This document shows positions 1 to 64,000 of a stretch of DNA of 64,000 nucleotides, one piece after another. The notes beneath the pieces were generated by a model that was given only the letters and a program-made list of their open reading frames with translations, was not told the DNA's origin and did not search any database. The stretch is from Synechococcales cyanobacterium CNB (GTDB lineage: Bacteria > Planctomycetota > Phycisphaerae > Phycisphaerales > UBA1924), in assembly GCA_030263455.1 (NCBI GenBank), contig SZOZ01000004.1, positions 124,001 to 188,000 on the forward strand, written 5' to 3'. The translations under genes and the position numbers were made by a program. Numbering within the stretch: position 1 is the first letter of the stretch; every line of letters begins with the position of its first letter.

Positions 1-338
1 TGGCGGTCGAGGCTCACCCCGTCCACGAACTCCATGACGAGGTACAACTCCTTGACCGCAAGGAACGACCCCTTCTTGATCAGCCGTTCGATCTTGCGGA
101 TGCCGGGGTGGTCCAGCTGGCGGGCGACCTTGTACTCCATCTCGGCCTGGTCGAGGAACCGTTGGTCCTTGTCCGTCTGCTTCTCAACGTGCTTGAGCGC
201 GACGATCTGCTTGGTCTTGGGGTCCTGGACGAGGTAGATGACGGACGCAGCCCCGCGTCCGATCTCGGACAGCACGCGGTAGCCCTCGACGACGTCGCCC
301 TTCTTCTTCACCGGCACAGATGAGGTGTCCTCTGCCAT
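1..338 (-). CDS. Ser/Thr protein kinase, N-terminal fragment
   Basis: The reading frame begins with ATG at 338 and runs off the left edge, giving 112 residues. It shows the start of a eukaryotic-type kinase domain: after about 17 residues comes GYRVLSEIGRGAASVIY, the glycine-rich ATP loop, then VALKHV with the invariant Lys, a helix containing EMEYKVARQL with the alphaC Glu, and LYLVMEFVDGVSLD, the hinge region. The catalytic loop lies outside the window. Such Hanks-type kinases phosphorylate Ser/Thr of target proteins and are abundant in Planctomycetes. The extreme N-terminus has no signal peptide, so the kinase domain is cytoplasmic. The fold call is safe; the substrate and the C-terminal architecture cannot be judged. 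Confidence 0.9.
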   Translation of the reverse strand, partial: MAEDTSSVPVKKKGDVVEGYRVLSEIGRGAASVIYLVQDPKTKQIVALKHVEKQTDKDQRFLDQAEMEYKVARQLDHPGIRKIERLIKKGSFLAVKELYLVMEFVDGVSLDR

Positions 339-572
339 CGTCGAACCCCCGCGACGAACGGGGGCCGCTCCTCCGAAACCCCGCCGGACGACAGACCGGC
401 GGTATGCCTAGTGCCCGGACGCCGCCCCGAAGACGACCCGGATCGGCCCGTGGGGCAGAGGGCGGCGTATTCGCGGCCGCCGCTCGCGGGCGACCGGACC
501 CGATCTTAGCAGCAACCCCGCCCCCCGTGCGGCTGAGTGTTCGCTGGTCGGAGATACGAGAGCAATCCCGTG

Positions 573-1229
573 TCAGCGACGGGCGTCTACCTGCTCGCGG
601 AAGGCCGCTGCGGGGAAGAGACGACCCGGCCCGCCCGAGGGCGAAACATCCGACGCGAAGACGATCCGCTCCGGCGGGATGCCCAGGTCCCGGGCCAGCA
701 CGCTGACGAGTTCGACCAGCCGCGACATCTGGGCGTCGGAAAAGGATCGCCTGTCGCCGTTGCCGACGAGGCAGATGCCGATGGCGTGCTGGTTGTACCA
801 GTCGGCGTTCGGGCCGCCGGTGTGTGCGCCGGGCTGTTGTTCGAGCCAGCGGTAGCCGACGTGGATCTCGCCGTCGGAGAGGCCGTTGCCGTTGCCGATG
901 ACGAAGTGGTACCCGAGGCCGCGGAGATTCCGGGCCTTGTGCTCCTGGTCGATCGAAGCCGCGGTGCCGAAGGGCGAGCCGGATTGCTCGATGACGATGG
1001 CCTGCCAGCGTGCCCTGTCCAGCGGCTGCCGGGGCGCGAGGATGACCTCCATCGAGGCGGGGCCGGTCGCGGCAGCGAGGGCGGGGAGCGTCATGCCATC
1101 AAACCGCGGAGCCGGGCCGCCGTCCAGCGCGAGCAGCGCACCGCTGACGCCGGTCATCGCGGCGAGCAGCGACAGCCACACCGTCTTCGAGCGGCGGCTC
1201 ATGCGGGTCGTGCTGCGTTCGGCCTTCAT
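573..1229 (-). CDS. Amidase_2/PGRP-fold protein lacking all zinc ligands
   Basis: A 218-residue protein with an N-terminal membrane anchor or signal (VWLSLLAAMTGVSGALLAL) and one N-acetylmuramoyl-L-alanine amidase (PGRP) domain. The fold is recognisable from GYHFVIGNG, GYRWLEQQPGAHTGG, YNQHAIGICLVGNG and a terminal DVSPSGGPGRLFP. In active members the zinc is held by His in IVIHxS, His in GHRDV and Cys in CPGR. Here these positions read IVIEQS, FASDV and GGPGR, so all three ligands are replaced, while the catalytic-type Tyr of GYHF remains. It probably binds peptidoglycan without cutting it, or is becoming non-functional. I chose the ATG at 1229, which has GGAG nine bases upstream; a GTG at 1244 is the alternative. 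Confidence 0.8.
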   Translation of the reverse strand: MKAERSTTRMSRRSKTVWLSLLAAMTGVSGALLALDGGPAPRFDGMTLPALAAATGPASMEVILAPRQPLDRARWQAIVIEQSGSPFGTAASIDQEHKARNLRGLGYHFVIGNGNGLSDGEIHVGYRWLEQQPGAHTGGPNADWYNQHAIGICLVGNGDRRSFSDAQMSRLVELVSVLARDLGIPPERIVFASDVSPSGGPGRLFPAAAFREQVDARR

Positions 1230-1364
1230 GCCCCTCGGCTCCACGTCACCGATGCATCATCGGCAAAGACTACCAAACGATCGGGCCTGCGGCGTGTGTT
1301 TCGTTGGAAATCGCGCGTTATCGACGCGAGTTTTTGACGGTCGCGAGGAACGGAGATCGCCCGC

Positions 1365-1634
1365 TCACTCAGCCGCAAGCAATCGCCCGCGCAGGTTGGG
1401 GATGCGCCGACCGAACTCGTCCTCTAGGTATTGCGGTGGGTACTGTCCGCGCACCAAGTCGTAGCGGCTGTACTGGCTCCGGGGGTCGCGAGCGTTGATC
1501 GGAGACTGGTGGCACGCCGAAAGCCAGAGGGCCGAAAGACCGAAAAAAAACGTCCAAACCACGAGCGGCCGCCGCGAACCGGCCGCGCCGAGTCTGCGCC
1601 GCGAGACGAGATGGTCGTGTGTGCCCGTCGCCAT
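1365..1634 (-). CDS. Small lipoprotein, unknown function
   Basis: An 89-residue protein with a basic N-terminus (SRRR, SRRP), a hydrophobic stretch VVWTFFFGLSALWL and a lipobox LSAC at residue 41, so the mature lipoprotein would be only about 49 residues. The mature part (RSQYSRYDLVRGQYPPQYLEDEFG) is polar and Tyr-rich, with no domain I recognise. It lies between the amidase-like gene and trmL on the same strand, each gap exceeding 100 bases, so it may be transcribed alone. The lipobox and the absence of a competing frame support it as a real gene; its function is unknown. Confidence 0.6.
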   Translation of the reverse strand: MATGTHDHLVSRRRLGAAGSRRPLVVWTFFFGLSALWLSACHQSPINARDPRSQYSRYDLVRGQYPPQYLEDEFGRRIPNLRGRLLAAE

Positions 1635-1776
1635 AACGAACGCCGGCAGTCTACCACCCAGAAGTCCGGGTGGCGGCTGCCGGCTGTCCGTTCGGAGAGA
1701 AACAGCAGGGAGGAGTCAGGAAGAGCGCTGCGGCTCTCCCCGGAGTACGAGCGATGACACCTCGGCGTTCGCGTCC

Positions 1777-2349
1777 TCAGACTGGTTTCTGAAACCGGGG
1801 GACCGACGGATCAACCAGCCGTCCATCCGGGCCGAGAATCAACTCTCCGTTCCCGATCATTTGCCGAACGGCTTCGTATATCGCCACCGACGCCGCGTTC
1901 GCGAGATTCAGCGATCGCTCACCCGCCAGCATCGGGATTGACAACAAGCGTTCGACGCGCGGCGCAAGGATCGACTCGGGCAGCCCGGTGCTCTCGCGGC
2001 CAAAGACCAGGTGGTCGCCGTGGTGGAAATCCGCGTCGAACAGCGTGCGCGCGGCCTTTGCCGAAAACAGCCACATCCGGCGCGGTCCCTCACGCTCCAG
2101 ATAGGCCTCCCACGACCCGTGCTCGCGCAGCATGAGTCGGGGCCAGTAGTCCAGACCCGCCCGCCGACACGCGTGCTCCGTGGTCTCGAACCCGATCGGA
2201 TGGATCAGGTGCAACGCTGCCCCGAGCGCCACGCAGGTCCGCCCGATCGTCCCCGTGTTGTTCGGAATCTCCGGTTGATGCAGGACGACATGCAGGATGG
2301 GCGAGCAAGGGCCTGATGCTTGCGTTGCAGAGTCACGCCCCTGCTGCAT
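1777..2349 (-). CDS. trmL: tRNA (cytidine(34)-2'-O)-methyltransferase TrmL
   Basis: About 190 residues, the usual size of the single-domain SPOUT enzyme TrmL, which methylates the ribose of wobble position 34 in leucine tRNAs using S-adenosylmethionine. The three SpoU motifs are present: LHQPEIPNNTGTIGRTC (motif 1), HLVFGRESTGLPE (motif 2) and IPMLAGERSLNLANAASVAIYE (motif 3, only the first part of which is the binding knot). I chose the ATG at 2349 because GGAAGGA lies just upstream. A GTG at 2376 would overlap the preceding gene's stop codon (GTGA), implying translational coupling; either start gives the same domain. Confidence 0.93.
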   Translation of the reverse strand: MQQGRDSATQASGPCSPILHVVLHQPEIPNNTGTIGRTCVALGAALHLIHPIGFETTEHACRRAGLDYWPRLMLREHGSWEAYLEREGPRRMWLFSAKAARTLFDADFHHGDHLVFGRESTGLPESILAPRVERLLSIPMLAGERSLNLANAASVAIYEAVRQMIGNGELILGPDGRLVDPSVPRFQKPV

Positions 2350-2372
2350 CCCCTGTCCTTCCCCCTTCGGCC

Positions 2373-3656
2373 TCACCCGCCCTTGGACCGGATGTACTCC
2401 GCCTCCGCCCGGCGACGGGCCGCGATGCCTGGGTCGTCGCGGATCACGCGGTCGAGCGCGGAACGGAAGGCCGGGCTGACCGGGTTGCCCCAGTACCGCA
2501 CCAGCCCGTCCGAACTCGCGAGGACGGCGTAGGGAACCGGCACCGTCGTCGTGCCATACCCCTGCCGATTGGGAACAGAGGCAACGCTCACCCCGGCAAT
2601 GTCCAGCAGGAGGGCGTGGTCAAGTTGCCGGGCATTGCGGAACTGCGTCATGCGGGCCGAGAGCACGGCGGGGTCGTTGCGGTTGTCCTGCTGTTGCTGC
2701 CACCCCTGATTCTGACCTTGGAGGGGCACCAGCGCGCCGACGACCACCAGATCCCGCCCGAGTTGCCGCTGCAGCCGGTCCATCTCGTTCATGATCGAGT
2801 AACTGTCACGCTCGTTCGGATGCCAGAAGTACACCACAACCGCCCGCCCTGCCGTCGCCGGCGGCGCGGGGTGGTAGCCCTCCTTCGGCAGCACGAGCAG
2901 CGGGGGCTCCTGGGGCTGCTGCTGCCCACGGTTCTGATCGTCCTTTGGTGGAGTCGGCCAGGTCGTCGCCTCGTACGCCGCCTTCGACGGCGGCATGAAC
3001 GGCACCTCCGGCAATGTCCGCAGATCGATCTGCGATCGGATCGCTTCGGTCCGGCGTGCCTCTGCGTCGCGCCGCTGCACCTCGTCGGCCAACCGGCCAC
3101 GAATCCCGGCCGCCTCTTCCACGGTCTCGCCGAGCGTCGCCCGGATCGCAGTCTCAACCGATTCCGTCACGATATCGGCGTACCGCAGCTGCCCGGCGCG
3201 GTCGATGACGTAGAAGTCCGGATCCTGGTCCACCAGCAGCGCCTCGCGGAACTTGTTCTCCGCGTCATGCGCCAGGAGGAACTTGATCCCCGCCCGCTCC
3301 GCCGCCTTCAGCCCTTCTTCCCACCCCGTACCGTGATGCACGCCGACGACGATCAGACCCTCCGATTCGTAGTTGTCGTGCAGGCGTTTCGCCATCGGCA
3401 GCGCGCGCGCCGCGACCGGGTTCCACCCCGCCCACGTCATGATCACGACGACCTTGCCGTTCGTCCCCTCGCTCGTCAGCGCGTCGCCGTTCGTCCACGA
3501 CGACAGGAGTTTCCAGTTCGCCCCGTCGAACGGCACCAACTCCATCTTCGTCAGGCGTGCGAGCCGCTCTCCGGTGCTCTCGCGGATCACGCCGTCCTGT
3601 CCCAGGGCGGGAAAGGCCAGCACGGCGGCAGCCAGCAGCAGGCTCGGGATTCTCAT
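2373..3656 (-). CDS. Secreted protein with two cysteine-less thioredoxin-like domains
   Basis: A 427-residue protein with a cleavable signal peptide (MRIPSLLLAAAVLAFPALG) and an AAGGAG ribosome site ahead of the ATG at 3656. Two TlpA/peroxiredoxin-like domains follow. The first has KVVVIMTWAGWNPVAARALP, then GLIVVGVH and DPDFYVIDRAG. The second, after a Pro/Gln-rich linker, has AVVVYFWHPNERDSYSIM and LVVVGALVP. In TlpA-type oxidoreductases the redox CxxC sits at WCxxC; here neither domain keeps either Cys (WNPVAAR, NERDSYS). The cis-Pro type segment remains. It is therefore probably not a disulfide reductase; a binding or scaffold role is inference. Its stop overlaps the alternative start of trmL. 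Confidence 0.75.
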   Translation of the reverse strand: MRIPSLLLAAAVLAFPALGQDGVIRESTGERLARLTKMELVPFDGANWKLLSSWTNGDALTSEGTNGKVVVIMTWAGWNPVAARALPMAKRLHDNYESEGLIVVGVHHGTGWEEGLKAAERAGIKFLLAHDAENKFREALLVDQDPDFYVIDRAGQLRYADIVTESVETAIRATLGETVEEAAGIRGRLADEVQRRDAEARRTEAIRSQIDLRTLPEVPFMPPSKAAYEATTWPTPPKDDQNRGQQQPQEPPLLVLPKEGYHPAPPATAGRAVVVYFWHPNERDSYSIMNEMDRLQRQLGRDLVVVGALVPLQGQNQGWQQQQDNRNDPAVLSARMTQFRNARQLDHALLLDIAGVSVASVPNRQGYGTTTVPVPYAVLASSDGLVRYWGNPVSPAFRSALDRVIRDDPGIAARRRAEAEYIRSKGG

Positions 3657-3753
3657 GGTACGAGGCTCCTTCCAAGGGAGAACGGACAGGCGGAACGCCG
3701 AGACAGGATAGGGACGGACCACAACATCAGCCCCCACCCATACAGACGCACGA

Positions 3754-4650
3754 TCACGCCCGAGGGTTCCCCCTTCCTCTACCGGGAAGCCACACCAAGC
3801 GATGCAGCGCGATCGCCGCGGCGACCGCGGCATTCAGCGAATCCACCGCGGGCGAGATCGGGATGCGAACACGCAGGTCCGCGGCTGCCATTGCCGCCTC
3901 GCTCAGCCCCGGGCCCTCCGCCCCCACGAGCAACGCGGGCTTGAAGCGCGGATCTGCGGCCGCTCCCGCCGCCACGTCGTCGATAGGGGCGGCGTCCGCG
4001 CTCGGCGTCAGCGCGAGCAGGGTGAACCCGCCCGCCCGCACCGATCCGAGCGCTTCGGGCCAAGGCTCCGCACGCGCAAACGGCGTCAGCAACGCACACC
4101 CCATCGACACCCGAAGGCACTTGCGGTACAGCGGATCGCAGCACCGCGGCCCGAGAAGCACCCCCGCCCGATCCGGCCCCACCAGAGCGGCTGCGCTGCG
4201 GAAGATCGACCCTAGGTTGTCGTGGTTGGACAACTCCTCCGCGACGACGATCGCGGACGCCTTCCGCACGATCGACGCCGCATCCAACGAGACCCCGACG
4301 CGACCGCAGGCGAGCACGCCCCGGTGCAGGTCAAACCCCACGATCGCCTCGACCACCACCCTCGACCCGACATACACCGGCACGCCGACGGGCAGCACGC
4401 GCAGCACGTCGGCCACCGCGCCGACACGGTTCTCCGCCAGGAGCACCGAGACCGTCTCGAAGCGCGATCGCAGCAGCGCACGAACAACCAGTTCCCCCTC
4501 GGCCATGAACAGGCCGCCGGCAAGCCCTGTGCCCCCCTCCGCCCGTGCCCGCAGCCACTGGTCCTTCTGGTTGCGATAGACCGCGACGCGAGGATCGTCG
4601 GCATCGACGATGCGTTGCAGCCGGGCGCGCAATACCGTCGGAATCTCCAC
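3754..4650 (-). CDS. TrmH/SpoU family RNA 2'-O-ribose methyltransferase
   Basis: A 298-residue SPOUT methyltransferase with an N-terminal substrate-binding region (about residues 1-110) and the C-terminal knot domain. Motif 1 is ELSNHDNLGSIFRSAAAL, motif 2 LLVGAEGPGLS, motif 3 RIPISPAVDSLNAAVAAAIA. This matches the larger TrmH/RlmB-like class that methylates ribose in tRNA or 23S rRNA; sequence alone does not tell which RNA. The only sensible start is GTG at 4650, since further upstream the frame enters non-coding sequence and then the divergent uppP gene. It is divergent from uppP with a 111-base gap. Confidence 0.88.
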   Translation of the reverse strand: MEIPTVLRARLQRIVDADDPRVAVYRNQKDQWLRARAEGGTGLAGGLFMAEGELVVRALLRSRFETVSVLLAENRVGAVADVLRVLPVGVPVYVGSRVVVEAIVGFDLHRGVLACGRVGVSLDAASIVRKASAIVVAEELSNHDNLGSIFRSAAALVGPDRAGVLLGPRCCDPLYRKCLRVSMGCALLTPFARAEPWPEALGSVRAGGFTLLALTPSADAAPIDDVAAGAAADPRFKPALLVGAEGPGLSEAAMAAADLRVRIPISPAVDSLNAAVAAAIALHRLVWLPGRGRGNPRA

Positions 4651-4761
4651 GACAGAGGCTAACCCGCCCGACCGATAGAGAGAGGACACCGGAGCCGTGC
4701 TCGGACCGGCAGGCCGTAGACTCCCGCCCGAAGGCAGCCTCGCCGAACAAGGACGATTCAC

Positions 4762-5793
4762 GTGGAATGGTGGCAAGCAGTCGTGCTCGGGCTGGTCGAA
4801 GGCATCACCGAGTACCTGCCCATCAGTTCGACAGGCCACCTGATCCTCGCCTCCGGCCTCATGGGACTCGACGAGCCGCCCGAGACCAAGGCCGCGCTCG
4901 ATGCCTTCAACATCGTCATCCAAGGCGGCGCCATCCTCGCCGTCCTCGGCCTCTACTGGCCCAGCGTTCGCCGCATGATCGTCGGCGGCCTCGGCCTCGT
5001 TCGCATCGGCCGCGGCGACGACGCCGGCCTTCGCCTCGGCATCAACGTCGCCATCGCCTTCCTCCCCGCGGCCGTCCTTGGCGTCCTTCTCGACGACTGG
5101 ATCGAATCGCACCTCTTCCGCACAGGCCCAGTGCTGGCCGCGCTCGCATTGGGCGGCGTCTTCATGATCGCCCTCGACCGCTGGCGGCTGCGGGCGGCAC
5201 GCGCGGCCGAGACCGGCGCAGCGACCGACGGCGAACGCCTCGCCCGCACGGGCCGCGGACTGGAGCAACTCACGCCCCGGGGCGCGCTCTTCATCGGCCT
5301 CATGCAGTGCGTCGCCATGTGGCCCGGCACCAGCCGCTCCATGATGACCATCGCGGGAGGCGTGCTCGTCGGCCTCAAGCCCCGCGCCGCCGCCGAGTTC
5401 TCCTTCATCCTCGGCCTGCCCACACTCGGCGGCGCATGCCTCTACAAACTCGCCAAGAACCTGCTCGAGGCCCGCGAGACCGGCGGACCGACGCTCTTCG
5501 ACACGATCGGCGTCGCACCGTGCATCGTCGGCATCGTCGTCGCCACCGCCTCCGCCGTCGTCGCCATCCGCTGGCTCGTCGGCTTCCTCAACCGCCACGG
5601 CCTCTCGCCGTTCGGCTGGTACCGCCTTGCCCTGTGCGCCGTTCTCGGCGCAGCCATCGCCGCCGGTCTTGTGAAGATCGGGAACAAATCAGCAGGACAG
5701 CAGAGCGGCAGAGCAGCAGATTCTGAGATTCATAGCATCCTCGAACCTCCCACCGCCGCCGGCCCACCCTTCGCTGCTGCGCCGACTTGCTGA
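4762..5793 (+). CDS. uppP: Undecaprenyl-diphosphatase UppP
   Basis: An integral membrane enzyme that dephosphorylates undecaprenyl pyrophosphate, recycling the lipid carrier for peptidoglycan and other polymers. The two catalytic motifs are clear: VEGITEYLPISSTGHL near the N-terminus and MWPGTSRSMMTI in the middle, within seven or eight hydrophobic helices. Start is GTG at 4762 with AAGGA eight bases upstream. At 343 residues it is longer than usual (about 270): after the last helix and LVKIGNK the final 40 residues are low-complexity and are encoded by CAGCAG/CTGCTG-rich sequence, so this tail looks like an acquired extension without function. Confidence 0.95.
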   Translation: MEWWQAVVLGLVEGITEYLPISSTGHLILASGLMGLDEPPETKAALDAFNIVIQGGAILAVLGLYWPSVRRMIVGGLGLVRIGRGDDAGLRLGINVAIAFLPAAVLGVLLDDWIESHLFRTGPVLAALALGGVFMIALDRWRLRAARAAETGAATDGERLARTGRGLEQLTPRGALFIGLMQCVAMWPGTSRSMMTIAGGVLVGLKPRAAAEFSFILGLPTLGGACLYKLAKNLLEARETGGPTLFDTIGVAPCIVGIVVATASAVVAIRWLVGFLNRHGLSPFGWYRLALCAVLGAAIAAGLVKIGNKSAGQQSGRAADSEIHSILEPPTAAGPPFAAAPTC

Positions 5794-5830
5794 TCCGCTG
5801 ATTTGCTGATTTGCGGTTCTGCTGCTTCGC
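5685..5830. repeat. Imperfect inverted CAGCAG/CTGCTG-rich sequence
   Basis: The stretch contains short iterations of (C)AGCAGA, GCAGAGCAGCAG on the left and GCTGATTTGCTGATTTGC, CTGCTGCTTCG on the right. The right half is roughly complementary to the left, so the transcript could fold imperfectly. It spans the 3' end of uppP and the short gap before serA. Repeats of this kind are low-complexity; I cannot tell whether it recurs elsewhere in the genome. Confidence 0.4.
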
Positions 5831-5841
5831 TGGGCTTCCCC

Positions 5842-7089
5842 ATGGACACTTCCTTTCCCAAAGACCGCATTCGCGTCGTGCTCTTCGAGGGCGTGCACGA
5901 AGCGGCCGTCGAGGCGCTCGTGCGCGAGGGCTTCCGCGTCGAGACAGAACGCGGCTCGCCGGACACCGCACGCCTGCGCACGCTCGTCGAGTCGGCCCAC
6001 GTCATCGGGCTGCGCTCCAAGACCAGGCTGGACGCCGGCGTCATCAGCGCCGCGCGCAGGCTTCTCGCCGTCGGCTGCTTCTGCATCGGCACCGACCAGG
6101 TGGACCTCCGTGCCGCTCGCTCACGCGGCGTGCCGGTCTTCAACTCGCCCTTCTCCAACACGCGCTCCGTCGCCGAACTCACCGTGGCGGAAGTGGTCAT
6201 GCTCTGCCGGCGGACCTTCGAGAAGAACGCCCGGATGCACGCCGGCGCATGGGACAAGAGCGCGGCCGGCTCGCACGAGGTCCGCGGGCGCACGCTCGGC
6301 ATCGTCGGCTACGGGCACATCGGCTCGCAGGTCTCCGTCCTCGCCGAAGCGATGGGCATGCGCGTTCTCTTCTTTGACACCGCGCCGCGCCTCGCCCTCG
6401 GCAACGCCGAGCGCGCCGGCTCCCTCGGCGAACTTCTCGAACGCAGCGACGTCGTCACGCTCCACGTCCCCGCGACGCCGCAGACAGCCGGCATGATCGG
6501 ACGCGACGCCATCGCCCGGATGCGCCCCGGTGCGATGCTCATCAACAATGCCCGAGGCTCGCTCGTGGAACTTGCCGCTTTGCGTGAGGCGATCGAGACG
6601 GGTCGCATCGGAGGGGCCGCGCTGGACGTCTTTCCCGAAGAGCCGGCCGCCGCGGGCGATGCCTTCCGATGCGAACTCGCCGGGCTGCCCAACGTCATCC
6701 TCACGCCGCACGTCGGCGGCAGCACCGCGGAGGCCCAGGAGGCAATCGGCCGCGACGTGGCCGCCAAGCTCATCGCGTTCGTCAATGCAGGCTCGACCGC
6801 CGGCGCGGTCAACCTGCCGCAGGTGGACCTGCCGCCGCAGCCGCATCGGGCGGGCGAATCCGCCGAGGCGACGCACCGTGTGCTGCACCTGCACCGCAAC
6901 GTGCCCGGCGTGCTCTCGAAGATCAACGCCCTGCTCGCCGCCCGCGGCATCAACGTCCGCTCGCAGCGCCTCGAGACCGACGCCGATCTCGGCTACGTGG
7001 TGCTCGACGTCGATCCGACCGAATCCGCCGCCGCGCTCGAAGAACTCGAATCCATCCCCGAGACGGTGCGGACGCGGGTGCTATGGTGA
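5842..7089 (+). CDS. serA: D-3-phosphoglycerate dehydrogenase SerA
   Basis: The first enzyme of serine synthesis, oxidising 3-phosphoglycerate with NAD. At 415 residues it is the E. coli type with a C-terminal ACT domain. Features in order: catalytic-domain start RIRVVLFEG, a GLRSKTRLD segment, the nucleotide-binding motif GYGHIGSQVSVLAEAMG, Arg in NNARGSLVE, Glu in DVFPEEP, His in LTPHVGGST, and the ACT domain LHRNVPGVLSKINALLAARGIN, which normally senses serine. I took the ATG at 5842 (MDTSFPKD); an upstream in-frame start at 5803 would add 13 residues of repeat-derived sequence. Confidence 0.96.
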   Translation: MDTSFPKDRIRVVLFEGVHEAAVEALVREGFRVETERGSPDTARLRTLVESAHVIGLRSKTRLDAGVISAARRLLAVGCFCIGTDQVDLRAARSRGVPVFNSPFSNTRSVAELTVAEVVMLCRRTFEKNARMHAGAWDKSAAGSHEVRGRTLGIVGYGHIGSQVSVLAEAMGMRVLFFDTAPRLALGNAERAGSLGELLERSDVVTLHVPATPQTAGMIGRDAIARMRPGAMLINNARGSLVELAALREAIETGRIGGAALDVFPEEPAAAGDAFRCELAGLPNVILTPHVGGSTAEAQEAIGRDVAAKLIAFVNAGSTAGAVNLPQVDLPPQPHRAGESAEATHRVLHLHRNVPGVLSKINALLAARGINVRSQRLETDADLGYVVLDVDPTESAAALEELESIPETVRTRVLW

Positions 7090-7204
7090 GGGATGTTGAT
7101 GCGGGCGACGCGGTGCTCGACCGTGGCATCGACACACGCCCGGCTCGCGGGAAGCCGCGCCGCGTTCTCAGGGACTCTCCCGCAGCTCGAATGAGACACG
7201 ATAG

Positions 7205-7671
7205 TAGAGCCTATCCCGGAACCTCTCGCATAGAGGCGCGTCTGGGATTGCATGACGATGAAACTTGCAAACGAGCAGTTGGACTGGACCTGTGACCGCA
7301 TCCCCGACGCGCCGCGCAGCCCTCTGGGAGGGCGGCCGCCGACGGACAAACGCAAGGCGGTGGCGGGGGACTTCTGGATCCTGGACAACGGGGCCAAGTG
7401 GAAGGACTTGCCGCGAGGGTTCGGCTCCAAGAGCGCCGTGCACCGCTGCTTCAAACGATGGGTCGAGGCGGGCGTCTTTGAGAACATCATGCAGGACGGC
7501 CGGGCGCTCCGCCGTTACAAGCGACGCCTCACCATGGAGCGGACCATCGAGTGGTTCCAGCACTTCCGACGCCTGTGCATCCGGTGGGAGAAGACGACCA
7601 TGCTGTTCCAGGGCTACCTTCACTTCGCGTGTTCCATCATATTACTGCGAGAGGTTATGGGATAGGTTCTA
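7205..7671 (+). mobile_element. Internally deleted IS5-family insertion sequence
   Basis: A 467-base element bounded by 26-base inverted repeats: left 7205-7230 and right 7646-7671 differ at about four positions. Between them is an in-frame remnant of an IS5-type transposase whose stop codon lies inside the right repeat. The catalytic middle of the transposase is missing, so the element cannot move by itself but keeps both ends and could be mobilised by an intact relative. I did not find a convincing target-site duplication. Confidence 0.8.
7252..7665 (+). pseudogene. IS5-family transposase with internal deletion
   Basis: A 137-residue reading frame that joins the N-terminal DUF4096-like DNA-binding part of IS5-type transposases (LDNGAKWKDLPRGFGS, VHRCFKRWVEAGVFE) directly to their extreme C-terminus (RRYKRRLTMERTIEWFQHF, RLCIRWEKT). 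Full-length relatives have well over 100 residues between these blocks, carrying the Asp-Asp-Glu active site. Here the join occurs near FENIMQDGRALRRYK and remains in frame. There is no DDE triad, so the protein cannot be an active transposase. Confidence 0.85.
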
Positions 7672-7738
7672 TTGTGATCTCAACGTCAGGTGCAAGACGC
7701 GGATTATACCGATTCACAATGCAGACGTAACCGCTCCC

Positions 7739-10180
7739 TCACCGATCCCCCCGATGATCCTTCTTCCGCTTGTCGCGTGATTTGCTCTTCTGGCTGCGTC
7801 GCTGCGCGCCCGTCATGCCCTTGAAGCCCGCGCCCTTGCCCGCGCCCAGCCCGCCCCACTGCCCTTCCGAGCCGAGCTTCAGGCCGACTTTCTTCGCCTT
7901 GCCGCCTGCCCGTGACGCCGGGTCGTCGATCACCAGATCCATCTGCCGCTTGGCGAGGTCCACGGCGGCGACGCGCACCGTCACCAGGTCGCCCATGTTG
8001 AACGAGCGACCGCTGTTCGCGTCCACGAGCGCGCCCGTGCGCTGATCGATGCGCCAGCGCGGCGGCTGGTTCGACCGCGTCACGTCGCCCGGCAGGTCCT
8101 CCGCCTTCACCATGCCGTCCGCGAGGAACTTGCTCAGTTGCACGTAGACGCCGCGCGGCGAGACGCCCGTCACCACGCCGTCGAACGCCTCGCCGACGTG
8201 CTCCGACATCAGTTGCAGCACGAGGAACTGCCGCAGCGCCCGCTCGGCTTCCTCGGCGTTCTCCTCGGTCTGGGTGCAACGCCGCCCGATCTGCACGAGT
8301 TCATCGGTCGTCGGCAGCGCCTCGCGCAACTCGCGTCCCAGTTCGTGCCGCTGCTTCTCGCTCTTCGGCCGGTCCTGGCCGTTGTTCGTGCGTTTCAGGT
8401 ATTCCGCCATCGCGCGGTGCAGCGTCAGGTCCGGGTATCGGCGGATCGGGCTGGTGAAGTGGGCGTAGGCCGTGCTTGCCAGCGCGAAGTGCCCGACCAG
8501 CGCGGGCGAGTACTCTGCCTTCGTCAGCGTCCTCAGGACGGCCATGTGCACCGCCCGCGCTGCCGCCGTACCGCGCGTCGCGTTCAGCAGCCCTTGCAGC
8601 TCCTCCCGCGTCGGGTGCCGCGGCACGGTGAACCCGGCCACCTTCGCCGCTTTCTGCAGTTCGGCGGACTCGTTGGGCGTCGGCTCCGGATGCGTCCTGC
8701 GCAGGATCGGTACGTTCAGGTCCTCGAACAGCCTCGCCAGCACCTCGTTCGCCTCCACCATGAACATCTCGATGATGGTGTGCGTGAAGGCGTCGTCCTC
8801 GCGCTCCGCGTCGATCACGCGCCCGTTCTCGTCGAAGATCAGCACGACCTCCGGCAGTTCCAGCGAGATCATCCCCTTGCGCTCGCGCCGGCCACGGATC
8901 GCCCGGGCGCACGCGTCCATCTCCCGCAGCGCCGCGAGCAGTTCCGGGGTGTAGTTCGGCTCGGTCCTCGCGTGCTTCTTCGCCTCTTCCTCGTCGCCGT
9001 CGATCAACGCCTGCGCCTCCAAGTACGTCAGCCGCTTCGCCGAGCGGATAAGCGTCTGCGCCACTCCGCTCGCCGTCATGTTCCCGTCCCGGTCGTAGCG
9101 CATGAACGCGCTCTTCGTGAAGCGCGGCACGCCCTCCTGCAGCGAGCAGATGCCGTTCGAGAGCACCTCCGGCAGCATCGGGATCACCAGCCGCGGCAGG
9201 TAGACGGAGTTGCCGCGCTCGCGTGCCTCCGCGTCGAGCGCGGAGCCAGGCTCGATGAAGTGCGCCACGTCGGCGATGTGCACGCCCAGTTCCCACCCGT
9301 CGCCCACACGCTCGATCGAGATCGCATCGTCGTAGTCCTTCGCGTCCGGCGGATCGATGGTGATGATGAACCGCCCGGTCAGGTCGTCACGGCCCTGCAG
9401 CTTTTGCCCCCCCTCCCACGCGGCGATCTGGCTGTCGAATCGCCGCGTGGCCCGCCGCGCCTGCTCGACGCAGGCCTCCGGGAACTCGCCCGGCAGGTTG
9501 TACGCGGCGATGACCGCCTGCGTCTCGACATCCGGCCTGCCCGCCTCGCCAAGCACGCGGCTGATGACGCCCTCGGCCAGCGCATCGCCCTGCGGATACT
9601 CCACCACGTCCACGACGACCTTGTCGCCCGACTTGACGTTCTTCGACTCGGCGTCGCGCACCACGATCGGGCGGCGCATCTCGCGCCCGTCCGGCTGCAC
9701 CAGCCACAGCGGCCCCTGCCGGAACACCTCGCCCGTGAAGCACGCCCGACGCCGCTCCAGCACCTCGACCACGACGCCGGTGAACTGCGGCTCCCCGCCC
9801 CCCTCGCGGCGTTCGCGCCGCTTGTCGCGTTCGACCTCGACGCGCACGCGATCGCCGCTGAGCGCGTCGAGCGTCGCGCCCGGCGGGATGAAGACGTCCC
9901 CCTCGCGCCGCCGCACGTCAGGCTCGACGAACCCGAACCCCCGGTCGGTGCCGCGGAACGTGCCGACGATCTCCCCTCCCGCCGACGCCAGTGACGGCAG
10001 GCGCACGCGCCCGCGATCGTCCACCTCGATCGTCCCCGCCTCGACCAGCCGCTCGACCTCTTCGGCGAAGGTGTGTGCATCTTCGACGCGCAGTTCCTCC
10101 GCGAGCGCCTCAACCGTTTTCGGCGTGTAGTCCTCGTGCTCGAGGTGCTGGAGCAGCCGCCGTTCGTGGCGAAGTGACAT
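7739..10180 (-). CDS. rnr: Ribonuclease R
   Basis: An 813-residue RNB-family 3'-5' exoribonuclease that degrades structured RNA. Order of domains: an N-terminal winged helix (KTVEALAEELRVEDA), OB cold-shock domains (GTFRGTDRGFGFVEPD), the RNB catalytic core with TIDPPDAKDYDDAIS holding the metal-binding Asp residues, the conserved HFTSPIRRYPDL segment, and a C-terminal S1 domain (GVVTGVSPRGVYVQLSKFL), then a basic tail ending in KSKSRDKRKKDHRGDR. Length fits the family. It starts at ATG 10180. The last codons overlap a partial copy of the AACCGCTCCCTCAC repeat unit also seen at 18.1 kb. Confidence 0.96.
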   Translation of the reverse strand: MSLRHERRLLQHLEHEDYTPKTVEALAEELRVEDAHTFAEEVERLVEAGTIEVDDRGRVRLPSLASAGGEIVGTFRGTDRGFGFVEPDVRRREGDVFIPPGATLDALSGDRVRVEVERDKRRERREGGGEPQFTGVVVEVLERRRACFTGEVFRQGPLWLVQPDGREMRRPIVVRDAESKNVKSGDKVVVDVVEYPQGDALAEGVISRVLGEAGRPDVETQAVIAAYNLPGEFPEACVEQARRATRRFDSQIAAWEGGQKLQGRDDLTGRFIITIDPPDAKDYDDAISIERVGDGWELGVHIADVAHFIEPGSALDAEARERGNSVYLPRLVIPMLPEVLSNGICSLQEGVPRFTKSAFMRYDRDGNMTASGVAQTLIRSAKRLTYLEAQALIDGDEEEAKKHARTEPNYTPELLAALREMDACARAIRGRRERKGMISLELPEVVLIFDENGRVIDAEREDDAFTHTIIEMFMVEANEVLARLFEDLNVPILRRTHPEPTPNESAELQKAAKVAGFTVPRHPTREELQGLLNATRGTAAARAVHMAVLRTLTKAEYSPALVGHFALASTAYAHFTSPIRRYPDLTLHRAMAEYLKRTNNGQDRPKSEKQRHELGRELREALPTTDELVQIGRRCTQTEENAEEAERALRQFLVLQLMSEHVGEAFDGVVTGVSPRGVYVQLSKFLADGMVKAEDLPGDVTRSNQPPRWRIDQRTGALVDANSGRSFNMGDLVTVRVAAVDLAKRQMDLVIDDPASRAGGKAKKVGLKLGSEGQWGGLGAGKGAGFKGMTGAQRRSQKSKSRDKRKKDHRGDR

Positions 10181-10242
10181 GGTTCCGCCTTGCGCCCAGG
10201 CCGGGTTGCTTCCCGGAACGACGCCTTCCTTCCCGCCCGGGG

Positions 10243-10261
10243 CGGGGCCTTCCAGGCCCCG
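10243..10261. other. GC hairpin between the NDUFA9-like gene and rnr
   Basis: A perfect 8-base-pair stem (CGGGGCCT/AGGCCCCG) with a three-base loop, in the 94-base gap between two genes on the minus strand. There is no T-run after it in either direction, so it may be a weak terminator, a processing signal or a transcript stabiliser. Confidence 0.45.
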
Positions 10262-10274
10262 GTACGCCCCATCA

Positions 10275-11252
10275 TCACATGGCGCCAGCGTACCCCGCGA
10301 ACGCCTCGCGGAAGGGCACCGGCTCGAACCCGAGGTGCACTCTCGCCTTATGCGGCCGCGCCACGCTGTCCTCCTGGGCCATCAACGCCATTCCCGCGTC
10401 GAAAGGAAGCAGCTGCCCCAGCCCAACCGCTCCCAGCGCGCGCGCCTTCGCCGCCGCGATCGGTGCTGGCAACCCGACGCAGCGCAGGCCCGGCTTCGCA
10501 TCAGGCACGTGCTCGCGCACGAACCTGAGCATCTCCGGCCAGGTCACCGTCTCCGGACCCGTCAGGTTGTAGACCTCGCCCACCGCCTCCGGACGCTCGA
10601 GCGAGTCGCACACCGCTCGCGCCACGTCCTCCACCCACACCGGCTGCACGCGCGCCGATTCGAACTTCGGGCGCAGGGGCGAAGAACCCGGCACGACTCG
10701 CGTGAAGTACGGCATGAACACAAACGGCGCTGCACGTCCCGTCACCCACGCCCGCATCTGCCGCGTCAGTTCGCCCGCCTGCCCGTGGATCAGGCCCGGC
10801 CGCAGGATCGTCCACGCCAGCCCGGACGCCCGGACGATCCGCTCGCCCTCCGCCTTGGACCGCTGATACTCCGTCGCCGCCTCTTCGTGGACGCCCAGGG
10901 CGGAAATCTGCACGAATCGCGACACGCCCCCCCCGGCGGCCGCCTCGCAGAGCGCTCGCGTCGCCTGAACGTGGAGCCGCCGGAACGTCTCGCCGCCCGG
11001 CCGCTCTCGGATGATGCCGATGCAGTTGACCGCCGCGCTCGAACCGCGCATCAGTTCCGCCGCGACGCCCGGACCCAGCACATCGCCCTGAACAACGTCG
11101 AGATTGTCGTGCGTGGGCAGCGCGACACGCGCCTTGGCCGGATCGCGCGCCAGCGCTCGCACGCTCCACCCGCGCCCGAGCAAGGCTCGCACCACGGACC
11201 GCCCAACGAACCCCGTCGCCCCGCTGACCGATGCTGTTCTCGACGCTCCCAT
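10275..11252 (-). CDS. NDUFA9-like NAD(P)-binding protein (atypical short-chain dehydrogenase)
   Basis: A 326-residue extended SDR/NmrA-type protein. The dinucleotide motif is SVSGATGFVGRSVVRAL, followed by ARDPAKA, VVQGDVLGP and VNCIGI, then a YQRSK segment in place of the classic YxxxK, and LRPGLIHG. This pattern is that of the complex I NDUFA9-like subfamily, whose bacterial members are of uncertain function (possibly sugar-nucleotide or quinone-related chemistry). The ATG at 11252 places the motif at residue 7; the frame extends further upstream but that region is the shared promoter gap with the divergent ABC gene. Confidence 0.8.
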   Translation of the reverse strand: MGASRTASVSGATGFVGRSVVRALLGRGWSVRALARDPAKARVALPTHDNLDVVQGDVLGPGVAAELMRGSSAAVNCIGIIRERPGGETFRRLHVQATRALCEAAAGGGVSRFVQISALGVHEEAATEYQRSKAEGERIVRASGLAWTILRPGLIHGQAGELTRQMRAWVTGRAAPFVFMPYFTRVVPGSSPLRPKFESARVQPVWVEDVARAVCDSLERPEAVGEVYNLTGPETVTWPEMLRFVREHVPDAKPGLRCVGLPAPIAAAKARALGAVGLGQLLPFDAGMALMAQEDSVARPHKARVHLGFEPVPFREAFAGYAGAM

Positions 11253-11346
11253 GCTGCCCTCGTGCCGACGCTCTCGGCGTGCGGCCAGTGTAGGGGACAC
11301 CCCAACATCCTGCCATGCACCCCCCATCCACCCTCTACCATGCGTC

Positions 11347-12153
11347 ATGGCGTTGGCCGCGGAGAGTGTCTCGTTCGCCTACCGGCGCGGCCGGCCTGTG
11401 CTGCGCGACCTTAGCCTCCGCTTCGAGCCGGGCACGGTCACCGCCGTCGTCGGCCCCAACGGCGCGGGCAAGACGACGCTGCTGCGGGTGTTGCTCGGCC
11501 TGCGCGAGCCTGATGCGGGGCGCGTCATGCTCGATGCCCGCTCGGTCGCGGGCCTCTCCGCACGCGAGCGGGCCGCCCGCATGGCCTACGTGCCGCAGCG
11601 AAGCCGCATGGCCTTCGCGTTCACCGTGCGTGAGGTCGTCCGGCACGCTCGCTTCGCTACGCCCGACGAACGAACGCAGGAAGCCGCCGATGCCGCGATG
11701 GGCGACGTGGGCATCGCGGCCCTGGCCGACGAGCCGTTCGAACGCCTGAGCGCGGGGCAGCAGCAGCGGACGCTCATCGCCCGTGCGATCGCGCAGTTGT
11801 CCGCGCCCTGCCGCGAGGGCGTGACCCGCGTCCTCGCCGCGGACGAGCCGCTCAGCGCTCTCGATCCGAAGCACGCTCTGGAAGCCGTCTCGCTCATCCG
11901 GTCGCTCGTGGCGCGCGGTCCCGCGCTCTCGGCCGTCATCGTGCTGCACGACCTCACTGCAGCCCTGCGTTTCGCCGATCGCGCCGCCCTCCTCGACGGC
12001 ACGGGCCGACTCGTAGCGCTGGGCCCGGCGAACGAAACGCTCACCCCTGATACGCTTGCCGGCGTCTTCGGCGTGCGCTTCGCCCGCGTTCGGGGCGACG
12101 GGTGCGAGGGCCTGCTCCCGACTGCTTCCCCTCCCGAGGCCGCGACGGTGTAG
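11347..12153 (+). CDS. ABC transporter ATP-binding protein (siderophore/B12-type)
   Basis: A 268-residue ABC ATPase with Walker A GPNGAGKTT, Q-loop YVPQRSRMAF, signature LSAGQQQR, Walker B LAADEPLSALD and the switch His in VLHDLTAAL. The overall pattern resembles FecE/BtuD/HmuV importers of iron chelates or cobalamin. The permease and binding protein expected beside it are absent in the window: neighbours are an NDUFA9-like gene (divergent) and a membrane coiled-coil protein starting nine bases downstream. The ligand therefore cannot be assigned. Start ATG 11347. Confidence 0.85.
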   Translation: MALAAESVSFAYRRGRPVLRDLSLRFEPGTVTAVVGPNGAGKTTLLRVLLGLREPDAGRVMLDARSVAGLSARERAARMAYVPQRSRMAFAFTVREVVRHARFATPDERTQEAADAAMGDVGIAALADEPFERLSAGQQQRTLIARAIAQLSAPCREGVTRVLAADEPLSALDPKHALEAVSLIRSLVARGPALSAVIVLHDLTAALRFADRAALLDGTGRLVALGPANETLTPDTLAGVFGVRFARVRGDGCEGLLPTASPPEAATV

Positions 12154-12162
12154 GATGCTCGC

Positions 12163-12915
12163 GTGGGACAGTACATCCAGTACATCTTCCTGATCCTGTT
12201 CATCGGCGGCCCGGTCCTGCAATGGATCATCCGCAAACTGAACGAGCAGGCCCAGGCCCGCAAGCTCGAACAACTGCGCCAGCAGGCACGTGCGGAGATG
12301 CTCCGCACCGGCCGCGACCCGGACGCGGAGGCACGCCGACAGGCGGAGGAGGAGCGTCAGCGTGCGATCCAGCAGCAGGAGGAGATAGCCGCGCGACGCC
12401 AGGCTCAACTCGAGGAACTCCGCCGCCGCCAGGCCGAGGCCCGGCAGCGTCGCACCGCGCCGCAACGGCCGCAGCCGACGATCGCGCCGCCGACACCGCG
12501 TGGCCCTGCCCAGCGTGGCCCCGTGCCGCAGCGCGGTCCCGTCGTAGCGCCGGCGCCGGCGCAGTCGCAGACCGCTCGGCCGCCGCAGGCCGCTCGCATT
12601 CCAACTCCTCAGCAACAGGAATCGCAACGGGCCGCGCGTCGCGCTGCGGAAGCGGAAGCCGCGAAGCGTGCCCAGCAGGCACGTCTTGCCGAGGCGGCTC
12701 GCCAGCGTGCCGCGGCCGCGAGACCGTCCCGGCAGGCCGCCCCGGCTCTGCGTGAGAGCGCCGAGCAACCGGAGCAGCCCGTGCCGCGCCGTTCCGCTGC
12801 CGCCGTCGTGCTGCCGACGACGCCCCCGGGGTGGCGAAGCGCGTTCGTGATGCAGGAGATTCTGAGGCCCCCCATGGCCCTTCGCGTGGAGCCGGGGCCG
12901 TTCGACCCGCTCTGA
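12163..12915 (+). CDS. Membrane-anchored Ala/Arg/Gln-rich coiled-coil protein
   Basis: A 250-residue protein of unknown function. It opens with one transmembrane helix (IQYIFLILFIGGPVLQWII), then a long charged helix predicted as coiled coil (residues about 30-95, repeated EEERQRA/QQQEEIAARRQAQLEE), a Pro-rich low-complexity part, another Ala/Arg-rich helix (residues 150-200) and a short ordered C-terminus (RSAFVMQEILRPPMALR). Start is GTG at 12163, nine bases after the ABC gene stop, suggesting co-transcription. Confidence 0.65.
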   Translation: MGQYIQYIFLILFIGGPVLQWIIRKLNEQAQARKLEQLRQQARAEMLRTGRDPDAEARRQAEEERQRAIQQQEEIAARRQAQLEELRRRQAEARQRRTAPQRPQPTIAPPTPRGPAQRGPVPQRGPVVAPAPAQSQTARPPQAARIPTPQQQESQRAARRAAEAEAAKRAQQARLAEAARQRAAAARPSRQAAPALRESAEQPEQPVPRRSAAAVVLPTTPPGWRSAFVMQEILRPPMALRVEPGPFDPL

Positions 12916-12946
12916 CCGTTCCGAGCCTCGCTTGTATCATCCCTCC

Positions 12947-13777
12947 ATGCCTGACCGGCGCGCGATGATCGTGGTGCTCGTCCCTGCTGCCGCGGCGGTC
13001 GTCCTGCTGTCCGGCTGCGAGACGCCCGAGGAGCTGCGCGGCGCCAAGAGTCTGCTCCAGGTCGCCCAGCCCATCACGCCCGAGCAGGCAGCAAGGATGG
13101 CGATCGACCCCTACGACGCCGACAACCGCTACCGGGGGACGATGCTGCTCGCGAACAGCTGGTTCGGGGGCGAGGCCGTGTATGTCGATCTGTACGCTGA
13201 CCACCTTGACGACGAGGACGCGAACGTCCGCGTGGCCGCCGTGCGCGCCATCGGCATCCACGGCTCGCCGGACCACGTGCCCAAGGTTGTCGCCCTGATG
13301 AGCGACGCGGACGATCGCGTCCGCCTCGAAGCGGCCCGCACGCTCCAGAGGCTGCACAACCCCGTCGCCATCGGCCCGCTGATCGACCACGTCCGCGAGC
13401 CTGAGCCGACCCGTGGCGTCTTCGACGGCGAGACCGACGCCCGCGTCCGCGCCGAGTCCGCCCATGCTCTCGGGCAATACGCCGATCCGCGCGTGCTTCA
13501 GCCCCTTATCGCCGCGCTCGACGACCGGAACCTTGCTGTGAACACCGCCGCGCTGCACGCGCTGCGCACGCTCACTGGTGAGGACCACGGCTTCGACCGC
13601 CGCGCCTGGTTGAAGTGGTTCAACCAGACCCCCAGCCCGTTTGCCGGCCGCACGGCCTACATCTATCCCGCGTTCCATCGCGACCGCACGCTCATCGAGT
13701 TCCTCCCCTTCGTCCCCCCGCCGCCGAACGAGCCGGAGTCCACGCCCGTCGGCATGCGCCCCGTCGAAGCCCGATAA
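12947..13777 (+). CDS. HEAT-repeat lipoprotein
   Basis: A 276-residue predicted lipoprotein: signal VVLVPAAAAVVLL followed by lipobox LSGC. The mature protein carries at least three PBS-lyase/HEAT-like helical repeats: HLDDEDANVRVAAVRAIG, LMSDADDRVRLEAARTL and ALDDRNLAVNTAALHALR, plus an intervening ARVRAESAHALGQYAD repeat. Such repeats mediate protein-protein contacts; the partner is unknown. ATG 12947 is used; the frame also opens at a TTG five codons earlier. Confidence 0.75.
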   Translation: MPDRRAMIVVLVPAAAAVVLLSGCETPEELRGAKSLLQVAQPITPEQAARMAIDPYDADNRYRGTMLLANSWFGGEAVYVDLYADHLDDEDANVRVAAVRAIGIHGSPDHVPKVVALMSDADDRVRLEAARTLQRLHNPVAIGPLIDHVREPEPTRGVFDGETDARVRAESAHALGQYADPRVLQPLIAALDDRNLAVNTAALHALRTLTGEDHGFDRRAWLKWFNQTPSPFAGRTAYIYPAFHRDRTLIEFLPFVPPPPNEPESTPVGMRPVEAR

Positions 13778-13814
13778 GCCAACGATTCATCCGATGACGA
13801 GCCGCAACCTCCAG

Positions 13815-13852
13815 GGAGTGGTTCTCCGCGCGGTTCCCGTTCAAACCACTCC
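13815..13852 (+). terminator. Possible terminator hairpin after the HEAT lipoprotein gene
   Basis: Nine-base arms GGAGTGGTT (13815-13823) and AACCACTCC (13844-13852) pair perfectly around a 20-base loop in the gap between two plus-strand genes. No T-run follows, so the terminator reading is tentative. Confidence 0.35.
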
Positions 13853-13909
13853 AGCATCCCGCCGATACCCACTTCAGGCGCGGTCGCCGCGCCGACGAGG
13901 GAGGACCGA

Positions 13910-14896
13910 GTGCGCGCAGTCCGTTCCGATGGCCGCCTCGTCTCGCTCGACCGAGCCGCACGCGAGCCGTCGCCCGCAGCCGGCGAGGCCCTGATTCGCC
14001 CGCTCCGGATCGGTATCGGCGCGGCCGACATGCACGCTTTCCGCAACCCGGCCGCATTCACCGGCATCCTCGGTCACGAAGCCGTCGGCGTCGTCGAGCG
14101 TGTGAACCCTCTTCCCGGCCGCGAGGACCATCGCAAGTTCGAGGGCGCGCGTGTCGTCTGCTCGCCCACGGTCGTCTGCGGCCGGTGCTCGCTCTGCCGG
14201 GCCGGCCTGAGCAACCATTGCCGCGAGCGCACCGTCATGGGCCTTGCCGGCCGCGACGGCTGCCTCGCCGACCGTTTCACGCTTCCAGTTGCAAACCTCT
14301 TCGCAGTGCCCGATTCCATCGACGACGAGGCGGCCGTTTTCGCCGAGCCGCTCGGTTCGGTCCTGCACGCGGGCCTGCTCGCTCCGATCGAGAGCAAGAC
14401 CTATGTGACCGTCCTCGGCGACGGCCCTGTCGCCCTGCTCGCCGCACAGGTCATGGCCCGGCGCAATGCCAGCGTCCGACTCCTCGGCCGCCACCCCGAC
14501 CACTTCGGCCTGTGCGAGAAATGGGGCGTCAAGCACCGGCACATGGACGAGGCCGGACGCCGCCAGGATCAGGACATCGTGCTCGACTGCACCGGCACCG
14601 CGGCGGGCCTGGACCTCGCGCTCCAGTTCGTCCGCCCACGGGGCACGGTCATCCTCAAGGCCCCCCCCACCGGCACTGGCCCCGCACCCGGCCTCGACCC
14701 CGCACGCATCATCGACGCCGAACTGCAACTCCTCGGCTCGCGCGGCTCGCGCATCGCGGACGCGCTGCTCGAACTCGAAGCCGGCCGCGTCGACGTCGTC
14801 AGCCTCATCACCCGCCGCTTCCGCCTCGACGACGCCCTCAACGCCTTCGCAGCCGCGCAGGAACCGGGCCAGGTGAAGGTGCTCGTCGAAGTGTGA
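13910..14896 (+). CDS. Zinc-type medium-chain dehydrogenase/reductase with altered zinc site
   Basis: A 328-residue MDR-family alcohol/polyol dehydrogenase-like protein. The structural zinc site is complete (VVCGRCSLCRAGLSNHC, four Cys). Of the catalytic zinc ligands GHE is present (ILGHEAVGVV) and a Glu in VFAEPLGS, but the first ligand, normally Cys in GICGTDLH, is Ala in IGIGAADMHAF. The Rossmann segment is weak (VTVLGDGPVALLAAQVMA). NAD(P)-dependent oxidation of an alcohol is the family reaction; the altered site leaves catalysis uncertain. Start is GTG 13910 behind GGGAGGA. Confidence 0.8.
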   Translation: MRAVRSDGRLVSLDRAAREPSPAAGEALIRPLRIGIGAADMHAFRNPAAFTGILGHEAVGVVERVNPLPGREDHRKFEGARVVCSPTVVCGRCSLCRAGLSNHCRERTVMGLAGRDGCLADRFTLPVANLFAVPDSIDDEAAVFAEPLGSVLHAGLLAPIESKTYVTVLGDGPVALLAAQVMARRNASVRLLGRHPDHFGLCEKWGVKHRHMDEAGRRQDQDIVLDCTGTAAGLDLALQFVRPRGTVILKAPPTGTGPAPGLDPARIIDAELQLLGSRGSRIADALLELEAGRVDVVSLITRRFRLDDALNAFAAAQEPGQVKVLVEV

Positions 14897-15009
14897 TCGC
14901 AGCACAATCCGATGACGCCCAACGGGCCGCGGCCGCGAGGGAGCGGCCTGGATCACCAACACTCACACCCCACCTGCTCACGCACGCGGTTCGTTCAGTC
15001 CTCGCACCA

Positions 15010-17958
15010 TCACGCGTGCGCGTCGACCGGTGGGCAGGTGCAGACCAGGTTCCGATCGCCGTACGGATTGTCGATCCGTGCCACCGCGGGCCAGAACTTC
15101 CGCTCGCGCAGCCACGGCGCGGGGAAAGCCGCCTGCTCCCGGGTGTAGGCGTGTTTCCACTCGTCCGCCGCCACCATCACCATGGTGTGCGGCGCGTGGC
15201 GCAGCGGGTTGTCCTCGCGGCTCGCCCGCCCCTCCTCGACCGCCCGGATCTCCTCGCGGATCGAGATCATCGCGTCGCAGAAGCGGTCCAGTTCGGCCTT
15301 GCTCTCGCTCTCGGTCGGCTCGATCATCAGCGTACCAGGCACCGGGAAACTCATCGTCGGCGCGTGGAAGCCGTAGTCCATGAGCCGCTTGGCCACGTCC
15401 TCCGCCTTCACGCCCGCCGATTTCTCGAACGGGCGCAGGTCGAGGATGAACTCGTGCGCCACGCGACCGTTGCGCCCGCGATAGACGATCGCGTAGTGAT
15501 CTTCGAGCCGCCTGGCCATGTAGTTCGCGTTCAGGATCGCCACCTGCGTTGCGCGTCGCAGACCTTCCTCCCCCATGAGCGCGATGTAGACCCACGGGAT
15601 GGTCAGGATGCTCGGGCTGCCCCACGGAGCCGCGCTCACCGCGCCGATCGCCCTCGACCCCACCCCGCCCGCCGCCGTGCTGCCTTGTCCGAACGGGCGG
15701 ACGACCGGGTGCCCCGGCAGGAACGGCGCGAGGTGCTTCGCCACACAGATGGGCCCCATCCCCGGCCCGCCGCCGCCGTGCGGGATGCAGAACGTCTTGT
15801 GCAGGTTCAGGTGGCAGACGTCCGCGCCGTAGTCTCCGGGCCGGCAGAGCCCGACCTGCGCGTTCATGTTCGCGCCGTCGAGGTACACCTGCCCGCCGAA
15901 CTCGTGCACGATCGCGCACAGGTCCGTGATGCCCTCCTCGAACACGCCGTGTGTGCTCGGGTACGTCACCATGAGCGCGGCCAGCGTCTCGCGGTGCTGC
16001 TCGGCCTTCGCCCGCAGGTCCGCGAGGTCCACGTTGCCGTTCGCGTCGCACTTCACGACCACGACGCGCATCCCGGCGATGACCGCGCTGGCCGGGTTCG
16101 TCCCGTGGGCCGAGGCCGGGATCAGGCACACGTCCCGCCTGCCCTCGCCGCGCGACTCGTGCCACGCCCGGATGACGAGCAGCCCCGCGTACTCGCCCTG
16201 CGACCCCGCGTTGGGCTGGAGGCTCACGGCCGCGAAGCCGGTGATCTCGGCGAGCCACGCTTCGAGGTCTGCGAAGAGCCGCGCATACCCGCGGGCCTGC
16301 TCGGCGGGGGCGAACGGGTGCATCGCGCCGAACTCCGCCCATGTCACGGGGATCATCTCGGCCGTCGCGTTCAGCTTCATGGTGCACGAGCCGAGCGGGA
16401 TCATCGAGTGCGCCAGGCTCAGGTCGCGCCCCTGCAGGCGGTAGATGTACCGCAGCATCTCCGTCTCGCTGTGGTACGAGTTGAACACCGGGTGCGTCAT
16501 GTACGGGGTCGTCCGCTTGAACGCCGCCGGCATCGCCGCCCGCGCCGACGCGGCCGCGCCGTCCAGGACGCGCGCGTCGCCGCCGAACGCCTCGACCAGC
16601 CCGGCGAGCAGGGCGCGGTCCGCCGTCTCGTCCAGCGTCACGCCCAGCGTGCCGTCGCCGAAATCGCGCAGATTGATGCGCCGCTCGCGCGCCGCCCGCG
16701 CCACCTCCGCCGCCGATCGCCCGTGCGGCCGCACCCGCAGCGTGTCGAAGACCAGATCCTTCCCGATCTCGTGCCCCAGCCCGAGCAACGCGGTCCGAAG
16801 CGTCTGCGTCAGCCCGTGGACCCGCTCCGCGATGCGCCGCAGCCCGTCCGGCCCGTGGTACACGCCGTAGAACGCCGACATGATCGCCAGCAGGGCCTGG
16901 GCGGTGCAGATGTTGCTGGTCGCCCGCTCGCGCTTGATGTGCTGCTCTCGCGTCTGGATGGCCATGCGGTACGCCGGGTTCCCGAGCGCGTCGCGCGAGA
17001 CGCCGATGATCCGTCCCGGCATCCGTCGCACGTGCTCCTCGCGGGTCGCCATGTACGCCGCGTGCGGTCCGCCGAACCCCATCGGCACCCCGAACCGCTG
17101 CGCGCTCCCGACCGCGATGTCGGCGCCCCACTCGCCCGGCGGCCGGATCAGCGTCAGCGCGAGCGGGTCGGCTGACGCCACGACCAGCGCGCCCACCGCG
17201 TGCGCTTGCCGCGCGAGCGACTCATAGCACTCGATCCGCCCGTCGGTCGTGGGCACCTGCACGAGCACGCCGCACTCCTCGCCGCGGAACTCGAACGATT
17301 CGGGCGAGCCGACCACGACCGTCACGCCCATCGAAGCGGCCCGAGTGCGCACGACCTCGACCGTCTGCGGGTGGCAATCGTCAGCGACGAGAAACCGCGT
17401 CCGCTGGCGGTCGTGCGCGGCGAAGCACATCGCCATGGCCTCGGCCGCCGCCGTCGCCTCGTCGAGCAGCGACGCCCCGGCCACAGGCAGGCCCGTCAGG
17501 TCCGCGATCATCGTCTGGAAGTTCAGCAGCGCTTCGAGCCTGCCTTGCGAAATCTCCGCCTGGTAGGGCGTGTACTGGGTGTACCACCCCGGATTCTCGA
17601 GCACGTTGCGCAGGATCACCGGCGGCACGATGCAATCGTGGTATCCCATCCCGATGCACGACCGGAAGATGGTGTTGCCCGCGGCGATCGTCCGCAGCCG
17701 TTCGATCGCGTCGCGCTCGCCGATCCCGCCTGCCCCCTCAAGCCGCAGCGGCTTGCGTGCCCGGATCGACGCCGGCACCGTCGCGTCCGTGAGGTCGTCG
17801 AGCGAGCCGTACCCCAGCGTGCTGAGCATCTCGGCGACCTCGACCTCCGAAGGCCCGAGGTGCCGACGGGGGAACGTGTCCAATGCATCAAAGACCGACC
17901 GACCGCCCATGCCCGGGCCGGCCGCCCGCGCTTCCGTACCTGCTCGCGTCGCGTTCAT
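15010..17958 (-). CDS. gcvP: Glycine dehydrogenase (decarboxylating), P protein
   Basis: The PLP-dependent P protein of the glycine cleavage system: it decarboxylates glycine and passes the aminomethyl group to lipoyl-GcvH. The 982-residue length shows the fused (alpha-beta) form. The N-terminus has [17 protein letters not shown], the first half [17 protein letters not shown] and [17 protein letters not shown]; the PLP lysine is in [18 protein letters not shown] in the second half; [11 protein letters not shown] is also typical. ATG 17958 is supported by family length; an upstream extension would enter the REP-like sequence. No gcvT or gcvH gene is in this window, and I see no glycine riboswitch upstream. 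Confidence 0.96.
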
Positions 17959-18101
17959 CAGACGGGTTTCCCCTGGTGGGATGGCTGCCTCGCCCGATCC
18001 GTAGCCGCCGACAGCGTGCGGCCAAGGCCGGGCGGCAGAGTCTAGGACACACCCGGTAAACCATCGAACCTCGACCGACGAGCCGCGACCACGAGACTCC
18101 A

Positions 18102-18173
18102 CGAGCCGCGGCTGTGAGCGAGCGGTTCCGGTACACGCATGTGGGGAAACCGCTCCCTCACGGTCCCGGCTCG
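18102..18173. repeat. REP-like inverted repeat
   Basis: Two arms of about 28 bases in opposite orientation: the left arm (18102-18129) and the reverse complement of the right arm (18145-18173) share CGAGCCG, GTGAG, GAGCGGTT and differ at a handful of positions. The 15-base centre would form a loop. A fragment of the left arm recurs just upstream (18080-18097) and part of the right arm at 7728-7745. The intergenic position, palindromy and reuse suggest a REP-type element like those dispersed by RAYT transposases. It lies between the divergent gcvP and M28 genes. Confidence 0.7.
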
Positions 18174-18258
18174 TCCACAGATGCACCGCATGAGCGCACC
18201 CTCACGAACCTACACTGCTCCGGCGGGCAAACCCGCCACGTCCACGAAAGGACCGCCC

Positions 18259-20235
18259 ATGCGCCGCCTGCCACTCGCGCTGCTGCTCGTTCTCTCCCCC
18301 TCCGTCTCGCTGGCCGGCGACGGCACGGACGTGAAGGACGCCATTGCCTCCCTCGGTGAGTCTCCCATCTCCACGCTCCTGATCAACATGCCGGAGGACG
18401 TGCAGACGTATGACAAACACGTCACCACGCTCGCCAACCCATTCTTCGAGGGCCGCGCCCCGGGCCTCCGGGGCAACCGCGATGCCGCCGAGTACATCCG
18501 CTTCTACTTCCAGCGGTTCGGCCTCAAGCCGGCGTTCCCCGAGACCGTCAAGGCCGCCGACGGCGCCGAGGTCCGGAACCCATTCGCGTCCTACTTCCAG
18601 TACTTCGAGCATGGACGCAACTTCGAGATTCGCGGCAGCGCAGTCGAAGCCCGCGCCGGTGACGCGGCCCCGATGACCTTCCGCCAGGGGGAGGACTACG
18701 TCGTGCTCGGCTCCTCGGGTTCTGGCGACTTCACAGGCCCCCTTGTCTTCGTCGGCTATTCCATCGTCAGCGGAAAGGACGGCTACATGGGCTACCAGCC
18801 CGCCGACAGCCTCGAAGGCAAGGTCGCCCTCGCGTTCCGGTTCGAGCCCATGAACGAAGAAGGGCACAGCCTCTGGTCTGAGACCGGCGACGGGTGGTCC
18901 TTCATGGCGAACCTCGAACCCAAGATTTCCGCCGCGGCGCGCCGCGGCGCGAAGGCTGTCGTCGTCGTCAACCCGCCCGGTGCAGCCGACGAGCGCGCCA
19001 ACCGACTCGCCACCGTCGATGAGACCCGCGCGGGCACCTTCGACGTTCCCGTCATCATGCTCACCGCCGACGCTGCGGACCGGCTCGTCCGCGCCGCGGA
19101 CCCCGAGGGGCGGTCGCTCATGGACCTGCGCCGGCTCGCCGATGCCTCTGGCGTCGTCCTCGACCTCCCCGGCGCGGCCGTCACCGTGCGCACCGACGTG
19201 GATCGCAGCCCCATCCTGACCCCCAACGTCGGTGGGGTTCTCCCCGGACGAGGCACGCTCGCCGACGAGTACGTCGTGATCGGCGCGCACTTCGACCACG
19301 TCGGTTATGGCTCGTTCGGCACCGGCGCGACCGGGCAACTCCACCCTGGCGCTGACGACAATGCCTCCGGCACGTCGGGCATGTTGCTCGCCGCCGAGAA
19401 ACTCGCCCGCCTCTACGCCGCCCTCCCGGACGACGCCTCCGCCCGCTCCATCCTCTTCCTCGGCTTCACCGCCGAGGAATCCGGTCTCGTCGGCTCGCGC
19501 TACTACGCCAACAACCCCATCGTCCCCATCGACCGCCATGTCCTCATGCTCAACATGGACATGATCGGCCGAGTCCGCGAGCGCGCCGTCCACGTCGGCG
19601 GACTCGCCACCGGCGAGGGGCTTGAGGAGTTCACCAGGCCCTTCCTGGAGCAGTCCGGTCTCGACGTCAAGCCCATGCCCGCGGGCGTCTTCGGCCGAAG
19701 CGACCACGCCTCCTTCTACGCCAAGGACGTCCCCGTCCTCTTCTTCTTTTCAGGCTTCCACGACGACTACCACAAGCCGGGCGACGTCAGTGTCCTCATC
19801 AACCGCAACGGCGCCGTCGACGTCGTGAACGCCGTCTCACGCATCGCGCTCGCCATGGCCCAGCGCGCCGAGACGCTCCCGTTCGTCCCCGACAGCGCGG
19901 ACGGACGCCGAGCCTCCGAGAACCTCCCACGCCTCGGCCAGGGGCAGGGACGCGGCGGCTCGCGCGTCCGCGTCGGCATCCGGCCTGGCTACGACGAGAA
20001 CGGCCGCGGCGTGCTCATCGAGGAAGTCACGCCCAACACGGCCGCCGCCGAAGCAGGAATGCTCGCCGGCGACGTCATGACCCGCTGGAACGGCCAGGCC
20101 GTCGGCAGCGTCACCGACTGGATGCCCCTCTTCCGCGACGCGCAACCGGGCGACAAGGTCGAGGTCGTCGTCCTCCGCAACGGCGAGGAAGTCACCCTCA
20201 CCCTCACCCTCCGAGCCGCCGGCGCACGCGAGTAA
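18259..20235 (+). CDS. Secreted M28 family zinc aminopeptidase with PA and PDZ domains
   Basis: A 658-residue peptidase. Signal peptide MRRLPLALLLVLSPSVSLAG, a protease-associated insertion (about residues 140-280, VVVVNPPGA), the M28 core with metal ligands His in IGAHFDHVG, Asp in HPGADDNASG, Glu-Glu in LGFTAEESGLVGS, Asp in LNMDMIGR and His in GFHDDYHKPGD, and a C-terminal PDZ domain (GVLIEEVTPNTAAAEAGML, DVMTRWNGQAVGSVTD). All zinc-binding positions are intact, so it should remove N-terminal residues from peptides outside the cytoplasm. ATG 18259 follows GAAAGGA and gives the signal peptide directly. Confidence 0.92.
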   Translation: MRRLPLALLLVLSPSVSLAGDGTDVKDAIASLGESPISTLLINMPEDVQTYDKHVTTLANPFFEGRAPGLRGNRDAAEYIRFYFQRFGLKPAFPETVKAADGAEVRNPFASYFQYFEHGRNFEIRGSAVEARAGDAAPMTFRQGEDYVVLGSSGSGDFTGPLVFVGYSIVSGKDGYMGYQPADSLEGKVALAFRFEPMNEEGHSLWSETGDGWSFMANLEPKISAAARRGAKAVVVVNPPGAADERANRLATVDETRAGTFDVPVIMLTADAADRLVRAADPEGRSLMDLRRLADASGVVLDLPGAAVTVRTDVDRSPILTPNVGGVLPGRGTLADEYVVIGAHFDHVGYGSFGTGATGQLHPGADDNASGTSGMLLAAEKLARLYAALPDDASARSILFLGFTAEESGLVGSRYYANNPIVPIDRHVLMLNMDMIGRVRERAVHVGGLATGEGLEEFTRPFLEQSGLDVKPMPAGVFGRSDHASFYAKDVPVLFFFSGFHDDYHKPGDVSVLINRNGAVDVVNAVSRIALAMAQRAETLPFVPDSADGRRASENLPRLGQGQGRGGSRVRVGIRPGYDENGRGVLIEEVTPNTAAAEAGMLAGDVMTRWNGQAVGSVTDWMPLFRDAQPGDKVEVVVLRNGEEVTLTLTLRAAGARE

Positions 20236-20307
20236 GCCCGCCGAAACCAACACGCATCGCACCCTTGGACGGCGCCTTCATGTCCACTGTCCACGGCCCA
20301 CTGCCCC

Positions 20308-20907
20308 TCACGCCGCCATCCGCTGCACGCGCACCACCCACGCCGGCGTGTTCGCGGCGTGCTCACGCACGTGCCGAGACCGCGTCGCGTAGTACCACGC
20401 CATGCTCCCCTGCGCCAGCACGCTGCCGACCAACAAGCCGCCGTAGGTCGCCAGCATCACCACGCGCAGCATCGCCTGCATCGGCTCGGCCACGTCGGCC
20501 AGCATCGCGTCCACCTGCGCATCGCCCGTCGCCGTCATGCCGCCTGGGCCTTCGCCGGTGAGCGTGCGCCATGCGCCCCAGACCGCGTAGGCGCACAGGC
20601 ATGCTCCGAAGAAGACCTGGTTCAACGCGAGCCGACGTGGAGCCTGTTCATCCAGCCTCGCCAGCGCGCGCGCTCCCCGCAACTCCCGCCATGCCACCAC
20701 TGCCAGCGCGACGCCCAGCGCAAGCCCCACGAGGCTGAACAGCCCGCTCAACAGCGAGATGAACGCGAACACCGCCGTCGTCCACCCGCTCACCCGTGCG
20801 ACCGCCACCGCCCGGCGAACTTTCGCGCTGCGCCTGACGCCCTCCGCGAGTTGACGGAAGTGCTCCTCGCGCAACGGTGACTCGGGCTGGGCGGTCTGCG
20901 GACGCAC
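20308..20907 (-). CDS. Membrane protein of unknown function
   Basis: A 199-residue protein with a polar 40-residue N-terminus and about four hydrophobic segments (TAVFAFISLLSGLFSLVGLA running into LGVALAVVAW, NQVFFGACLCAYAVWGAW, LATYGGLLVGSVLAQGSM). There is a short Gly/Thr-rich loop between the third and fourth. No motif of a known family is visible. The start is GTG 20907. It converges with the M28 gene, with a 72-base gap. Confidence 0.7.
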   Translation of the reverse strand: MRPQTAQPESPLREEHFRQLAEGVRRSAKVRRAVAVARVSGWTTAVFAFISLLSGLFSLVGLALGVALAVVAWRELRGARALARLDEQAPRRLALNQVFFGACLCAYAVWGAWRTLTGEGPGGMTATGDAQVDAMLADVAEPMQAMLRVVMLATYGGLLVGSVLAQGSMAWYYATRSRHVREHAANTPAWVVRVQRMAA

Positions 20908-21242
20908 CCCGCGTCTATCGGCTCAAGGGCGCCGGCTGATGAGGCGCCCGTTCCGTCTGCGCGGCCTTGCGCGATTGCACGGGCGTGCAACGCGTACACG
21001 GTCCGCGAAGAAGAGTGGTCGCGCATATGACCGGCCGGCGGGGCACACGGCACCCCCGCCGGCCGGGTTGGAGGACGAACGCGGGCACACCATCACCACT
21101 GCGCCCCGCGCATCCCTGGACAATGGTTCGAAACAAACTCACGCGCCAGAGACGCGGCGCACACGAACCCGACTCACCGCCGCGCGACTATCCGCACGGG
21201 CCTTCGCCCGGTTCCAGTCCTTGTTCGGTGCGCTGGTTCCGC
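20908..21242. other. Gene-free stretch with a strong hairpin
   Basis: Between two minus-strand genes. Its short open frames are Arg/Cys/Pro-rich, overlap the hairpin at 21031-21066 and have no ribosome site; I do not consider them coding. The only structure I see is that hairpin. Confidence 0.5.
21031..21066 (-). terminator. Strong GC hairpin, probable terminator
   Basis: A perfect 13-base-pair stem (CCGGCCGGCGGGG with CCCCGCCGGCCGG) and a ten-base loop, 177 bases after the stop of the zinc-ribbon gene. The stem is very stable. There is no long T-run on either strand, so a Rho-independent role is likely but not certain. Confidence 0.5.
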
Positions 21243-21605
21243 TTACCGGCCGCCCAGGCGCGACGCGCCAAGGTCCGGGAGCTCTTCCTTGCACAACGGG
21301 CAGTGCGTGCCGCGCAGTCCGTGGCCGAGCGGCTCGTAGTACCCGTTGCAGTGCGGGCACTTGTAGACCTCAGCGGCGTCCACGCCCTCGCAGGAAACGC
21401 ACGGAACGTACGACAGCTTGCCCACGCGAGCCTTGTACTCGGCCGCGGTCAGCTCGAAAACCGTCTTGCAGTCCGGGCATCGCCAGATCGTCGCCTGCCA
21501 GCCCTCCTCCGGGGCGGCCGTGGGCTTGCTGAAGTGCTTGGCGAGCAGGATCGCCGCCACGGCCAGGCAGACGACGACGACACCGATCTTGATGGCCTTG
21601 GCCAC
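21243..21605 (-). CDS. Membrane-anchored double zinc-ribbon protein
   Basis: A 120-residue protein with one N-terminal membrane helix (IKIGVVVVCLAVAAILLA) and eight cysteines in four CxxC knuckles: CPDC, CVSC, CPHC and CPLC, enough for two zinc ribbons. Such domains bind zinc structurally and often contact nucleic acid or protein; the membrane anchor and small size give no function. Start GTG 21605 has AGGA eight bases upstream. Confidence 0.7.
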   Translation of the reverse strand: MAKAIKIGVVVVCLAVAAILLAKHFSKPTAAPEEGWQATIWRCPDCKTVFELTAAEYKARVGKLSYVPCVSCEGVDAAEVYKCPHCNGYYEPLGHGLRGTHCPLCKEELPDLGASRLGGR

Positions 21606-21708
21606 GTTTCGTGTCCTGAGGAGAACCCGACCCGCTCAGCGGGAGAGTCCCGGTGCGATCGAGAGAGCGTGACAGCGGGAGCCGGTTCTGCTCACACTCG
21701 CGATGGAT

Positions 21709-22569
21709 TCACCAGTATTCCTTGTGGGGCTTGTAGTCGATATTCCAGCGCCGCATGCTCTCCTCGTCGCGGCGCACGAGGTCATCCAGCGTCATGATCT
21801 TCACGCTGCCGTCCACGAACGTCACATTCGATCCGCCGAAGTGCCTCCGGCTGGGCCAGAAGAACTCCCCGCCCTTCATCGGCGTGATCCACGTGTCCCA
21901 CTTCTTGTCCGCGTTCGAGTCCGACATGGCGATCATGTCCGACGGCATGACCACCTTGTGCAACGGCGCCTCCCACCAGTTCCGCTCCTTGTAGTTGGTC
22001 ATCACCTTCGGGTTGTTCTTGTCCGGGAGCGCGACGTGCCCGCCCAGGCCCAAGATGAACCGGGTGGCCTCGTCGCTGCCGCTGGACGTGAAGTCGTTGA
22101 TCCCCCAACCGTTGTACCCGTAGGAGAAGAACTCCGTCCCGTCCAGGAACATCTCGCCCTCTTCGAACCCGTAGTACTCCGACTCCCACTTCTGCTAGTT
22201 CAGCTTTGTCTGCTGCTTCGTGTCCAGGTCGAAGATCTTGTACCAGTGCATCTCGTACGGCAGCGACGGGCAGTTGAACACCTCCGTCCGCCCGTCCAGG
22301 TACTGCCGAATCCGAGGCACCCACGAGATGATCGAGAACTTCTGCGGCTGCGCGTGGTCGCCGGGGAAGAACTCCAAGTTGTCCTGCAGGTATCCAGCCT
22401 GCCCCTGGTTCTGGGACCGAAGGTTCGCCGCCGAGATCACGGCACGCGCGGCCTCGCGGGCCTTGCCCAGCGCGGGAAGCAGGATGCCGATCAGCAGCGC
22501 GATGATCGCGATCACCACCAGCAACTCGATCAGCGTGAACGCCTGCCTGGAATGCCTCTTCATCATCAT
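21709..22569 (-). pseudogene. Pseudopilin (H-X9-DG type) interrupted by an in-frame amber codon
   Basis: From ATG 22569 the frame encodes a type IV prepilin-like protein: short basic leader [10 protein letters not shown], then the cleavage/methylation motif [20 protein letters not shown]. The frame continues to [10 protein letters not shown] and then meets TAG (22195-22197). After the stop the same frame runs on without interruption for 162 codons and contains the family's C-terminal signature RRHFGGSNVTFVDGSVK, that is His-X9-Asp-Gly. The region after the stop is clearly the rest of the same protein. So either the gene is a recent pseudogene, or UAG is read through, or there is a base error. 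The 124-residue N-terminal product might still assemble as a short pseudopilin. Confidence 0.85.
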
Positions 22570-22647
22570 GATGACTCCCGGATGGATGGACCCGTTCCGA
22601 ATTCCCTGCCCGGCGGAGAACCCGCTGGACACCCCCACGCGAATGTC

Positions 22648-22677
22648 AGAATACCGTCCTATACCGAACGTCCGCAA
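22648..22677 (-). promoter_or_regulatory. Candidate promoter for the pseudopilin gene
   Basis: On the minus strand TTGCGG, 18 bases, TATTCT, about 80 bases upstream of the ATG. The match to sigma-70-type elements is moderate. Confidence 0.4.
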
Positions 22678-22759
22678 CCCGCGAAACCACGAAATCACCA
22701 AAAATCCGACCCGAGAACCGATCATAACCCGAATGAATGCCCGGCCGAATGCTCCGGTC

Positions 22760-22788
22760 TTGAACCTGCCCCCCATCCGTGGCATGAT
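22760..22788 (+). promoter_or_regulatory. Candidate promoter for the CHRD gene
   Basis: TTGAAC, 17 bases, CATGAT, ending 52 bases before the ATG of the CHRD gene. Spacing is ideal and the same CATGAT -10 hexamer occurs in the mraZ promoter of this window. Confidence 0.55.
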
Positions 22789-22840
22789 GTTCCGTGAACA
22801 CCTCCCCCCAGCCGATCTTCGCCGAGGAAGGATTCCGACC

Positions 22841-23470
22841 ATGAAGTCGCTTGTGCCGGCCGCCTTGCTCTCGACGCTCGCGGTCGGCGTCGCCCACGCC
22901 CATACCTGGCACTACTACTTCGCGATGACCGCTCGGCAGGTCGTCACCGGCTCCGACAGCGCCGCCAAGGGCATCGGCGTCCTGCACTACAACCACCACA
23001 ACCTCCGCGCCGACCTCGAACTGTTCATCTCCGGCCTGACGCTCGACGACCTGCTCCCACACGGCCCGAACGGCACCCCGATCCACTTCCACGACGCCCC
23101 GAACCAGCAGGAAGGACCGATCGTCACCGACCTGGGTTGGTGGGGTTCCTTCGTCCAGGAACAGGGCGGCATCCGTCTCACTCTCTCGCAGTTCTACCTG
23201 GGCGGCCAGCAGGGGCAGATCTACTCCGACTTCGGTGAAGTCGAATACGCCCTCTACACCAACACCATCTACGCACAGGTCTACACCAAGCAGCACCCGC
23301 TCGGAGAACTGCGAGGCCAACTCATCGATCGCCGAAACTTCAACACTTACAGCGGAATCTTCGAGAAAAACGGCTTCACCGTCTTCGGTCCCGTGCCCGC
23401 GCCATCCTCCGCCGCCGTCCTCGGCATCGCCGCCCTCGGCTGCGCTCGCCGCAGGCGCTCGCGCGGCTGA
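22841..23470 (+). CDS. CHRD-domain protein with PEP-CTERM-like anchor
   Basis: A 209-residue exported protein. Signal peptide [20 protein letters not shown]; then a CHRD domain ([54 protein letters not shown]), a beta fold first described in chordin; and a C-terminal tripartite sorting tail: Pro-rich PVPAPSS, hydrophobic [10 protein letters not shown] and basic RRRRSRG. That tail is a PEP-CTERM-like anchor, which in other bacteria is processed by an exosortase. CHRD proteins lack known enzymatic activity. A consensus-like promoter and a downstream hairpin frame the gene as a single unit. Confidence 0.85.
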
Positions 23471-23499
23471 ACGCCGCCCGCTCCCCCGTCAATTGACAA

Positions 23500-23523
23500 C
23501 CCGCCCGGCATCAACCGGGCGGG
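23500..23523 (+). terminator. Hairpin after the CHRD gene
   Basis: Perfect nine-base arms CCCGCCCGG/CCGGGCGGG with a six-base loop, 30 bases after the CHRD stop codon. No T-run follows it on the plus strand. Confidence 0.5.
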
Positions 23524-23840
23524 CGTCGCGTGGCAGCAGGGCTTCGGAGGCTGTGGTGGTGGGTGCGCCCCGCCGCCTGGTGGTGGCCTGCCCGCCCCGC
23601 CGGCAACCGCGCCGACGGAGCGACTGGAAAGGCACGGGCGGGTGGTGGCTCGCCCGGGCCGAGTGTCGAGGGGGCCTCCTGTTCGCCGGGGCGTCCTTGC
23701 GCCGGCGGCCGGACCGCACACGCAGGCCCGACAGGAGATTCATCAATCCGTTCGTCCCGCCCTCTCAACGCGTGCCGTCTCGCGGAGCCTCCGCTCCGCG
23801 GTTCGTCTGTCTTCACCGGGCCGCTCGACCCGGTCGTCGG
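23524..23840. other. GC-rich stretch without a recognisable gene
   Basis: About 317 bases between the CHRD terminator hairpin and the 3' end of mraZ. All open frames are Arg/Pro-rich shadows with no plausible start. It contains many short self-complementary G/C blocks (CCGCCGGC, GCGCCGGCGGCC, GGTGGTGG), so a structured RNA is possible. I tested it by eye against RNase P RNA, SRP RNA and tmRNA consensus segments and found no match on either strand. Confidence 0.4.
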
Positions 23841-24302
23841 TCACGATCCGCCGCCCGCGCCCGACCGCCGAACGCGAGCGATGTACTCCTGCAACTGCGA
23901 CAACCGCGCGGCCTCGTGCTTCGACCACTCGGCCCGGCTGTGAACCTCGAGGTACCGACCCGCCCCGATCACGACCACCTCGTTCGGCATCCCGGTCAAC
24001 TCGACGTGCCTGCGCGGCAGAATCAGCCGACCGGCGGCGTCTGTCTCGATCTCCTCCGAAAATCCGAACAGAATCCGATGGACCTCCGTCTCGTCCCGGT
24101 CCGCCAGCAGGCTCCCACCCATCGACTCCGAAAGTCGCGTGAACTCTGCGATCGGGTACAACCGGATCGTGCCGTCGTCCCGCGGCATGCTCACCCACGT
24201 CCGAGCGTCTGTCTCCGCGCCGAGCGCGGATCGGAACTTTGCCGGAACGGCCAACCGGCCCTTGCCGTCGATCGTCACCTCGGCCAGTCCGATAAGCCTC
24301 AC
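23841..24302 (-). CDS. mraZ: Transcriptional regulator MraZ
   Basis: A 153-residue MraZ with two AbrB-like repeats: GLAEVTIDGKGRLAVPAKFR near the N-terminus and ETDAAGRLILPRRHVELTG in the second half, both with the DxKGR/DxxGR signature. In other bacteria MraZ forms a ring that binds TGGGN repeats and represses its own operon, the division and cell wall (dcw) cluster. Here it stands alone: no rsmH, ftsL, pbp or mur gene follows. Start is GTG 24302 with GGAGG nine bases upstream. The promoter just upstream carries the expected binding repeats. Confidence 0.93.
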   Translation of the reverse strand: MRLIGLAEVTIDGKGRLAVPAKFRSALGAETDARTWVSMPRDDGTIRLYPIAEFTRLSESMGGSLLADRDETEVHRILFGFSEEIETDAAGRLILPRRHVELTGMPNEVVVIGAGRYLEVHSRAEWSKHEAARLSQLQEYIARVRRSGAGGGS

Positions 24303-24331
24303 GAGTGACCGCCTCCGTAGTCATGGCTGGG

Positions 24332-24366
24332 ATCATGCCCCACTTTGCCCCACCTGTCAACACCCA
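24332..24366 (-). promoter_or_regulatory. mraZ promoter with MraZ-box repeats
   Basis: On the minus strand TTGACA (24355-24360), 17 bases, CATGAT (24332-24337): a near-ideal promoter whose start would lie about 20 bases before the mraZ codon. Within the spacer are two TGGGG boxes separated by five bases (24338-24342 and 24348-24352), the spacing of known MraZ sites, and a third TGGGT lies at 24362-24366 beyond the -35 element. Repression by MraZ binding over the spacer is the natural inference. Confidence 0.8.
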
Positions 24367-24500
24367 TCGGCACCTTTTTGGCCCGACTTGGGAAAAAGTT
24401 TCTGTGACGTACACAGCCCGACCCAGGCCCGAACAGGGCATCCCCGCGCCACGCGGTACACTCCGGCCCTCCGTGGGCCGAAACAGAACTCCGAGGCACG

Positions 24501-24959
24501 ATGGCCGAGACACGGATCGATGACGCCAGAGCCGCGATCGAACGAATCCCAGGCGGGACGTTCGTGATGACGGCCGCCTTCGACGGCAAGCGCGCCGGGG
24601 TGATGGTGCGATCCGTCCAGCCCTGCGCCGATGAGCCGCTGCTCATCTGCGTCGCCGCGAAGAAGGGACACTGGATCGAGCCGCTGATCCGCGACAGCCA
24701 TGCCTTCGCGATCTGCATGGTCACCGCCGACAACCGCCTGATCCATCGCAAGTTCTCGACCGAACTTGCGGATCACGACGAAACACGCGAGGATCCCTTC
24801 GACGCCTTCCCCACCGAGACCCTCGTGACAGGATCGCCCGTGCTTCTCCGATCCATCGTCGCGTTCGATTGCGAGGTCGTGCGCCACTTCGACCTCGAGG
24901 CCGACCACGAACTCTTCGTCGGCCAGATTCTCGCCTCGCGGATGTACGGACGGGAGTGA
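24501..24959 (+). CDS. Flavin reductase-like domain protein
   Basis: A 152-residue FMN-binding split-barrel protein of the flavin reductase (DIM6/NTAB, HpaC-like) family. Typical blocks are IPGGTFVMTAAFDGKRAGVMV, SVQPCADEPLLICVAAKK and DSHAFAICMVTADNR. Members bind FMN/FAD and reduce it with NAD(P)H or act as flavin-dependent oxidoreductases. It begins at ATG 24501, divergent from mraZ, and its stop is followed after two bases by the start of a lipoprotein gene, so the two are likely co-transcribed. Confidence 0.85.
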   Translation: MAETRIDDARAAIERIPGGTFVMTAAFDGKRAGVMVRSVQPCADEPLLICVAAKKGHWIEPLIRDSHAFAICMVTADNRLIHRKFSTELADHDETREDPFDAFPTETLVTGSPVLLRSIVAFDCEVVRHFDLEADHELFVGQILASRMYGRE

Positions 24960-24961
24960 CG

Positions 24962-25387
24962 ATGCCCCCGCTGCGCGCGAGTGTCCTGCTTCTCTTCTTG
25001 CTCGTGCTCGCGATCGTGCTGACAGCCTGCTCAGCGCAGCCGCACAAGGGCTTCCGGCCCGAGTTCGTCGGCACGGGCGGCGCTGTCATCTACGTCTACC
25101 GACCGAAGGCCCCGCTCTCGCGCAGTCCCGCCGAGGTCTACCTCGACCAACGGCACGCCGGCACGCTCGGGCAGGGCATGTATCTCCCGCTCCATGTCAC
25201 CCCCGGCGAGCACCACGTCCGCGCCGAAGCGCGCGCCAGCGCCGCGCGCCGCGTCGAGGTACGCCCAGGCGAGAGCGCATACCTCCGTCTCACTGTTCGC
25301 CGCATGGGGCGCAGTGTGGTCCTGGAGGAAACCGATCCCGACGCCGCCCTCGACCGGCTCGCGCACGCTTCGCTCGCTCAGCCCTGA
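24962..25387 (+). CDS. DUF2846-like lipoprotein
   Basis: A 141-residue lipoprotein with signal LLLFLLVLAIVL and lipobox LTAC. The mature part follows the DUF2846 layout: GGAVIYVYRPKAP, VYLDQRHAGTLGQGMYLPL, GEHHVRAEA, GESAYLRLTV. This is an immunoglobulin-like beta domain of unknown function found in cell-envelope lipoproteins. It starts two bases after the flavin reductase gene. Its last ten bases overlap the 3' end of the convergent sulfotransferase-like gene. Confidence 0.8.
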   Translation: MPPLRASVLLLFLLVLAIVLTACSAQPHKGFRPEFVGTGGAVIYVYRPKAPLSRSPAEVYLDQRHAGTLGQGMYLPLHVTPGEHHVRAEARASAARRVEVRPGESAYLRLTVRRMGRSVVLEETDPDAALDRLAHASLAQP

Positions 25388-26118
25388 ACACGCAGCCTGT
25401 GCTCCGCGAGACGGTCGTAGATCATCCTGCACCGCTCGTACACCCCGGCCAGCCGCGCCGGCACAGGCTCCTCCTTCGCCCGGTACGGCTCGAAGCCCGT
25501 CGAGCGGTAGACGCTCGCGTACCAGTGCGGCCCCCATACGCCGTCCGTCTCGCGCGGGCCCGCATGCCACCGCAACATCGCCGCGTCAAACGGGATGCCG
25601 ACTCGCTCGCAGAGGAGCGCGAGCATTGCCGCGGGGTCCGCCAGCACGTCCCGCGAGTCGATCACAGGCGGCGTCTGCCCGGTGCGATCCCGCTCCGACT
25701 CGAACAACTCCCACTGCTGCGGCAGTCCCAGTTCGTCCGGCGTCGGGTCGGCAACGACCTTCACGAAACTCGTGATCACCTCGACCGGGTCTCGGATGAG
25801 AAAGCAGTTCGTCAGCCCGCGCACCCACGCGCGCTCCATCCCCGGCAGCAGATGGTGGGCCATGTGCTTCTGGTAGAACACACGCCTGCCTTCCGGCGCG
25901 GGACCGGTCAGAGACGCGACGACCTTCCTCCAGTCCGTCTCGTGCCGCGCGATGACCTCGTCGCGTCCGGGGTGGTTTGCGCCCGTCGCTTCCAGGTAGT
26001 GCGCATAGAGCGGCTCGTCGACGACGGCGGTGTCCGCGCGGCTGCCGAACGACCGCATGAGCGCCGTGGAGATATTCCGCGGCCCGGACCACATCGCGAT
26101 GCGCACAGGCTCCGTCAT
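25378..26118 (-). CDS. Sulfotransferase-like P-loop protein
   Basis: A 246-residue protein with the 5'-phosphosulfate-type loop WSGPRNISTALMRSF right at the N-terminus, followed by VVDEPLYAHYL and a CFLIRDPVEVITSF segment that matches the 3'-phosphate-binding region of PAPS-dependent sulfotransferases. C-terminal GVWGPHWYASVYRSTGF is characteristic of this small bacterial subfamily, often annotated only as sulfotransferase family. The acceptor is unknown. ATG 26118 is 22 bases downstream of the next sulfotransferase gene on the same strand. Confidence 0.75.
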   Translation of the reverse strand: MTEPVRIAMWSGPRNISTALMRSFGSRADTAVVDEPLYAHYLEATGANHPGRDEVIARHETDWRKVVASLTGPAPEGRRVFYQKHMAHHLLPGMERAWVRGLTNCFLIRDPVEVITSFVKVVADPTPDELGLPQQWELFESERDRTGQTPPVIDSRDVLADPAAMLALLCERVGIPFDAAMLRWHAGPRETDGVWGPHWYASVYRSTGFEPYRAKEEPVPARLAGVYERCRMIYDRLAEHRLRVQG

Positions 26119-26140
26119 GGCAGGCAGTGTACGGTCTTCA

Positions 26141-27088
26141 TCACGCCACAGCCGCGCCCGCGTAGCCGAGCCGCGAGAGCGTCCCGCCGGCGATCGCCTC
26201 GAAGATCGTCTCATCGCGCACGGTGAACCACGACCGCCAGTCGCCGATCGATGCGCTCCTCGCCAGCGAGCCGGGATCGACCTGCCCGCGCACCCGCTTC
26301 GTCACACGCTCGAACCGCTGCCGTTCGACGGCTCGCCGCGCGTTCGACAACGGATCGGCAACGCCCAGCAGCGCGAACACGGTCGTGATCCCGGGCACGG
26401 CATCCTCGAGCAGCGTCTCGTACCGAAGGCGAACGAGCCGATCGCCGAAGAACGCTCGTGCCCGCTCGCCGCCCTCGACCGATCGCACCCAGCGCCGAGC
26501 GAAGAACTCGACGGCTTCGTCCGTGAAGAGCCGGAACCCGGACCCGTCGTCCGCCCTCGCCCCCTCTGCGAGCCGACGCCGCGTCGCCTCCGACGGCCCA
26601 GGTCCGCCCCACAGCTCGACGCTCTTTCGCTGCATCACCCGCTTGAACGCGGAGGAGACCGCCGTGTCGCGCCCGTCGCGCACCACGTCGACGAACACCG
26701 CGTCCGGGAAGGCGGCGTGCAGCCGATCAGCGCACACGCATGAGTGGTACGGCGTCCGATCCCCGAGCACGCGCACGCCGGCCCCCGGCGCGAACACGCG
26801 CCGATAGAGCCGCTCGGCGCGCTCCCGCGCGTCCGCGCCCGTGATCGACGCCGGATCAAGCCCGCCGAACAGCATGGCGCTTGTCGCGCATCCATGCACC
26901 CACCCGATTGCGCTCGCCTCGTCCACGCACCGGTCGATGCCCGTGTCTTCACGGAAGAACGCGCACTCGCCACGGACCATTACCTCGGGGTGCTCGTCGA
27001 GCATTTGCCCCACCCACGTCGTGCCCGAGCGGTTCGCGCCTGAGACGAACAGCCACTGCTCGGTGCGATCATGCGACCGTTCCTGCAT
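26141..27088 (-). CDS. PAPS-dependent sulfotransferase
   Basis: A 315-residue sulfotransferase. 5'-phosphosulfate loop VSGANRSGTTWVGQML, a RGECAFFRED segment, the 3'-phosphate site DVVRDGRDTAVSSAF with its conserved Arg and Ser, and a C-terminal SIGDWRSWFT motif, all typical of enzymes transferring sulfate from PAPS to carbohydrates or other acceptors. A TTG start at 27124 is possible, but ATG 27088 begins just before the domain. It follows the MFS transporter by about 40 bases and precedes the smaller paralogue, forming a likely three-gene operon. Confidence 0.88.
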   Translation of the reverse strand: MQERSHDRTEQWLFVSGANRSGTTWVGQMLDEHPEVMVRGECAFFREDTGIDRCVDEASAIGWVHGCATSAMLFGGLDPASITGADARERAERLYRRVFAPGAGVRVLGDRTPYHSCVCADRLHAAFPDAVFVDVVRDGRDTAVSSAFKRVMQRKSVELWGGPGPSEATRRRLAEGARADDGSGFRLFTDEAVEFFARRWVRSVEGGERARAFFGDRLVRLRYETLLEDAVPGITTVFALLGVADPLSNARRAVERQRFERVTKRVRGQVDPGSLARSASIGDWRSWFTVRDETIFEAIAGGTLSRLGYAGAAVA

Positions 27089-27128
27089 GGCGTGTGTATC
27101 GGCCAACCTTCCCGGGACGATCAAGCGG

Positions 27129-28514
27129 TTACGGCGTGCCCGCCGGCTCGCCCGCCCTTTCCGGCTCGCCGGGCGCGGGTGTCTCTTCGTCGATGCCCGC
27201 CAGCACCGGCCGGTCGAGCGAGCCGGCCGACGGGCGCACCGCGATCGGCCGCAGCGGCAGGTCCACGGGCTCGAACTCGGGCACTTTCACCCTGGCAAGC
27301 AGCGGGACGGTGCAGACCCGGGCCGCGAACGACAGGCCGAAGATCAGGAAGTACACCCACGGCTCGGCGTGGAAGAGCGTCAGCACCGCAGCGCCAACCA
27401 GCGAGCCCCCGACGATCGCCAGCGCGTTGGCGAAGTTGAACAGCGTGAGCACGCTCGTCCGCTCACTCGCGGGGATGGTCTCGAACAGCAGCAGGAACGT
27501 CGCCATCTCGTAGCACGCCCACATCGCGCCGGCCAGCACCTGCGTCGCGATCAGGTACCAGTAGTTGTCCGACACGATCCACAGCGCCGAGAGCGGCAGG
27601 ATCCCAAGCCCGCCGATCCACAGCACCGCCCGCGGCCCGAGCGCGTGCGCCAGCCGCCCGATGTGCGGCAGGCAGATCGACCGCGCCACGAACGACACGC
27701 TCACCAGCAGCATGAACTGCGCGTAGCTGAACTCCAGCCGCGCCAGCATGTACGGCGTGAAATACGGTCCGCTGATCTGCACGGCGACCTGCATCGCCAG
27801 CATGTACGAAAGCAGCCTCGCGTCGTGCCCGTGCCGCCAGCGCGACGCCATCTCCCGCCAACCCACGTGCCTGAAGTCCGGCGGGATCGGCGTCGGTTCG
27901 CTCTGCCCGGCGATGCACCGGCTCGCCGCGAACCGCGCCGCCGCCGCCGCCAGGAACAACGCCGCGTACGCGTGCACCGCGTTCGACGACCCCTTCACCG
28001 CGTGCAGCACCACACCGCCCACCACCAGCCCCCCCAGCGTCCCGAACTGCGCCACTCGCGAACGGTTCGCGAAGTACCGCGCCCGGATCCGCCGCGGCAC
28101 CAGCGTCGTTACCCACGTGTTCCATGCCGGACCTTGCCCGTAGTTCACCGCCCAGTACACCGCCACCACCAGAAAGAGAAGCCACGCCGGCATCGTCCCC
28201 ACCACCGCTCCGGCCGCCAGCGGCAGGAAACTCAGCGACTGCACCGTCGCGCAGATCACCACCCACCGTCGGAGCGACCCCAGCCGAGCCACGGCCCACG
28301 GCGAGACCAGTTGCAGGAACGCTCCCGTCACCAATGGCACCGAGGCCACCAGCCCCGCCAGCACCTCCCCCAGCCCGATCGCCAGCGCGAACGCGGCGAA
28401 GTACGTCTCGCCCGTGCCCACCATGTACGAGTACAGCACGCCGTCGGCCGTCATCAGCCGAAGGTCACGACGGACGGACGCCGGCGTGCTGCGTGGAATG
28501 AGACGACGAAGCAT
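27129..28514 (-). CDS. MFS transporter
   Basis: A 461-residue membrane protein with about 12 hydrophobic helices arranged as in the major facilitator superfamily; a cytoplasmic basic loop (VPRRIRARYFANRSR) sits between helices in the first half, and the centre has a long polar loop. The 50-residue C-terminal tail is Pro/Glu-rich and cytoplasmic. Substrate unknown. First gene of a probable operon with two sulfotransferases, which may hint at export of a sulfated product, but that is inference. Confidence 0.85.
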   Translation of the reverse strand: MLRRLIPRSTPASVRRDLRLMTADGVLYSYMVGTGETYFAAFALAIGLGEVLAGLVASVPLVTGAFLQLVSPWAVARLGSLRRWVVICATVQSLSFLPLAAGAVVGTMPAWLLFLVVAVYWAVNYGQGPAWNTWVTTLVPRRIRARYFANRSRVAQFGTLGGLVVGGVVLHAVKGSSNAVHAYAALFLAAAAARFAASRCIAGQSEPTPIPPDFRHVGWREMASRWRHGHDARLLSYMLAMQVAVQISGPYFTPYMLARLEFSYAQFMLLVSVSFVARSICLPHIGRLAHALGPRAVLWIGGLGILPLSALWIVSDNYWYLIATQVLAGAMWACYEMATFLLLFETIPASERTSVLTLFNFANALAIVGGSLVGAAVLTLFHAEPWVYFLIFGLSFAARVCTVPLLARVKVPEFEPVDLPLRPIAVRPSAGSLDRPVLAGIDEETPAPGEPERAGEPAGTP

Positions 28515-28580
28515 GGCGAACGGGCCCGGGCGGTGCGAGGGGTGGGAGGATAGGCGCGGCGTCCAAGCACTCTGTATGAG

Positions 28581-30704
28581 TTACACCAAGTGAGCGGTGG
28601 CGGTCTCCGCCCCACGGCTCGCGATCTCGCGCGTGATCGCAACCACGAACTCCGTCAACCCCATCGCCCCGAGATCCTGCTGCACTCCCCGCGCACGCAC
28701 CGACACCGTCCCCGCCTCCTCGTCGCGCGGCCCGACCACCAGCAGATACGGCACCTTCTCCTCCGCCGCGTGACGGATCTTCGCCTGCAACCGCTCGTTC
28801 GCCAGGTCCGCCGTCGCTCGCACCCGCGCCCCGACCAGCGCAGCCAGCACGCGCTTGGCATACACTTCCGTCTTCTCGCTCACCGGCAGCACGCGCACCT
28901 GCTCCGGCGAGAGCCACGCCGGGAACGCGCCCGCGAAGTGCTCGATCAGGAACCCCACGAACCGTTCCATGCTCCCGAACGGCGCGCGGTGGATCATCAC
29001 AGGCCGGTGCGGCTTGTTGTCGGCCCCGATGTACGACAGGTCGAACCGTTCGGGCAGGTTGTAGTCCACCTGCACCGTCCCCAGCTGCCACTCGCGGCCG
29101 ATCACGTCCTTCACCACGAAGTCGATCTTCGGCCCGTAGAACGCCGCCTCACCGGGCTCCTCCGTGAACGGCACGCCGAGCGTCAGCGCCGCCTCGCGGC
29201 ACGACGCCTCCGCCCGGTCCCAGTTCTCAGGTTTGCCGACGTACTTCGCCGAGTCCGGGTCGCGCAAGCCCACCCGCACCCGGTACTCCTTCATCCCCAG
29301 CGTCGCAAAGATCACCTTCACCAGTTCCAGGCACCCGAGCACCTCCCGGCCCACCTGCTCCGGCGTACAGAAAAGGTGCGCATCGTCCTGAGTGAAGCAC
29401 CGCACCCGCAGCATCCCGCTCAACTCGCCCGACTGCTCCCAGCGGTAGACCGTCCCGAACTCCGCCAGCCGAACCGGCATGTCGCGGTACGAGTGCGGCT
29501 CGCTCGCAAAGATCTTGATGTGGTGCGGGCAGTTCATCGGTTTGAGCAGGTAGCCCTCGATCTCACCCTTGGACAACCTGTTCGCGTACTCCGCGCACGA
29601 ACACCCCTCCGCCGCCAGCGCGGCCAGCGACTCACGCTCCACCACCGGCGGGAACTGGCTCTCCGCGTAGTACGGGAAGTGCCCGCTGGTGCGGTAGAGA
29701 TCCAGCTTCCCCACATGCGGCGAGAACACCTCGAAATAGCCCTGCTTGCGCAGCTCCTCCCCGATGAACGACTGCAACTCCTTGCGCACGATCGAGCCAC
29801 GCGGCGTCCACAGCACCAGACCCTGCCCCACCATCTCGTCGATGTGGAACAGCCGCAGCTGCTTCCCGATCACGCGGTGGTCGCGCTTCTTCGCCTCTTC
29901 CAGCCGCGTCAGATGCTCGTCGAGGTCCTTCTTCGAGAAGAACGCCGTGCCATAGACGCGGGTCAGCCGGTCCGAGTTCTCGTCGCCGTGCCAGTACGAA
30001 GACGCCAGCGACATCACCTTGAAAGCGCCGATCCGCCCCGTGCTCGGCAGGTGCGGCCCGCGACACAAGTCCTCCCAGTTCCGGCCTGGCTCCCCCGTCG
30101 CATACCACGACAGATGGACTCCTCCTCCCGGTGGGGCGTGCGTCTCGCCTCCCTTCTCCCCCCCCCTCAGCGCCCTCTCCGCGTTGTCAACCTTGTACTT
30201 GCTCCCCTCGGCACGCAGCTTCGCCAGCCCCTCCTCCGCGGGCAGTTCGTAGCGAGTGAACCGCCGATCCTCCTTCACGATCTTCGCCATTTCCGCCTCG
30301 ACTGCCTCGAAGTCCCCCTCCTTCAACGGCCGGTCGTCCGGGAAGCGGATGTCGTAATAGAACCCGGTCTCCAGGGGAGGCCCATAGACCAGTTGCGCGC
30401 CCGGCACGATCCGCTGGATCGCCTCGGCCATCACGTGCGCCGCCGAGTGACGCAGCAGGTAGAGCGCATCCGGGTCCGGCCGGCCGTCCCGTGTCTTCTC
30501 GGTCACGATCGCCACTCGACAGTCGCGGTCGATCACCGCAGACAGGTCGCGCAGCTCGCCGTCGATCTTCGCCCCCACCGCCGCCTGCGCCAGCCGCGGA
30601 CCGATCGACTCGGCCACCTGCCGCGCCGTCACCGCCCCGGCGAACTCCTTCACCGATCCGTCAGGCAGCGTCACGCGGATCATCTTCGCAGCAACTTGAC
30701 TCAT
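28581..30704 (-). CDS. thrS: Threonyl-tRNA synthetase
   Basis: A 707-residue class II synthetase charging tRNA-Thr. N-terminal TGS domain (RVTLPDGSVKEF), editing/SAD domain (LLRHSAAHVMAEAIQ) with zinc-site type HxxxH, catalytic motifs: motif 1 around GSIVRKELQSFI, KPMNCPHHI with the zinc Cys, motif 2 FGTVYRWEQSGELSG, RCFTQDDAH, motif 3 HRAPFGSMERFVGFL; anticodon-binding C-terminus (LPVSEKTEVYAKRVL). It is slightly longer than usual owing to about 20 extra Gly-rich residues (RGGEKGGETHAPPGGG) in the editing region. GGAGAGG precedes ATG 30704. The leader upstream appears to be an attenuator (see 30763-30925). Confidence 0.96.
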   Translation of the reverse strand: MSQVAAKMIRVTLPDGSVKEFAGAVTARQVAESIGPRLAQAAVGAKIDGELRDLSAVIDRDCRVAIVTEKTRDGRPDPDALYLLRHSAAHVMAEAIQRIVPGAQLVYGPPLETGFYYDIRFPDDRPLKEGDFEAVEAEMAKIVKEDRRFTRYELPAEEGLAKLRAEGSKYKVDNAERALRGGEKGGETHAPPGGGVHLSWYATGEPGRNWEDLCRGPHLPSTGRIGAFKVMSLASSYWHGDENSDRLTRVYGTAFFSKKDLDEHLTRLEEAKKRDHRVIGKQLRLFHIDEMVGQGLVLWTPRGSIVRKELQSFIGEELRKQGYFEVFSPHVGKLDLYRTSGHFPYYAESQFPPVVERESLAALAAEGCSCAEYANRLSKGEIEGYLLKPMNCPHHIKIFASEPHSYRDMPVRLAEFGTVYRWEQSGELSGMLRVRCFTQDDAHLFCTPEQVGREVLGCLELVKVIFATLGMKEYRVRVGLRDPDSAKYVGKPENWDRAEASCREAALTLGVPFTEEPGEAAFYGPKIDFVVKDVIGREWQLGTVQVDYNLPERFDLSYIGADNKPHRPVMIHRAPFGSMERFVGFLIEHFAGAFPAWLSPEQVRVLPVSEKTEVYAKRVLAALVGARVRATADLANERLQAKIRHAAEEKVPYLLVVGPRDEEAGTVSVRARGVQQDLGAMGLTEFVVAITREIASRGAETATAHLV

Positions 30705-30722
30705 CGTTCCTCTCCGTCTTCG

Positions 30723-30740
30723 GTCGTCCCCGGGGACGAC
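30723..30740. promoter_or_regulatory. Perfect 18-base palindrome before thrS
   Basis: GTCGTCCCC is directly followed by its complement GGGGACGAC with no spacer. It sits between the leader terminator and the thrS ribosome site, 18 bases from the ATG. It could be a DNA operator or, as RNA, a hairpin affecting translation. Confidence 0.55.
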
Positions 30741-30762
30741 AGCCTACGCCCCCGACCCAGAA

Positions 30763-30797
30763 GCCCAAAAGCAAAGACCCCGGCTCGCGGGCCGGGG
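30763..30797 (-). terminator. Intrinsic terminator (attenuator) in the thrS leader
   Basis: On the minus strand a seven-base-pair all-GC stem, CCCCGGC/GCCGGGG (30791-30797 with 30778-30784), six-base loop, followed by TCTTTGCTTTT. It ends about 60 bases before thrS. The 5' arm can instead pair with CGGGGCG (30833-30839) at the end of the leader peptide, giving mutually exclusive structures as in amino-acid operon attenuators. Confidence 0.7.
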
Positions 30798-30829
30798 CGG
30801 GTACGGTCGGTCCAACTGGCGAACCGCCA

Positions 30830-30925
30830 CTACGCCCCGCCCGGTTCGGCGGTCGTCGTCGAGGTGGTGGCGGCGGCACGGCTTGCGTTCACAGCCTCAC
30901 ACTCTACGCCGGATGACCCCACCAT
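30830..30925 (-). CDS. Threonine-rich leader peptide upstream of thrS
   Basis: A 31-codon frame, ATG 30925 to TAG 30830, lying in the otherwise gene-free region before thrS. Residues 20-25 are TTSTTT (ACC ACC TCG ACG ACG ACC), five Thr codons in six, inside the context RAAATTSTTTAEPGGA. A Shine-Dalgarno-like GGTGG lies just upstream of the ATG; a GTG at residue 12 is another possible start. Composition and position match leader peptides of ribosome-mediated attenuation such as thrL, where slow translation of Thr codons at low charged tRNA-Thr lets the antiterminator form. Function is inferred, not shown. Confidence 0.6.
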   Translation of the reverse strand: MVGSSGVECEAVNASRAAATTSTTTAEPGGA

Positions 30926-30976
30926 CCCGATCCACCCCAGACCCTCGCTACGAACAACCTGCCGCAAAATCCTCTC

Positions 30977-31005
30977 TTGACAGATATATCGGCAACCGAT
31001 ATATT
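30977..31005 (+). promoter_or_regulatory. padR promoter and PadR-type operator
   Basis: TTGACA (30977-30982), 17 bases, TATATT (31000-31005): nearly consensus. A perfect inverted repeat ATATATCGG-CAA-CCGATATAT (30984-31004) fills the spacer and runs into the -10 element, exactly where a repressor would block RNA polymerase. Such AT-rich dyads are typical of PadR operators, so autoregulation of the following operon is likely. The thrS leader transcript may start from the other strand of the same region. Confidence 0.8.
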
Positions 31006-31036
31006 GGTTCGAGCGTACATCACCCCGGAGACCGAC

Positions 31037-31408
31037 ATGCCACGCCGAGCCGACCCGGACCCCAACGAACTCGTCGTCCTCGCCGTCCTCGCCGACGAGC
31101 CTCTCTACGGCTACGCGATCGCGCGCCGCGTCGAGGTCCGGTCCAACGACCGTGTCCGCCTTACCCCCGGCATCCTCTACCCCCTCCTCAAACGCCTCGA
31201 AAGCGACGGCCTCCTCACGGCCACCTGGGAAACCGTCCGCAGCGACCGCTCCGCCGAAAACGCCGAGGGCCGCCGGCGAAAGTGGTACCGCATCTCTCCC
31301 AAGGGACGCCGCCGTCTCGCCCAGCGCATCGACGCCCACCGCGAGTACCTGCGCGCCATCGAAGCCTTCCTGCCACCCGGAGCAACCGGCACGGAGGCCA
31401 CGGCATGA
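31037..31408 (+). CDS. PadR-family transcriptional regulator
   Basis: A 123-residue winged-helix regulator: ELVVLAVLADEPLYGYAIAR, TPGILYPLLKRLESDGLL with the recognition helix, RRRKWYRISPKGRRRL wing, and a C-terminal helix for dimer formation. PadR proteins repress neighbouring genes and often themselves; a dyad overlapping this gene's promoter fits. ATG 31037 is the first sensible start after the promoter. The stop overlaps the next gene's start (ATGA). Confidence 0.9.
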   Translation: MPRRADPDPNELVVLAVLADEPLYGYAIARRVEVRSNDRVRLTPGILYPLLKRLESDGLLTATWETVRSDRSAENAEGRRRKWYRISPKGRRRLAQRIDAHREYLRAIEAFLPPGATGTEATA

Positions 31409-32754
31409 CCACCGACACCGCCCCGCGCGCCGCCCCCCCCGCCGCCCCGCGCACGTCGGACGCGATCGACGCCTGGCTCGACCGGCTCGTACGCCTCGTG
31501 CGCTTCCGCCCGCGCCAGGCTCGTGAGATGCGAGAGGAACTCGACGGCCACCTCCGCGATCGCGTCCGCGACCTCATGCTCGCAGGCCACGACGAACCCG
31601 AAGCCGTCCACCGTGCCATCGCCGAACTCGGCGACCTCGCCCTCCTCGCCAGAAGGTACCGCGAAGCACAGTCACCCCGTATCAGGAGACTCGCCATGCA
31701 CACCGCGTTCATCGCTCTCGCCGGCGCCGGCCTCGCCCTCGGCACGTTCAACCTCTCGCACCAGCCCGAGCCTCATCCGGAAGAGTCGGCGCGAATCATG
31801 CTCGAACGGCTCATGCTCAAGCCCTACGTCGACGAAACCCGGGGAACGATCTCGTTCAAGGCCGAGTTCGACACCGAGGGCGGCTACGTCCCGCTCGGCA
31901 TCGACGCGACCTTCCGCCTGGCGCCGGAACCTGACGACAACAGCGCACGCGTCGCCGCCGACACGCCCGATCTCACGCTCGCCGACTTTCTCACGCTCCT
32001 CGCTTCCGAGTCGGGCGCGCGGCTGTACGTCTACTGGGCTGACGTCGCGCAAGCCTTGCTTTCGCCCGACTCCGAAGTCCCCCCGCTCCCGCTCGAAGGA
32101 CAGAGCATCGCCCGCGCCCTCACGATGGCCAACGACATCCTCGGCCGCACCGGCCAGGACCGCATCGACTTCCGCATCGACAACGGCCTGATGGAGTTCG
32201 CCCGCGGAGAGTTCTTCGACCGTCGCGAGCGTCGCCTGGCAACCTATGACGTTGCCGCCATCCTCAACGCCGGTGACCCCCTCGAAACCAGCGCGGAGTC
32301 CGAGACGCTCATCAACCTCATCACCACGATCGCCGAGCCGGACGCCTGGCAGCAGAACGGCGGCGACCTCGCCTCCATCTACGCCGCCGGACGCAAGCTC
32401 TTCGTCAACGCCCCGCCGCGCGTCCACGAGCGCGTCGCCTGGGTTCTCGAAGAACTCCGCTCACAAGACCGGCGCATCGGCAAGACTATCGCACCGGGAA
32501 CTTCCGACATCCTCATCCCACCCCTGCTCATGCACTTGGAAGGTGAGATTCGACAGGCCACCGGCCCGTGGGTCTTCCCGCTCGCTCACACTCCCGCCCA
32601 CGACGCCGCGCGCGTCGTCGAGTCCGTCGTCGGCCGCATCGGTGGTCGGGCCGCCGCGGACCCACGCACAAACTCGGTTCTCGTCGCGGGCAACCGCACG
32701 ATCCACGACCTTGCCGCGACCATCCTGGCCGCGATGGACACATCCAAGCCGTAA
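31405..32754 (+). CDS. Permease-prefix / secretin-like domain membrane protein
   Basis: A 449-residue protein. Residues about 15-95 match the permease prefix domain 1 seen next to PadR genes (AIDAWLDRLVRLVRFRPR, EMREELDGHLRDRVRDL, EAVHRAIAELGD). One membrane helix follows (AMHTAFIALAGAGLALGTF). The remaining extracytoplasmic part has two secretin N-domain-like blocks: TYDVAAILNAGDPLE with LINLITTIAEPDAWQQNGGD and FVNAPPRVHERVAWVLEEL, then AHTPAHDAARVVESVVG and DPRTNSVLVAGNRTIHDLAA, typical of GspD N1/NolW repeats. There is no pore-forming secretin domain. Translational coupling to padR suggests a regulated unit; function unknown. Confidence 0.75.
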   Translation: MTTDTAPRAAPPAAPRTSDAIDAWLDRLVRLVRFRPRQAREMREELDGHLRDRVRDLMLAGHDEPEAVHRAIAELGDLALLARRYREAQSPRIRRLAMHTAFIALAGAGLALGTFNLSHQPEPHPEESARIMLERLMLKPYVDETRGTISFKAEFDTEGGYVPLGIDATFRLAPEPDDNSARVAADTPDLTLADFLTLLASESGARLYVYWADVAQALLSPDSEVPPLPLEGQSIARALTMANDILGRTGQDRIDFRIDNGLMEFARGEFFDRRERRLATYDVAAILNAGDPLETSAESETLINLITTIAEPDAWQQNGGDLASIYAAGRKLFVNAPPRVHERVAWVLEELRSQDRRIGKTIAPGTSDILIPPLLMHLEGEIRQATGPWVFPLAHTPAHDAARVVESVVGRIGGRAAADPRTNSVLVAGNRTIHDLAATILAAMDTSKP

Positions 32755-32783
32755 TCCCCCGTCCGCGACACCGGAACCGGCAC

Positions 32784-32837
32784 GAGGCCCCGCCGCTTTG
32801 ACGGATCGCCCACGATCCGTCAAGATGTCGGGGCCTC
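32784..32837 (+). other. Long two-part hairpin upstream of nrdR
   Basis: Outer arms GAGGCCCCG (32784-32792) and CGGGGCCTC (32829-32837), then a symmetric five-by-five internal loop, then inner arms TTGACGGATCG (32798-32808) and CGATCCGTCAA (32813-32823) around a four-base loop. All 20 base pairs are perfect. It lies between the secretin-like gene and nrdR, ending 34 bases before the nrdR start. Confidence 0.75.
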
Positions 32838-32871
32838 GCCGGCCACCGGCCCCACCCCTCGCGGACGGCCC

Positions 32872-33366
32872 ATGATCTGCCCCTTCTGCAACGCCACCGA
32901 CGACAAGGTCATCGACTCGCGAGCAAGCGAGGGCGGCCGCGTCATCCGACGACGCCGGCAGTGCCTCAAGTGCGGGCGGCGGTTCACCACCTACGAACGC
33001 GCAGAGCAGACCAACCGCCTCACCGTCGTCAAGCGCGACGGCTCCCGCGTCCCCTTCGACCCGGAGCGCGTCCTCGCGGGCATCGTGGCCGCCTGCGGCA
33101 AACGCCCGGTCCCCGACGCCGTCAAACGCCGCATCGTCGAGGAAGTCGAGGAGGAACTCACCCGCGACTTCGACCGCGAGGTAGCGAGCAGCGTGGTCGG
33201 CGAGCGCGTGATGGCCCGCCTGCGCGAGATCGATCCGGTGGCCTACATCCGCTTCGCCTCGGAGCACCTGCGGATTGAGACCATCCAGGAACTCAAGGCC
33301 GAACTCGACGACCTCGCCACCCGTCCGCGTTCTTCGCCCGACCAGCAGCCGCTGTTCGACGCCTGA
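32872..33366 (+). CDS. nrdR: Transcriptional repressor NrdR
   Basis: A 164-residue NrdR, which represses ribonucleotide reductase genes in response to ATP/dATP. N-terminal zinc ribbon MICPFCNATDDKVIDSR and CLKCGRRFTTYE (four Cys), then the ATP-cone domain (VVKRDGSRVPFDPERVLAGI, FDREVASSVVGERVMARL, DPVAYIRFASEHLRI). All family hallmarks are present. No nrd gene is nearby. A strong hairpin precedes it. Confidence 0.96.
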   Translation: MICPFCNATDDKVIDSRASEGGRVIRRRRQCLKCGRRFTTYERAEQTNRLTVVKRDGSRVPFDPERVLAGIVAACGKRPVPDAVKRRIVEEVEEELTRDFDREVASSVVGERVMARLREIDPVAYIRFASEHLRIETIQELKAELDDLATRPRSSPDQQPLFDA

Positions 33367-33462
33367 CGAAGCAGGACGATGAAGCGAAGCCGATCCGAAC
33401 TCCTGCCTCCCCGTTGCACCCTCCGCGCCCCCTGCATGAGAACGACGTCGTGCGGCGCCGAC

Positions 33463-35199
33463 TCACTCACCGAGCGTGACCGTCGTCTCGACATCCTTCG
33501 TGCGCTCGCCCGTGTAGCGCAGGCGGACCGCCTCGCCCGGCTTTCCCTCGACATAGAAGCGGTGGATCACGCTGCCGCGGCCGGGCACGCCCGAGGTCAG
33601 CTGCATGCGGCCAGGCTCGAAGAGCACGGGGTCGACGCGCGTGTCGCGCCAGGAGTTCATCGAGCCTGACGCCGCGACTCGCCCCCCACCGAGCGGCTCG
33701 CAGGTGAGCAGGTCGTTCGTGCCGATGCGCCGCTGCGCCTGCACGGCGGTGCGCGTCGGGATGAGCCGGTCGTTGCGGACCTGCACCGTCACGGTCCACA
33801 GCCCGTCGCCGGCGCGCGCCGTCTCCACGCGCTCGAAGGCGAGCAGCGGCATCTGGTCGGCGTGGAACATGGTGAAGGCGAAGTTGCGGTGGCACTCCTC
33901 CTCGAGCATGAAGGTCGGCGTGCTGCGACTGGACCACTTGTTCATCCCGCCGACGAGCACCGTGCCGTACTGCGGGTGCTCGAATTCGGTGTATTCCTTG
34001 AAGGCGAGGCCGAACTGCAAGCGGTCGCGGAAGAGCCACATGCGCTGGTCGTCCGGCTCGCTCACGTCGCGTTGGAAGTAGCGGGCGTTGGTCCACAGCT
34101 CGTTGGTGAAGGAGATGATGCCGAGGCCCTCGGCGAGCCAGTTCACGAACCCGCCGTGCACGGTGTAGAGGTCGCGCCAGATGATCATCGAGCGGTAGTA
34201 GGGCAGCATGTCCTCGCCGACACGGGCGATCTCGTCGTAGACGCGGGCGTCGGCACGCGGGTAGAAGCCGTCGCGGAACTGCGCGCCCGGGCCGCGCAGG
34301 ATCATGCCGCCGGCGTTGTGGTAGCTCTGGCCCGCGGCGATGTTCGTGTGGGCCATGATGAACGCGCCGACGGCGCGGGTTTCGGGGTTGCTGAAGGGGA
34401 ACTCGCCCGCGCCGCCCTGGGCGTACTCCGGCTTCCAGCCGCTGGGCCAGTTGCGGTTCATGTCGTCGCCGCCGGGGCCGTCCTCGTTGATGCGCCCGTC
34501 GCCGTCGTTGTCGATCCCTTCGGAACCGAGCGGCGTCCACTCGCCGCGCTTGTCGTCGGGGACGCGCCGGAAGACGCGCGGGTCGTGGCGATCGCGCTCC
34601 CAGCGGCCGTCGGGGTCGCGGATCCACATCTGCGTGATGGAGCCGTCGCCGTCGAGGTCGTCGGGCGGATCCTCGTCGAAGAGGCCGTCGCGGTCGTCGT
34701 CCACGGGCCGCTGGTTCGAGCGGCTCGAGTGCGGCGTGTTCGCCTCCTCGAACCAGTACTCGCGGCCGTCCGGGTTCACGCTGACCATGAAGTAGAACGA
34801 GCAGCGGTCGAGCAGGTCCGTCAGGCTCGGCACCTGGCCGTACGCCTTGGTGAGATACCAGAGCGAGTAGAGCACGGCCTCGGCGGACTGCACCTCGTTG
34901 CCGTGGACGTTGCCGTCGATCCACATCGCGGGCTTGGAGGTGTGCGGGCCGGTCTTCGGTGAGTTCACGATCGCGACCCACAGGGCGCGCCCCTGCAGCG
35001 AACGCCCGATCTCGCGCAGCTCGACGAGGTCGGGATAGGCGGCGGCGATGCGCTTCAGGTGCGCTTCGATCTCGGCGTAGGTGTAGTAACGGTTGAAGGC
35101 GATCTCGACCTTTCCGTCGATGTGCGGCTGAGCGGAGGCCGGGACGGCCGCGACCGTACCGAGCGTCATGGCGGCAAGGATGGCGCTGGCAGTTCTCAC
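33463..35199 (-). CDS. Secreted M14 zinc carboxypeptidase
   Basis: A 578-residue metallopeptidase with signal peptide (ASAILAAMTLGTVAAVPASA). Zinc ligands are intact: His99 and Glu102 in DGNVHGNEVQ and His294 in GQSYHNAGG; the catalytic Glu is probably Glu367 in SFTNELWTN. Between them are two Asp-rich insertions resembling EF-hand loops (DDDRDGLFDEDPPDDLDGDG, GIDNDGDGRINEDG) that probably bind calcium. A beta-sandwich C-terminus follows from about residue 440. Family members cleave C-terminal amino acids from peptides. The GTG start at 35199 overlaps the previous stop codon (GTGA) and has GGAGG ahead, so the two M14 genes are translationally coupled. Confidence 0.9.
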   Translation of the reverse strand: MRTASAILAAMTLGTVAAVPASAQPHIDGKVEIAFNRYYTYAEIEAHLKRIAAAYPDLVELREIGRSLQGRALWVAIVNSPKTGPHTSKPAMWIDGNVHGNEVQSAEAVLYSLWYLTKAYGQVPSLTDLLDRCSFYFMVSVNPDGREYWFEEANTPHSSRSNQRPVDDDRDGLFDEDPPDDLDGDGSITQMWIRDPDGRWERDRHDPRVFRRVPDDKRGEWTPLGSEGIDNDGDGRINEDGPGGDDMNRNWPSGWKPEYAQGGAGEFPFSNPETRAVGAFIMAHTNIAAGQSYHNAGGMILRGPGAQFRDGFYPRADARVYDEIARVGEDMLPYYRSMIIWRDLYTVHGGFVNWLAEGLGIISFTNELWTNARYFQRDVSEPDDQRMWLFRDRLQFGLAFKEYTEFEHPQYGTVLVGGMNKWSSRSTPTFMLEEECHRNFAFTMFHADQMPLLAFERVETARAGDGLWTVTVQVRNDRLIPTRTAVQAQRRIGTNDLLTCEPLGGGRVAASGSMNSWRDTRVDPVLFEPGRMQLTSGVPGRGSVIHRFYVEGKPGEAVRLRYTGERTKDVETTVTLGE

Positions 35200-37199
35200 C
35201 GCTGGTCCTCCGTGAGATGGATCGTGAGCGTGCGGTCGCCGAGGGCGGCGGAACGAACGTCGAGCGTGATGACAGAACCGTCCGGGACGGTGACGGTCCA
35301 CTCGGCATAGGCGAAGCCGCCGGAACCATCGAGGTTCTCCCAGCGGGCGACCCGCTGGCCCGAGACGACAGCATCCCGCTCGACACGCAGATCGAGGACG
35401 ACGGGCGGCAGGCGGCGCGCCTTGCGCGCGATCGCCGATGCGGTCGGGAAGTATCCAGCGTTCGTGCCGCGCACCGTGATGCGCCACAGGCCGGTCGAGA
35501 GCCGCTCGACGGAGTGGACTTCGATGGTCAGGTCGGGCAACTTGCCGAGCAGCGCGGCGGCGAAGGCGGTCTGCTCGTCGGCGAGGCGCGTCCACTCGCT
35601 CTCGGGCGGGTTCACGCGGAAGCCCGGGACGAAGCCGCCGATCTCGACCGGGCCGAGTTGAGGATGATCGAAGGGCTGCCAGTCGATGAAGCCCTCGCGG
35701 TTGCGCTGCTCGTCGGAATACTTGAGCCACTTGGCGTCGTCGGAGTCGCGGGCACGGGAGGACGCGCCGGACGCGCTTGGTGAACCCTGCCCGGGGCGAG
35801 CACCCGGCTGTCGGCCGCCGGTGCGCGTGGGCGCGGCGGGCTGCACCTCCTGGCCCTGCGCCACGGCCATGACCTTGGCACGCAACTCCTCCGGCAACGC
35901 CATGATGGCCATCATGCGCTCGCGCTGCTCCTCGGGTGGGCGGTCCTGCGCCGAGGCCATCATCTCGGCACGCTCGGCAGGCGTGGCGATCATGAAGTCG
36001 ATCACGAACTGCGGCGCGCCGGCGGCCTGAAACTCACGCCGGATCGCGTCCGCGGGACTCTCCTCGGGCGCGTCGTCAACCGCGGGCTTCTCGGCCTCGT
36101 CCTTCGCGTCCGCTGGCTTGTCGGTCTCTTTCGGCTTCACAAGATCGGGGCGAACCCACACCGGCGTCGTGAAGGCATACACGCCGAAGTGGGCGTAGGC
36201 CCACTGGTGGAACGAGCCGGCGGTATCCGGCCCCTTGGGCGCGCCGGTCATCCCCGTCGTGTCCTTGAAAATACGGGCAACCTCCTCGTAGTAGGGCTTG
36301 TCGTCGGATTCGATACCGAGCGGCTCGCGCCCATCTGGGGCGTTGCGGCCAGCCTCGGGGATATTGAGCAGGTTGTCATGCGGGCCGAAGACGAGCACGC
36401 AGACGATGTTGTCGCGGGTGAGCATCCAGCGCACGAGCGCGAGGCTCTCCGGCTCGGAGAGCGAATAGAGCCCCGCTCCGTCGGTGTGCTCGGGCCAGAG
36501 GGCTGGGAAGTTCATGTTCAGGTCCACGCCCCCGCCCGCGCTCCCGTGCGCGCCATCCTCGTTGAAACGTCCGTCGCCGTCGGCGTCACGTCCTTCGATC
36601 AGAACGGCGTGCGTCGGCGCCTCGCCCTTCGCAGCCTCGGGCTTGCGCATGATGCGTGGATCGTCGGGGTCCGCGACGAGGTCGGCGCGCAGGCCTGTCG
36701 CCGGGGCCGGATGCTTGATCCGCATCATGGTGATGAGGCCGTCGCCGTTCAGATCGTTTGCCGGGTCTTCATTGACGCGCCCGTCGCGGTCGGCGTCGTA
36801 CTCGACGACGGTGCGGCCGAAGTCGGACTTCGGTGTGCCCTCGCGCGCGAAGAAAGCGGCGTTGTCGGGGTTCAAGTCCGGGATGATGTAGACCGTGCGC
36901 TCACGCAACAGGTCGGCGTGCTTCGTCACGAGACGATCGACGAGCGAACGCGCGACGCGCGGACCGATCTCGTGACGACCGTCCAAGCCAGCGACAACGA
37001 GCAGCGCGGGACGCTGATCGGGCGTGCGGCCCAGCGAGTCCGGCTCGGGGTGCCCGAGCCGAAGCAACTGCAGCGCGCGGCCGGACCGGCTCTTGCCGAT
37101 GGACGTGACCTCGACCAACCGCTCTGTGGAGTCCTGCGCCGAGGCACCGGCAAGAAGACCGAAGACAACGGCAGACGCGACGAGCACGGACCTACGCAT
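35196..37199 (-). CDS. Degenerate M14-like paralogue, secreted
   Basis: A 667-residue paralogue of the following gene with signal peptide MRRSVLVASAVVFGLLAGASA and GGGAGGCGAT before ATG 37199. The M14 fold is visible (ALLVVAGLDGRHEIGPRVA, YIIPDLNPDNAAFF, two EF-hand-like insertions with DADRDGRVNEDP and DADGDGRFNEDG, GGGVDLNMNFP). At the first zinc site the family HGNE becomes DGRH, and the catalytic Glu region reads FTTPVW, so the zinc site appears lost although a His in FGPHDNLL remains. A roughly 110-residue charged, Ala/Gln-rich insertion follows about residue 380. It may chaperone or bind substrate for its active partner. Confidence 0.75.
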   Translation of the reverse strand: MRRSVLVASAVVFGLLAGASAQDSTERLVEVTSIGKSRSGRALQLLRLGHPEPDSLGRTPDQRPALLVVAGLDGRHEIGPRVARSLVDRLVTKHADLLRERTVYIIPDLNPDNAAFFAREGTPKSDFGRTVVEYDADRDGRVNEDPANDLNGDGLITMMRIKHPAPATGLRADLVADPDDPRIMRKPEAAKGEAPTHAVLIEGRDADGDGRFNEDGAHGSAGGGVDLNMNFPALWPEHTDGAGLYSLSEPESLALVRWMLTRDNIVCVLVFGPHDNLLNIPEAGRNAPDGREPLGIESDDKPYYEEVARIFKDTTGMTGAPKGPDTAGSFHQWAYAHFGVYAFTTPVWVRPDLVKPKETDKPADAKDEAEKPAVDDAPEESPADAIRREFQAAGAPQFVIDFMIATPAERAEMMASAQDRPPEEQRERMMAIMALPEELRAKVMAVAQGQEVQPAAPTRTGGRQPGARPGQGSPSASGASSRARDSDDAKWLKYSDEQRNREGFIDWQPFDHPQLGPVEIGGFVPGFRVNPPESEWTRLADEQTAFAAALLGKLPDLTIEVHSVERLSTGLWRITVRGTNAGYFPTASAIARKARRLPPVVLDLRVERDAVVSGQRVARWENLDGSGGFAYAEWTVTVPDGSVITLDVRSAALGDRTLTIHLTEDQR

Positions 37200-37365
37200 A
37201 TCGCCTCCCTGGGCGGTGTCGAGCGGAGACAGAGGCGGAGAAGATAGCAGGAAGGGATGCGCGTGCCGTCGCGTCCTGTGTGTGAAGGTGGGATAGATGG
37301 TGGAAAGCGGCTGCGTGGCAAGTCGAGATTGGCCAGTTTTAGCCGTTCTGCCCCACCTAAACCCC

Positions 37366-37410
37366 TGATATTGGATATTAGTGTCGGCTAATATACGAGT
37401 ATACTGCGAA
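37366..37410. promoter_or_regulatory. AT-rich dyad and promoter region
   Basis: In the 320-base gap between the divergent M14 operon and a small gene. It holds the perfect inverted repeat ATATTAG (37375-37381) / CTAATAT (37388-37394) and a TATACT -10-like hexamer at 37400-37405. The surroundings are GC-rich, so this AT island is probably the shared control region, possibly an operator. The rest of the gap shows nothing I can name. Confidence 0.5.
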
Positions 37411-37520
37411 CAAACTGCCGAATGCGGTTGACAGGAGAGCCGTGCTTCGACGATTATGGGGGGTCGGCCGGGGCTTCGTGGGGAGCGTGGGACCGGCTGC
37501 AAAAGCGCAGGGAGGTGGTC

Positions 37521-37733
37521 ATGGATAAGACCCAGAGCGGATCGGGCATCTTCCGGCTGAACGATGGGGACGTCGCGCAGTTCCGGGCCGACACGGACCA
37601 GCGGGGAGACTGGTACGTCTGGCGCCGGATGAGCGCAAACGGCTGGGCGACGCTGAGGCGCTGCGATAGCCGCGAAGAGGCCATCGAGTTGGCCCAGTCC
37701 CTGAACGAGGATCCCGACGCCGTCCTTGCGTAA
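37521..37733 (+). CDS. Small hypothetical protein
   Basis: A 70-residue soluble protein starting at ATG 37521, with GGGAGGTGG just upstream. It has no signal or membrane segment. The sequence (FRADTDQRGDWYVWRRMSAN, WATLRRCDSREEAIELAQSL) resembles small single-domain alpha/beta proteins, with a C-terminal helix beginning SREEAIELA, but I do not recognise a family. A short GC hairpin follows its stop. It stands between the M14 operon (divergent) and the lipoprotein operon. Confidence 0.65.
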   Translation: MDKTQSGSGIFRLNDGDVAQFRADTDQRGDWYVWRRMSANGWATLRRCDSREEAIELAQSLNEDPDAVLA

Positions 37734-37734
37734 C

Positions 37735-37753
37735 GGGGCTGCGGCCCCCTTCT
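37735..37753 (+). terminator. Short terminator hairpin
   Basis: GGGGC-TGCG-GCCCC immediately after the TAA stop, followed by CTTCT. The stem is short but very GC-rich. Confidence 0.4.
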
Positions 37754-37869
37754 CGCACCAGCCCCCACCCGCCACCCTCGGCACCCGACGGAGGTTTGTC
37801 GGTACAAACATGCGCTCAGGCTGTCCCCCGGTTTCCGGCGGACCGGCCGGCCATGAAGGAGCCGACGCG

Positions 37870-38511
37870 ATGAACCACAACAGAGATATCCGGCGCCTCA
37901 CGCGGGGAACGGCCGTCTTGACCTGTGCGTCGCTGCTGGCGGTCTCGATCGGCGCGTGCGAGTCCAGCCCGCCGCGCCGCGAGACCGGCGACTCGGGGGG
38001 GCGGATCAACCCCTACGCGACCACACCGGCGGATCGTTCATCGAGCGCGGCAAACGCGGCTTCGCTCTGGGAGTTCTCCGACCAGGTGGCGGACGCGCTC
38101 GCCGCCCGCATCGCGCAGATCCCGGAAATCCGCGATGCTCCGTACAAGGTCGTGATCGAACTGGGCGACATCGAGAACATGACCAACACGCCCCGGCAGG
38201 ACTTCGAGCTGATCCAGCGGCGGTTGCGCGGGCGCCTGCTCACCAGCGATACGGTGACCGCCAAGGCCCGCTTCGTCGAGGGTGCACGCACGATGGATCG
38301 TGAGAAGGACCGCGTGCAGGCCGGCGGCGGTGCGGGGGGAATGACCGACCGCTACGACGAGCGGTTGACCTACGTGCTGCGCGGGTCGTTCTACGAGTCC
38401 ACGCGCGGCGGCGGGCAGGTGAGCCGGTACTACTTCGAGTTCAACCTCGTCAACCTCCAGTCGCGCGACATCGTCTTCAACGAGTCGTTCGACCTCGCCC
38501 AGCAGCGCTGA
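37870..38511 (+). CDS. LpoB-like lipoprotein (penicillin-binding protein activator family)
   Basis: A 213-residue lipoprotein with signal AVLTCASLLAVS and lipobox IGAC. The mature part matches the LpoB/COG3417 pattern: helix ADALAARIAQIPEI, strand VVIELGDIENMTNT, helix QDFELIQRRLRGRLL, KARFVEG, YVLRGSFYE and a final VSRYYFEFNLVNLQSRDIVF. In enterobacteria LpoB is the outer-membrane activator of PBP1B. First gene of a four-gene lipoprotein operon with an LpoB paralogue, a COG3014-like protein and a YcfL-like protein, the combination seen in gammaproteobacteria. Family assignment is by pattern and context; the PBP partner is not in the window. Confidence 0.75.
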   Translation: MNHNRDIRRLTRGTAVLTCASLLAVSIGACESSPPRRETGDSGGRINPYATTPADRSSSAANAASLWEFSDQVADALAARIAQIPEIRDAPYKVVIELGDIENMTNTPRQDFELIQRRLRGRLLTSDTVTAKARFVEGARTMDREKDRVQAGGGAGGMTDRYDERLTYVLRGSFYESTRGGGQVSRYYFEFNLVNLQSRDIVFNESFDLAQQR

Positions 38512-38530
38512 GCGTGCGACGAGGCGCACC

Positions 38531-39118
38531 ATGCCCGCCCGCCTGCTGAGCCTGTGCATCGCGGCCGCGTGCGTGATGAGCGCGTGCACGGCTTCCGGAC
38601 CGTCGAAGCAGACAACTCGTCTGCGGCACAGCGACCTCGCGCTTGCGGGCGCAGAGATGCGCGAGCAACTCGCCACGGCGACGTTTCTGGAGGGGCGCAC
38701 GCCGGAGTCGCCGCCGATACGGATCGTGATCCGGCGGCTCGAGAACCTGTCGAGCGACCGCGTGCCCATCGCCGAGCAGTGGGCGATGGTGTCGGGGCTG
38801 ATCGCGGATCGGGGTGTGCAGCAGGCGGCGCGGGAGCGCGGGGTCGTGTTTCAACTGCCGCCGGAGAAGGCCTCGCTGCTCCGCGAAACGGGGGTTGAGT
38901 ACCCGGACCTGCTGCCGGAGCACTATCCCACACACGTGCTGCGGGCGTCGATCCGATCGCTGGTGCGCGGCGGGGCCGTGCGCGGTTCGGGGCCGGCGGA
39001 CGTGCGCAAGGACGTGTACCTGATCTCGTATGAAGTCGAAGAGATCGACTCACGCGAAGTCGTGTGGCAGGCGGACGTGGAGTTCGCACGCGAGGCGAAG
39101 GGACTGCTCGTGGATTGA
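38531..39118 (+). CDS. Second LpoB-like lipoprotein
   Basis: A 195-residue lipoprotein (CIAAACV, lipobox MSAC) starting 20 bases after the first LpoB-like gene. The mature part has a diverged version of the same fold: IRIVIRRLENLSSDRVPIAE at the strand following helix 1, QQAARERGVVFQLPPE, THVLRASIRSLVRGG and YLISYEVEEIDSREVVWQAD. It probably arose by duplication and may form heteromers with its neighbour. The assignment rests on that alignment of segments and the operon. Confidence 0.65.
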   Translation: MPARLLSLCIAAACVMSACTASGPSKQTTRLRHSDLALAGAEMREQLATATFLEGRTPESPPIRIVIRRLENLSSDRVPIAEQWAMVSGLIADRGVQQAARERGVVFQLPPEKASLLRETGVEYPDLLPEHYPTHVLRASIRSLVRGGAVRGSGPADVRKDVYLISYEVEEIDSREVVWQADVEFAREAKGLLVD

Positions 39119-39219
39119 GGGAAGTGACGAAGCAAGTGATGCTACACCTTGGAAGTCAACTCCAATCCCTTCGCGCCTTTCGCGGACTTCGCGTTCCGAT
39201 CCTGATTGAACGTGGCATC

Positions 39220-40887
39220 ATGCACTTTCGAACGGTACAGATTGCAGCACTGGCGGTCGCATGCATCGCGTCGGGGTGTGCCTCGTACCGCCCTGACGCC
39301 TCGGTGATGAACGAGGTGTCGCGGGGGCAGTACGGCGATGCGCGAGGTCGCATCGCGGCAACCCTGCCGTCGAGCCGGTCCGACCCCGTCTACCTGCTTG
39401 CTCGCACGAAGGCAGGGATCGTCGCGCTGGCGGACGGGCTGCCAGAGGCCGCGGAGCCGCACCTGGCCGAGGTCTACGACCTGCTGCGGACGCAGGGGTT
39501 GAACGCCGACAAGACCGTGCCGTCGGTGGTGGTGCACGAGGGCGTACGCATCTGGAAGGGCGAGCCGTTCGAGCAGGCGATGGGATACGCCTACGTCGCG
39601 GTGCATGACATGGTGATGGCGGACTGGGGGAACGCGCGTGCTGCGGCGGGAGATTCGATCTTTCTGCTGCGCGATTTCGGACGTGCGGGCGACGGTCGTT
39701 CGCTGACCTCGATCGAACTTGCGAAGCGCGCCGCGGAGCGCGACCGCGACGGCGGCGACTACCTCTCGACCGGATACACCGCTGTCGAGTCCGATTTCGC
39801 GCTCGGCTACCTGCTCGCGGGCGTGGCGAACCGGATGCTCGACCGGCCCGAAGAGGCCGCGGAGCACTTCGCCAAGGCCGCGGCGATCGCGCCGCACCTG
39901 GTGTCGCTCGCGTCCACGCTCGAGCACGGCGACTACGACATGCTGCTCATCGTTGACACTGGCTTCGGGCCGGAGAAGATCGCCACGGGGCAGGACGGTG
40001 TCGTCGCGGCGTTTGTGCCGCGCGAGCGCGGCCCCGCGAGCGGGCTGGTCGTGCAGCAGCGCGGGCGTGCGTACACCGAGCTGCCTCCCGCGTGCGACCT
40101 CAACGAGATGGCGATGGACCACCGCTGGAACAACCTTGAGGACGTGCGGCGCGTGAAGAGTCTGCTCGGGTCTGGGATGATGGTTGCCGGGGCGGCGGTT
40201 GCGATCGGCTCGAACGACACGGAGGCTCAACTCGCCGGCCTTGGGATACTGCTCGCGGGTATGGCGGTGCGCGCCGGCTCGAAGGCGGACACGCGGCACA
40301 ACGAACTGCTCCCGCGGTTCGTGTATATCGTGCCGATCCGTGCGAGCGACGGCCCGGTGACGCTGCAGGTGGCCGGCAAGCCCGGGACGCGACTCTCGCT
40401 TGCCGGCCTGCCGTCGCCGGGAAGCGGCGAGACAACGACGGTGCGATACGTGCGCCTGCTGACGGACCCTGACGGCACCGGGTTCGCGCCCGCGTGGGCA
40501 GCGTCAGGGCGCATCCTGTATGCGAATGACGAGACGGGCGCGCTCGACGCGCCGACGCTGCCGTACATCCTCGGCGGGCGGTGCGTGCGCACGCCGACGC
40601 CGGACCTGCTCGTCGAGTATCAGCGGGCGGGTTTGCCGGATGACGTCTCGTTCGGGCAACTCCTCGAACTCTACAGGCTCGAAGGGCTGGAGCCGCTGCC
40701 CGGCCCGGAGCGCAGGCGGGCACGTGGGCACGTGCTCGAAGGTGGGAGGACGGTCTTCACGCCACAGGCGGGATCGGCGGCGTTCGCGCGGCTGTTCGGG
40801 CAGGAGCACCCGGCGTACGCTCCGCGCTCGCGCGAGGTGCGCGAGTTGGTGGCCCGCATCGGCGCCGGTGGGAAGCATGAGGAATAA
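39220..40887 (+). CDS. COG3014-like lipoprotein
   Basis: A 555-residue lipoprotein (VQIAALAVACIASGC). The first half is helical with TPR-like repeats (GRIAATLPSSRSDPVYLLAR, ADGLPEAAEPHLAEVYDLL, RMLDRPEEAAEHFAKAA) and the family block GEPFEQAMGYAYVAVHDMV. The middle has a hydrophobic stretch SGMMVAGAAVAIG and a Gly-rich part LAGLGILLAGMAVRAG, and the C-terminus is beta-rich. COG3014 proteins of unknown function sit beside LpoB and YcfL in many gammaproteobacteria. The start ATG 39220 leads straight into the signal peptide; 101 bases separate it from the preceding gene. Confidence 0.65.
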   Translation: MHFRTVQIAALAVACIASGCASYRPDASVMNEVSRGQYGDARGRIAATLPSSRSDPVYLLARTKAGIVALADGLPEAAEPHLAEVYDLLRTQGLNADKTVPSVVVHEGVRIWKGEPFEQAMGYAYVAVHDMVMADWGNARAAAGDSIFLLRDFGRAGDGRSLTSIELAKRAAERDRDGGDYLSTGYTAVESDFALGYLLAGVANRMLDRPEEAAEHFAKAAAIAPHLVSLASTLEHGDYDMLLIVDTGFGPEKIATGQDGVVAAFVPRERGPASGLVVQQRGRAYTELPPACDLNEMAMDHRWNNLEDVRRVKSLLGSGMMVAGAAVAIGSNDTEAQLAGLGILLAGMAVRAGSKADTRHNELLPRFVYIVPIRASDGPVTLQVAGKPGTRLSLAGLPSPGSGETTTVRYVRLLTDPDGTGFAPAWAASGRILYANDETGALDAPTLPYILGGRCVRTPTPDLLVEYQRAGLPDDVSFGQLLELYRLEGLEPLPGPERRRARGHVLEGGRTVFTPQAGSAAFARLFGQEHPAYAPRSREVRELVARIGAGGKHEE

Positions 40888-40950
40888 GAGGGCATCAACC
40901 CGCGCTTCGGGACGCGGTATCAGTCGACGCACAGACGCAAGGAGACGACC

Positions 40951-41376
40951 ATGGCACCTCGCACACGCACGAACGCGCTCACGGCGACGATAGCGCTCGG
41001 TTGCCTGCTCGGCGCGGCCGCGTGCCAGAGCAGCGCGCCGCCCTACCGCGGCCGGGTGGACCCGATCCCGCTGTCCGACTACCCGCAGATCGTGGTGACA
41101 CGACCGCTGAACGACCTGCTCGGCTTCTCGCAGCCGAACGTGACGCCCGCGACCGAGACCGAGCCGATGCGTGTGGTCGCGCCGGTGCGGTCGATGCAGG
41201 ACGGATACACGCGCGTGCAGTACCAGTTCGAGTTCTTCGACGAGCGCGGGCGCCCGCTGTCGCAGTCAGGATGGAAGTACAAGTCGATCACGCCGCGGCA
41301 GCAGGTGTTCCTGGATGGGCGTTCGCTGAGCACGCAGGCGAAGGACTGGCGGCTGTCGATCCGGCAAGCGGGGTGA
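40951..41376 (+). CDS. YcfL-like (DUF1425) lipoprotein
   Basis: A 141-residue lipoprotein with signal ALTATIALGCLLGA and lipobox AAAC. The mature domain fits DUF1425/YcfL: VTRPLNDLLGFSQP, MRVVAPVRSMQDGYTRVQYQ, FEFFDERGRPLSQSGW, SITPRQQVFLDGRSL. YcfL is encoded next to lpoB in E. coli; its function is unknown. GCAAGGAGAC precedes ATG 40951. It is the last gene of the operon and converges with the pseudopilin gene seven bases away, leaving no room for a terminator. Confidence 0.75.
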   Translation: MAPRTRTNALTATIALGCLLGAAACQSSAPPYRGRVDPIPLSDYPQIVVTRPLNDLLGFSQPNVTPATETEPMRVVAPVRSMQDGYTRVQYQFEFFDERGRPLSQSGWKYKSITPRQQVFLDGRSLSTQAKDWRLSIRQAG

Positions 41377-41382
41377 GGCGGC

Positions 41383-42144
41383 CTACTCCACGTCGCGACC
41401 TCGCGCACCGCCGACGGTATGCAGCCCGTAAACCCCGATTGTGTGGCGGGTGCCCGGATACTCGCCTTCACCATCGCGCAGCGGCATGACCAGTCCCGGC
41501 TCCGTCGTTCCGCGCGCACTGCCATCGACGAAACCCATATTCAACGGACGGCCTGCATATCGCTCCGGAAAGTACGGCGTGACAGGCTCTCTTTCCACCA
41601 GAACCGCCTTCTTCGACGGATACGCCACTTCGTGCCCACGCACGGCCCGCCACTGCGACGGTCCCTGCCGAGTCTCCCACGACCAGTACGCGGGGTCGGC
41701 GATCAGCGAGCACGAATAGAAATACGACATGCTCCATCCGGCCCCGGGCCTCATGACCGAACGATGCATGATCTTCTCGTCATAGTACAAGTCCGCGAGA
41801 ACGGCCTGCCAGAGATGATGGGCCTCAAAGTACCTCATCCGGAACTCGTGGCCCTGAATAACTAGGGTGGTGAACTCCGAACTCGGGTCCATGAACGCCG
41901 GGAACGTGTCGTTCCAGTCCGTTCGGTACATGTCAATGATCGTTGCGTGTGACCGCAGATTCGACAGCGACACCGAATCGCGACCACTGTCGCGAACCGA
42001 CGAGAGCATCGGCAACGCCAGCGCGACAAGGATCGCGACGATGAGCGCCGCAACTAGGACCTCAGCGAGCGTGAACCCCCGCCTCACTCCGTTGCCAGGG
42101 ACGAAGATCGGCTGGGCGTCGCCTTTGACGTGCTTCCAAACCAT
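41383..42144 (-). CDS. Prepilin-type cleavage/methylation protein (pseudopilin)
   Basis: About 253 residues. A short basic leader is followed by RRGFTLAEVLVAALIVAILVALALPML, the type IV prepilin signal with Phe methylation site and Glu5. The mature part has an N-terminal helix, YRTDWNDTFPAF and a C-terminal MGFVDGSARG that resembles the DG signature of planctomycete pseudopilins without the His. Start is ATG 42144 (GGGAG seven bases upstream) or 42150. It overlaps the 3' end of the MauE gene by about 60 bases and is probably cotranslated. Confidence 0.8.
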   Translation of the reverse strand: MVWKHVKGDAQPIFVPGNGVRRGFTLAEVLVAALIVAILVALALPMLSSVRDSGRDSVSLSNLRSHATIIDMYRTDWNDTFPAFMDPSSEFTTLVIQGHEFRMRYFEAHHLWQAVLADLYYDEKIMHRSVMRPGAGWSMSYFYSCSLIADPAYWSWETRQGPSQWRAVRGHEVAYPSKKAVLVEREPVTPYFPERYAGRPLNMGFVDGSARGTTEPGLVMPLRDGEGEYPGTRHTIGVYGLHTVGGARGRDVE

Positions 42145-42560
42145 AACCATGCTCCCGCGGAGAGGGCAGACAGAAGGCCCGCGTTCCGGATCAGGACAGA
42201 CCATGCTTCCGCACGCGTGGCCTCATAACGAAGAATCGTTCCGAAGCACGCGCAGGCTGGCGGACCGTGGGCGGCCAACTCGTAGGCGAACACGGCGCTG
42301 AAGACCGTGATCAGAACGATCCAGGATATGAGCGAGATCGCTCGCCACGTTCCCGAGAACCACAAGGCGGCCGTACCCACCTCAAAGACCGGAACGAGGA
42401 GCGCAACCGGAGCAACCAGAGCGCTCGGAACCGCATCCCAGCCATCAAGATCGCGGGCGAAACTGGTCAGATCGGCAAGCTTCAGCACGCCCGCGGCTGC
42501 CAACAGCGCCATTGGCAGTCCCACCAGCGAGTGACCGATGATCCGGCTGCGGTTCGTCAT
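42084..42560 (-). CDS. MauE/DoxX-like redox membrane protein
   Basis: A 158-residue protein with four membrane helices (HSLVGLPMALLAAAGVLKLA, PSALVAPVALLVPVFEVGTAALW, WIVLITVFSAVFAYELA, AGLLSALSAGAWLWF). The loop after helix 3 has PPACACFGT, the CxC-FG motif of MauE-like proteins, relatives of DoxX/VKOR that take part in disulfide formation in exported proteins. The neighbour is a Cys-rich exported protein, which fits. ATG 42560 is used; the frame extends upstream into that gene. Confidence 0.8.
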   Translation of the reverse strand: MTNRSRIIGHSLVGLPMALLAAAGVLKLADLTSFARDLDGWDAVPSALVAPVALLVPVFEVGTAALWFSGTWRAISLISWIVLITVFSAVFAYELAAHGPPACACFGTILRYEATRAEAWSVLIRNAGLLSALSAGAWLWFGSTSKATPSRSSSLATE

Positions 42561-42576
42561 GGTATGAACCAGGTGG

Positions 42577-42981
42577 TCAGGGATTGCCGGGAGGTCCACC
42601 AGGAACGGGGGAACAGTTCGCACCCGATGGAACCTCGTCGCGGACAGGATCACCGACTATCCATGCAGAATACTGGTCGGGATAACAGTCGATCCCGTCC
42701 TGAACGCCGTGGTAGTAATCACATGTCACATTGAAAACGGTGTAGCTCTGCTTGCCGGGCTGCTCCTTGACGTCCACCTGTCTTGCATCGGGGTTGCGTA
42801 TTGAAAGTATGCACCTTCCCGGCGGAAGCGTGGGAGGCCTGATCTCGCACGCTCCGTACACGGGTCCCGGAACGTAGCAGCCGATGCCTGCTGCTGAGGC
42901 GACGATCACGAACGGTGCGCTGACAGCCGCGAGACGCCAGACGATCGACGAAATCCTTCGTGTAATTGGCTTGATCTCCAC
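42577..42981 (-). CDS. Small Cys-rich exported protein
   Basis: A 134-residue protein with a hydrophobic N-terminal segment (RLAAVSAPFVIVASAAGIG) serving as signal or anchor and six cysteines in the exported part (GCYVPG, GACEIR, GRCILS, VTCDYY, IDCYPD, ANCSPV). No family recognised. The disulfide-rich character fits the adjacent MauE-like protein. The start is uncertain: GTG 42981 or TTG 42984, without a clear ribosome site. Confidence 0.6.
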   Translation of the reverse strand: MEIKPITRRISSIVWRLAAVSAPFVIVASAAGIGCYVPGPVYGACEIRPPTLPPGRCILSIRNPDARQVDVKEQPGKQSYTVFNVTCDYYHGVQDGIDCYPDQYSAWIVGDPVRDEVPSGANCSPVPGGPPGNP

Positions 42982-43006
42982 CAAAACAGTGATGCCATCA
43001 CAACAG

Positions 43007-44170
43007 TCATGCGCCGGCTCGATACCGACACCAGACGAGCAGAACGATCATGCCCGAAAACAGACTCAGCATCACCCACCCGGTCGTTCGAAGCCAGGCT
43101 CGGTCCTCAAGGCCACTTCGGCTGCCGATGGACCATGTGCGCTCGCTCCCGTCCGGCATGACGTGAATACCTTGACGCACCTCGGGGCGATAGTCGGCGA
43201 GCGACGTGATCCGAAGCACACCTCGCAACGCATCCGCGCCGTCGCGCTCCGGGACGCGAGTGAGTTCATCGAGGCGTTCGCGTGTCACCGATTCCACGGA
43301 AAGCACTCGCCACTTCGCGGTCACCACGCCTTCGGCGTCTAGAATATCTACGTTGTGCGCGATCCATGTTCCTGCAACGTCGCTATACCGCCAGTTGGCG
43401 AATCTCGCACTACCATACCGTTTCGCAGTTGGCGAAATCTGAAGCGTCTCAAGAGACTCAGGCAGCGCTCGCCCCGAGCCGGCGTCGGTCTCTCCCACAT
43501 ACCTCCAAACCATTCTTCTTTCGCCTACCCGTGCGGTCGTCTCTGCCTCCCACCGGCCACTCGATTGTTGTGATGCGCCCGAGGGTGTGCGCTGCACCAC
43601 GCTGCCCGCACCCAGGCCCACCCCGCCGAAGAACAGGTACTTACGAGCACGATCCGAGGCGCCCGCGATCGACGCCTCCTCGCCCAGCTCGGTGACAGAA
43701 GACGGTGTAACGACCGATACTCGGTGCTGGCCTCCCACTTCCTGCAGCGTCCAGGCAAGCCTCCCCGAAAAACCATGATCACTGAACGGCTGTGACGGCG
43801 TCGAGGGACGATCCATGGCCCATCGGTGCCTGTCTTTGCCAAGCCAGAGCCGCCATAGGACGACGTCGTCCTGCCCGGATTCGACGAGCGCCCGTCTCTC
43901 TCGGAGCATGTCGGCGTTGCTCTCGAAGCCCTCGGGTGGGCCAGCAGCGAGCGCCTCCTCCCACTGCTCAAGGCTCCGGCGCACAACCGCGGCGGGCATC
44001 CGCGACTCATAGGTCACAAGTATCGGGCTTGCGGGGCTCCACTCCGAAGCCTCACGCCACGACTGTTTCCACCACCGCAGCGTACCGACTTCACTCTGGC
44101 CCGCGACATACTCGGCCGCGCACGCCAAGCAAATGAAGACAAGGCCTGACCGAATGTGCGGATGCGCCAT
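43007..44170 (-). CDS. Exported protein with C-terminal membrane helix, unknown
   Basis: A 387-residue protein with signal peptide (SGLVFICLACAAEYVAG), a soluble exported part with repeated Trp/Arg-rich segments (LRWWKQSWREASEW, RRMVWRYVGET, ARFANWRYSDVAGTWIAHN) and a C-terminal helix GWVMLSLFSGMIVLLVW with a short basic tail, so it would be held in the membrane facing outside. The central part resembles outer-membrane lipoprotein-sorting-like beta domains only vaguely. It heads the cluster with the Cys-rich protein, MauE and pseudopilin. Confidence 0.7.
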   Translation of the reverse strand: MAHPHIRSGLVFICLACAAEYVAGQSEVGTLRWWKQSWREASEWSPASPILVTYESRMPAAVVRRSLEQWEEALAAGPPEGFESNADMLRERRALVESGQDDVVLWRLWLGKDRHRWAMDRPSTPSQPFSDHGFSGRLAWTLQEVGGQHRVSVVTPSSVTELGEEASIAGASDRARKYLFFGGVGLGAGSVVQRTPSGASQQSSGRWEAETTARVGERRMVWRYVGETDAGSGRALPESLETLQISPTAKRYGSARFANWRYSDVAGTWIAHNVDILDAEGVVTAKWRVLSVESVTRERLDELTRVPERDGADALRGVLRITSLADYRPEVRQGIHVMPDGSERTWSIGSRSGLEDRAWLRTTGWVMLSLFSGMIVLLVWCRYRAGA

Positions 44171-44176
44171 CAAAGC

Positions 44177-44203
44177 GCCTTCGAGCCTTCGAGCCTTCGA
44201 GCC
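44177..44203. repeat. Three tandem 8-base repeats
   Basis: GCCTTCGA repeated three times and partly a fourth, just upstream of the ATG at 44170, overlapping its likely ribosome-binding region. Slippage in this microsatellite could change expression. Confidence 0.6.
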
Positions 44204-44332
44204 ATATCGGGCAGCGTACCACGCCACTTACTGGCTTGTCAAGCCGCACGTTCCGTCGTCCGTCATGATTGCAGTCTGTAAGCATCTTCGGCTTTCGATG
44301 GCGCGCACGAGCGCGGTCGCGGAGTTTTCGCC

Positions 44333-45340
44333 CTATCTGTGCCGCAAGTTCTCGTACTCCGCCTCGAGCAGTTCGAGTGCGGCGACGGCGTCCTCGACGG
44401 GGACGGGCGAGGGTCCACCGCGCGCGACCGCGTCCACCATCGCCCTGGCCTGCACTTCGTAGCCGCTGAGCGGGCCGACGTCCGGGGCGTGCGACTCCGT
44501 GCCGCGGTGCAGCAGAAACTGCGGCGTGCGGGCGAGGTCGAAGTCGGCCGTCGCTCGCTCGAAACAGATGACGTAACGAACGCGGAAGCCGAAGCCGGGC
44601 TGGTGCCCCCAGCCGCCCTCGGCGACGACCTGCGGCACGTGGTCGTAGCGGTAGATCGTCGTCAGGTGGTTGGTCGAACCCGCGCAGACGACCTCTCGCG
44701 GCGGGCCGAAGCACCAGCGGATGAAGTCCGCATCGTGCATGTGCAGGTCGATGATCGCGCCGCCGCTGCGCGAGTCGTCGGCGTAGAAGTCGGTCCACTC
44801 GGGGCGCGAGCCGAGGCGGTGGAAGGTCGCGCTGGTCACGCCGCCGAACTCGCCCGAGTCGATCGCCCGTTTGAGCCATGCCCACGCGGGCCAGAAGCGC
44901 ATGCACATCGCTGGCGTGCAGAGCGTGCGGGCCTTCGACGCGGCCTCGGCCACGCGGCGCGCGTCCGCCGAGCGCACTGCCAGCGGCTTCTCGACGAGCG
45001 CATGCTTTCCTGCCGCGATCGCCGCGAGAGCGAGCGCAACGTGCGTGTCCGTCGGCGTGCAGATGCTGACGAGATCGACGCCGGGGTCGGCGAGCAGATC
45101 CTCGGCTCGCTCATAGGCCCGCACTTTGCCCGGATCGAAGAGACGCTCGCCCGTGCCGCCGGTGTCGATGTTGCCGGCAACGGCGACCTCCCCTGCTCGC
45201 CGGCGCGGATCAGAGTCGGCGACGGCGACGACGCGGCAGGCGTGCCCGGCCCCGTTCGCGGAGCGGTACGCGGCCAAGTGCGTCCGCCCCATGAATCCCA
45301 AACCGATGACCCCCACACGGACGGGCGGCACTTCGGACAT
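44333..45340 (-). CDS. Gfo/Idh/MocA family oxidoreductase
   Basis: A 335-residue NAD(P)-dependent sugar oxidoreductase. Rossmann motif VGVIGLGFMGRTHLAAY at the N-terminus, VVAVADSDP, STCTPTDTH-type segment (SICTPTDTHVALALAAI) and the EKP motif in HALVEKPLA. The C-terminal domain carries GGAIIDLHMHDADFIRW, where the His is usually catalytic. Substrates in the family are sugars or inositols. It begins three bases after the NagB-LmbE fusion gene, so amino-sugar metabolism is a reasonable guess. Confidence 0.88.
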   Translation of the reverse strand: MSEVPPVRVGVIGLGFMGRTHLAAYRSANGAGHACRVVAVADSDPRRRAGEVAVAGNIDTGGTGERLFDPGKVRAYERAEDLLADPGVDLVSICTPTDTHVALALAAIAAGKHALVEKPLAVRSADARRVAEAASKARTLCTPAMCMRFWPAWAWLKRAIDSGEFGGVTSATFHRLGSRPEWTDFYADDSRSGGAIIDLHMHDADFIRWCFGPPREVVCAGSTNHLTTIYRYDHVPQVVAEGGWGHQPGFGFRVRYVICFERATADFDLARTPQFLLHRGTESHAPDVGPLSGYEVQARAMVDAVARGGPSPVPVEDAVAALELLEAEYENLRHR

Positions 45341-45343
45341 GGA

Positions 45344-47392
45344 TCAGCCCCCCACCGCCCCAGTATTGACGGGCACGCCCGGACCGCGCGCCGCGCTCGC
45401 GCTGCGCTCGTCGGCGAGCGAGCCGTCGTTCTCGCTCGGCCGCCAGAGGACGAATCCCTCGATGGCCTGGTACTCGGGCAGGCCGAGGCGGTCGTACAGT
45501 TGCGCGGTGGCTCGGTTGCGGTCCTCCGCCCGCTGCCAGAACTCGCGCGGATCGTTCGGTCCCGGAAACAGCGCCTTGTCCTTCTGCGACTGGTGCTTGA
45601 AGATGGCCATCCGCTTACGGTCCACCTCGCTCGGCGAGAGTGGCACGGCCATCTCGATCTCGTGCGGCTCCCACTCCTGCCACGCGCCGCGGTACAGCCA
45701 GACTTCGCAGTCGCGCATCCAGTCGCGCGATGCGAGGCGGTGCAGCGCGGTCGTGATCGCCGCGAGACAGACGCGGTGCGTGCCGTGCGGGTCGGAGAGG
45801 TCGCCCGCGGCGTAGACCTGGTGGGGCCGGACCCGTTCGAGCAGGTCCGACACGATGCGCACGTCGTCTTCTCCGAGCGGACGCTTCTTGACCCGTCCGG
45901 TCTCGTAGAACGGCATGTCGAGGAAGTGGATGCGGTCCGTTCGCACGCCGGAGGAACGAGCGGCGGCGCGGGCCTCGCACCGGCGGATCAGTCCCTTGAT
46001 GCGCTGGAGTTCGGGCGTGTCGATCGCACCGGGCGACTTGCCGCGGATGAATCGTCGGACGCTCTCGGCCAGCGTCCGTGTCGCGCCGACCGCGTGGTCG
46101 AGGCCGAACTCGCTCGAAAACTCGGCGGCGAACTCGGCGAACTTCTCGGCCTCGTCGTCGAAGACGGCGATGTTGCCCGAGGTCTGGTACGCGACGTGAA
46201 CCTCGTGCCCCTGGTCGCAGAGTCGAATCAACGTGCCGCCCATCGAGATCACGTCGTCGTCCGGGTGAGGGCTGAAGACGACGACGCGCTTCGGGAAGAC
46301 GTCCGGAGGGTTCGCGTTGTCGATGCCGACACCGGGGACGAAGCGCGGGCGGCCGGGCTTCCCGCCGGGCCAGCCGGTGATTGTTTTCTGGAGGCTCTTG
46401 AAGACCTCGATGTTGATCTCGTACGCGCTGCCGCGGGCGGAGAGGATTTCCTGCAGGCCGTGCTCGTTGTAGTCCTCCTCGACGAGCTTGAGGATGGGCT
46501 TTTGCAGCTGCAGGGCGAGCCACGCGACGGCGCGGCGCGTCAGGCGGTTGTCCCACGTCAGGCCGAAGCGCGCGACGGGACCGAGCAGCCACGGTGTCTT
46601 GAAGCGCGTGAGCTCCGACGCGGCCGCAGAGTCTAGGACGAACTTCGCGTCCGGGTGCCGCTGGAGGAAACTGGCGGCGACCGCGGGCGTGATCTCGCCC
46701 TCGACGGCGCGGCGGACAATCGCCGCCTTGTGCTCGCCGAAGGCCATGAGCACGACGCGGCGCGCGTCGAGGATCGTACCCACGCCCATCGTGACGGCCT
46801 TGCGCGGAACGTTCCACTCGCCGAAGAAGTCGCTCGCCGCGTCCATCCGCGTGACCTTGTCGAGCGTGATGAGGCGGGTGCGGCTGTCGCGGGGCGAGCC
46901 TGGCTCGTTGAACCCGATGTGCCCCGTGCGGCCGATGCCGAGAATCTGCAGGTCGATGCCCCCGGCGTCACGGATGGCTCGCTCGTAGGCGGCACAGTGT
47001 TCGTGCACGCGCTCGATGGGAACCGTACCGTCCGGGACGTGCGCGCACGCCGGGTCGACGTCCACGTGGTCGAAGAGATGCTCGCGCATGAACCGCCGGT
47101 AACTCTGCAGGCTCTCCGGCGGCATGGGCCAGTATTCGTCCAGGTTGAACGTGGTGACGTTCGAGAAACTCAGGCCCTCCTCGCGGTACATGCGCACAAG
47201 CTCGTCGTAGACGCCGACCGGCGTCGCGCCCGTTGCCAGCCCGAGCACGGCGCGTCTACCCTCTTCCGCCCGCTCGCGGATGAGAGCAGCGATCTCGGCC
47301 GCAACGGCACGGGCGGCGGCAGCACTCGACTGGTGCACGGCGACGGGAATGTGCTCGCATTCGGGCGCGCGGGGCGTACTCGGTTCGGTCAT
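45344..47392 (-). CDS. nagB: Glucosamine-6-phosphate deaminase NagB fused to a LmbE/PIG-L deacetylase domain
   Basis: A 682-residue two-domain protein. N-terminal NagB part (about 1-270): LGLATGATPVGVYDEL, FNLDEYWPM, GIGRTGHIGFNEPGSP, active-site positions present; it converts glucosamine-6-phosphate to fructose-6-phosphate and ammonia. C-terminal LmbE-like part (from about 365): VVVFSPHPDDDVISMGG with the zinc-binding PHPDD, and DLSDPHGTHRVC with the second His. Fusions of this architecture are known from Bacteroidetes; the second domain might remove an N-acetyl group before deamination. The start ATG 47392 is unambiguous. Operon partner: Gfo/Idh oxidoreductase. Confidence 0.92.
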   Translation of the reverse strand: MTEPSTPRAPECEHIPVAVHQSSAAAARAVAAEIAALIRERAEEGRRAVLGLATGATPVGVYDELVRMYREEGLSFSNVTTFNLDEYWPMPPESLQSYRRFMREHLFDHVDVDPACAHVPDGTVPIERVHEHCAAYERAIRDAGGIDLQILGIGRTGHIGFNEPGSPRDSRTRLITLDKVTRMDAASDFFGEWNVPRKAVTMGVGTILDARRVVLMAFGEHKAAIVRRAVEGEITPAVAASFLQRHPDAKFVLDSAAASELTRFKTPWLLGPVARFGLTWDNRLTRRAVAWLALQLQKPILKLVEEDYNEHGLQEILSARGSAYEINIEVFKSLQKTITGWPGGKPGRPRFVPGVGIDNANPPDVFPKRVVVFSPHPDDDVISMGGTLIRLCDQGHEVHVAYQTSGNIAVFDDEAEKFAEFAAEFSSEFGLDHAVGATRTLAESVRRFIRGKSPGAIDTPELQRIKGLIRRCEARAAARSSGVRTDRIHFLDMPFYETGRVKKRPLGEDDVRIVSDLLERVRPHQVYAAGDLSDPHGTHRVCLAAITTALHRLASRDWMRDCEVWLYRGAWQEWEPHEIEMAVPLSPSEVDRKRMAIFKHQSQKDKALFPGPNDPREFWQRAEDRNRATAQLYDRLGLPEYQAIEGFVLWRPSENDGSLADERSASAARGPGVPVNTGAVGG

Positions 47393-47901
47393 CTCGTTCT
47401 CAATCTCCGCAAGTGGGCGTGGGCGATTCGCATGGCGGGTCTAGCCTACCGGCTCGCGGGAGTACGCAGGGCGATTGCACCTTCGACCAGATCGTGCGAC
47501 CTCTTCTCAACGAACGCATCCGATTGTACGCCAACGACTTACGGATAGTCCCAGGTCGTTCGCCGTCTCCTCGTACAAGATGGTGGCCGCTTTCTCTCAC
47601 GAGAAACACTTGAAGCGCACTCAAGGGGCGGGTAGGGTGCGAGAAGTCCGGGTGGCCGGGAGGGCCGTGAGCGGGTTTCGGCGGGTCATCTCACTCAGAG
47701 TTCGCACACTCAATATGTTCGCTCGCGGAGGCGTCCGTGCGCGCGCGGATCGGATCGACATTGATTGATCGTCTGCCTTGACATCCCGGGAGGGGTGTTC
47801 GTCGCACGCCCGCCGGGTCGCGCTGCTCGTCGCACGCGTCAAGGCGGCAGTGCGTTCGTCGCTCTCTGGCACAGAGCAGAAGAGGAAGGAAGGGGAACCC
47901 G
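47393..47901. other. Gene-free 509-base stretch
   Basis: Lies between two divergent genes. Open frames are short and Arg-rich without ribosome sites. The section 47690-47790 is slightly less GC-rich and has TTGATTGATCG and a TTGACA, presumably promoter elements for the dockerin protein downstream, but I see no convincing -10 at the right spacing. Confidence 0.4.
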
Positions 47902-50445
47902 ATGAGGCTTTCACACCGTGGATTGCGGCGTACGTTCGCCGCCGTCGTGCTGCTCGCTATTGGTGGGGCCGCCACCGCGACGCTTGGCCAGGTCGCCGTG
48001 CCGACCCATCAGGCCGGTCCGCCGCCGCGTGAGGCTGTCCAGCCGCCGCCCATGCCGACCCGGAGCGGGTACGTGCCGTTCGAGCAGTACGAGGACGGCT
48101 CGTTCCGCGAGGAATCGGTGGGCGTGCGCCCGATCTTCGGGCCTCCCGGGGGCATCGGTCTGCCGGACGGGCAGCGCGGATGGCGTGAGGAGGAGATGCC
48201 GAAGCGCCGGCTGCGGCCGAACGTCGGCGAACTCTTCATCCCGAGCGGGTTCAACGACGGGCAAGCGCACGATGATACGGGTGAGTGGTCGCGCGCGCAG
48301 CCGCTCATGCAGAACTTCGAAGGCCCCGGCCCGAACGGGCTGACGCCCCCCGACCCCGACCTCGCCACGGGGTACGACTACGTGGTCACCGTCACGAACG
48401 ATGACTTCGCCGTCTACGACAGGGCCGGCGAACTGATCTTCTACCGCGACATTCACGACTTCCTCGGCGTATCCGAGAACTACCTCCTCTTCGACCCGAA
48501 GGTGATCTTCGACCCGTGGAACGGGCGGTGGGTCATGCTCTACCACAAGCGTCGCACCGCCACACAGGAAGCCTCGCTCGCCGTCATCGTCAGCTCGAAC
48601 AGCATCCCCTGGGGCGCGCCGGGCGCGGGCGGCTGGTGGTGGTACGACATCAACTCGGTGCAGGACGCCGGAACGAACGACGCGTCCTGGCCCGACTATT
48701 TCGACCTCGGGTACAGCAACACCGCCATCGCCATGGCGGGCAACATGTTCCGCTTCTCGGGCGGCTTCCGCTGGGCAAGGATGCGCTTCCTCAACAAGAC
48801 CGAGCTCTACAACGCTCAGACCGTTTTCCCCGTCAGTTTCTCCAACCTCACCAACGCAGACGGCAGCACGACAGAGACCCCCCGCACAGCCAAGATGCAG
48901 TGGTCGTGGTCCGAGAGCGGGCAGAACGTGGACGCCCTGCTCTGCAACGCCCGCTGGGGCGGCGGCAACCGCGTGACCATCTGGAAACTCAAGGGCGCGT
49001 TCAACACCAACACGCTCACGCGCGTGGACACCGTCGTCTCCGACTACGCCGTGCCGCCGAACGCCGCCCAGCCGAGCGGGCAGACCCTCGACACGATCGA
49101 CACCCGCCTGATGACGGCGGTGGTCACCGGCGACACGCTCGGCAGCAACGGCATCGAGCTCTTCACCGGCCATTCGATCGCCTGGGAAAGCGGCGCGACC
49201 TCACGCTGCCGGCTCTACAAGTTCGACGCCGTCGGGCACGGGCTGGAGTTCGAGTCGAACTTCGGCTCCACCGGCCAGTTCTACTGGATGCCCTGCGTCG
49301 CGGGCGACTACTCCGGCAGCGCGTACTGGGTTTTCTCTCGCTCCAGCGGCAGCATCAACGCGGAAATCCGCTACGTCGACTACAACAAGGGCGTGTTCAG
49401 CAGCGCATCGTCGCTGATGAAGGCCGGCACGGGCAGTTACGGCGGCTTCCGCTGGGGAGACTACTTCGGCGGCCAGATGGACTGGGGCGACTACAGCGCG
49501 AACATCTCCATCCCCGGGCGGCCTGCCAAGGCCTGGCTCTACGCCGAGTACGCCAAGCCCGGAGACTGGGGAACCCACGTCGGCGCAACCAGCGTCTGGA
49601 CGCAGGGCAACCTCGCGTCTGTCACGCCGTCAACCACCTACGTCATCACCGGCCCGGTCGGCGGCCCGTTCTCGCCCTCCAGCCGCGTCTACACGCTCAC
49701 CAACAACGGACAGGTCGGCCTGGTCTACGAAGTGGTGTCGCTCCCCTCGTGGCTCAATACCTCGAGTGCGAAGGGCCAGTTGTTCCCCGGCTCGGCCAAC
49801 GTCACGCTCTCCGTGAACTCGAACGCCAACTCCCTCGGCAAGGGAACGTACAACGCCAACGTCGTCTTCCGCGACACGTTCAACAACGGCAACTCCTTCA
49901 ACCGTGCCGTGCAGCTGATCGTGCAGGCGCCGGACCTGCGCGTCGCCTCCTTCGACGCCCCCAGCGGGACGTTCTACCCCGGCCAGACCATCAACGTGAC
50001 CGGCAGCTACGTCAACGATGGCGACTTCGCAACCGGGAACTACTCGGCGACGTTCTACGCCTCCACCAACACCATCATCTCGCCCGCGGATACGCCGATC
50101 GGTACCCGCAACTACAACAGCCTCCCGCCGGGAGGAACGCAGAACTTCTCCCACATCCTCACGCTCCCCTGCCTGACGCCGCAGCCCTACTACATCGGCG
50201 TCATCGTCACCGTGACGAACGACGCGAACAACGGCAACAACACCGGTGTTGACCTGACGCCCATCGACTACCGCCTCTGCCCAGCCGACTTCAACCAGGA
50301 CTGCACCGTCAACTCGCTCGACTTCATCGCCTTCCTGAACGCCTACACCGCAGGGAACAAGAGCGCAGACTGGAACGGCGACACCGTCGTCAACTCCCTC
50401 GACTTCATCGCGTTCCTGAACGACTACAACTCCGCCTGCCCGTAA
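47902..50445 (+). CDS. Large exported protein with CARDB-like domain and dockerin-type C-terminus
   Basis: An 847-residue exported protein with signal peptide (FAAVVLLAIGGAATATLG). Residues about 130-560 resemble a secreted beta-propeller or BNR-like fold of unknown function (DYVVTVTNDDFAVYDRAGE, PKVIFDPWNGRWVMLYHKR). Residues 570-660 form an Ig-like domain; 665-790 is CARDB-like (LRVASFDAPSGTFYPGQTI, FATGNYSATFY). The end has two dockerin-type calcium loops, DFNQDCTVNSLDFIAFLN and DWNGDTVVNSLDFIAFLN, bracketed by Cys, the planctomycete GC-type dockerin. GGAAGGAAGGGG precedes the ATG. Confidence 0.85.
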   Translation: MRLSHRGLRRTFAAVVLLAIGGAATATLGQVAVPTHQAGPPPREAVQPPPMPTRSGYVPFEQYEDGSFREESVGVRPIFGPPGGIGLPDGQRGWREEEMPKRRLRPNVGELFIPSGFNDGQAHDDTGEWSRAQPLMQNFEGPGPNGLTPPDPDLATGYDYVVTVTNDDFAVYDRAGELIFYRDIHDFLGVSENYLLFDPKVIFDPWNGRWVMLYHKRRTATQEASLAVIVSSNSIPWGAPGAGGWWWYDINSVQDAGTNDASWPDYFDLGYSNTAIAMAGNMFRFSGGFRWARMRFLNKTELYNAQTVFPVSFSNLTNADGSTTETPRTAKMQWSWSESGQNVDALLCNARWGGGNRVTIWKLKGAFNTNTLTRVDTVVSDYAVPPNAAQPSGQTLDTIDTRLMTAVVTGDTLGSNGIELFTGHSIAWESGATSRCRLYKFDAVGHGLEFESNFGSTGQFYWMPCVAGDYSGSAYWVFSRSSGSINAEIRYVDYNKGVFSSASSLMKAGTGSYGGFRWGDYFGGQMDWGDYSANISIPGRPAKAWLYAEYAKPGDWGTHVGATSVWTQGNLASVTPSTTYVITGPVGGPFSPSSRVYTLTNNGQVGLVYEVVSLPSWLNTSSAKGQLFPGSANVTLSVNSNANSLGKGTYNANVVFRDTFNNGNSFNRAVQLIVQAPDLRVASFDAPSGTFYPGQTINVTGSYVNDGDFATGNYSATFYASTNTIISPADTPIGTRNYNSLPPGGTQNFSHILTLPCLTPQPYYIGVIVTVTNDANNGNNTGVDLTPIDYRLCPADFNQDCTVNSLDFIAFLNAYTAGNKSADWNGDTVVNSLDFIAFLNDYNSACP

Positions 50446-50471
50446 CACGCACCGGGTCGTGCAGGCTGTAC

Positions 50472-50514
50472 AGGGCCGTCGCGCCGTTCACACGAACGCC
50501 GCGGCGGCCCTTTC
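50472..50514 (+). terminator. Intrinsic terminator
   Basis: Twelve-base arms AGGGCCGTCGCG / CGCGGCGGCCCT (one G-U pair) with a 16-base loop, followed by TTT, 27 bases after the dockerin gene's stop. Confidence 0.7.
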
Positions 50515-50526
50515 TCCTGCGCGCGG

Positions 50527-51870
50527 TCATGCCGGAGGGATGGGGCGATCGTGCGGATCCTGTCCATCGCCGCCGCGTTCGGCCAACCGTGTCGCCATCG
50601 CGGCATCGGTCACGTGTTCAAGGTCCATCGCCGTCGCGTGCACGTGGTCGGGGCGCAGGCCCATCACGTTGACGAGATAGGTCTCCCAGAGCCTGTGGCT
50701 TCGGACGAGCGATCGAGCACGGGCGCGGCCGGCGTCGGCGAGGCGAACACCCTCCGACGTCTGCTCGACCTCCCCGGCACGGCGCGCGGCTCGAAGAGCA
50801 CGCCGCGTCGCCGCCCCGGCGTCGAGCGCCCGCAGCACGTCCGCCGGCGCGACCGCCGTGCCTACGCCTCGCAACTCCTCGGCACGGTAGAGGAACCCCA
50901 GCATGTCCTCGTGCGCGATGGAGCGTGCAAGCCGAGCTTGGCGGCGCCAGCGTGCCAGCACGCCGTGCTGAGGCCCGAACACCGCCGCTCCGACGAGCAA
51001 CGTGCCGGAAACGACGGTCATCATGCCCGCGGCGTTCACGGCGTTTGACAGGCCGACCCACCCCGGCCCGAACGCAGCGAGGACATATCCCCCGATGCCC
51101 GAGAGAACCGCCGCGACCGCGCTGACGACGATCTGCGGCAGCAACCGGTCGGTCAGCAAGCGCGCCGTCGCGGCCGGGCAGACAAACATGGCGATGACGA
51201 GGATGGACCCGACGGCCTCGAACGACGCAACGGCCGCCGCCGCGACCATCACCATCAGGACGTAGTGAAGCACGCCCGCGCTGAATCCGAGCGACGACGC
51301 GAGCGCGGGATCGAACGCAGCCAGACGCAGTTCCTTGAAGAACGCGGCAATGAAAGCGATCGTGATGAGCGCGACGATGGCGAGCGTCCAGACCTGCCTG
51401 GGCAACGCCGCGAGCGTCGCCGCACTCACGAAGTCCGACCAGTTCTCGGGCGGGAACCAGAAGAGCGTTTCGAGCTGCCCGTGCAGGACGCAGTCGGCAT
51501 CGAGGTCGACGTGGCGCGCGGCCGCTCGCTCGATGAGCAGCACGCCGAGCGCGAACAGAACGGTAAAAACGACGCCCATGGCCGCGCCGGTCTCGACGCG
51601 GCCGTAGTGCCGCACTGCTTCGATGAGCGCTGCCGCCACGAGACCGCTCGCTGCCGCGCCGATGAACATGGGCAGCGAATCGCGCGTGCCCGCTACGAGA
51701 AAGGCGACCACGATGCCAGGCAGCACGGAGTGAGCGACGGCATCGCCCATCAAACTGAGGCGACGCAGGACTAGGAAGTTGCCCAGCAGGCCGCAGCACA
51801 GGGCCGCGAGCGTGCCGGCGAGCATCGGCGGCAGGTCGAGCGAGACGAACTCGTGAACGGCGGGTGTCAC
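50527..51870 (-). CDS. Metal ABC permease (ABC-3 type) fused to DtxR/MntR-like regulator, second in operon order
   Basis: A 447-residue protein. Residues 1-300 are the ABC-3 (TroC/ZnuB-like) permease with about eight helices (MLAGTLAALCCGLLGNFLVL, GDAVAHSVLPGI, EAVGSILVIAMFVCPAATARL). Residues about 305-375 form a DtxR-type winged helix (HEDMLGFLYRAEE, SEGVRLADAGRARARSLV) and 375-445 the metal-sensing dimerisation domain: RSHRLWETYLVNVMGL and MDLEHVTDAAMATRL, where Met-x-x-Glu-His occupies the DtxR Cys102-Glu105-His106 site. GTG 51870 overlaps the upstream stop (GTGA). Last gene of the operon. Confidence 0.88.
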   Translation of the reverse strand: MTPAVHEFVSLDLPPMLAGTLAALCCGLLGNFLVLRRLSLMGDAVAHSVLPGIVVAFLVAGTRDSLPMFIGAAASGLVAAALIEAVRHYGRVETGAAMGVVFTVLFALGVLLIERAAARHVDLDADCVLHGQLETLFWFPPENWSDFVSAATLAALPRQVWTLAIVALITIAFIAAFFKELRLAAFDPALASSLGFSAGVLHYVLMVMVAAAAVASFEAVGSILVIAMFVCPAATARLLTDRLLPQIVVSAVAAVLSGIGGYVLAAFGPGWVGLSNAVNAAGMMTVVSGTLLVGAAVFGPQHGVLARWRRQARLARSIAHEDMLGFLYRAEELRGVGTAVAPADVLRALDAGAATRRALRAARRAGEVEQTSEGVRLADAGRARARSLVRSHRLWETYLVNVMGLRPDHVHATAMDLEHVTDAAMATRLAERGGDGQDPHDRPIPPA

Positions 51871-53210
51871 GTTGCGCCCCCCTGCTGCTCGCCGTTGAGC
51901 GGGTGCGGGCTGGGCGGCGTGCCGTTGGTCGCGGGCAGACCACGCCCGCCCAGGGCGTCCTCGAGTTCCGCGATGAGAGCGGGGGGCAGTGCGTGCTCGA
52001 CCTCGTCCGCCGAGACGTCCACGTGCGACGGCGCGGCGTCAGCGTACTCGATGAGATACCGCTCCCAGAGACGGTGGGCGCGCACGATGCGACGTGCTCG
52101 CGCTTCGCCGCGCGGCGTCAACACCACGCGGCCCCGCGCGACGCGGGCCAGCCCACCCGCTCGCAAGGCAAAGGCAACGGCGGGGCCGGGGCGGGCCTCG
52201 CGGCCGCCGTCTTCTCGTTCGACGGCGGCACGAAGAGCATGGTCAATCGCGATCCTTGCCCGAAGCGACGAGAGCCTGACGACCGACGCCAGCACGCCAC
52301 GCGACGGCGCGAGAAGCACGCTCACGGCAAAGCAGGCTCCGGCGGTCAGGACGATGATCGCGCCGGCCGGCGCGTTCGTGAGCAACGCCGAGATGCACGA
52401 GCCGAGGTATGCGCTCATGCCGCCGAGCGCGCCGGAGAGCGGGACCATCACGCGCAGACGTTCGGTCCAGAACCGGGCCGCTGCCGGCGGGATGATCAGA
52501 AGCGCAACGATCAGGAGCAGCCCCACGGCCTGCAGGCCGATCACCGTGACGACGACCAGCAGGCCGGTCATCGCGAGGTCGATCACGCCGAGAGGCCAGC
52601 CCTGCACCGCGGCGAACTCGCGGTCGAAGCAGGTGAGCCGGAACTCCTTGAAGAGCAGTGCGACGGAAGCGATCGACGCGAGCGCAACGATGCCGATGAG
52701 CGACGCGTCCCGTACGCTCATCGCCGCGGTCTGGCCGTAGATGAACGAGGCCAGCCCGCCCTGGTCGCCCGTCGGCATGGACTGGATGACGCTCAGCAGC
52801 ACCACGCCAACGCCGAAGAAGACGCTGAGGACAGCGGCGATTGCGGCGTCGTCGCGCAGGCGCGTGAAGCGTACGATCGCCTGTACCGCGAGCACCCCGA
52901 AAACGCACCCCGCTGCCGCCCCGGGAAGCAGCACGCTCAGGCTGCGACCCTGCACGCCGAGCAGTGTCGCGGCGATGAACGCGCCGGCAATGCCCGGGAG
53001 CGCGGCGTGGCTCAACGTATCGCCGAGCAACGCCCGCTTGCGCAGCACGATGAACGACCCGACCACGCCGCCCGCTATTCCAAGGAGCGTCGCGCCGAGC
53101 ACGACAACCGCGGCGTTGTGCCCGGCCTGGAGTGTGAGCGTGCGCCACAGTTCGTCGAAGGTAACGCCCTCGGACGGCCATTCGGCGGAGCTCATTGCCG
53201 ACCCGGTCAC
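51867..53210 (-). CDS. Metal ABC permease fused to DtxR/MntR-like C-terminal domain, first permease
   Basis: A 447-residue ABC-3 permease. Helices in order include VVVLGATLLGIAGGVVGSF, GDTLSHAALPGIAGAF, DLAMTGLLVVVTVIGL and LLLIVALLIIPPAAARF. From about residue 335 a shortened winged helix (ALRAGGLARVARGRVVLT) and the DtxR-family dimerisation/metal domain follow: GEARARRIVRAHRLWERYLI and ADEVEHALPPALIAELEDAL, with Asp-x-x-Glu-His at the MntR Glu99-Glu102-His103 site. The HTH is less complete than in the other permease. GTG 53210 is three bases after the ATPase stop; ATG 53195 is an alternative. Confidence 0.88.
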   Translation of the reverse strand: MTGSAMSSAEWPSEGVTFDELWRTLTLQAGHNAAVVVLGATLLGIAGGVVGSFIVLRKRALLGDTLSHAALPGIAGAFIAATLLGVQGRSLSVLLPGAAAGCVFGVLAVQAIVRFTRLRDDAAIAAVLSVFFGVGVVLLSVIQSMPTGDQGGLASFIYGQTAAMSVRDASLIGIVALASIASVALLFKEFRLTCFDREFAAVQGWPLGVIDLAMTGLLVVVTVIGLQAVGLLLIVALLIIPPAAARFWTERLRVMVPLSGALGGMSAYLGSCISALLTNAPAGAIIVLTAGACFAVSVLLAPSRGVLASVVRLSSLRARIAIDHALRAAVEREDGGREARPGPAVAFALRAGGLARVARGRVVLTPRGEARARRIVRAHRLWERYLIEYADAAPSHVDVSADEVEHALPPALIAELEDALGGRGLPATNGTPPSPHPLNGEQQGGAT

Positions 53211-53213
53211 GGC

Positions 53214-54041
53214 TCACTCACCCCGCGCGGCGCGCGCCACGGCCTCGCTCGCCTCGTCCAGCAGCGTGAGCCGTCCTCCGTACGTCCGCCGAAGATTCTC
53301 GGCGGTGAATGCCTCGGCGACGGGGCCGCACGCGACGACTCGCATGTTCAGCAGCAAAACGTCATCGAAATACTCCTCCACGGACTGGAGGTCGTGGTGA
53401 ACGCAGATCACGGTGCGTCCGCGCGACTTGAGCTCCCGCAGCACTTCGACAATGGCGCGCTCGGTTGCTGCGTCCACGCCCGCGAACGGCTCGTCCATGA
53501 AGTAGAGTTCGGCGTCCTGCGCCAGCGCGCGGGCGAGAAAGACCCGCTGCTGCTGCCCGCCCGAGAGCTGGCTGATCTGCCGGTTCGCATAGTCCGCCAT
53601 GCCGACGCGGTCGAGCGAGACGAACGCGGCTTCGCGGTGCGCTCGCGTCACCGGCCTGCACCATCCGATCATGCCGTACCGCCCCATGCACGCGACGTCG
53701 AGCGCGGAGACGGGAAAGTCCCAGTCCACGGTCTCGCGTTGCGGCACGTAGCCGACGCGACGCCGTTGCTGCCGGTACGAGCGCCCCCAGTACTCGACGC
53801 GACCCGCGGCGAGGGGGACAAGCCCGAGGCACGCGCGGATGAGGGTGCTCTTGCCCGCCCCGTTCGGGCCGACGATGGCGACGAGCGAACCGGGCCTCGC
53901 GTCGAAGTCCACGTCCCACAGCACCGGGCGCCTGTGATAGGCGACCGTCATCGCGTGGACCGAGAGGGGGCTGTCCGCGCTGTGCTCAGGCAACGAGGCG
54001 AGCGACTCGCCGCGAGTTCTCGGTGCATGGAGCGGGGACAC
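53214..54041 (-). CDS. Metal ABC transporter ATP-binding protein
   Basis: A 275-residue ABC ATPase of the manganese/zinc/iron chelate class (TroB/MntB type). Walker [12 protein letters not shown]-loop [19 protein letters not shown], signature [17 protein letters not shown], Walker [13 protein letters not shown], switch His in [12 protein letters not shown] 54041 begins three bases after the binding-protein gene and is preceded by GGAGGAG; a 27-residue N-terminal extension precedes the domain. It energises the two permeases encoded next. Confidence 0.93.
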
Positions 54042-54044
54042 TGG

Positions 54045-54995
54045 CTACTCTCCTCCCGCAAGCCGGCCGTTCATCCCCCGGAGCGGCGCATCGCCGCCGA
54101 GCGCGCGGGCGATGGTGGTGACGTTGTGATCAATCATGCCGAGATAGGTGCCCTCGTAGGTTCCGGGCGTGCCCATGGCGTCGGAAAACAGCCTCCCGCC
54201 GATGGCGACCGTCCAGCCGCGCGAGCGCGCGCCATCGATGAGCGCGCGGACGTTCCGGTCCGAGACCGTTGACTCGACGAAGACGGCGGGAATGCGGCGG
54301 GAGACGATCAGGGCCACGATGCGCTCGATGTCGCGCACCCCCGCCTCGGACTCGGTGCTGATCCCCTGGATGCCGACGACCTCGAACCCGTACCGGCGGC
54401 CGAAGTAGTTGAAAGCGTCATGGGCGGTGACAAGCACCCGACGCTCCTCCGGCACACTCGATAGCACGCGCCGCGCGTACTCGTCCAGTTCCCGCAGCGT
54501 CGCGGCGTATCGCTCGGCGCTGACGCGGTAGTGCTCCGCGCCGGCAGGATCGGCCTCCGTCAGCTTGTCCCGCACGACGCCGATGGCACGCGACCACGCC
54601 GACGGGTCCATCCACACGTGCGGGTCGTACTGGCCCTCGAACTCCTCTGGTTCGAGCAGGTCCGACTCGTCGAGCAACTCGGTGACCGCATGGACCTTTC
54701 GGCCGGCGGTGGCGGCGCGGATCAGCGCGTCCGTCATCTTCCCCTCGAGCATCAGGCCGTTGTAAAACACCAGGTCCGCCCGCATCAGCGCGGCGGTGTC
54801 GCTGCGCGTCGCCTTGTAGAGGTGCGGATCGACTCCCGGCCCCATCAGACCGGTCACCTCCGCGCGTTCTCCCGCGACGTTGCGGACCAAGTCCGCGATC
54901 ATCCCCGTGGTCGCGACCACGCGGAGCGGCTCACCCCCGCGCGCAGCGGACACACCCGCGAACACAACCGCCACAAGAACGAGCACGCGATGCAT
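54045..54995 (-). CDS. Metal ABC transporter substrate-binding protein (TroA/ZnuA family)
   Basis: A 316-residue cluster A-I binding protein with signal peptide (RVLVLVAVVFAGVSAARG). Metal ligands by family alignment: His58 in GVDPHLYKAT, His126 in YDPHVWMDP, His192 in VTAHDAFNYFG and Asp272 in GGRLFSDAMG, the His-His-His-Asp set of TroA, which takes Mn or Zn; there is no His-rich loop as in ZnuA, favouring Mn or Fe. Family marker GISTESEAGVRDIERIV is present. ATG 54995 follows GAGGAG. It leads the operon; an MntR-like operator lies about 40 bases upstream. Confidence 0.93.
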   Translation of the reverse strand: MHRVLVLVAVVFAGVSAARGGEPLRVVATTGMIADLVRNVAGERAEVTGLMGPGVDPHLYKATRSDTAALMRADLVFYNGLMLEGKMTDALIRAATAGRKVHAVTELLDESDLLEPEEFEGQYDPHVWMDPSAWSRAIGVVRDKLTEADPAGAEHYRVSAERYAATLRELDEYARRVLSSVPEERRVLVTAHDAFNYFGRRYGFEVVGIQGISTESEAGVRDIERIVALIVSRRIPAVFVESTVSDRNVRALIDGARSRGWTVAIGGRLFSDAMGTPGTYEGTYLGMIDHNVTTIARALGGDAPLRGMNGRLAGGE

Positions 54996-55033
54996 CAGCG
55001 TCTCCTCGGCCGCCCCGGGCGGGGCCGGCAAAT

Positions 55034-55073
55034 GTAGCCAAAGCTACTGTAGCCCCGGCTCCATTCCGATCAA
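55034..55073 (-). promoter_or_regulatory. Metal transporter operon promoter with MntR-type operator
   Basis: On the minus strand TTGATC (55068-55073), 16 bases, TACAGT (55046-55051). Overlapping and just downstream of the -10 is a dyad GTAGC-CAAA-GCTAC (55034-55047), matching the TAGC-N4-GCTA core of E. coli-type MntR boxes; a further TGTAGC half-site begins at 55048. Binding there would block transcription. The operon itself encodes DtxR/MntR-like domains, fused to its permeases. Confidence 0.65.
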
Positions 55074-55297
55074 GCCCCCCGAGTTTCGGGCAGGCGAACG
55101 AGGCGGCCCGAACAATCGGCGAACGCGCGGGAGAATCCGGAGGTCGATCATCGCGTGCCCCTTCCGCTACACTGCCCGTCCACGTCGGCAACCCGGGGGC
55201 CGGCGCTGGTCGATAGACATGAACCGGTCGCGGGGACCGCGACCGGCTGCCCTGGGGGTCGGACGCCCCTGATCGGCGCCGTGAAGGGATTCTGTCG

Positions 55298-57436
55298 TTG
55301 TCGCCGAAACGCTCGCTCGAAGAACTGCCCACCCTCGCGTGGAGCCTCGACCCGCAACCCGAGATGGTCGGGGAGCGCACCGCGCGATTTCGTGCCCCGG
55401 ATGCGCCGCAGCCGGTCCCGCCCTCGTTCGCGCTCGCAGGACCACTCGGAGCGAGCGCCCAGGTCGAGGACGCCTTCTCGCCTCGGCCCCGCTTCGCCCG
55501 CTTCGAGGATCGGCACCTCATCCGCGTCGAGACGGACCACTCGTGGAGTCTGTACGGAACGGGCGAGGTCGCAGGCCCGCTCCTGCGCAACGGCCGCCAC
55601 ACCATCGCCTGGAACACCGACGCCTACAACTACGACTCGACCACTCGCTCGCTCTACCAATCCCATCCCTGGGTGCTGGGCGTTCGTCAGGACGGCAGCG
55701 CGTTCGGCGTGCTCGTGGACACCACCCACCGCGTCGGCATCGACCTTGCCGAGGGCATCCTCTTCGAAGCCGACGGCTACCCGCCAGCGGTCTACGTCAT
55801 CGACGCCCCTGGCCCCGAGGACGTGCTGCGAGAACTGGCCGCTCTGACCGGGAAGATGGACCTCCCCCCGTTCTGGTCGCTCGGCTACCACCAGTGCCGC
55901 TACTCGTACATGACCGAGGAGGAGGCGCTGGAGGTCGCCGCGGAGTTCCGTCGCAGACGCATCCCGTGCGAGGCGATCTGGTTCGACATCGACTACATGG
56001 ACCGCTTCAGGGACTTCACCTTCGACAAGGTGCGATTCCCCGACCCCGCCGGCATGGTGCTGCGGCTCGCGGAGCGAGGGTTCCGGTCGGTCTTCATCCT
56101 CGACCCGGGCATCGTCGCCGATCCCGCCGACCCGACCTACGCCGACGGCGTCGAGCGAGACCACTTCGTGCGCGATGCCGAGGGACGCGAGTATCGCGGC
56201 ACCGTCTGGCCGGGCGTGTGCGCGTTCCCCGATTACACGCGCGGCGCGACCCGCCACTGGTGGGCCGACCTCATCGACACCTTCGTCACCACCGTCGGCA
56301 TGGACGGCCTCTGGAACGACATGAACGAACCGGCCATCTTCGACGGACCCGGACGCACCATGCCGGTTGATTGCATCCACCGCGCGGACTCCGAACTCGG
56401 CGGCCCGGGAACGCACGCTCGCTACCACAACGTCTACGGCATGCTGATGATCCGCTCCACGAAGAAGGGGATGCTTCGCGCCCGTCCCGAACGCCGTCCC
56501 TTCGTGCTGACTCGCTCCAACTTCGTGGGCGGTCAGCGCTACGCCGCCATGTGGACCGGCGACAGCACCAGCACCTGGGACCACCTCGGCTGGACCATCC
56601 CGATGATCCTCAACCTCGGACTCTCGGGGCAGCCTTTCGCCGGGTGCGACATCGGCGGCTTCTCGGAGAACGCCGACGCCCACCTCTTCCAGCGGTGGAT
56701 GGGCCTCGGATCGCTGCTCCCCTTCAGCCGCGCCCACTCCGACAAGGGCACGCAGCGGCACGAACCTTGGTCGTTCGGCGAAGAGTGCGAGCGCGTCTGC
56801 CGCCTCGCGCTCGAGCGTCGCTACCGACTCATGCCCTACCTCTACACGGTCTTCCGCGAGGCCGCCGAGACCGGCCTGCCCGTCATGCGCCCGCTCTTCT
56901 TCGCCGACCCGGCCGACCCGGCACTGCGATCAGCCGAGGACTCGTTCCTGATCGGACGCGACGTGCTGGTGCGGGCGTCGCGCGACCCCGAGAACGGCTG
57001 CCGCGACCCCATGCCGCACGGCCGATGGCGTGCGTTCGAGCCGGCGAACGCCTCCCACCACGACCTGCCGGAACTCTTCGTGCGCGAAGGGGCGATCGTC
57101 CCCCTCGGACCCGTGCGCCAGTTCAGCGGCGAGAAGCCGCTCGACCCCATCACGCTCGTCATCTCGCTCGACCGCCACGGGCACGCCGAGGGCACGCTCT
57201 ACGAGGACGCCGGCGACGGGTTCGCCTACCGTGAGGGCGACTACCTTCTCACGACGTACTCCGCCGAGCGCGATGGCCCGCGCGTGATCGTGGGCATCCG
57301 CGGCGCGGAAGGATCGCGTCCGCGACCGCTCCGCGCCGCAGAGATACTCATCCTCCTCGACGACGGCACGGTCAGGCGCAGCGTGGGCGTGGGAGGCGAC
57401 AACATTCCCGTGCTCATCGACCAGCCCCGCTGCTGA
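55298..57436 (+). CDS. GH31 family alpha-glucosidase
   Basis: A 712-residue glycoside hydrolase family 31 enzyme without signal peptide. Order: N-terminal beta-sandwich with GTGEVAGPLLRNGRHTIAWN, catalytic barrel starting PPFWSLGYHQCRYSY, WFDIDYMDRFRDF, nucleophile Asp in GLWNDMNEPAIF, acid/base Asp in WTGDSTSTWDHL, then C-terminal sandwiches (GDGFAYREGDYLLT). It should release terminal alpha-linked glucose from oligosaccharides in the cytoplasm. The start is TTG 55298 with AAGGGA eight bases upstream; no ATG precedes the domain. Confidence 0.93.
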   Translation: MSPKRSLEELPTLAWSLDPQPEMVGERTARFRAPDAPQPVPPSFALAGPLGASAQVEDAFSPRPRFARFEDRHLIRVETDHSWSLYGTGEVAGPLLRNGRHTIAWNTDAYNYDSTTRSLYQSHPWVLGVRQDGSAFGVLVDTTHRVGIDLAEGILFEADGYPPAVYVIDAPGPEDVLRELAALTGKMDLPPFWSLGYHQCRYSYMTEEEALEVAAEFRRRRIPCEAIWFDIDYMDRFRDFTFDKVRFPDPAGMVLRLAERGFRSVFILDPGIVADPADPTYADGVERDHFVRDAEGREYRGTVWPGVCAFPDYTRGATRHWWADLIDTFVTTVGMDGLWNDMNEPAIFDGPGRTMPVDCIHRADSELGGPGTHARYHNVYGMLMIRSTKKGMLRARPERRPFVLTRSNFVGGQRYAAMWTGDSTSTWDHLGWTIPMILNLGLSGQPFAGCDIGGFSENADAHLFQRWMGLGSLLPFSRAHSDKGTQRHEPWSFGEECERVCRLALERRYRLMPYLYTVFREAAETGLPVMRPLFFADPADPALRSAEDSFLIGRDVLVRASRDPENGCRDPMPHGRWRAFEPANASHHDLPELFVREGAIVPLGPVRQFSGEKPLDPITLVISLDRHGHAEGTLYEDAGDGFAYREGDYLLTTYSAERDGPRVIVGIRGAEGSRPRPLRAAEILILLDDGTVRRSVGVGGDNIPVLIDQPRC

Positions 57437-57463
57437 GGCCGGTCAGCGCCCCGGCAACCCATG

Positions 57464-57490
57464 AAAAACCCCCGCCTCGAGCGCGGGGGT
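57464..57490 (-). terminator. Intrinsic terminator after the subtilase gene
   Basis: On the minus strand CCCCCGC/GCGGGGG arms with a seven-base loop, directly followed by TTTTT, 28 bases beyond the subtilase stop. It is a classical Rho-independent terminator and may also end the convergent GH31 transcript. Confidence 0.8.
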
Positions 57491-57517
57491 GTTCGGGCAA
57501 CCGGTTGTGCGCCGCGG

Positions 57518-58990
57518 TCAGTTGCAGCCCGCGGTGTAGAGATTGAGGAAACAGAGCACGTCCTGCGTGTTGATGACCGTATCGCCGGTGCAATCGGCCT
57601 TCGCGTTGCCCGACGTGTACAGGTTCAGGAAGCAGAGCACGTCCTGCGTGTTGATGACGGTGTCGCCGTTGCAGTCCGCGTAGCAGGCGGGAGGGGTGTT
57701 CTGCACGGTCCTCGCCGCGTTGATCCGACCGTACCCGTAGTTGATGTCGAAGCCCGGCGTGCCGAGGTCGTCGGCGTTGTTGCGCAGCAGCTGACGCACC
57801 TCCGCGCCGGTCAGGTTCGGGTTGCGCGAGTACATCAGGGCGACCAGGCCGCTGACGTGCGGCGCGGCCATGGATGTACCCGACATGTAGATGTAACCGG
57901 AGTTGTTCGCGTAGTTGCAGGAGATGATGTCCTCGCCCGGCGCGGCGACGTCGATCCAGTTGCCGTAGTTCGACCAGCTCGCGCGGTTGTCGCTCGCGTT
58001 GGTGGCGCTGATCGCGATGGCCTCGGGGTACGCCGCCGGATAGAACGGCGACTGGCTGCCCCAGTTGCCCGCCGCGGCGATCACGGGCATCCCGTTCTGA
58101 TCGGCGTACTTGCAGGCGTCGGCGAGAACCTGTGCGCCCCCGCTCCCGCCGCCGGAGTAGTTCAGCGCGTGCGCGCCGTTGTCCACCGCGTAGTAGATGG
58201 CGTAGGCGATCGCCTCCCACGTGCCGCCGCCGCCCGAGTTGAAGACCTGCAGCGGCATGATGGTCACGTTCGCCATCCCCGCGACGCCCTTGCCGTTGTG
58301 AAGGCCCGCAGCGATCGTGCCCGCGACGTGCGTGCCGTGGCTGTGACCGTCCTGCGGGTTGTTGTCGTTGCTCATGAAGTCCCAGCCGCGATAGTCGTCG
58401 ATAAACCCGTTCCCGTCGTCGTCGATGCCGTTGCAGCACGGATCGCCGGCATTCGCCCAGTAGACGCCCTGGAGATCCTCGTGCGTCCACGAAATCCCGG
58501 TGTCGGCGACCGCGATCACCACGTCGCGCGTGCCCATCGTGATGTCCCACGCCCCCTCGAACTTGGCGATCTTCGGACCGTACTGCTCGTTGTAACGAGG
58601 ATCGTTCGGCACGAACGCCAGAACCGTGTGCCCGTTCGGCTCGGCATAGCGAACGCCCGGAAGCCGCGAGACGCGCTGCGCGAACTCGACCGGATCGACT
58701 CCCTCAGCGAGTTTCGCCACACGCACCATCGACAGCGGGTGCGGCTTCGCCGGATCGTGCTTCGACCACCGCGGATGCCGCGTCTCCTTCCACCCCACAA
58801 CCTCGGCCATCCCCGCGATCATCGCCACCGACTTGTCGGTCGGGACGTGGTCGAACCCGATGATCAACTCGTCGGCGACGTGCCCGAGTTCCATCGGACC
58901 GTCCGCCATGCCCAGAAACTGGGCGGACGCAGCCGCGGGCACAAGACACGAGGCCAGACCGATCAACGCCATCTTCAACTGACGGTTCAT
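57518..58990 (-). CDS. Secreted subtilisin-like serine protease (S8) with dockerin-type C-terminus
   Basis: A 490-residue protease. Signal peptide (MALIGLASCLVPAAASA), an I9-like propeptide (ELIIGFDHVPTDKSVAMI to RYAEPNG), then the subtilase domain: Asp163 in VADTGISWTH, His218 in GHSHGTHVAGT, oxyanion Asn309 in AAAGNWG, Ser373 in SGTSMAAPHVS, all intact. A DGIDDDGNGFIDD-type calcium loop lies between Asp and His. The C-terminus carries two nearly identical dockerin-like loops, DCNGDTVINTQDVLCFLN and DCTGDTVINTQDVLCFLN, linked by a short Ser/Gly segment; at DNA level they form an almost exact direct repeat (57535-57690). ATG 58990 is directly followed by the signal. Confidence 0.93.
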   Translation of the reverse strand: MNRQLKMALIGLASCLVPAAASAQFLGMADGPMELGHVADELIIGFDHVPTDKSVAMIAGMAEVVGWKETRHPRWSKHDPAKPHPLSMVRVAKLAEGVDPVEFAQRVSRLPGVRYAEPNGHTVLAFVPNDPRYNEQYGPKIAKFEGAWDITMGTRDVVIAVADTGISWTHEDLQGVYWANAGDPCCNGIDDDGNGFIDDYRGWDFMSNDNNPQDGHSHGTHVAGTIAAGLHNGKGVAGMANVTIMPLQVFNSGGGGTWEAIAYAIYYAVDNGAHALNYSGGGSGGAQVLADACKYADQNGMPVIAAAGNWGSQSPFYPAAYPEAIAISATNASDNRASWSNYGNWIDVAAPGEDIISCNYANNSGYIYMSGTSMAAPHVSGLVALMYSRNPNLTGAEVRQLLRNNADDLGTPGFDINYGYGRINAARTVQNTPPACYADCNGDTVINTQDVLCFLNLYTSGNAKADCTGDTVINTQDVLCFLNLYTAGCN

Positions 58991-59202
58991 CCCTGCACGC
59001 TCCTTCACTCGGATGACACTCACACTTCACGCACGAACCCGACGGGTGTGCGATCATCAACGTCCCGCACGGCGACAGACCACGCGGCAGGGGCACTGTA
59101 CCACACCGCCACGCCATCGAGAAGTGCCTTGTGACAGTCGCCGATAACCTCTCCTCGTATTCCGAGGGAAAGCCCCCGCTCGCCGCGTTTCGCTCCCGGA
59201 AC

Positions 59203-59232
59203 AAGAAACAGGCCGGGACTTGCGCCCCGGCC
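59203..59232 (-). terminator. Terminator after the large surface protein gene
   Basis: Stem CCCGGCC/GGCCGGG region (59211-59217 with 59226-59232) followed on the minus strand by TGTTTCTTGTT, 30 bases beyond the stop of the large surface-protein gene. Confidence 0.65.
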
Positions 59233-59262
59233 CGTCGAGGTTCTGGTGCTGTCACCGGGGGG

Positions 59263-62200
59263 TCACTTCGGGCGCACATACCTCCCCAGGAGCAGGCTCG
59301 CGTTCTGGCGTCCGAGGAAGAAGTCGGTATCCAGCACGGTGTCGGCCGCGTTCGAGAGCGCGCGCCCTGTGGCCGGCAGCGAGTAGGAACCCTGCGATCC
59401 TGGGACGTCGGAGACGGAGTTCGCGGCCATGAGATCGAACTGTTCGCCGAACGGGTCGTAATCGCCGCTGATGCGCAGGCCGAGCATCTCGCCGACGCGG
59501 CGTCCGACCGCGGCGGTGAGCGATTGCACGAACCCGTCGAGTCCGTCCGGGGAGGGCGTGTAGCCGAGCAGCGCGAGCGACGGAAGGAACACGACACCCT
59601 CGTCGGTGCGCGTCGAGTTGAAGCCGTCGGATCCGAAGGAGAAGCCGTAGGACTCGGAGAAGAAGTCGAAGGTGCGACTGAAGAGCAGCGTGATGGGATC
59701 AACGGTCGTGGTGAGGAAGATCGTTGAGTAATCCTGGAACTCGAACGCGTTGGGGTTGGTCGAGAACCGCACGTCGAGGCCGACGACGTCGTCCGAAGTG
59801 CCAACAACGCCGTCCGGACCGGCGTCGGCCACGGCCGAGGAGAAGATGCTGCTCAGGTTCGCCACGAGTCGAGTGGTAACGTAGTCGTTCACGCTCTGGC
59901 CGTTGGAGGCCTTCCCGGTGAAGCCGAGAGCGGCGGCATCGAACGGCCGCAGCGGGGTCGTGAGACCGCCGACCTGGAGCCAGTCGATCGTGCCGCCGTT
60001 GAGTTCGATGAAGACGTTCTGGAAGCGCTTGCTGATCTGCGATGCACCCTCCGTGACGACTTCGAGCCTGTAGTCGGTATTGAAGATGCCCTGCACGTAG
60101 ACCGCGTATCGTGCGGGCTGGCCGGTGAGGTCGAGACGACCCGGGGCGACGAAGTCGATGAAGAAGTCGCCGTTCGCGTCGTAGCCGTAGGCGAAATCGC
60201 CGTTGCGTGCGAGCTCCCCGGGCGTGGACCCGTTCGGGCTGATGCGAGAGGGGGAGAACACGAGCATCCCATCGTCGATGTCGCTCGACGTGGTGATGTC
60301 GAAGATGCCGAACTGCACGCCGCCGCTGAAGTCCTCGAAGGTGACGGGATGGCGGCTGCCGAGGTCGGCGCCGAGTTCGTTGAGTTTGAGGGTGACGCGG
60401 ACGCGAGAGCCGGCCGCGATCGGGTTGCCGCCGTTGAGGGCGTAGACGTCGACGTCCGGGACGACGTTCGAGGGCAGGCCGAACGAGCCGCGCGGCCCGA
60501 TCGCCGACTCGACGTTCACGATCTGGCGGCCTGCGGTATCGGTGAACGCCGACACGGTGCCCGCCGCGTTCGAGCCGGTGACGAAGTCGTCCGCGGTGCC
60601 GAGGATGCCGTCCGCGCCGGCGCTGATGGTGAACGTGAAGTCGCCGATGACGCGGGTTGTGAGGTCGTCCGCGGTGCCGAAGACGCCGTCCGCACCCGCG
60701 AAGGTGATGGGGGCAGGCGCGTTGACGAGCGGGTCCGCACTGCCCGCGTCGGTGAGGGCGCTGAAGCCGGAGTTTCCGTCGTCAAAGACCTCGACGGTGA
60801 AGTTGTAGTCGCCGACGCCCCCGGCCGCGGACGAGATGTTCGGCACGCCGAAGGTGTTGTAGGTGAGAACGTTCGCGACCATCAGGTGGTACACGCCGGT
60901 CTGCTTGATGAGGAACGCCTCGCCGAACGTCGCGTCGGTCTCCGCACCGACCGGCGCGGGCAGCGGGACGACGAAGTCGCTGGGCCCGAACGATCCTTCG
61001 ACGTCCCCGTTCGGATTGACGAGGAACCGGCCCGCGAAGAGCGCCGATCCCTGCATCGCGCCCAGTCGCAGAATCTGACCAGCCTGGAGCGTGATGCGGT
61101 AGAGGTCCGTGTCGTTGGGGAATCGGAAGAGGTTGGTGTTGTGGTCGGGATGGTCGCCGATCGAGCCGCGGAGCGTGAAGGGCCGGTTCGGTGTCGGCAG
61201 GCCGTCCGGCGCGTGGTTGTCGTCGAGGACGATGTCGAGATTCACCGGCGGGTAGAAATCGATCCGGCGGATCACACCGGTCGTCGGTTCGGGCACGAAG
61301 ACGGTGCCGGCGAAACCGGGCAGCTTGTCGCCGGGGTCGCCGACGATGTCGTCCTGCGAGTAACGCTCGCCCGGCGCGACCATGCCGTCGCCGTTGCCGT
61401 CGAGCGGCGCCAGCGACAGCGAAGACCGCACGTGCGACGAGCTCAGCTCGAACCGGTAGACCCCCGGCCCGGGCACACCGGCGAGCTGCGGGAGATCGCG
61501 CTCCGTGACCGAACGATCGAAGATCACCTCGAGTTGGTTGGCCTGCGGGACGTAGTTGAGGGTGTAGTCGATCCCCTCCACGAGACGGATCTCAACCTCG
61601 CCCGTGCCGCGCACTTCCGAGACCGACAGACCGGCGGAGAAGCTCGACGAATCCATCGGCTGGTTGAAGGTGAGCACGGCGCTGTACACCCGGCTGCGCT
61701 CGGTGACCGCGAGCGAACTGACCTGGATGGGCAGCGGCGTGTGCCTGGGGTTGGTGATCTGGAAGTTGCCGTTGTTGCGTGCGGGCGCGCCGCCGGCCGT
61801 GACCGCGCCGAGGTCGCCGGTGGAGGAAACGCGGTACGACTCGGAGTTGCGGTTGGAACCTTCGATGGCGCCGACGACGCTGACGCCGGCGAGAACGGAC
61901 CGCCCGCTGGCGAGGGAGTCATCGCTCGTGCCGAAGTACCCGTCCGAGCCGCGAGTAAAGCCAGCCACGACGCTCGAGCGGATCATGCTGCCGCCGATGT
62001 TCACCGTGCCGGCGAACCCGGTGGTGGCACGGTCAGCGGCATCGCCCGTGCCGCCGACCTCGGCGTCGCGCCCGAGATCGCCGCCGACCATGATCGCGCT
62101 GTCGGTGACGTTGCCCGCAATGCTGACGGCGTCGAGGAAGTCGCGCGAGGACACGAAGGAGCGGCTGAGCGACGGCGCGGAGAACGAGCCGATCGCGGAG

Positions 62201-64000
62201 CCGGAGCGAACGACGCCGCTGCTCATGGGGGCGTTGAGGGTGATGGAGGTGGCGACGCGGTCAACGTTGACGTGCCCGCGCATTGTGCCGCCGAACGTCA
62301 CGAACCCGGTGGTGAAGACGTCGATAAGCGCATCGCCGCGCTCGTCGGGGTCGGAATCGCCGAACTCTCCGACGACGCTGATGAAGGCGGCGTTCTTAGC
62401 GGAGATCGTGCCGTGGCGGAAGTGCCCCACGACGAGGGTGTCGAGGTGCTGTCCGATCGTCACGTCGCCCGTGCCCTCGTCGTTGCCCAGCTCGATGCGC
62501 ACCGCGTAGTGATCGATGTAGACGTCCGAGTCACCGAAGAGCGTCGCCTCGATGCGCAGCAGGCCGATCGAGGAGAAGTTCGTCGTGACGACGTCGAAGT
62601 TCGTCAGCGCCCCGTTCGTGGAGGTGACCACCACCGCGGACCCCTCCGTGGTGCCGGAGAGGATCACGCGGTTGGTCGCCGAATCGAACGACACGCTGCC
62701 GGGGCCGGAGAAGAAGATCGTGCCGCTGTTCAACGACGTGGCGAAGTCCAGCGACCCACCCGAGGGCACCGGCGTGCCCACGAGCGACCCGGCGGCGTCG
62801 GGATGGTTGATGGGCAGCGAAGGACCAAGCACACCCAGTCGGCCGCCCGCCGTCGCCCCCGGCGCGATGCCTTCGCTCACGACCATGGACTCGAACACGT
62901 CGCCGACGACGTTGACCTCGCCGACGTACGAGACGCCAGGCTCGGTGCGGTCGTCGAACGAGCCGTAGACCCCATCCGGCCCGTGCCAGATGCCGGCGAC
63001 GATCTTGGACCGGACCATCGCGCCGCCGACGTTCACCACGTTCACGAAGCCGGACTGCGTGGAGTCGCGGTTGGCGATGCCCCTCCCGCCGGGTCGGCCG
63101 TCCTGGCCGAAGTCGCGCACTCCGGCGATGATCATCGCGTCCATGACGCTGCCGCCGACGCTGACAGCGTGGATCGAGTCGCCCGCGGCGATCACGGAAC
63201 CGGTCGCAGCCGTCAGTTCGTCGTTGCGCAGGTCGCCCCCGATGGTCAGGAACCCGATCGCGTAATCGGCCTTGATCATCGCCTCGAACACGGACCCGCG
63301 GTCAACAAGGACATTGCCGATGTTCCAGCCCGCAGTGATGGTCGGCCCCTGGATGGCCGTCCCCTGCACAAGCCTGGGCGGCAGCTGGTTGCGGAAGGCG
63401 TCGTACGGCGTGGCTGCGGAACGGAACGGGTTGACGCCCATGTCGCCGAAGACGCCGTCCTCCGTGCCGAGCACCTGCACGGAGAGAACGATCCAGTCGG
63501 CATGGACGCGGCCGTAGAAGTTGCCCGCGTTGACGACCACCGAATCGACGTGCCCGTCGTACGCGATGACGCTCGCGGTCGGCAGGAACGATCCGCCATG
63601 GATGTTCACCGCGCCGATGCCGCCGGAGTAGCTCACCACGCCGCCGGCGAAGTCGCCCGTGACGTTCACGGTCCCGATGCGCCCTGCCGCGTAGATCGAA
63701 CCGCTGCCGAGGAGGTCGTCCCCGGGACGGTTCGGGACCAGTCCGAGCGTGACCGTGCCGATGGTCTCGCCGGCGCGAATGTCCGTGTACAACTGGCCGC
63801 CGGCGGTCACCGTGGGCAGCGCGCCGTGGACGACGATCATGCCCGGCTTGTTCCGATCGCCGATGTGGCGTCCCGCGGTGAGGGTGTTGATGCTCCGGCG
63901 AACGTCCGCGGTGATGCGCAGGTCGCGCGACGCCGAGAGCGTGCCGACCGTGCCCCGCGAGGTGTCCGTGGCGACGTGGATCGCAAGGTCGCCCTCGTTG
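59263..64000 (-). CDS. Very large beta-helical surface protein, 5' part outside the window
   Basis: An open frame of at least 1578 codons continuing past the right edge. It is built of short Val/Gly-rich turns typical of right-handed beta-helices or adhesins (GTVNVTGDFAGGVVSYSGG, RHGTISAKNAAFISVVG). At least two long segments are duplicated, about 63.2-62.85 kb and 62.15-61.85 kb, sharing VNVGGAMVRSKIVAGIW / VNIGGSMIRSSVVAGF and a following DGVYGSFDD / DGYFGTSDD loop. Calcium-type DGxxGTxDD motifs recur further on (DGVFGTADD, DGILGTADD, DGVVGTSDD). The end (FFLGRQNASLLLGRYVRPK) shows no dockerin, LPXTG or PEP-CTERM signal. Function unknown; surface location is inferred from architecture. Confidence 0.8.
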   Translation of the reverse strand, partial: NEGDLAIHVATDTSRGTVGTLSASRDLRITADVRRSINTLTAGRHIGDRNKPGMIVVHGALPTVTAGGQLYTDIRAGETIGTVTLGLVPNRPGDDLLGSGSIYAAGRIGTVNVTGDFAGGVVSYSGGIGAVNIHGGSFLPTASVIAYDGHVDSVVVNAGNFYGRVHADWIVLSVQVLGTEDGVFGDMGVNPFRSAATPYDAFRNQLPPRLVQGTAIQGPTITAGWNIGNVLVDRGSVFEAMIKADYAIGFLTIGGDLRNDELTAATGSVIAAGDSIHAVSVGGSVMDAMIIAGVRDFGQDGRPGGRGIANRDSTQSGFVNVVNVGGAMVRSKIVAGIWHGPDGVYGSFDDRTEPGVSYVGEVNVVGDVFESMVVSEGIAPGATAGGRLGVLGPSLPINHPDAAGSLVGTPVPSGGSLDFATSLNSGTIFFSGPGSVSFDSATNRVILSGTTEGSAVVVTSTNGALTNFDVVTTNFSSIGLLRIEATLFGDSDVYIDHYAVRIELGNDEGTGDVTIGQHLDTLVVGHFRHGTISAKNAAFISVVGEFGDSDPDERGDALIDVFTTGFVTFGGTMRGHVNVDRVATSITLNAPMSSGVVRSGSAIGSFSAPSLSRSFVSSRDFLDAVSIAGNVTDSAIMVGGDLGRDAEVGGTGDAADRATTGFAGTVNIGGSMIRSSVVAGFTRGSDGYFGTSDDSLASGRSVLAGVSVVGAIEGSNRNSESYRVSSTGDLGAVTAGGAPARNNGNFQITNPRHTPLPIQVSSLAVTERSRVYSAVLTFNQPMDSSSFSAGLSVSEVRGTGEVEIRLVEGIDYTLNYVPQANQLEVIFDRSVTERDLPQLAGVPGPGVYRFELSSSHVRSSLSLAPLDGNGDGMVAPGERYSQDDIVGDPGDKLPGFAGTVFVPEPTTGVIRRIDFYPPVNLDIVLDDNHAPDGLPTPNRPFTLRGSIGDHPDHNTNLFRFPNDTDLYRITLQAGQILRLGAMQGSALFAGRFLVNPNGDVEGSFGPSDFVVPLPAPVGAETDATFGEAFLIKQTGVYHLMVANVLTYNTFGVPNISSAAGGVGDYNFTVEVFDDGNSGFSALTDAGSADPLVNAPAPITFAGADGVFGTADDLTTRVIGDFTFTISAGADGILGTADDFVTGSNAAGTVSAFTDTAGRQIVNVESAIGPRGSFGLPSNVVPDVDVYALNGGNPIAAGSRVRVTLKLNELGADLGSRHPVTFEDFSGGVQFGIFDITTSSDIDDGMLVFSPSRISPNGSTPGELARNGDFAYGYDANGDFFIDFVAPGRLDLTGQPARYAVYVQGIFNTDYRLEVVTEGASQISKRFQNVFIELNGGTIDWLQVGGLTTPLRPFDAAALGFTGKASNGQSVNDYVTTRLVANLSSIFSSAVADAGPDGVVGTSDDVVGLDVRFSTNPNAFEFQDYSTIFLTTTVDPITLLFSRTFDFFSESYGFSFGSDGFNSTRTDEGVVFLPSLALLGYTPSPDGLDGFVQSLTAAVGRRVGEMLGLRISGDYDPFGEQFDLMAANSVSDVPGSQGSYSLPATGRALSNAADTVLDTDFFLGRQNASLLLGRYVRPK

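Follow-up and report, generated by a model that had tools for sequence, protein, structure and literature searches.

In the enterobacterial attenuators thrL, hisL, trpL and pheL, an open reading frame rich in cognate codons is combined with an intrinsic terminator, and the position of the ribosome on this frame sets which of the mutually exclusive pairings is formed. One of them, pheL, controls a synthetase gene. The gene of threonyl-tRNA synthetase, thrS, is also controlled by other means, i.e. by the T-box leaders of Firmicutes, in which the tRNA is sensed by RNA, and by the operator of E. coli thrS, which has tRNA-like domains and is bound by ThrRS as a repressor. Both of these act on thrS, but without a leader peptide.

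Leader peptides in front of synthetase genes have also been described in other bacteria. In Streptomyces lividans TK24 a leaderless thrL with two Thr codons (MKRVRPFLETTPGFVPAR) was proposed upstream of thrS, with no clear terminator in the section that describes it, and the same source places leuL, trpL and alaL before synthetase genes (PMC8079986). According to a survey from 2010, leader peptides had until then been known only from Proteobacteria and Actinobacteria, the case added by that survey being the His leader peptides that precede hisS paralogues in bacilli (PMC2965389). A survey of short leader genes from 2016 covers Planctomycetes, and the sections of it considered here do not mention thrS (PMC4833913).

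Here we analyse the region upstream of thrS in a stretch of 64,000 nucleotides of planctomycete DNA, henceforth the window. Comparison with related sequences makes it highly probable that a ribosome-mediated transcription attenuator lets this gene respond to charged threonyl-tRNA. In other words, this planctomycete thrS is probably switched on when threonine-loaded tRNA is short, and dozens of related species share the arrangement. The features in common with the enterobacterial attenuators are a short Thr-rich ORF and an intrinsic terminator, together with a proposed pairing that is set by the ribosome. The differences are that the leader has no Shine-Dalgarno sequence and is probably leaderless, that its target is thrS alone and not threonine biosynthesis, and that the candidate pairing region sits on the leader stop codon. 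The S. lividans thrL is, as the present leader probably is, a leaderless Thr-codon peptide before thrS, but in the description considered here it has neither the up to nine consecutive Thr codons nor the covarying terminator that we find (PMC8079986). The His leaders of bacilli are likewise leader-peptide attenuators before a synthetase gene; they differ in amino acid, phylum and sequence, and the relevant part of the text deals with neither Planctomycetes nor thrS (PMC2965389).

The leader is encoded on the minus strand and is flanked by thrS on one side and by a divergently oriented PadR gene (31034-31408; PF03551) on the other; Table 1 lists its parts. The first-pass annotation of this DNA, made from the letters of the window, had described a terminator with a T-rich tail before thrS and a seven-base complementarity between the terminator 5' arm and CGGGGCG. 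Both are present: the leader frame ends with GCC GAA CCG GGC GGG GCG TAG (stop codon at 30832-30830), and the CGGGGCG in it (30839-30833) matches, as its complement, the CGCCCCG in the 5' arm. The best duplex between this arm and CCGGGCGGGGCG has a free energy of -20.0 kcal/mol in the window.

Table 1. Features of the thrS leader region, in window coordinates, with the basis of each assignment.
Feature	Position	Strand	Basis
thrS, threonine--tRNA ligase, 707 aa	28581..30704	-	TIGR00418, 615 bits vs cut-off 384
Shine-Dalgarno-like GGAGAGGA of thrS	30708..30715	-	sequence
TAGGCT, possible internal -10 for thrS	30741..30746	-	in 3/3 genomes of the genus
T-rich tail CTTTGCTTTT	30767..30776	-	terminator scan and sequence
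Terminator hairpin GCCCCGGC-ccgcga-GCCGGGGT	30777..30798	-	identical in both same-genus relatives; stem covariation
Segment 3' of the leader stop, TGGCGGTTCGCCAG	30816..30829	-	folds; GGCGG kept in L002 and L003
Leader ORF with probable GTG start, 20 codons and TAG: VNASRAAATTSTTTAEPGGA	30830..30892	-	-10-like box and same-genus relatives
Candidate antiterminator strand CCGGGCGGGGCG, last four leader codons	30833..30844	-	duplex with terminator 5' arm
Thr-rich stretch ACC ACC TCG ACG ACG ACC, proposed stalling site	30851..30868	-	sequence
-10-like box TAGAGT of the predicted leader promoter	30901..30906	-	8 nt before GTG 30892

The leader had originally been read as a frame of 31 codons. The frame from ATG 30925 is indeed open and the Thr codons are where they were reported, but translation probably begins at GTG 30892, which leaves 20 codons. 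The start was moved because of the position of the -10-like box and because of the relatives in the same genus. In the other two genomes of the genus (L002 and L003; the window's own locus is L001) the GTG at the equivalent place follows TATAGT or TATACT, and the leader peptides are VIDCRATTTTTTTTTAGPGGV and VNAHLASTTATTTTAGRAGG. The BLAST similarity of the window to these relatives begins only at 30882 (L002) or 30895 (L003), i.e. the box in the window is kept by position while its flanks are unlike. The 52 leaders found in the order (see below) start with ATG in 47 cases, GTG in three and TTG in two. A TANNNT box is located 4-11 nt before the start in 51 of them, and for 42 of the 52 the gap between the end of the box and the start is 6-8 nt, a count inflated by the fact that the box helped to pick the start where several were open. 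At other starts in the same regions TANNNT occurs at 6-8 nt in 16 of 1561 cases. Shine-Dalgarno-like 5-mers were found at positions -16 to -4 of none of the 52 leader starts. The -10 spacing and the lack of a Shine-Dalgarno sequence make a leaderless leader mRNA likely, and the mRNA of the window is probably of this kind, with GTG 30892 as its start. Judging from the same spacing, the first transcribed base would coincide with the leader start codon or be only a few bases away from it.

Viewed alone, the window gives little indication of an attenuator. It contains 3 terminator-like sites in 12 kb as compared to 4.2 expected, two of the three being one and the same hairpin, that of the leader, and shuffled sequences fold as well as the leader does (z 0.41). 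Both observations would agree with a chance origin, i.e. with GC-rich DNA of low complexity that happens to yield a Thr-like frame and a hairpin before thrS. The significance of the leader comes from its conservation in the genus and in the order. L002 and L003 retain the Thr-rich ORF and have an identical hairpin and tail, so that the loss of conservation in close relatives, which the annotation had named as one outcome that would speak against its reading, did not occur.

For the order we used 115 thrS upstream regions, namely the matches in 61 relatives and those closest to the window's ThrS in its own family, a non-random sample whose related genomes are not independent of one another. Three of the 118 loci (L021, L058 and L070) were left out because the match fell short of the protein start, because the contig ended or because the ThrRS was a different one, as in L058 (43% identical). 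A short ORF with at least five Thr codons in eight is present in 49 of the 115 regions, while the same threshold selects none of the 115 reverse complements and four among 1150 dinucleotide shuffles. A terminator within 350 nt was detected in 46 of these 49 regions versus 10 of the remaining 66; the controls gave 6 in 115 reverse complements and 9 in 1150 shuffles. When the 115 regions were scanned for at least six codons of any one amino acid in eight, Thr was found 38 times, Ala twice, Pro and Asp once each and the other 16 not at all. The runs of three or more Thr codons are mixed in 47 of 49 cases (ACC 188, ACG 150, ACT 40, ACA 13), which indicates that it is the amino acid, and not a repeat in the DNA, that is conserved. 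Two leaders share the longest run, which consists of nine Thr codons. Of the 50 leaders with a terminator, 48 have it at a distance of 26-36 nt from the leader stop, and in the terminator stem of 50 relatives 414 of 441 cells are paired, with 45 double changes. The comparison of sequences thus establishes a conserved Thr run, a conserved and covarying terminator, a fixed geometry and the -10 spacing. The conservation and co-occurrence of the elements throughout the order, the mixed Thr codons and the covarying stem all argue against chance, which is refuted by the order-level counts and retains next to no probability.

At the lower threshold of four Thr in eight, 52 of the 115 regions have a leader. 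In terms of families, here given by working labels, the leaders are distributed as 43 of 91 in f1 (the family of the window), 1 of 1 in f3, 5 of 6 in f4, 1 of 6 in f5, 2 of 5 in f6 and 0 of 6 in f2. The other 63 regions, including all six of f2, have no Thr leader at this level. We note that the upstream regions of L101, L102 and L104 have a terminator like that of the leader-bearing relatives and no ORF with four Thr in eight; these are possibly decayed or unusual leaders.

The proposed mechanism can be outlined as follows. Transcription would start at or near the leader start codon, and a ribosome would initiate on the leaderless mRNA. With ample threonyl-tRNA the ribosome would reach the stop codon and occupy the final codons and some ten bases past them, whereupon the terminator 26-36 nt downstream would form and transcription would end. 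With scarce threonyl-tRNA the ribosome would stall on the Thr codons; the stop-codon segment, left free, would pair with the terminator 5' arm, and RNA polymerase would read into thrS. Three parts of this scheme are inferred, namely that initiation is leaderless, that the ribosome stalls and in which direction expression responds. Threonyl-tRNA could in principle also be sensed by a T-box, or ThrRS could bind its own mRNA, as is the case for thrS elsewhere, but the Rfam models, the T-box included, have no match in the vicinity of thrS (two matches elsewhere are attributable to chance) and the run of Thr codons needs translation. We consider control of this type extremely improbable at the present locus.

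An alignment of thrS upstream regions of Phycisphaerae had been put forward as a check of the attenuation logic. Such a comparison bears out the Thr runs and the covariation of the terminator, and the Thr runs, terminator and geometry are conserved in five of the six families sampled in the order, a pattern expected from ribosome-mediated attenuation by threonyl-tRNA and not from chance. The antiterminator comes out weaker, with mixed results in the pairing tests. In our model, which is less firmly supported at this point, the antiterminator would lie around the leader stop codon, from stop-13 to about stop+16, shifting between clades and including CGGGGCG. In nearly every leader the best partner of the terminator 5' arm is found at the leader stop. 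When the ribosome was represented by occlusion in the folding, the mean probability of the terminator was 0.96 with the ribosome at the stop and 0.52 with the ribosome stalled at the second Thr codon, and the 5' arm was more sequestered in the stalled state than in the at-stop state in 47 of 50 leaders. The corresponding values for the window are 0.98 at the stop, 0.32 in the stalled state and 0.96 without a ribosome, the last one being high since in that state the stop region is paired to the Thr-codon region. The segment TGGCGGTTCGCCAG is a candidate for an alternative part of the antiterminator, and for the partner of the Thr-codon region when no ribosome is present.

Moreover, the stop segments pair better with the terminator arm of their own clade than with those of other clades (p 0.0025, 24 clades), in a test that used hand-made clades and an arm lengthened by 4 nt on each side and that was designed after a narrower one with the bare arm. 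Repeating it with 30 random picks of clade representatives gave a median p of 0.013 and a largest p of 0.047. As for the controls, two upstream segments gave p values of 0.60 and 0.93, and the terminator 3' arm, the positive control, pairs better with its own partner. The narrower cross-locus test with the bare 5' arm gave p 0.05 on all 50 loci and 0.32 on 10 clusters. In a position-wise comparison own arms did not pair better than foreign ones, though the pairing potential peaks at the stop codon. The stalled state lowered the probability of the terminator relative to shuffled spacers in no more than 12 of the 24 clades (Wilcoxon p 0.11), and the effect was strong (probability 0.17 or less) in 7 of the 24, the window's genus among them. 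Within this genus the values are 0.00 for L002, 0.00 for L003 and 0.32 for L001, the last being compared to 0.72 for its shuffles, 20% of which are as low. Consensus folding of the truncated leaders revealed no common structure, as is expected if the register of the antiterminator shifts between clades.

In roughly one clade out of two the terminator persists at folding equilibrium even when the ribosome is stalled, so that one may ask whether the Thr leader works otherwise than by a switch at the stop codon, for instance through Rho, through the coupling of RNA polymerase and ribosome alone, or through the translation of thrS. This is unlikely in view of the kept and covarying terminator, the cross-clade pairing and the difference between the terminator probabilities of 0.96 and 0.52. 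The terminator/antiterminator switch is plausible everywhere and well supported in some of the clades.

The TAGGCT box (30746-30741) lies between the terminator and thrS, so that some transcription of thrS may bypass the attenuator. It is even conceivable that the leader and the terminator are real and that thrS is driven mostly from this internal promoter, with attenuation playing a minor role here. All three genomes of the genus retain TAGGCT, and a TANNNT box is found in the interval in 19 of 46 relatives as compared to 9.0 expected. However, the other 27 of these 46 relatives have no such box, and four more had an interval that was too short to examine; the leader and the terminator are kept in all of them just the same, i.e. 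selection keeps the attenuator. A predominance of the internal promoter therefore seems quite improbable to us, and we retain attenuation as the main reading.

In the genome of the window (G000) no threonine synthase was found above the family cut-off, and there was no match for acetolactate synthase. The organism is possibly an auxotroph for Thr and for branched-chain amino acids, in which case regulating the synthetase may be the principal way in which the cell can still respond. Threonine auxotrophy was also considered as the reason for the leader and was dropped, as the leader and threonine synthase are not associated in 56 relatives (Fisher p 0.42).

Leaders of this kind are also seen outside the order. 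In the rest of the class 12 of 54 further thrS upstream regions have at least four Thr in eight, and additional loci added more. The Thr leaders belong to the families f11 (7 of 15 examined) and f15 (11 of 15 examined); none was found in the other class families sampled. Beyond the class, the 80 named loci listed gave 62 usable upstream regions, 18 being left out because of a match short of the protein start or a contig end, and one of the 62 has four Thr in eight, without a terminator.

The leaders of f15 have a different architecture. Their peptides, e.g. MRQNTTTTTC, MNTTTTTTTTC and MFTTTTTTRC, are not followed by a hairpin of the window's kind. Instead, a segment that spans the leader start codon and the bases directly upstream of it pairs with the sequence preceding a T-tract about 60 nt after the stop; this is seen upstream of thrS in L435, L437, L441, L442, L463, L465, L466, L468 and others. 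The own arms pair with a mean of -27.0 kcal/mol versus -16.0 kcal/mol for mismatched ones (11 of 13 leaders, two having no candidate), the own pair is the lowest in 8 of 11 and none of 20000 permutations reaches the own-pair value, a comparison which favours own pairs as the T-tract was picked for the best pairing with its own leader. In this case a ribosome that stalls at the first Thr codons would cover the 5' arm of the terminator, and would thereby block the terminator directly, with no need for an antiterminator.

Other synthetase genes were inspected in the same manner. Upstream of ileS, 6 of 29 relatives (L288, L290, L295, L299, L306 and L311) have a short ORF with at least three Ile in eight codons and a -10-like box before the start, e.g. 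MKPLTAAISIRISITKPH and MTMKPTIAIRIRGPR, and in L295 this is followed by a GC hairpin and T6; no Ile leader of ileS was found in the window's genus. The upstream regions of pheS (26, at most 2 Phe in eight) and hisS (27, at most 2 His in eight) contain no convincing leader, and those of alaS (27) have up to 5 Ala in eight, without a -10 box; the counts for these three genes presuppose a flank of 1,500 bases, an assumption that may not hold for three shorter loci. Two of the 27 leuS upstream regions have four Leu, without a terminator. None of these four genes is thus preceded by a convincing leader of its cognate amino acid. On balance we are inclined to regard leader-peptide attenuation of synthetase genes as a general strategy of the Phycisphaerae that is built in more than one way, i.e. 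as a leaderless Thr leader with an antiterminator at the stop codon in the order of the window, as a Thr leader with the terminator arm at the start codon in f15, and as a leaderless Ile leader before ileS in some of the relatives.

With respect to novelty, ribosome-mediated attenuation as a kind is already known, and so is a weaker case of a leaderless thrL before thrS in Streptomyces. In the open full-text literature we found no paper that describes a Thr leader of thrS for the Planctomycetota; subscription papers lie outside this scope, including Vitreschak 2004 and Lopatovskaya 2010, which may hold cases of thrS. The first-pass annotation had called such attenuation new in Planctomycetes, and this stands for the phylum within the literature found; it has to be qualified in that a leaderless thrL before thrS had been proposed in S. 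lividans, according to the section on that gene (PMC8079986). As far as the literature found goes, what is new is the occurrence in Planctomycetota, its breadth, the Ile leader before ileS in some of the relatives and the second thrS architecture in f15. If the proposed reading is true, leader peptides that sense amino acids reach a phylum for which none was found in the open literature, and the presence of two architectures for thrS in one class would mean that such switches arise easily. More than 50 natural leaders make the code testable, in terms of the number of Thr codons, the distance to the stop and which pairing is used.

Some further observations concern the surroundings of the leader. 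A perfect palindrome, GTCGTCCCCGGGGACGAC (30740-30723), is found just before the ribosome site of thrS; the idea that it might be an operator was dropped because it is not kept in L002 or L003. In the window thrS and nrdR are separated by two genes (30896-32795), a PadR gene and one that encodes a Secretin_N domain. These two genes are missing in both relatives of the same genus, where nrdR and thrS adjoin each other in divergent orientation, which indicates that about 1.9 kb, ending beside the leader promoter, were either inserted in the window or lost in the relatives. The relatives also have an inverted repeat, TTGAC-N16-GTCAA, between nrdR and thrS (from 311 in L002 and from 1253 in L003). 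This repeat is kept beside nrdR in the window (32798-32823) and is possibly the site of a regulator.
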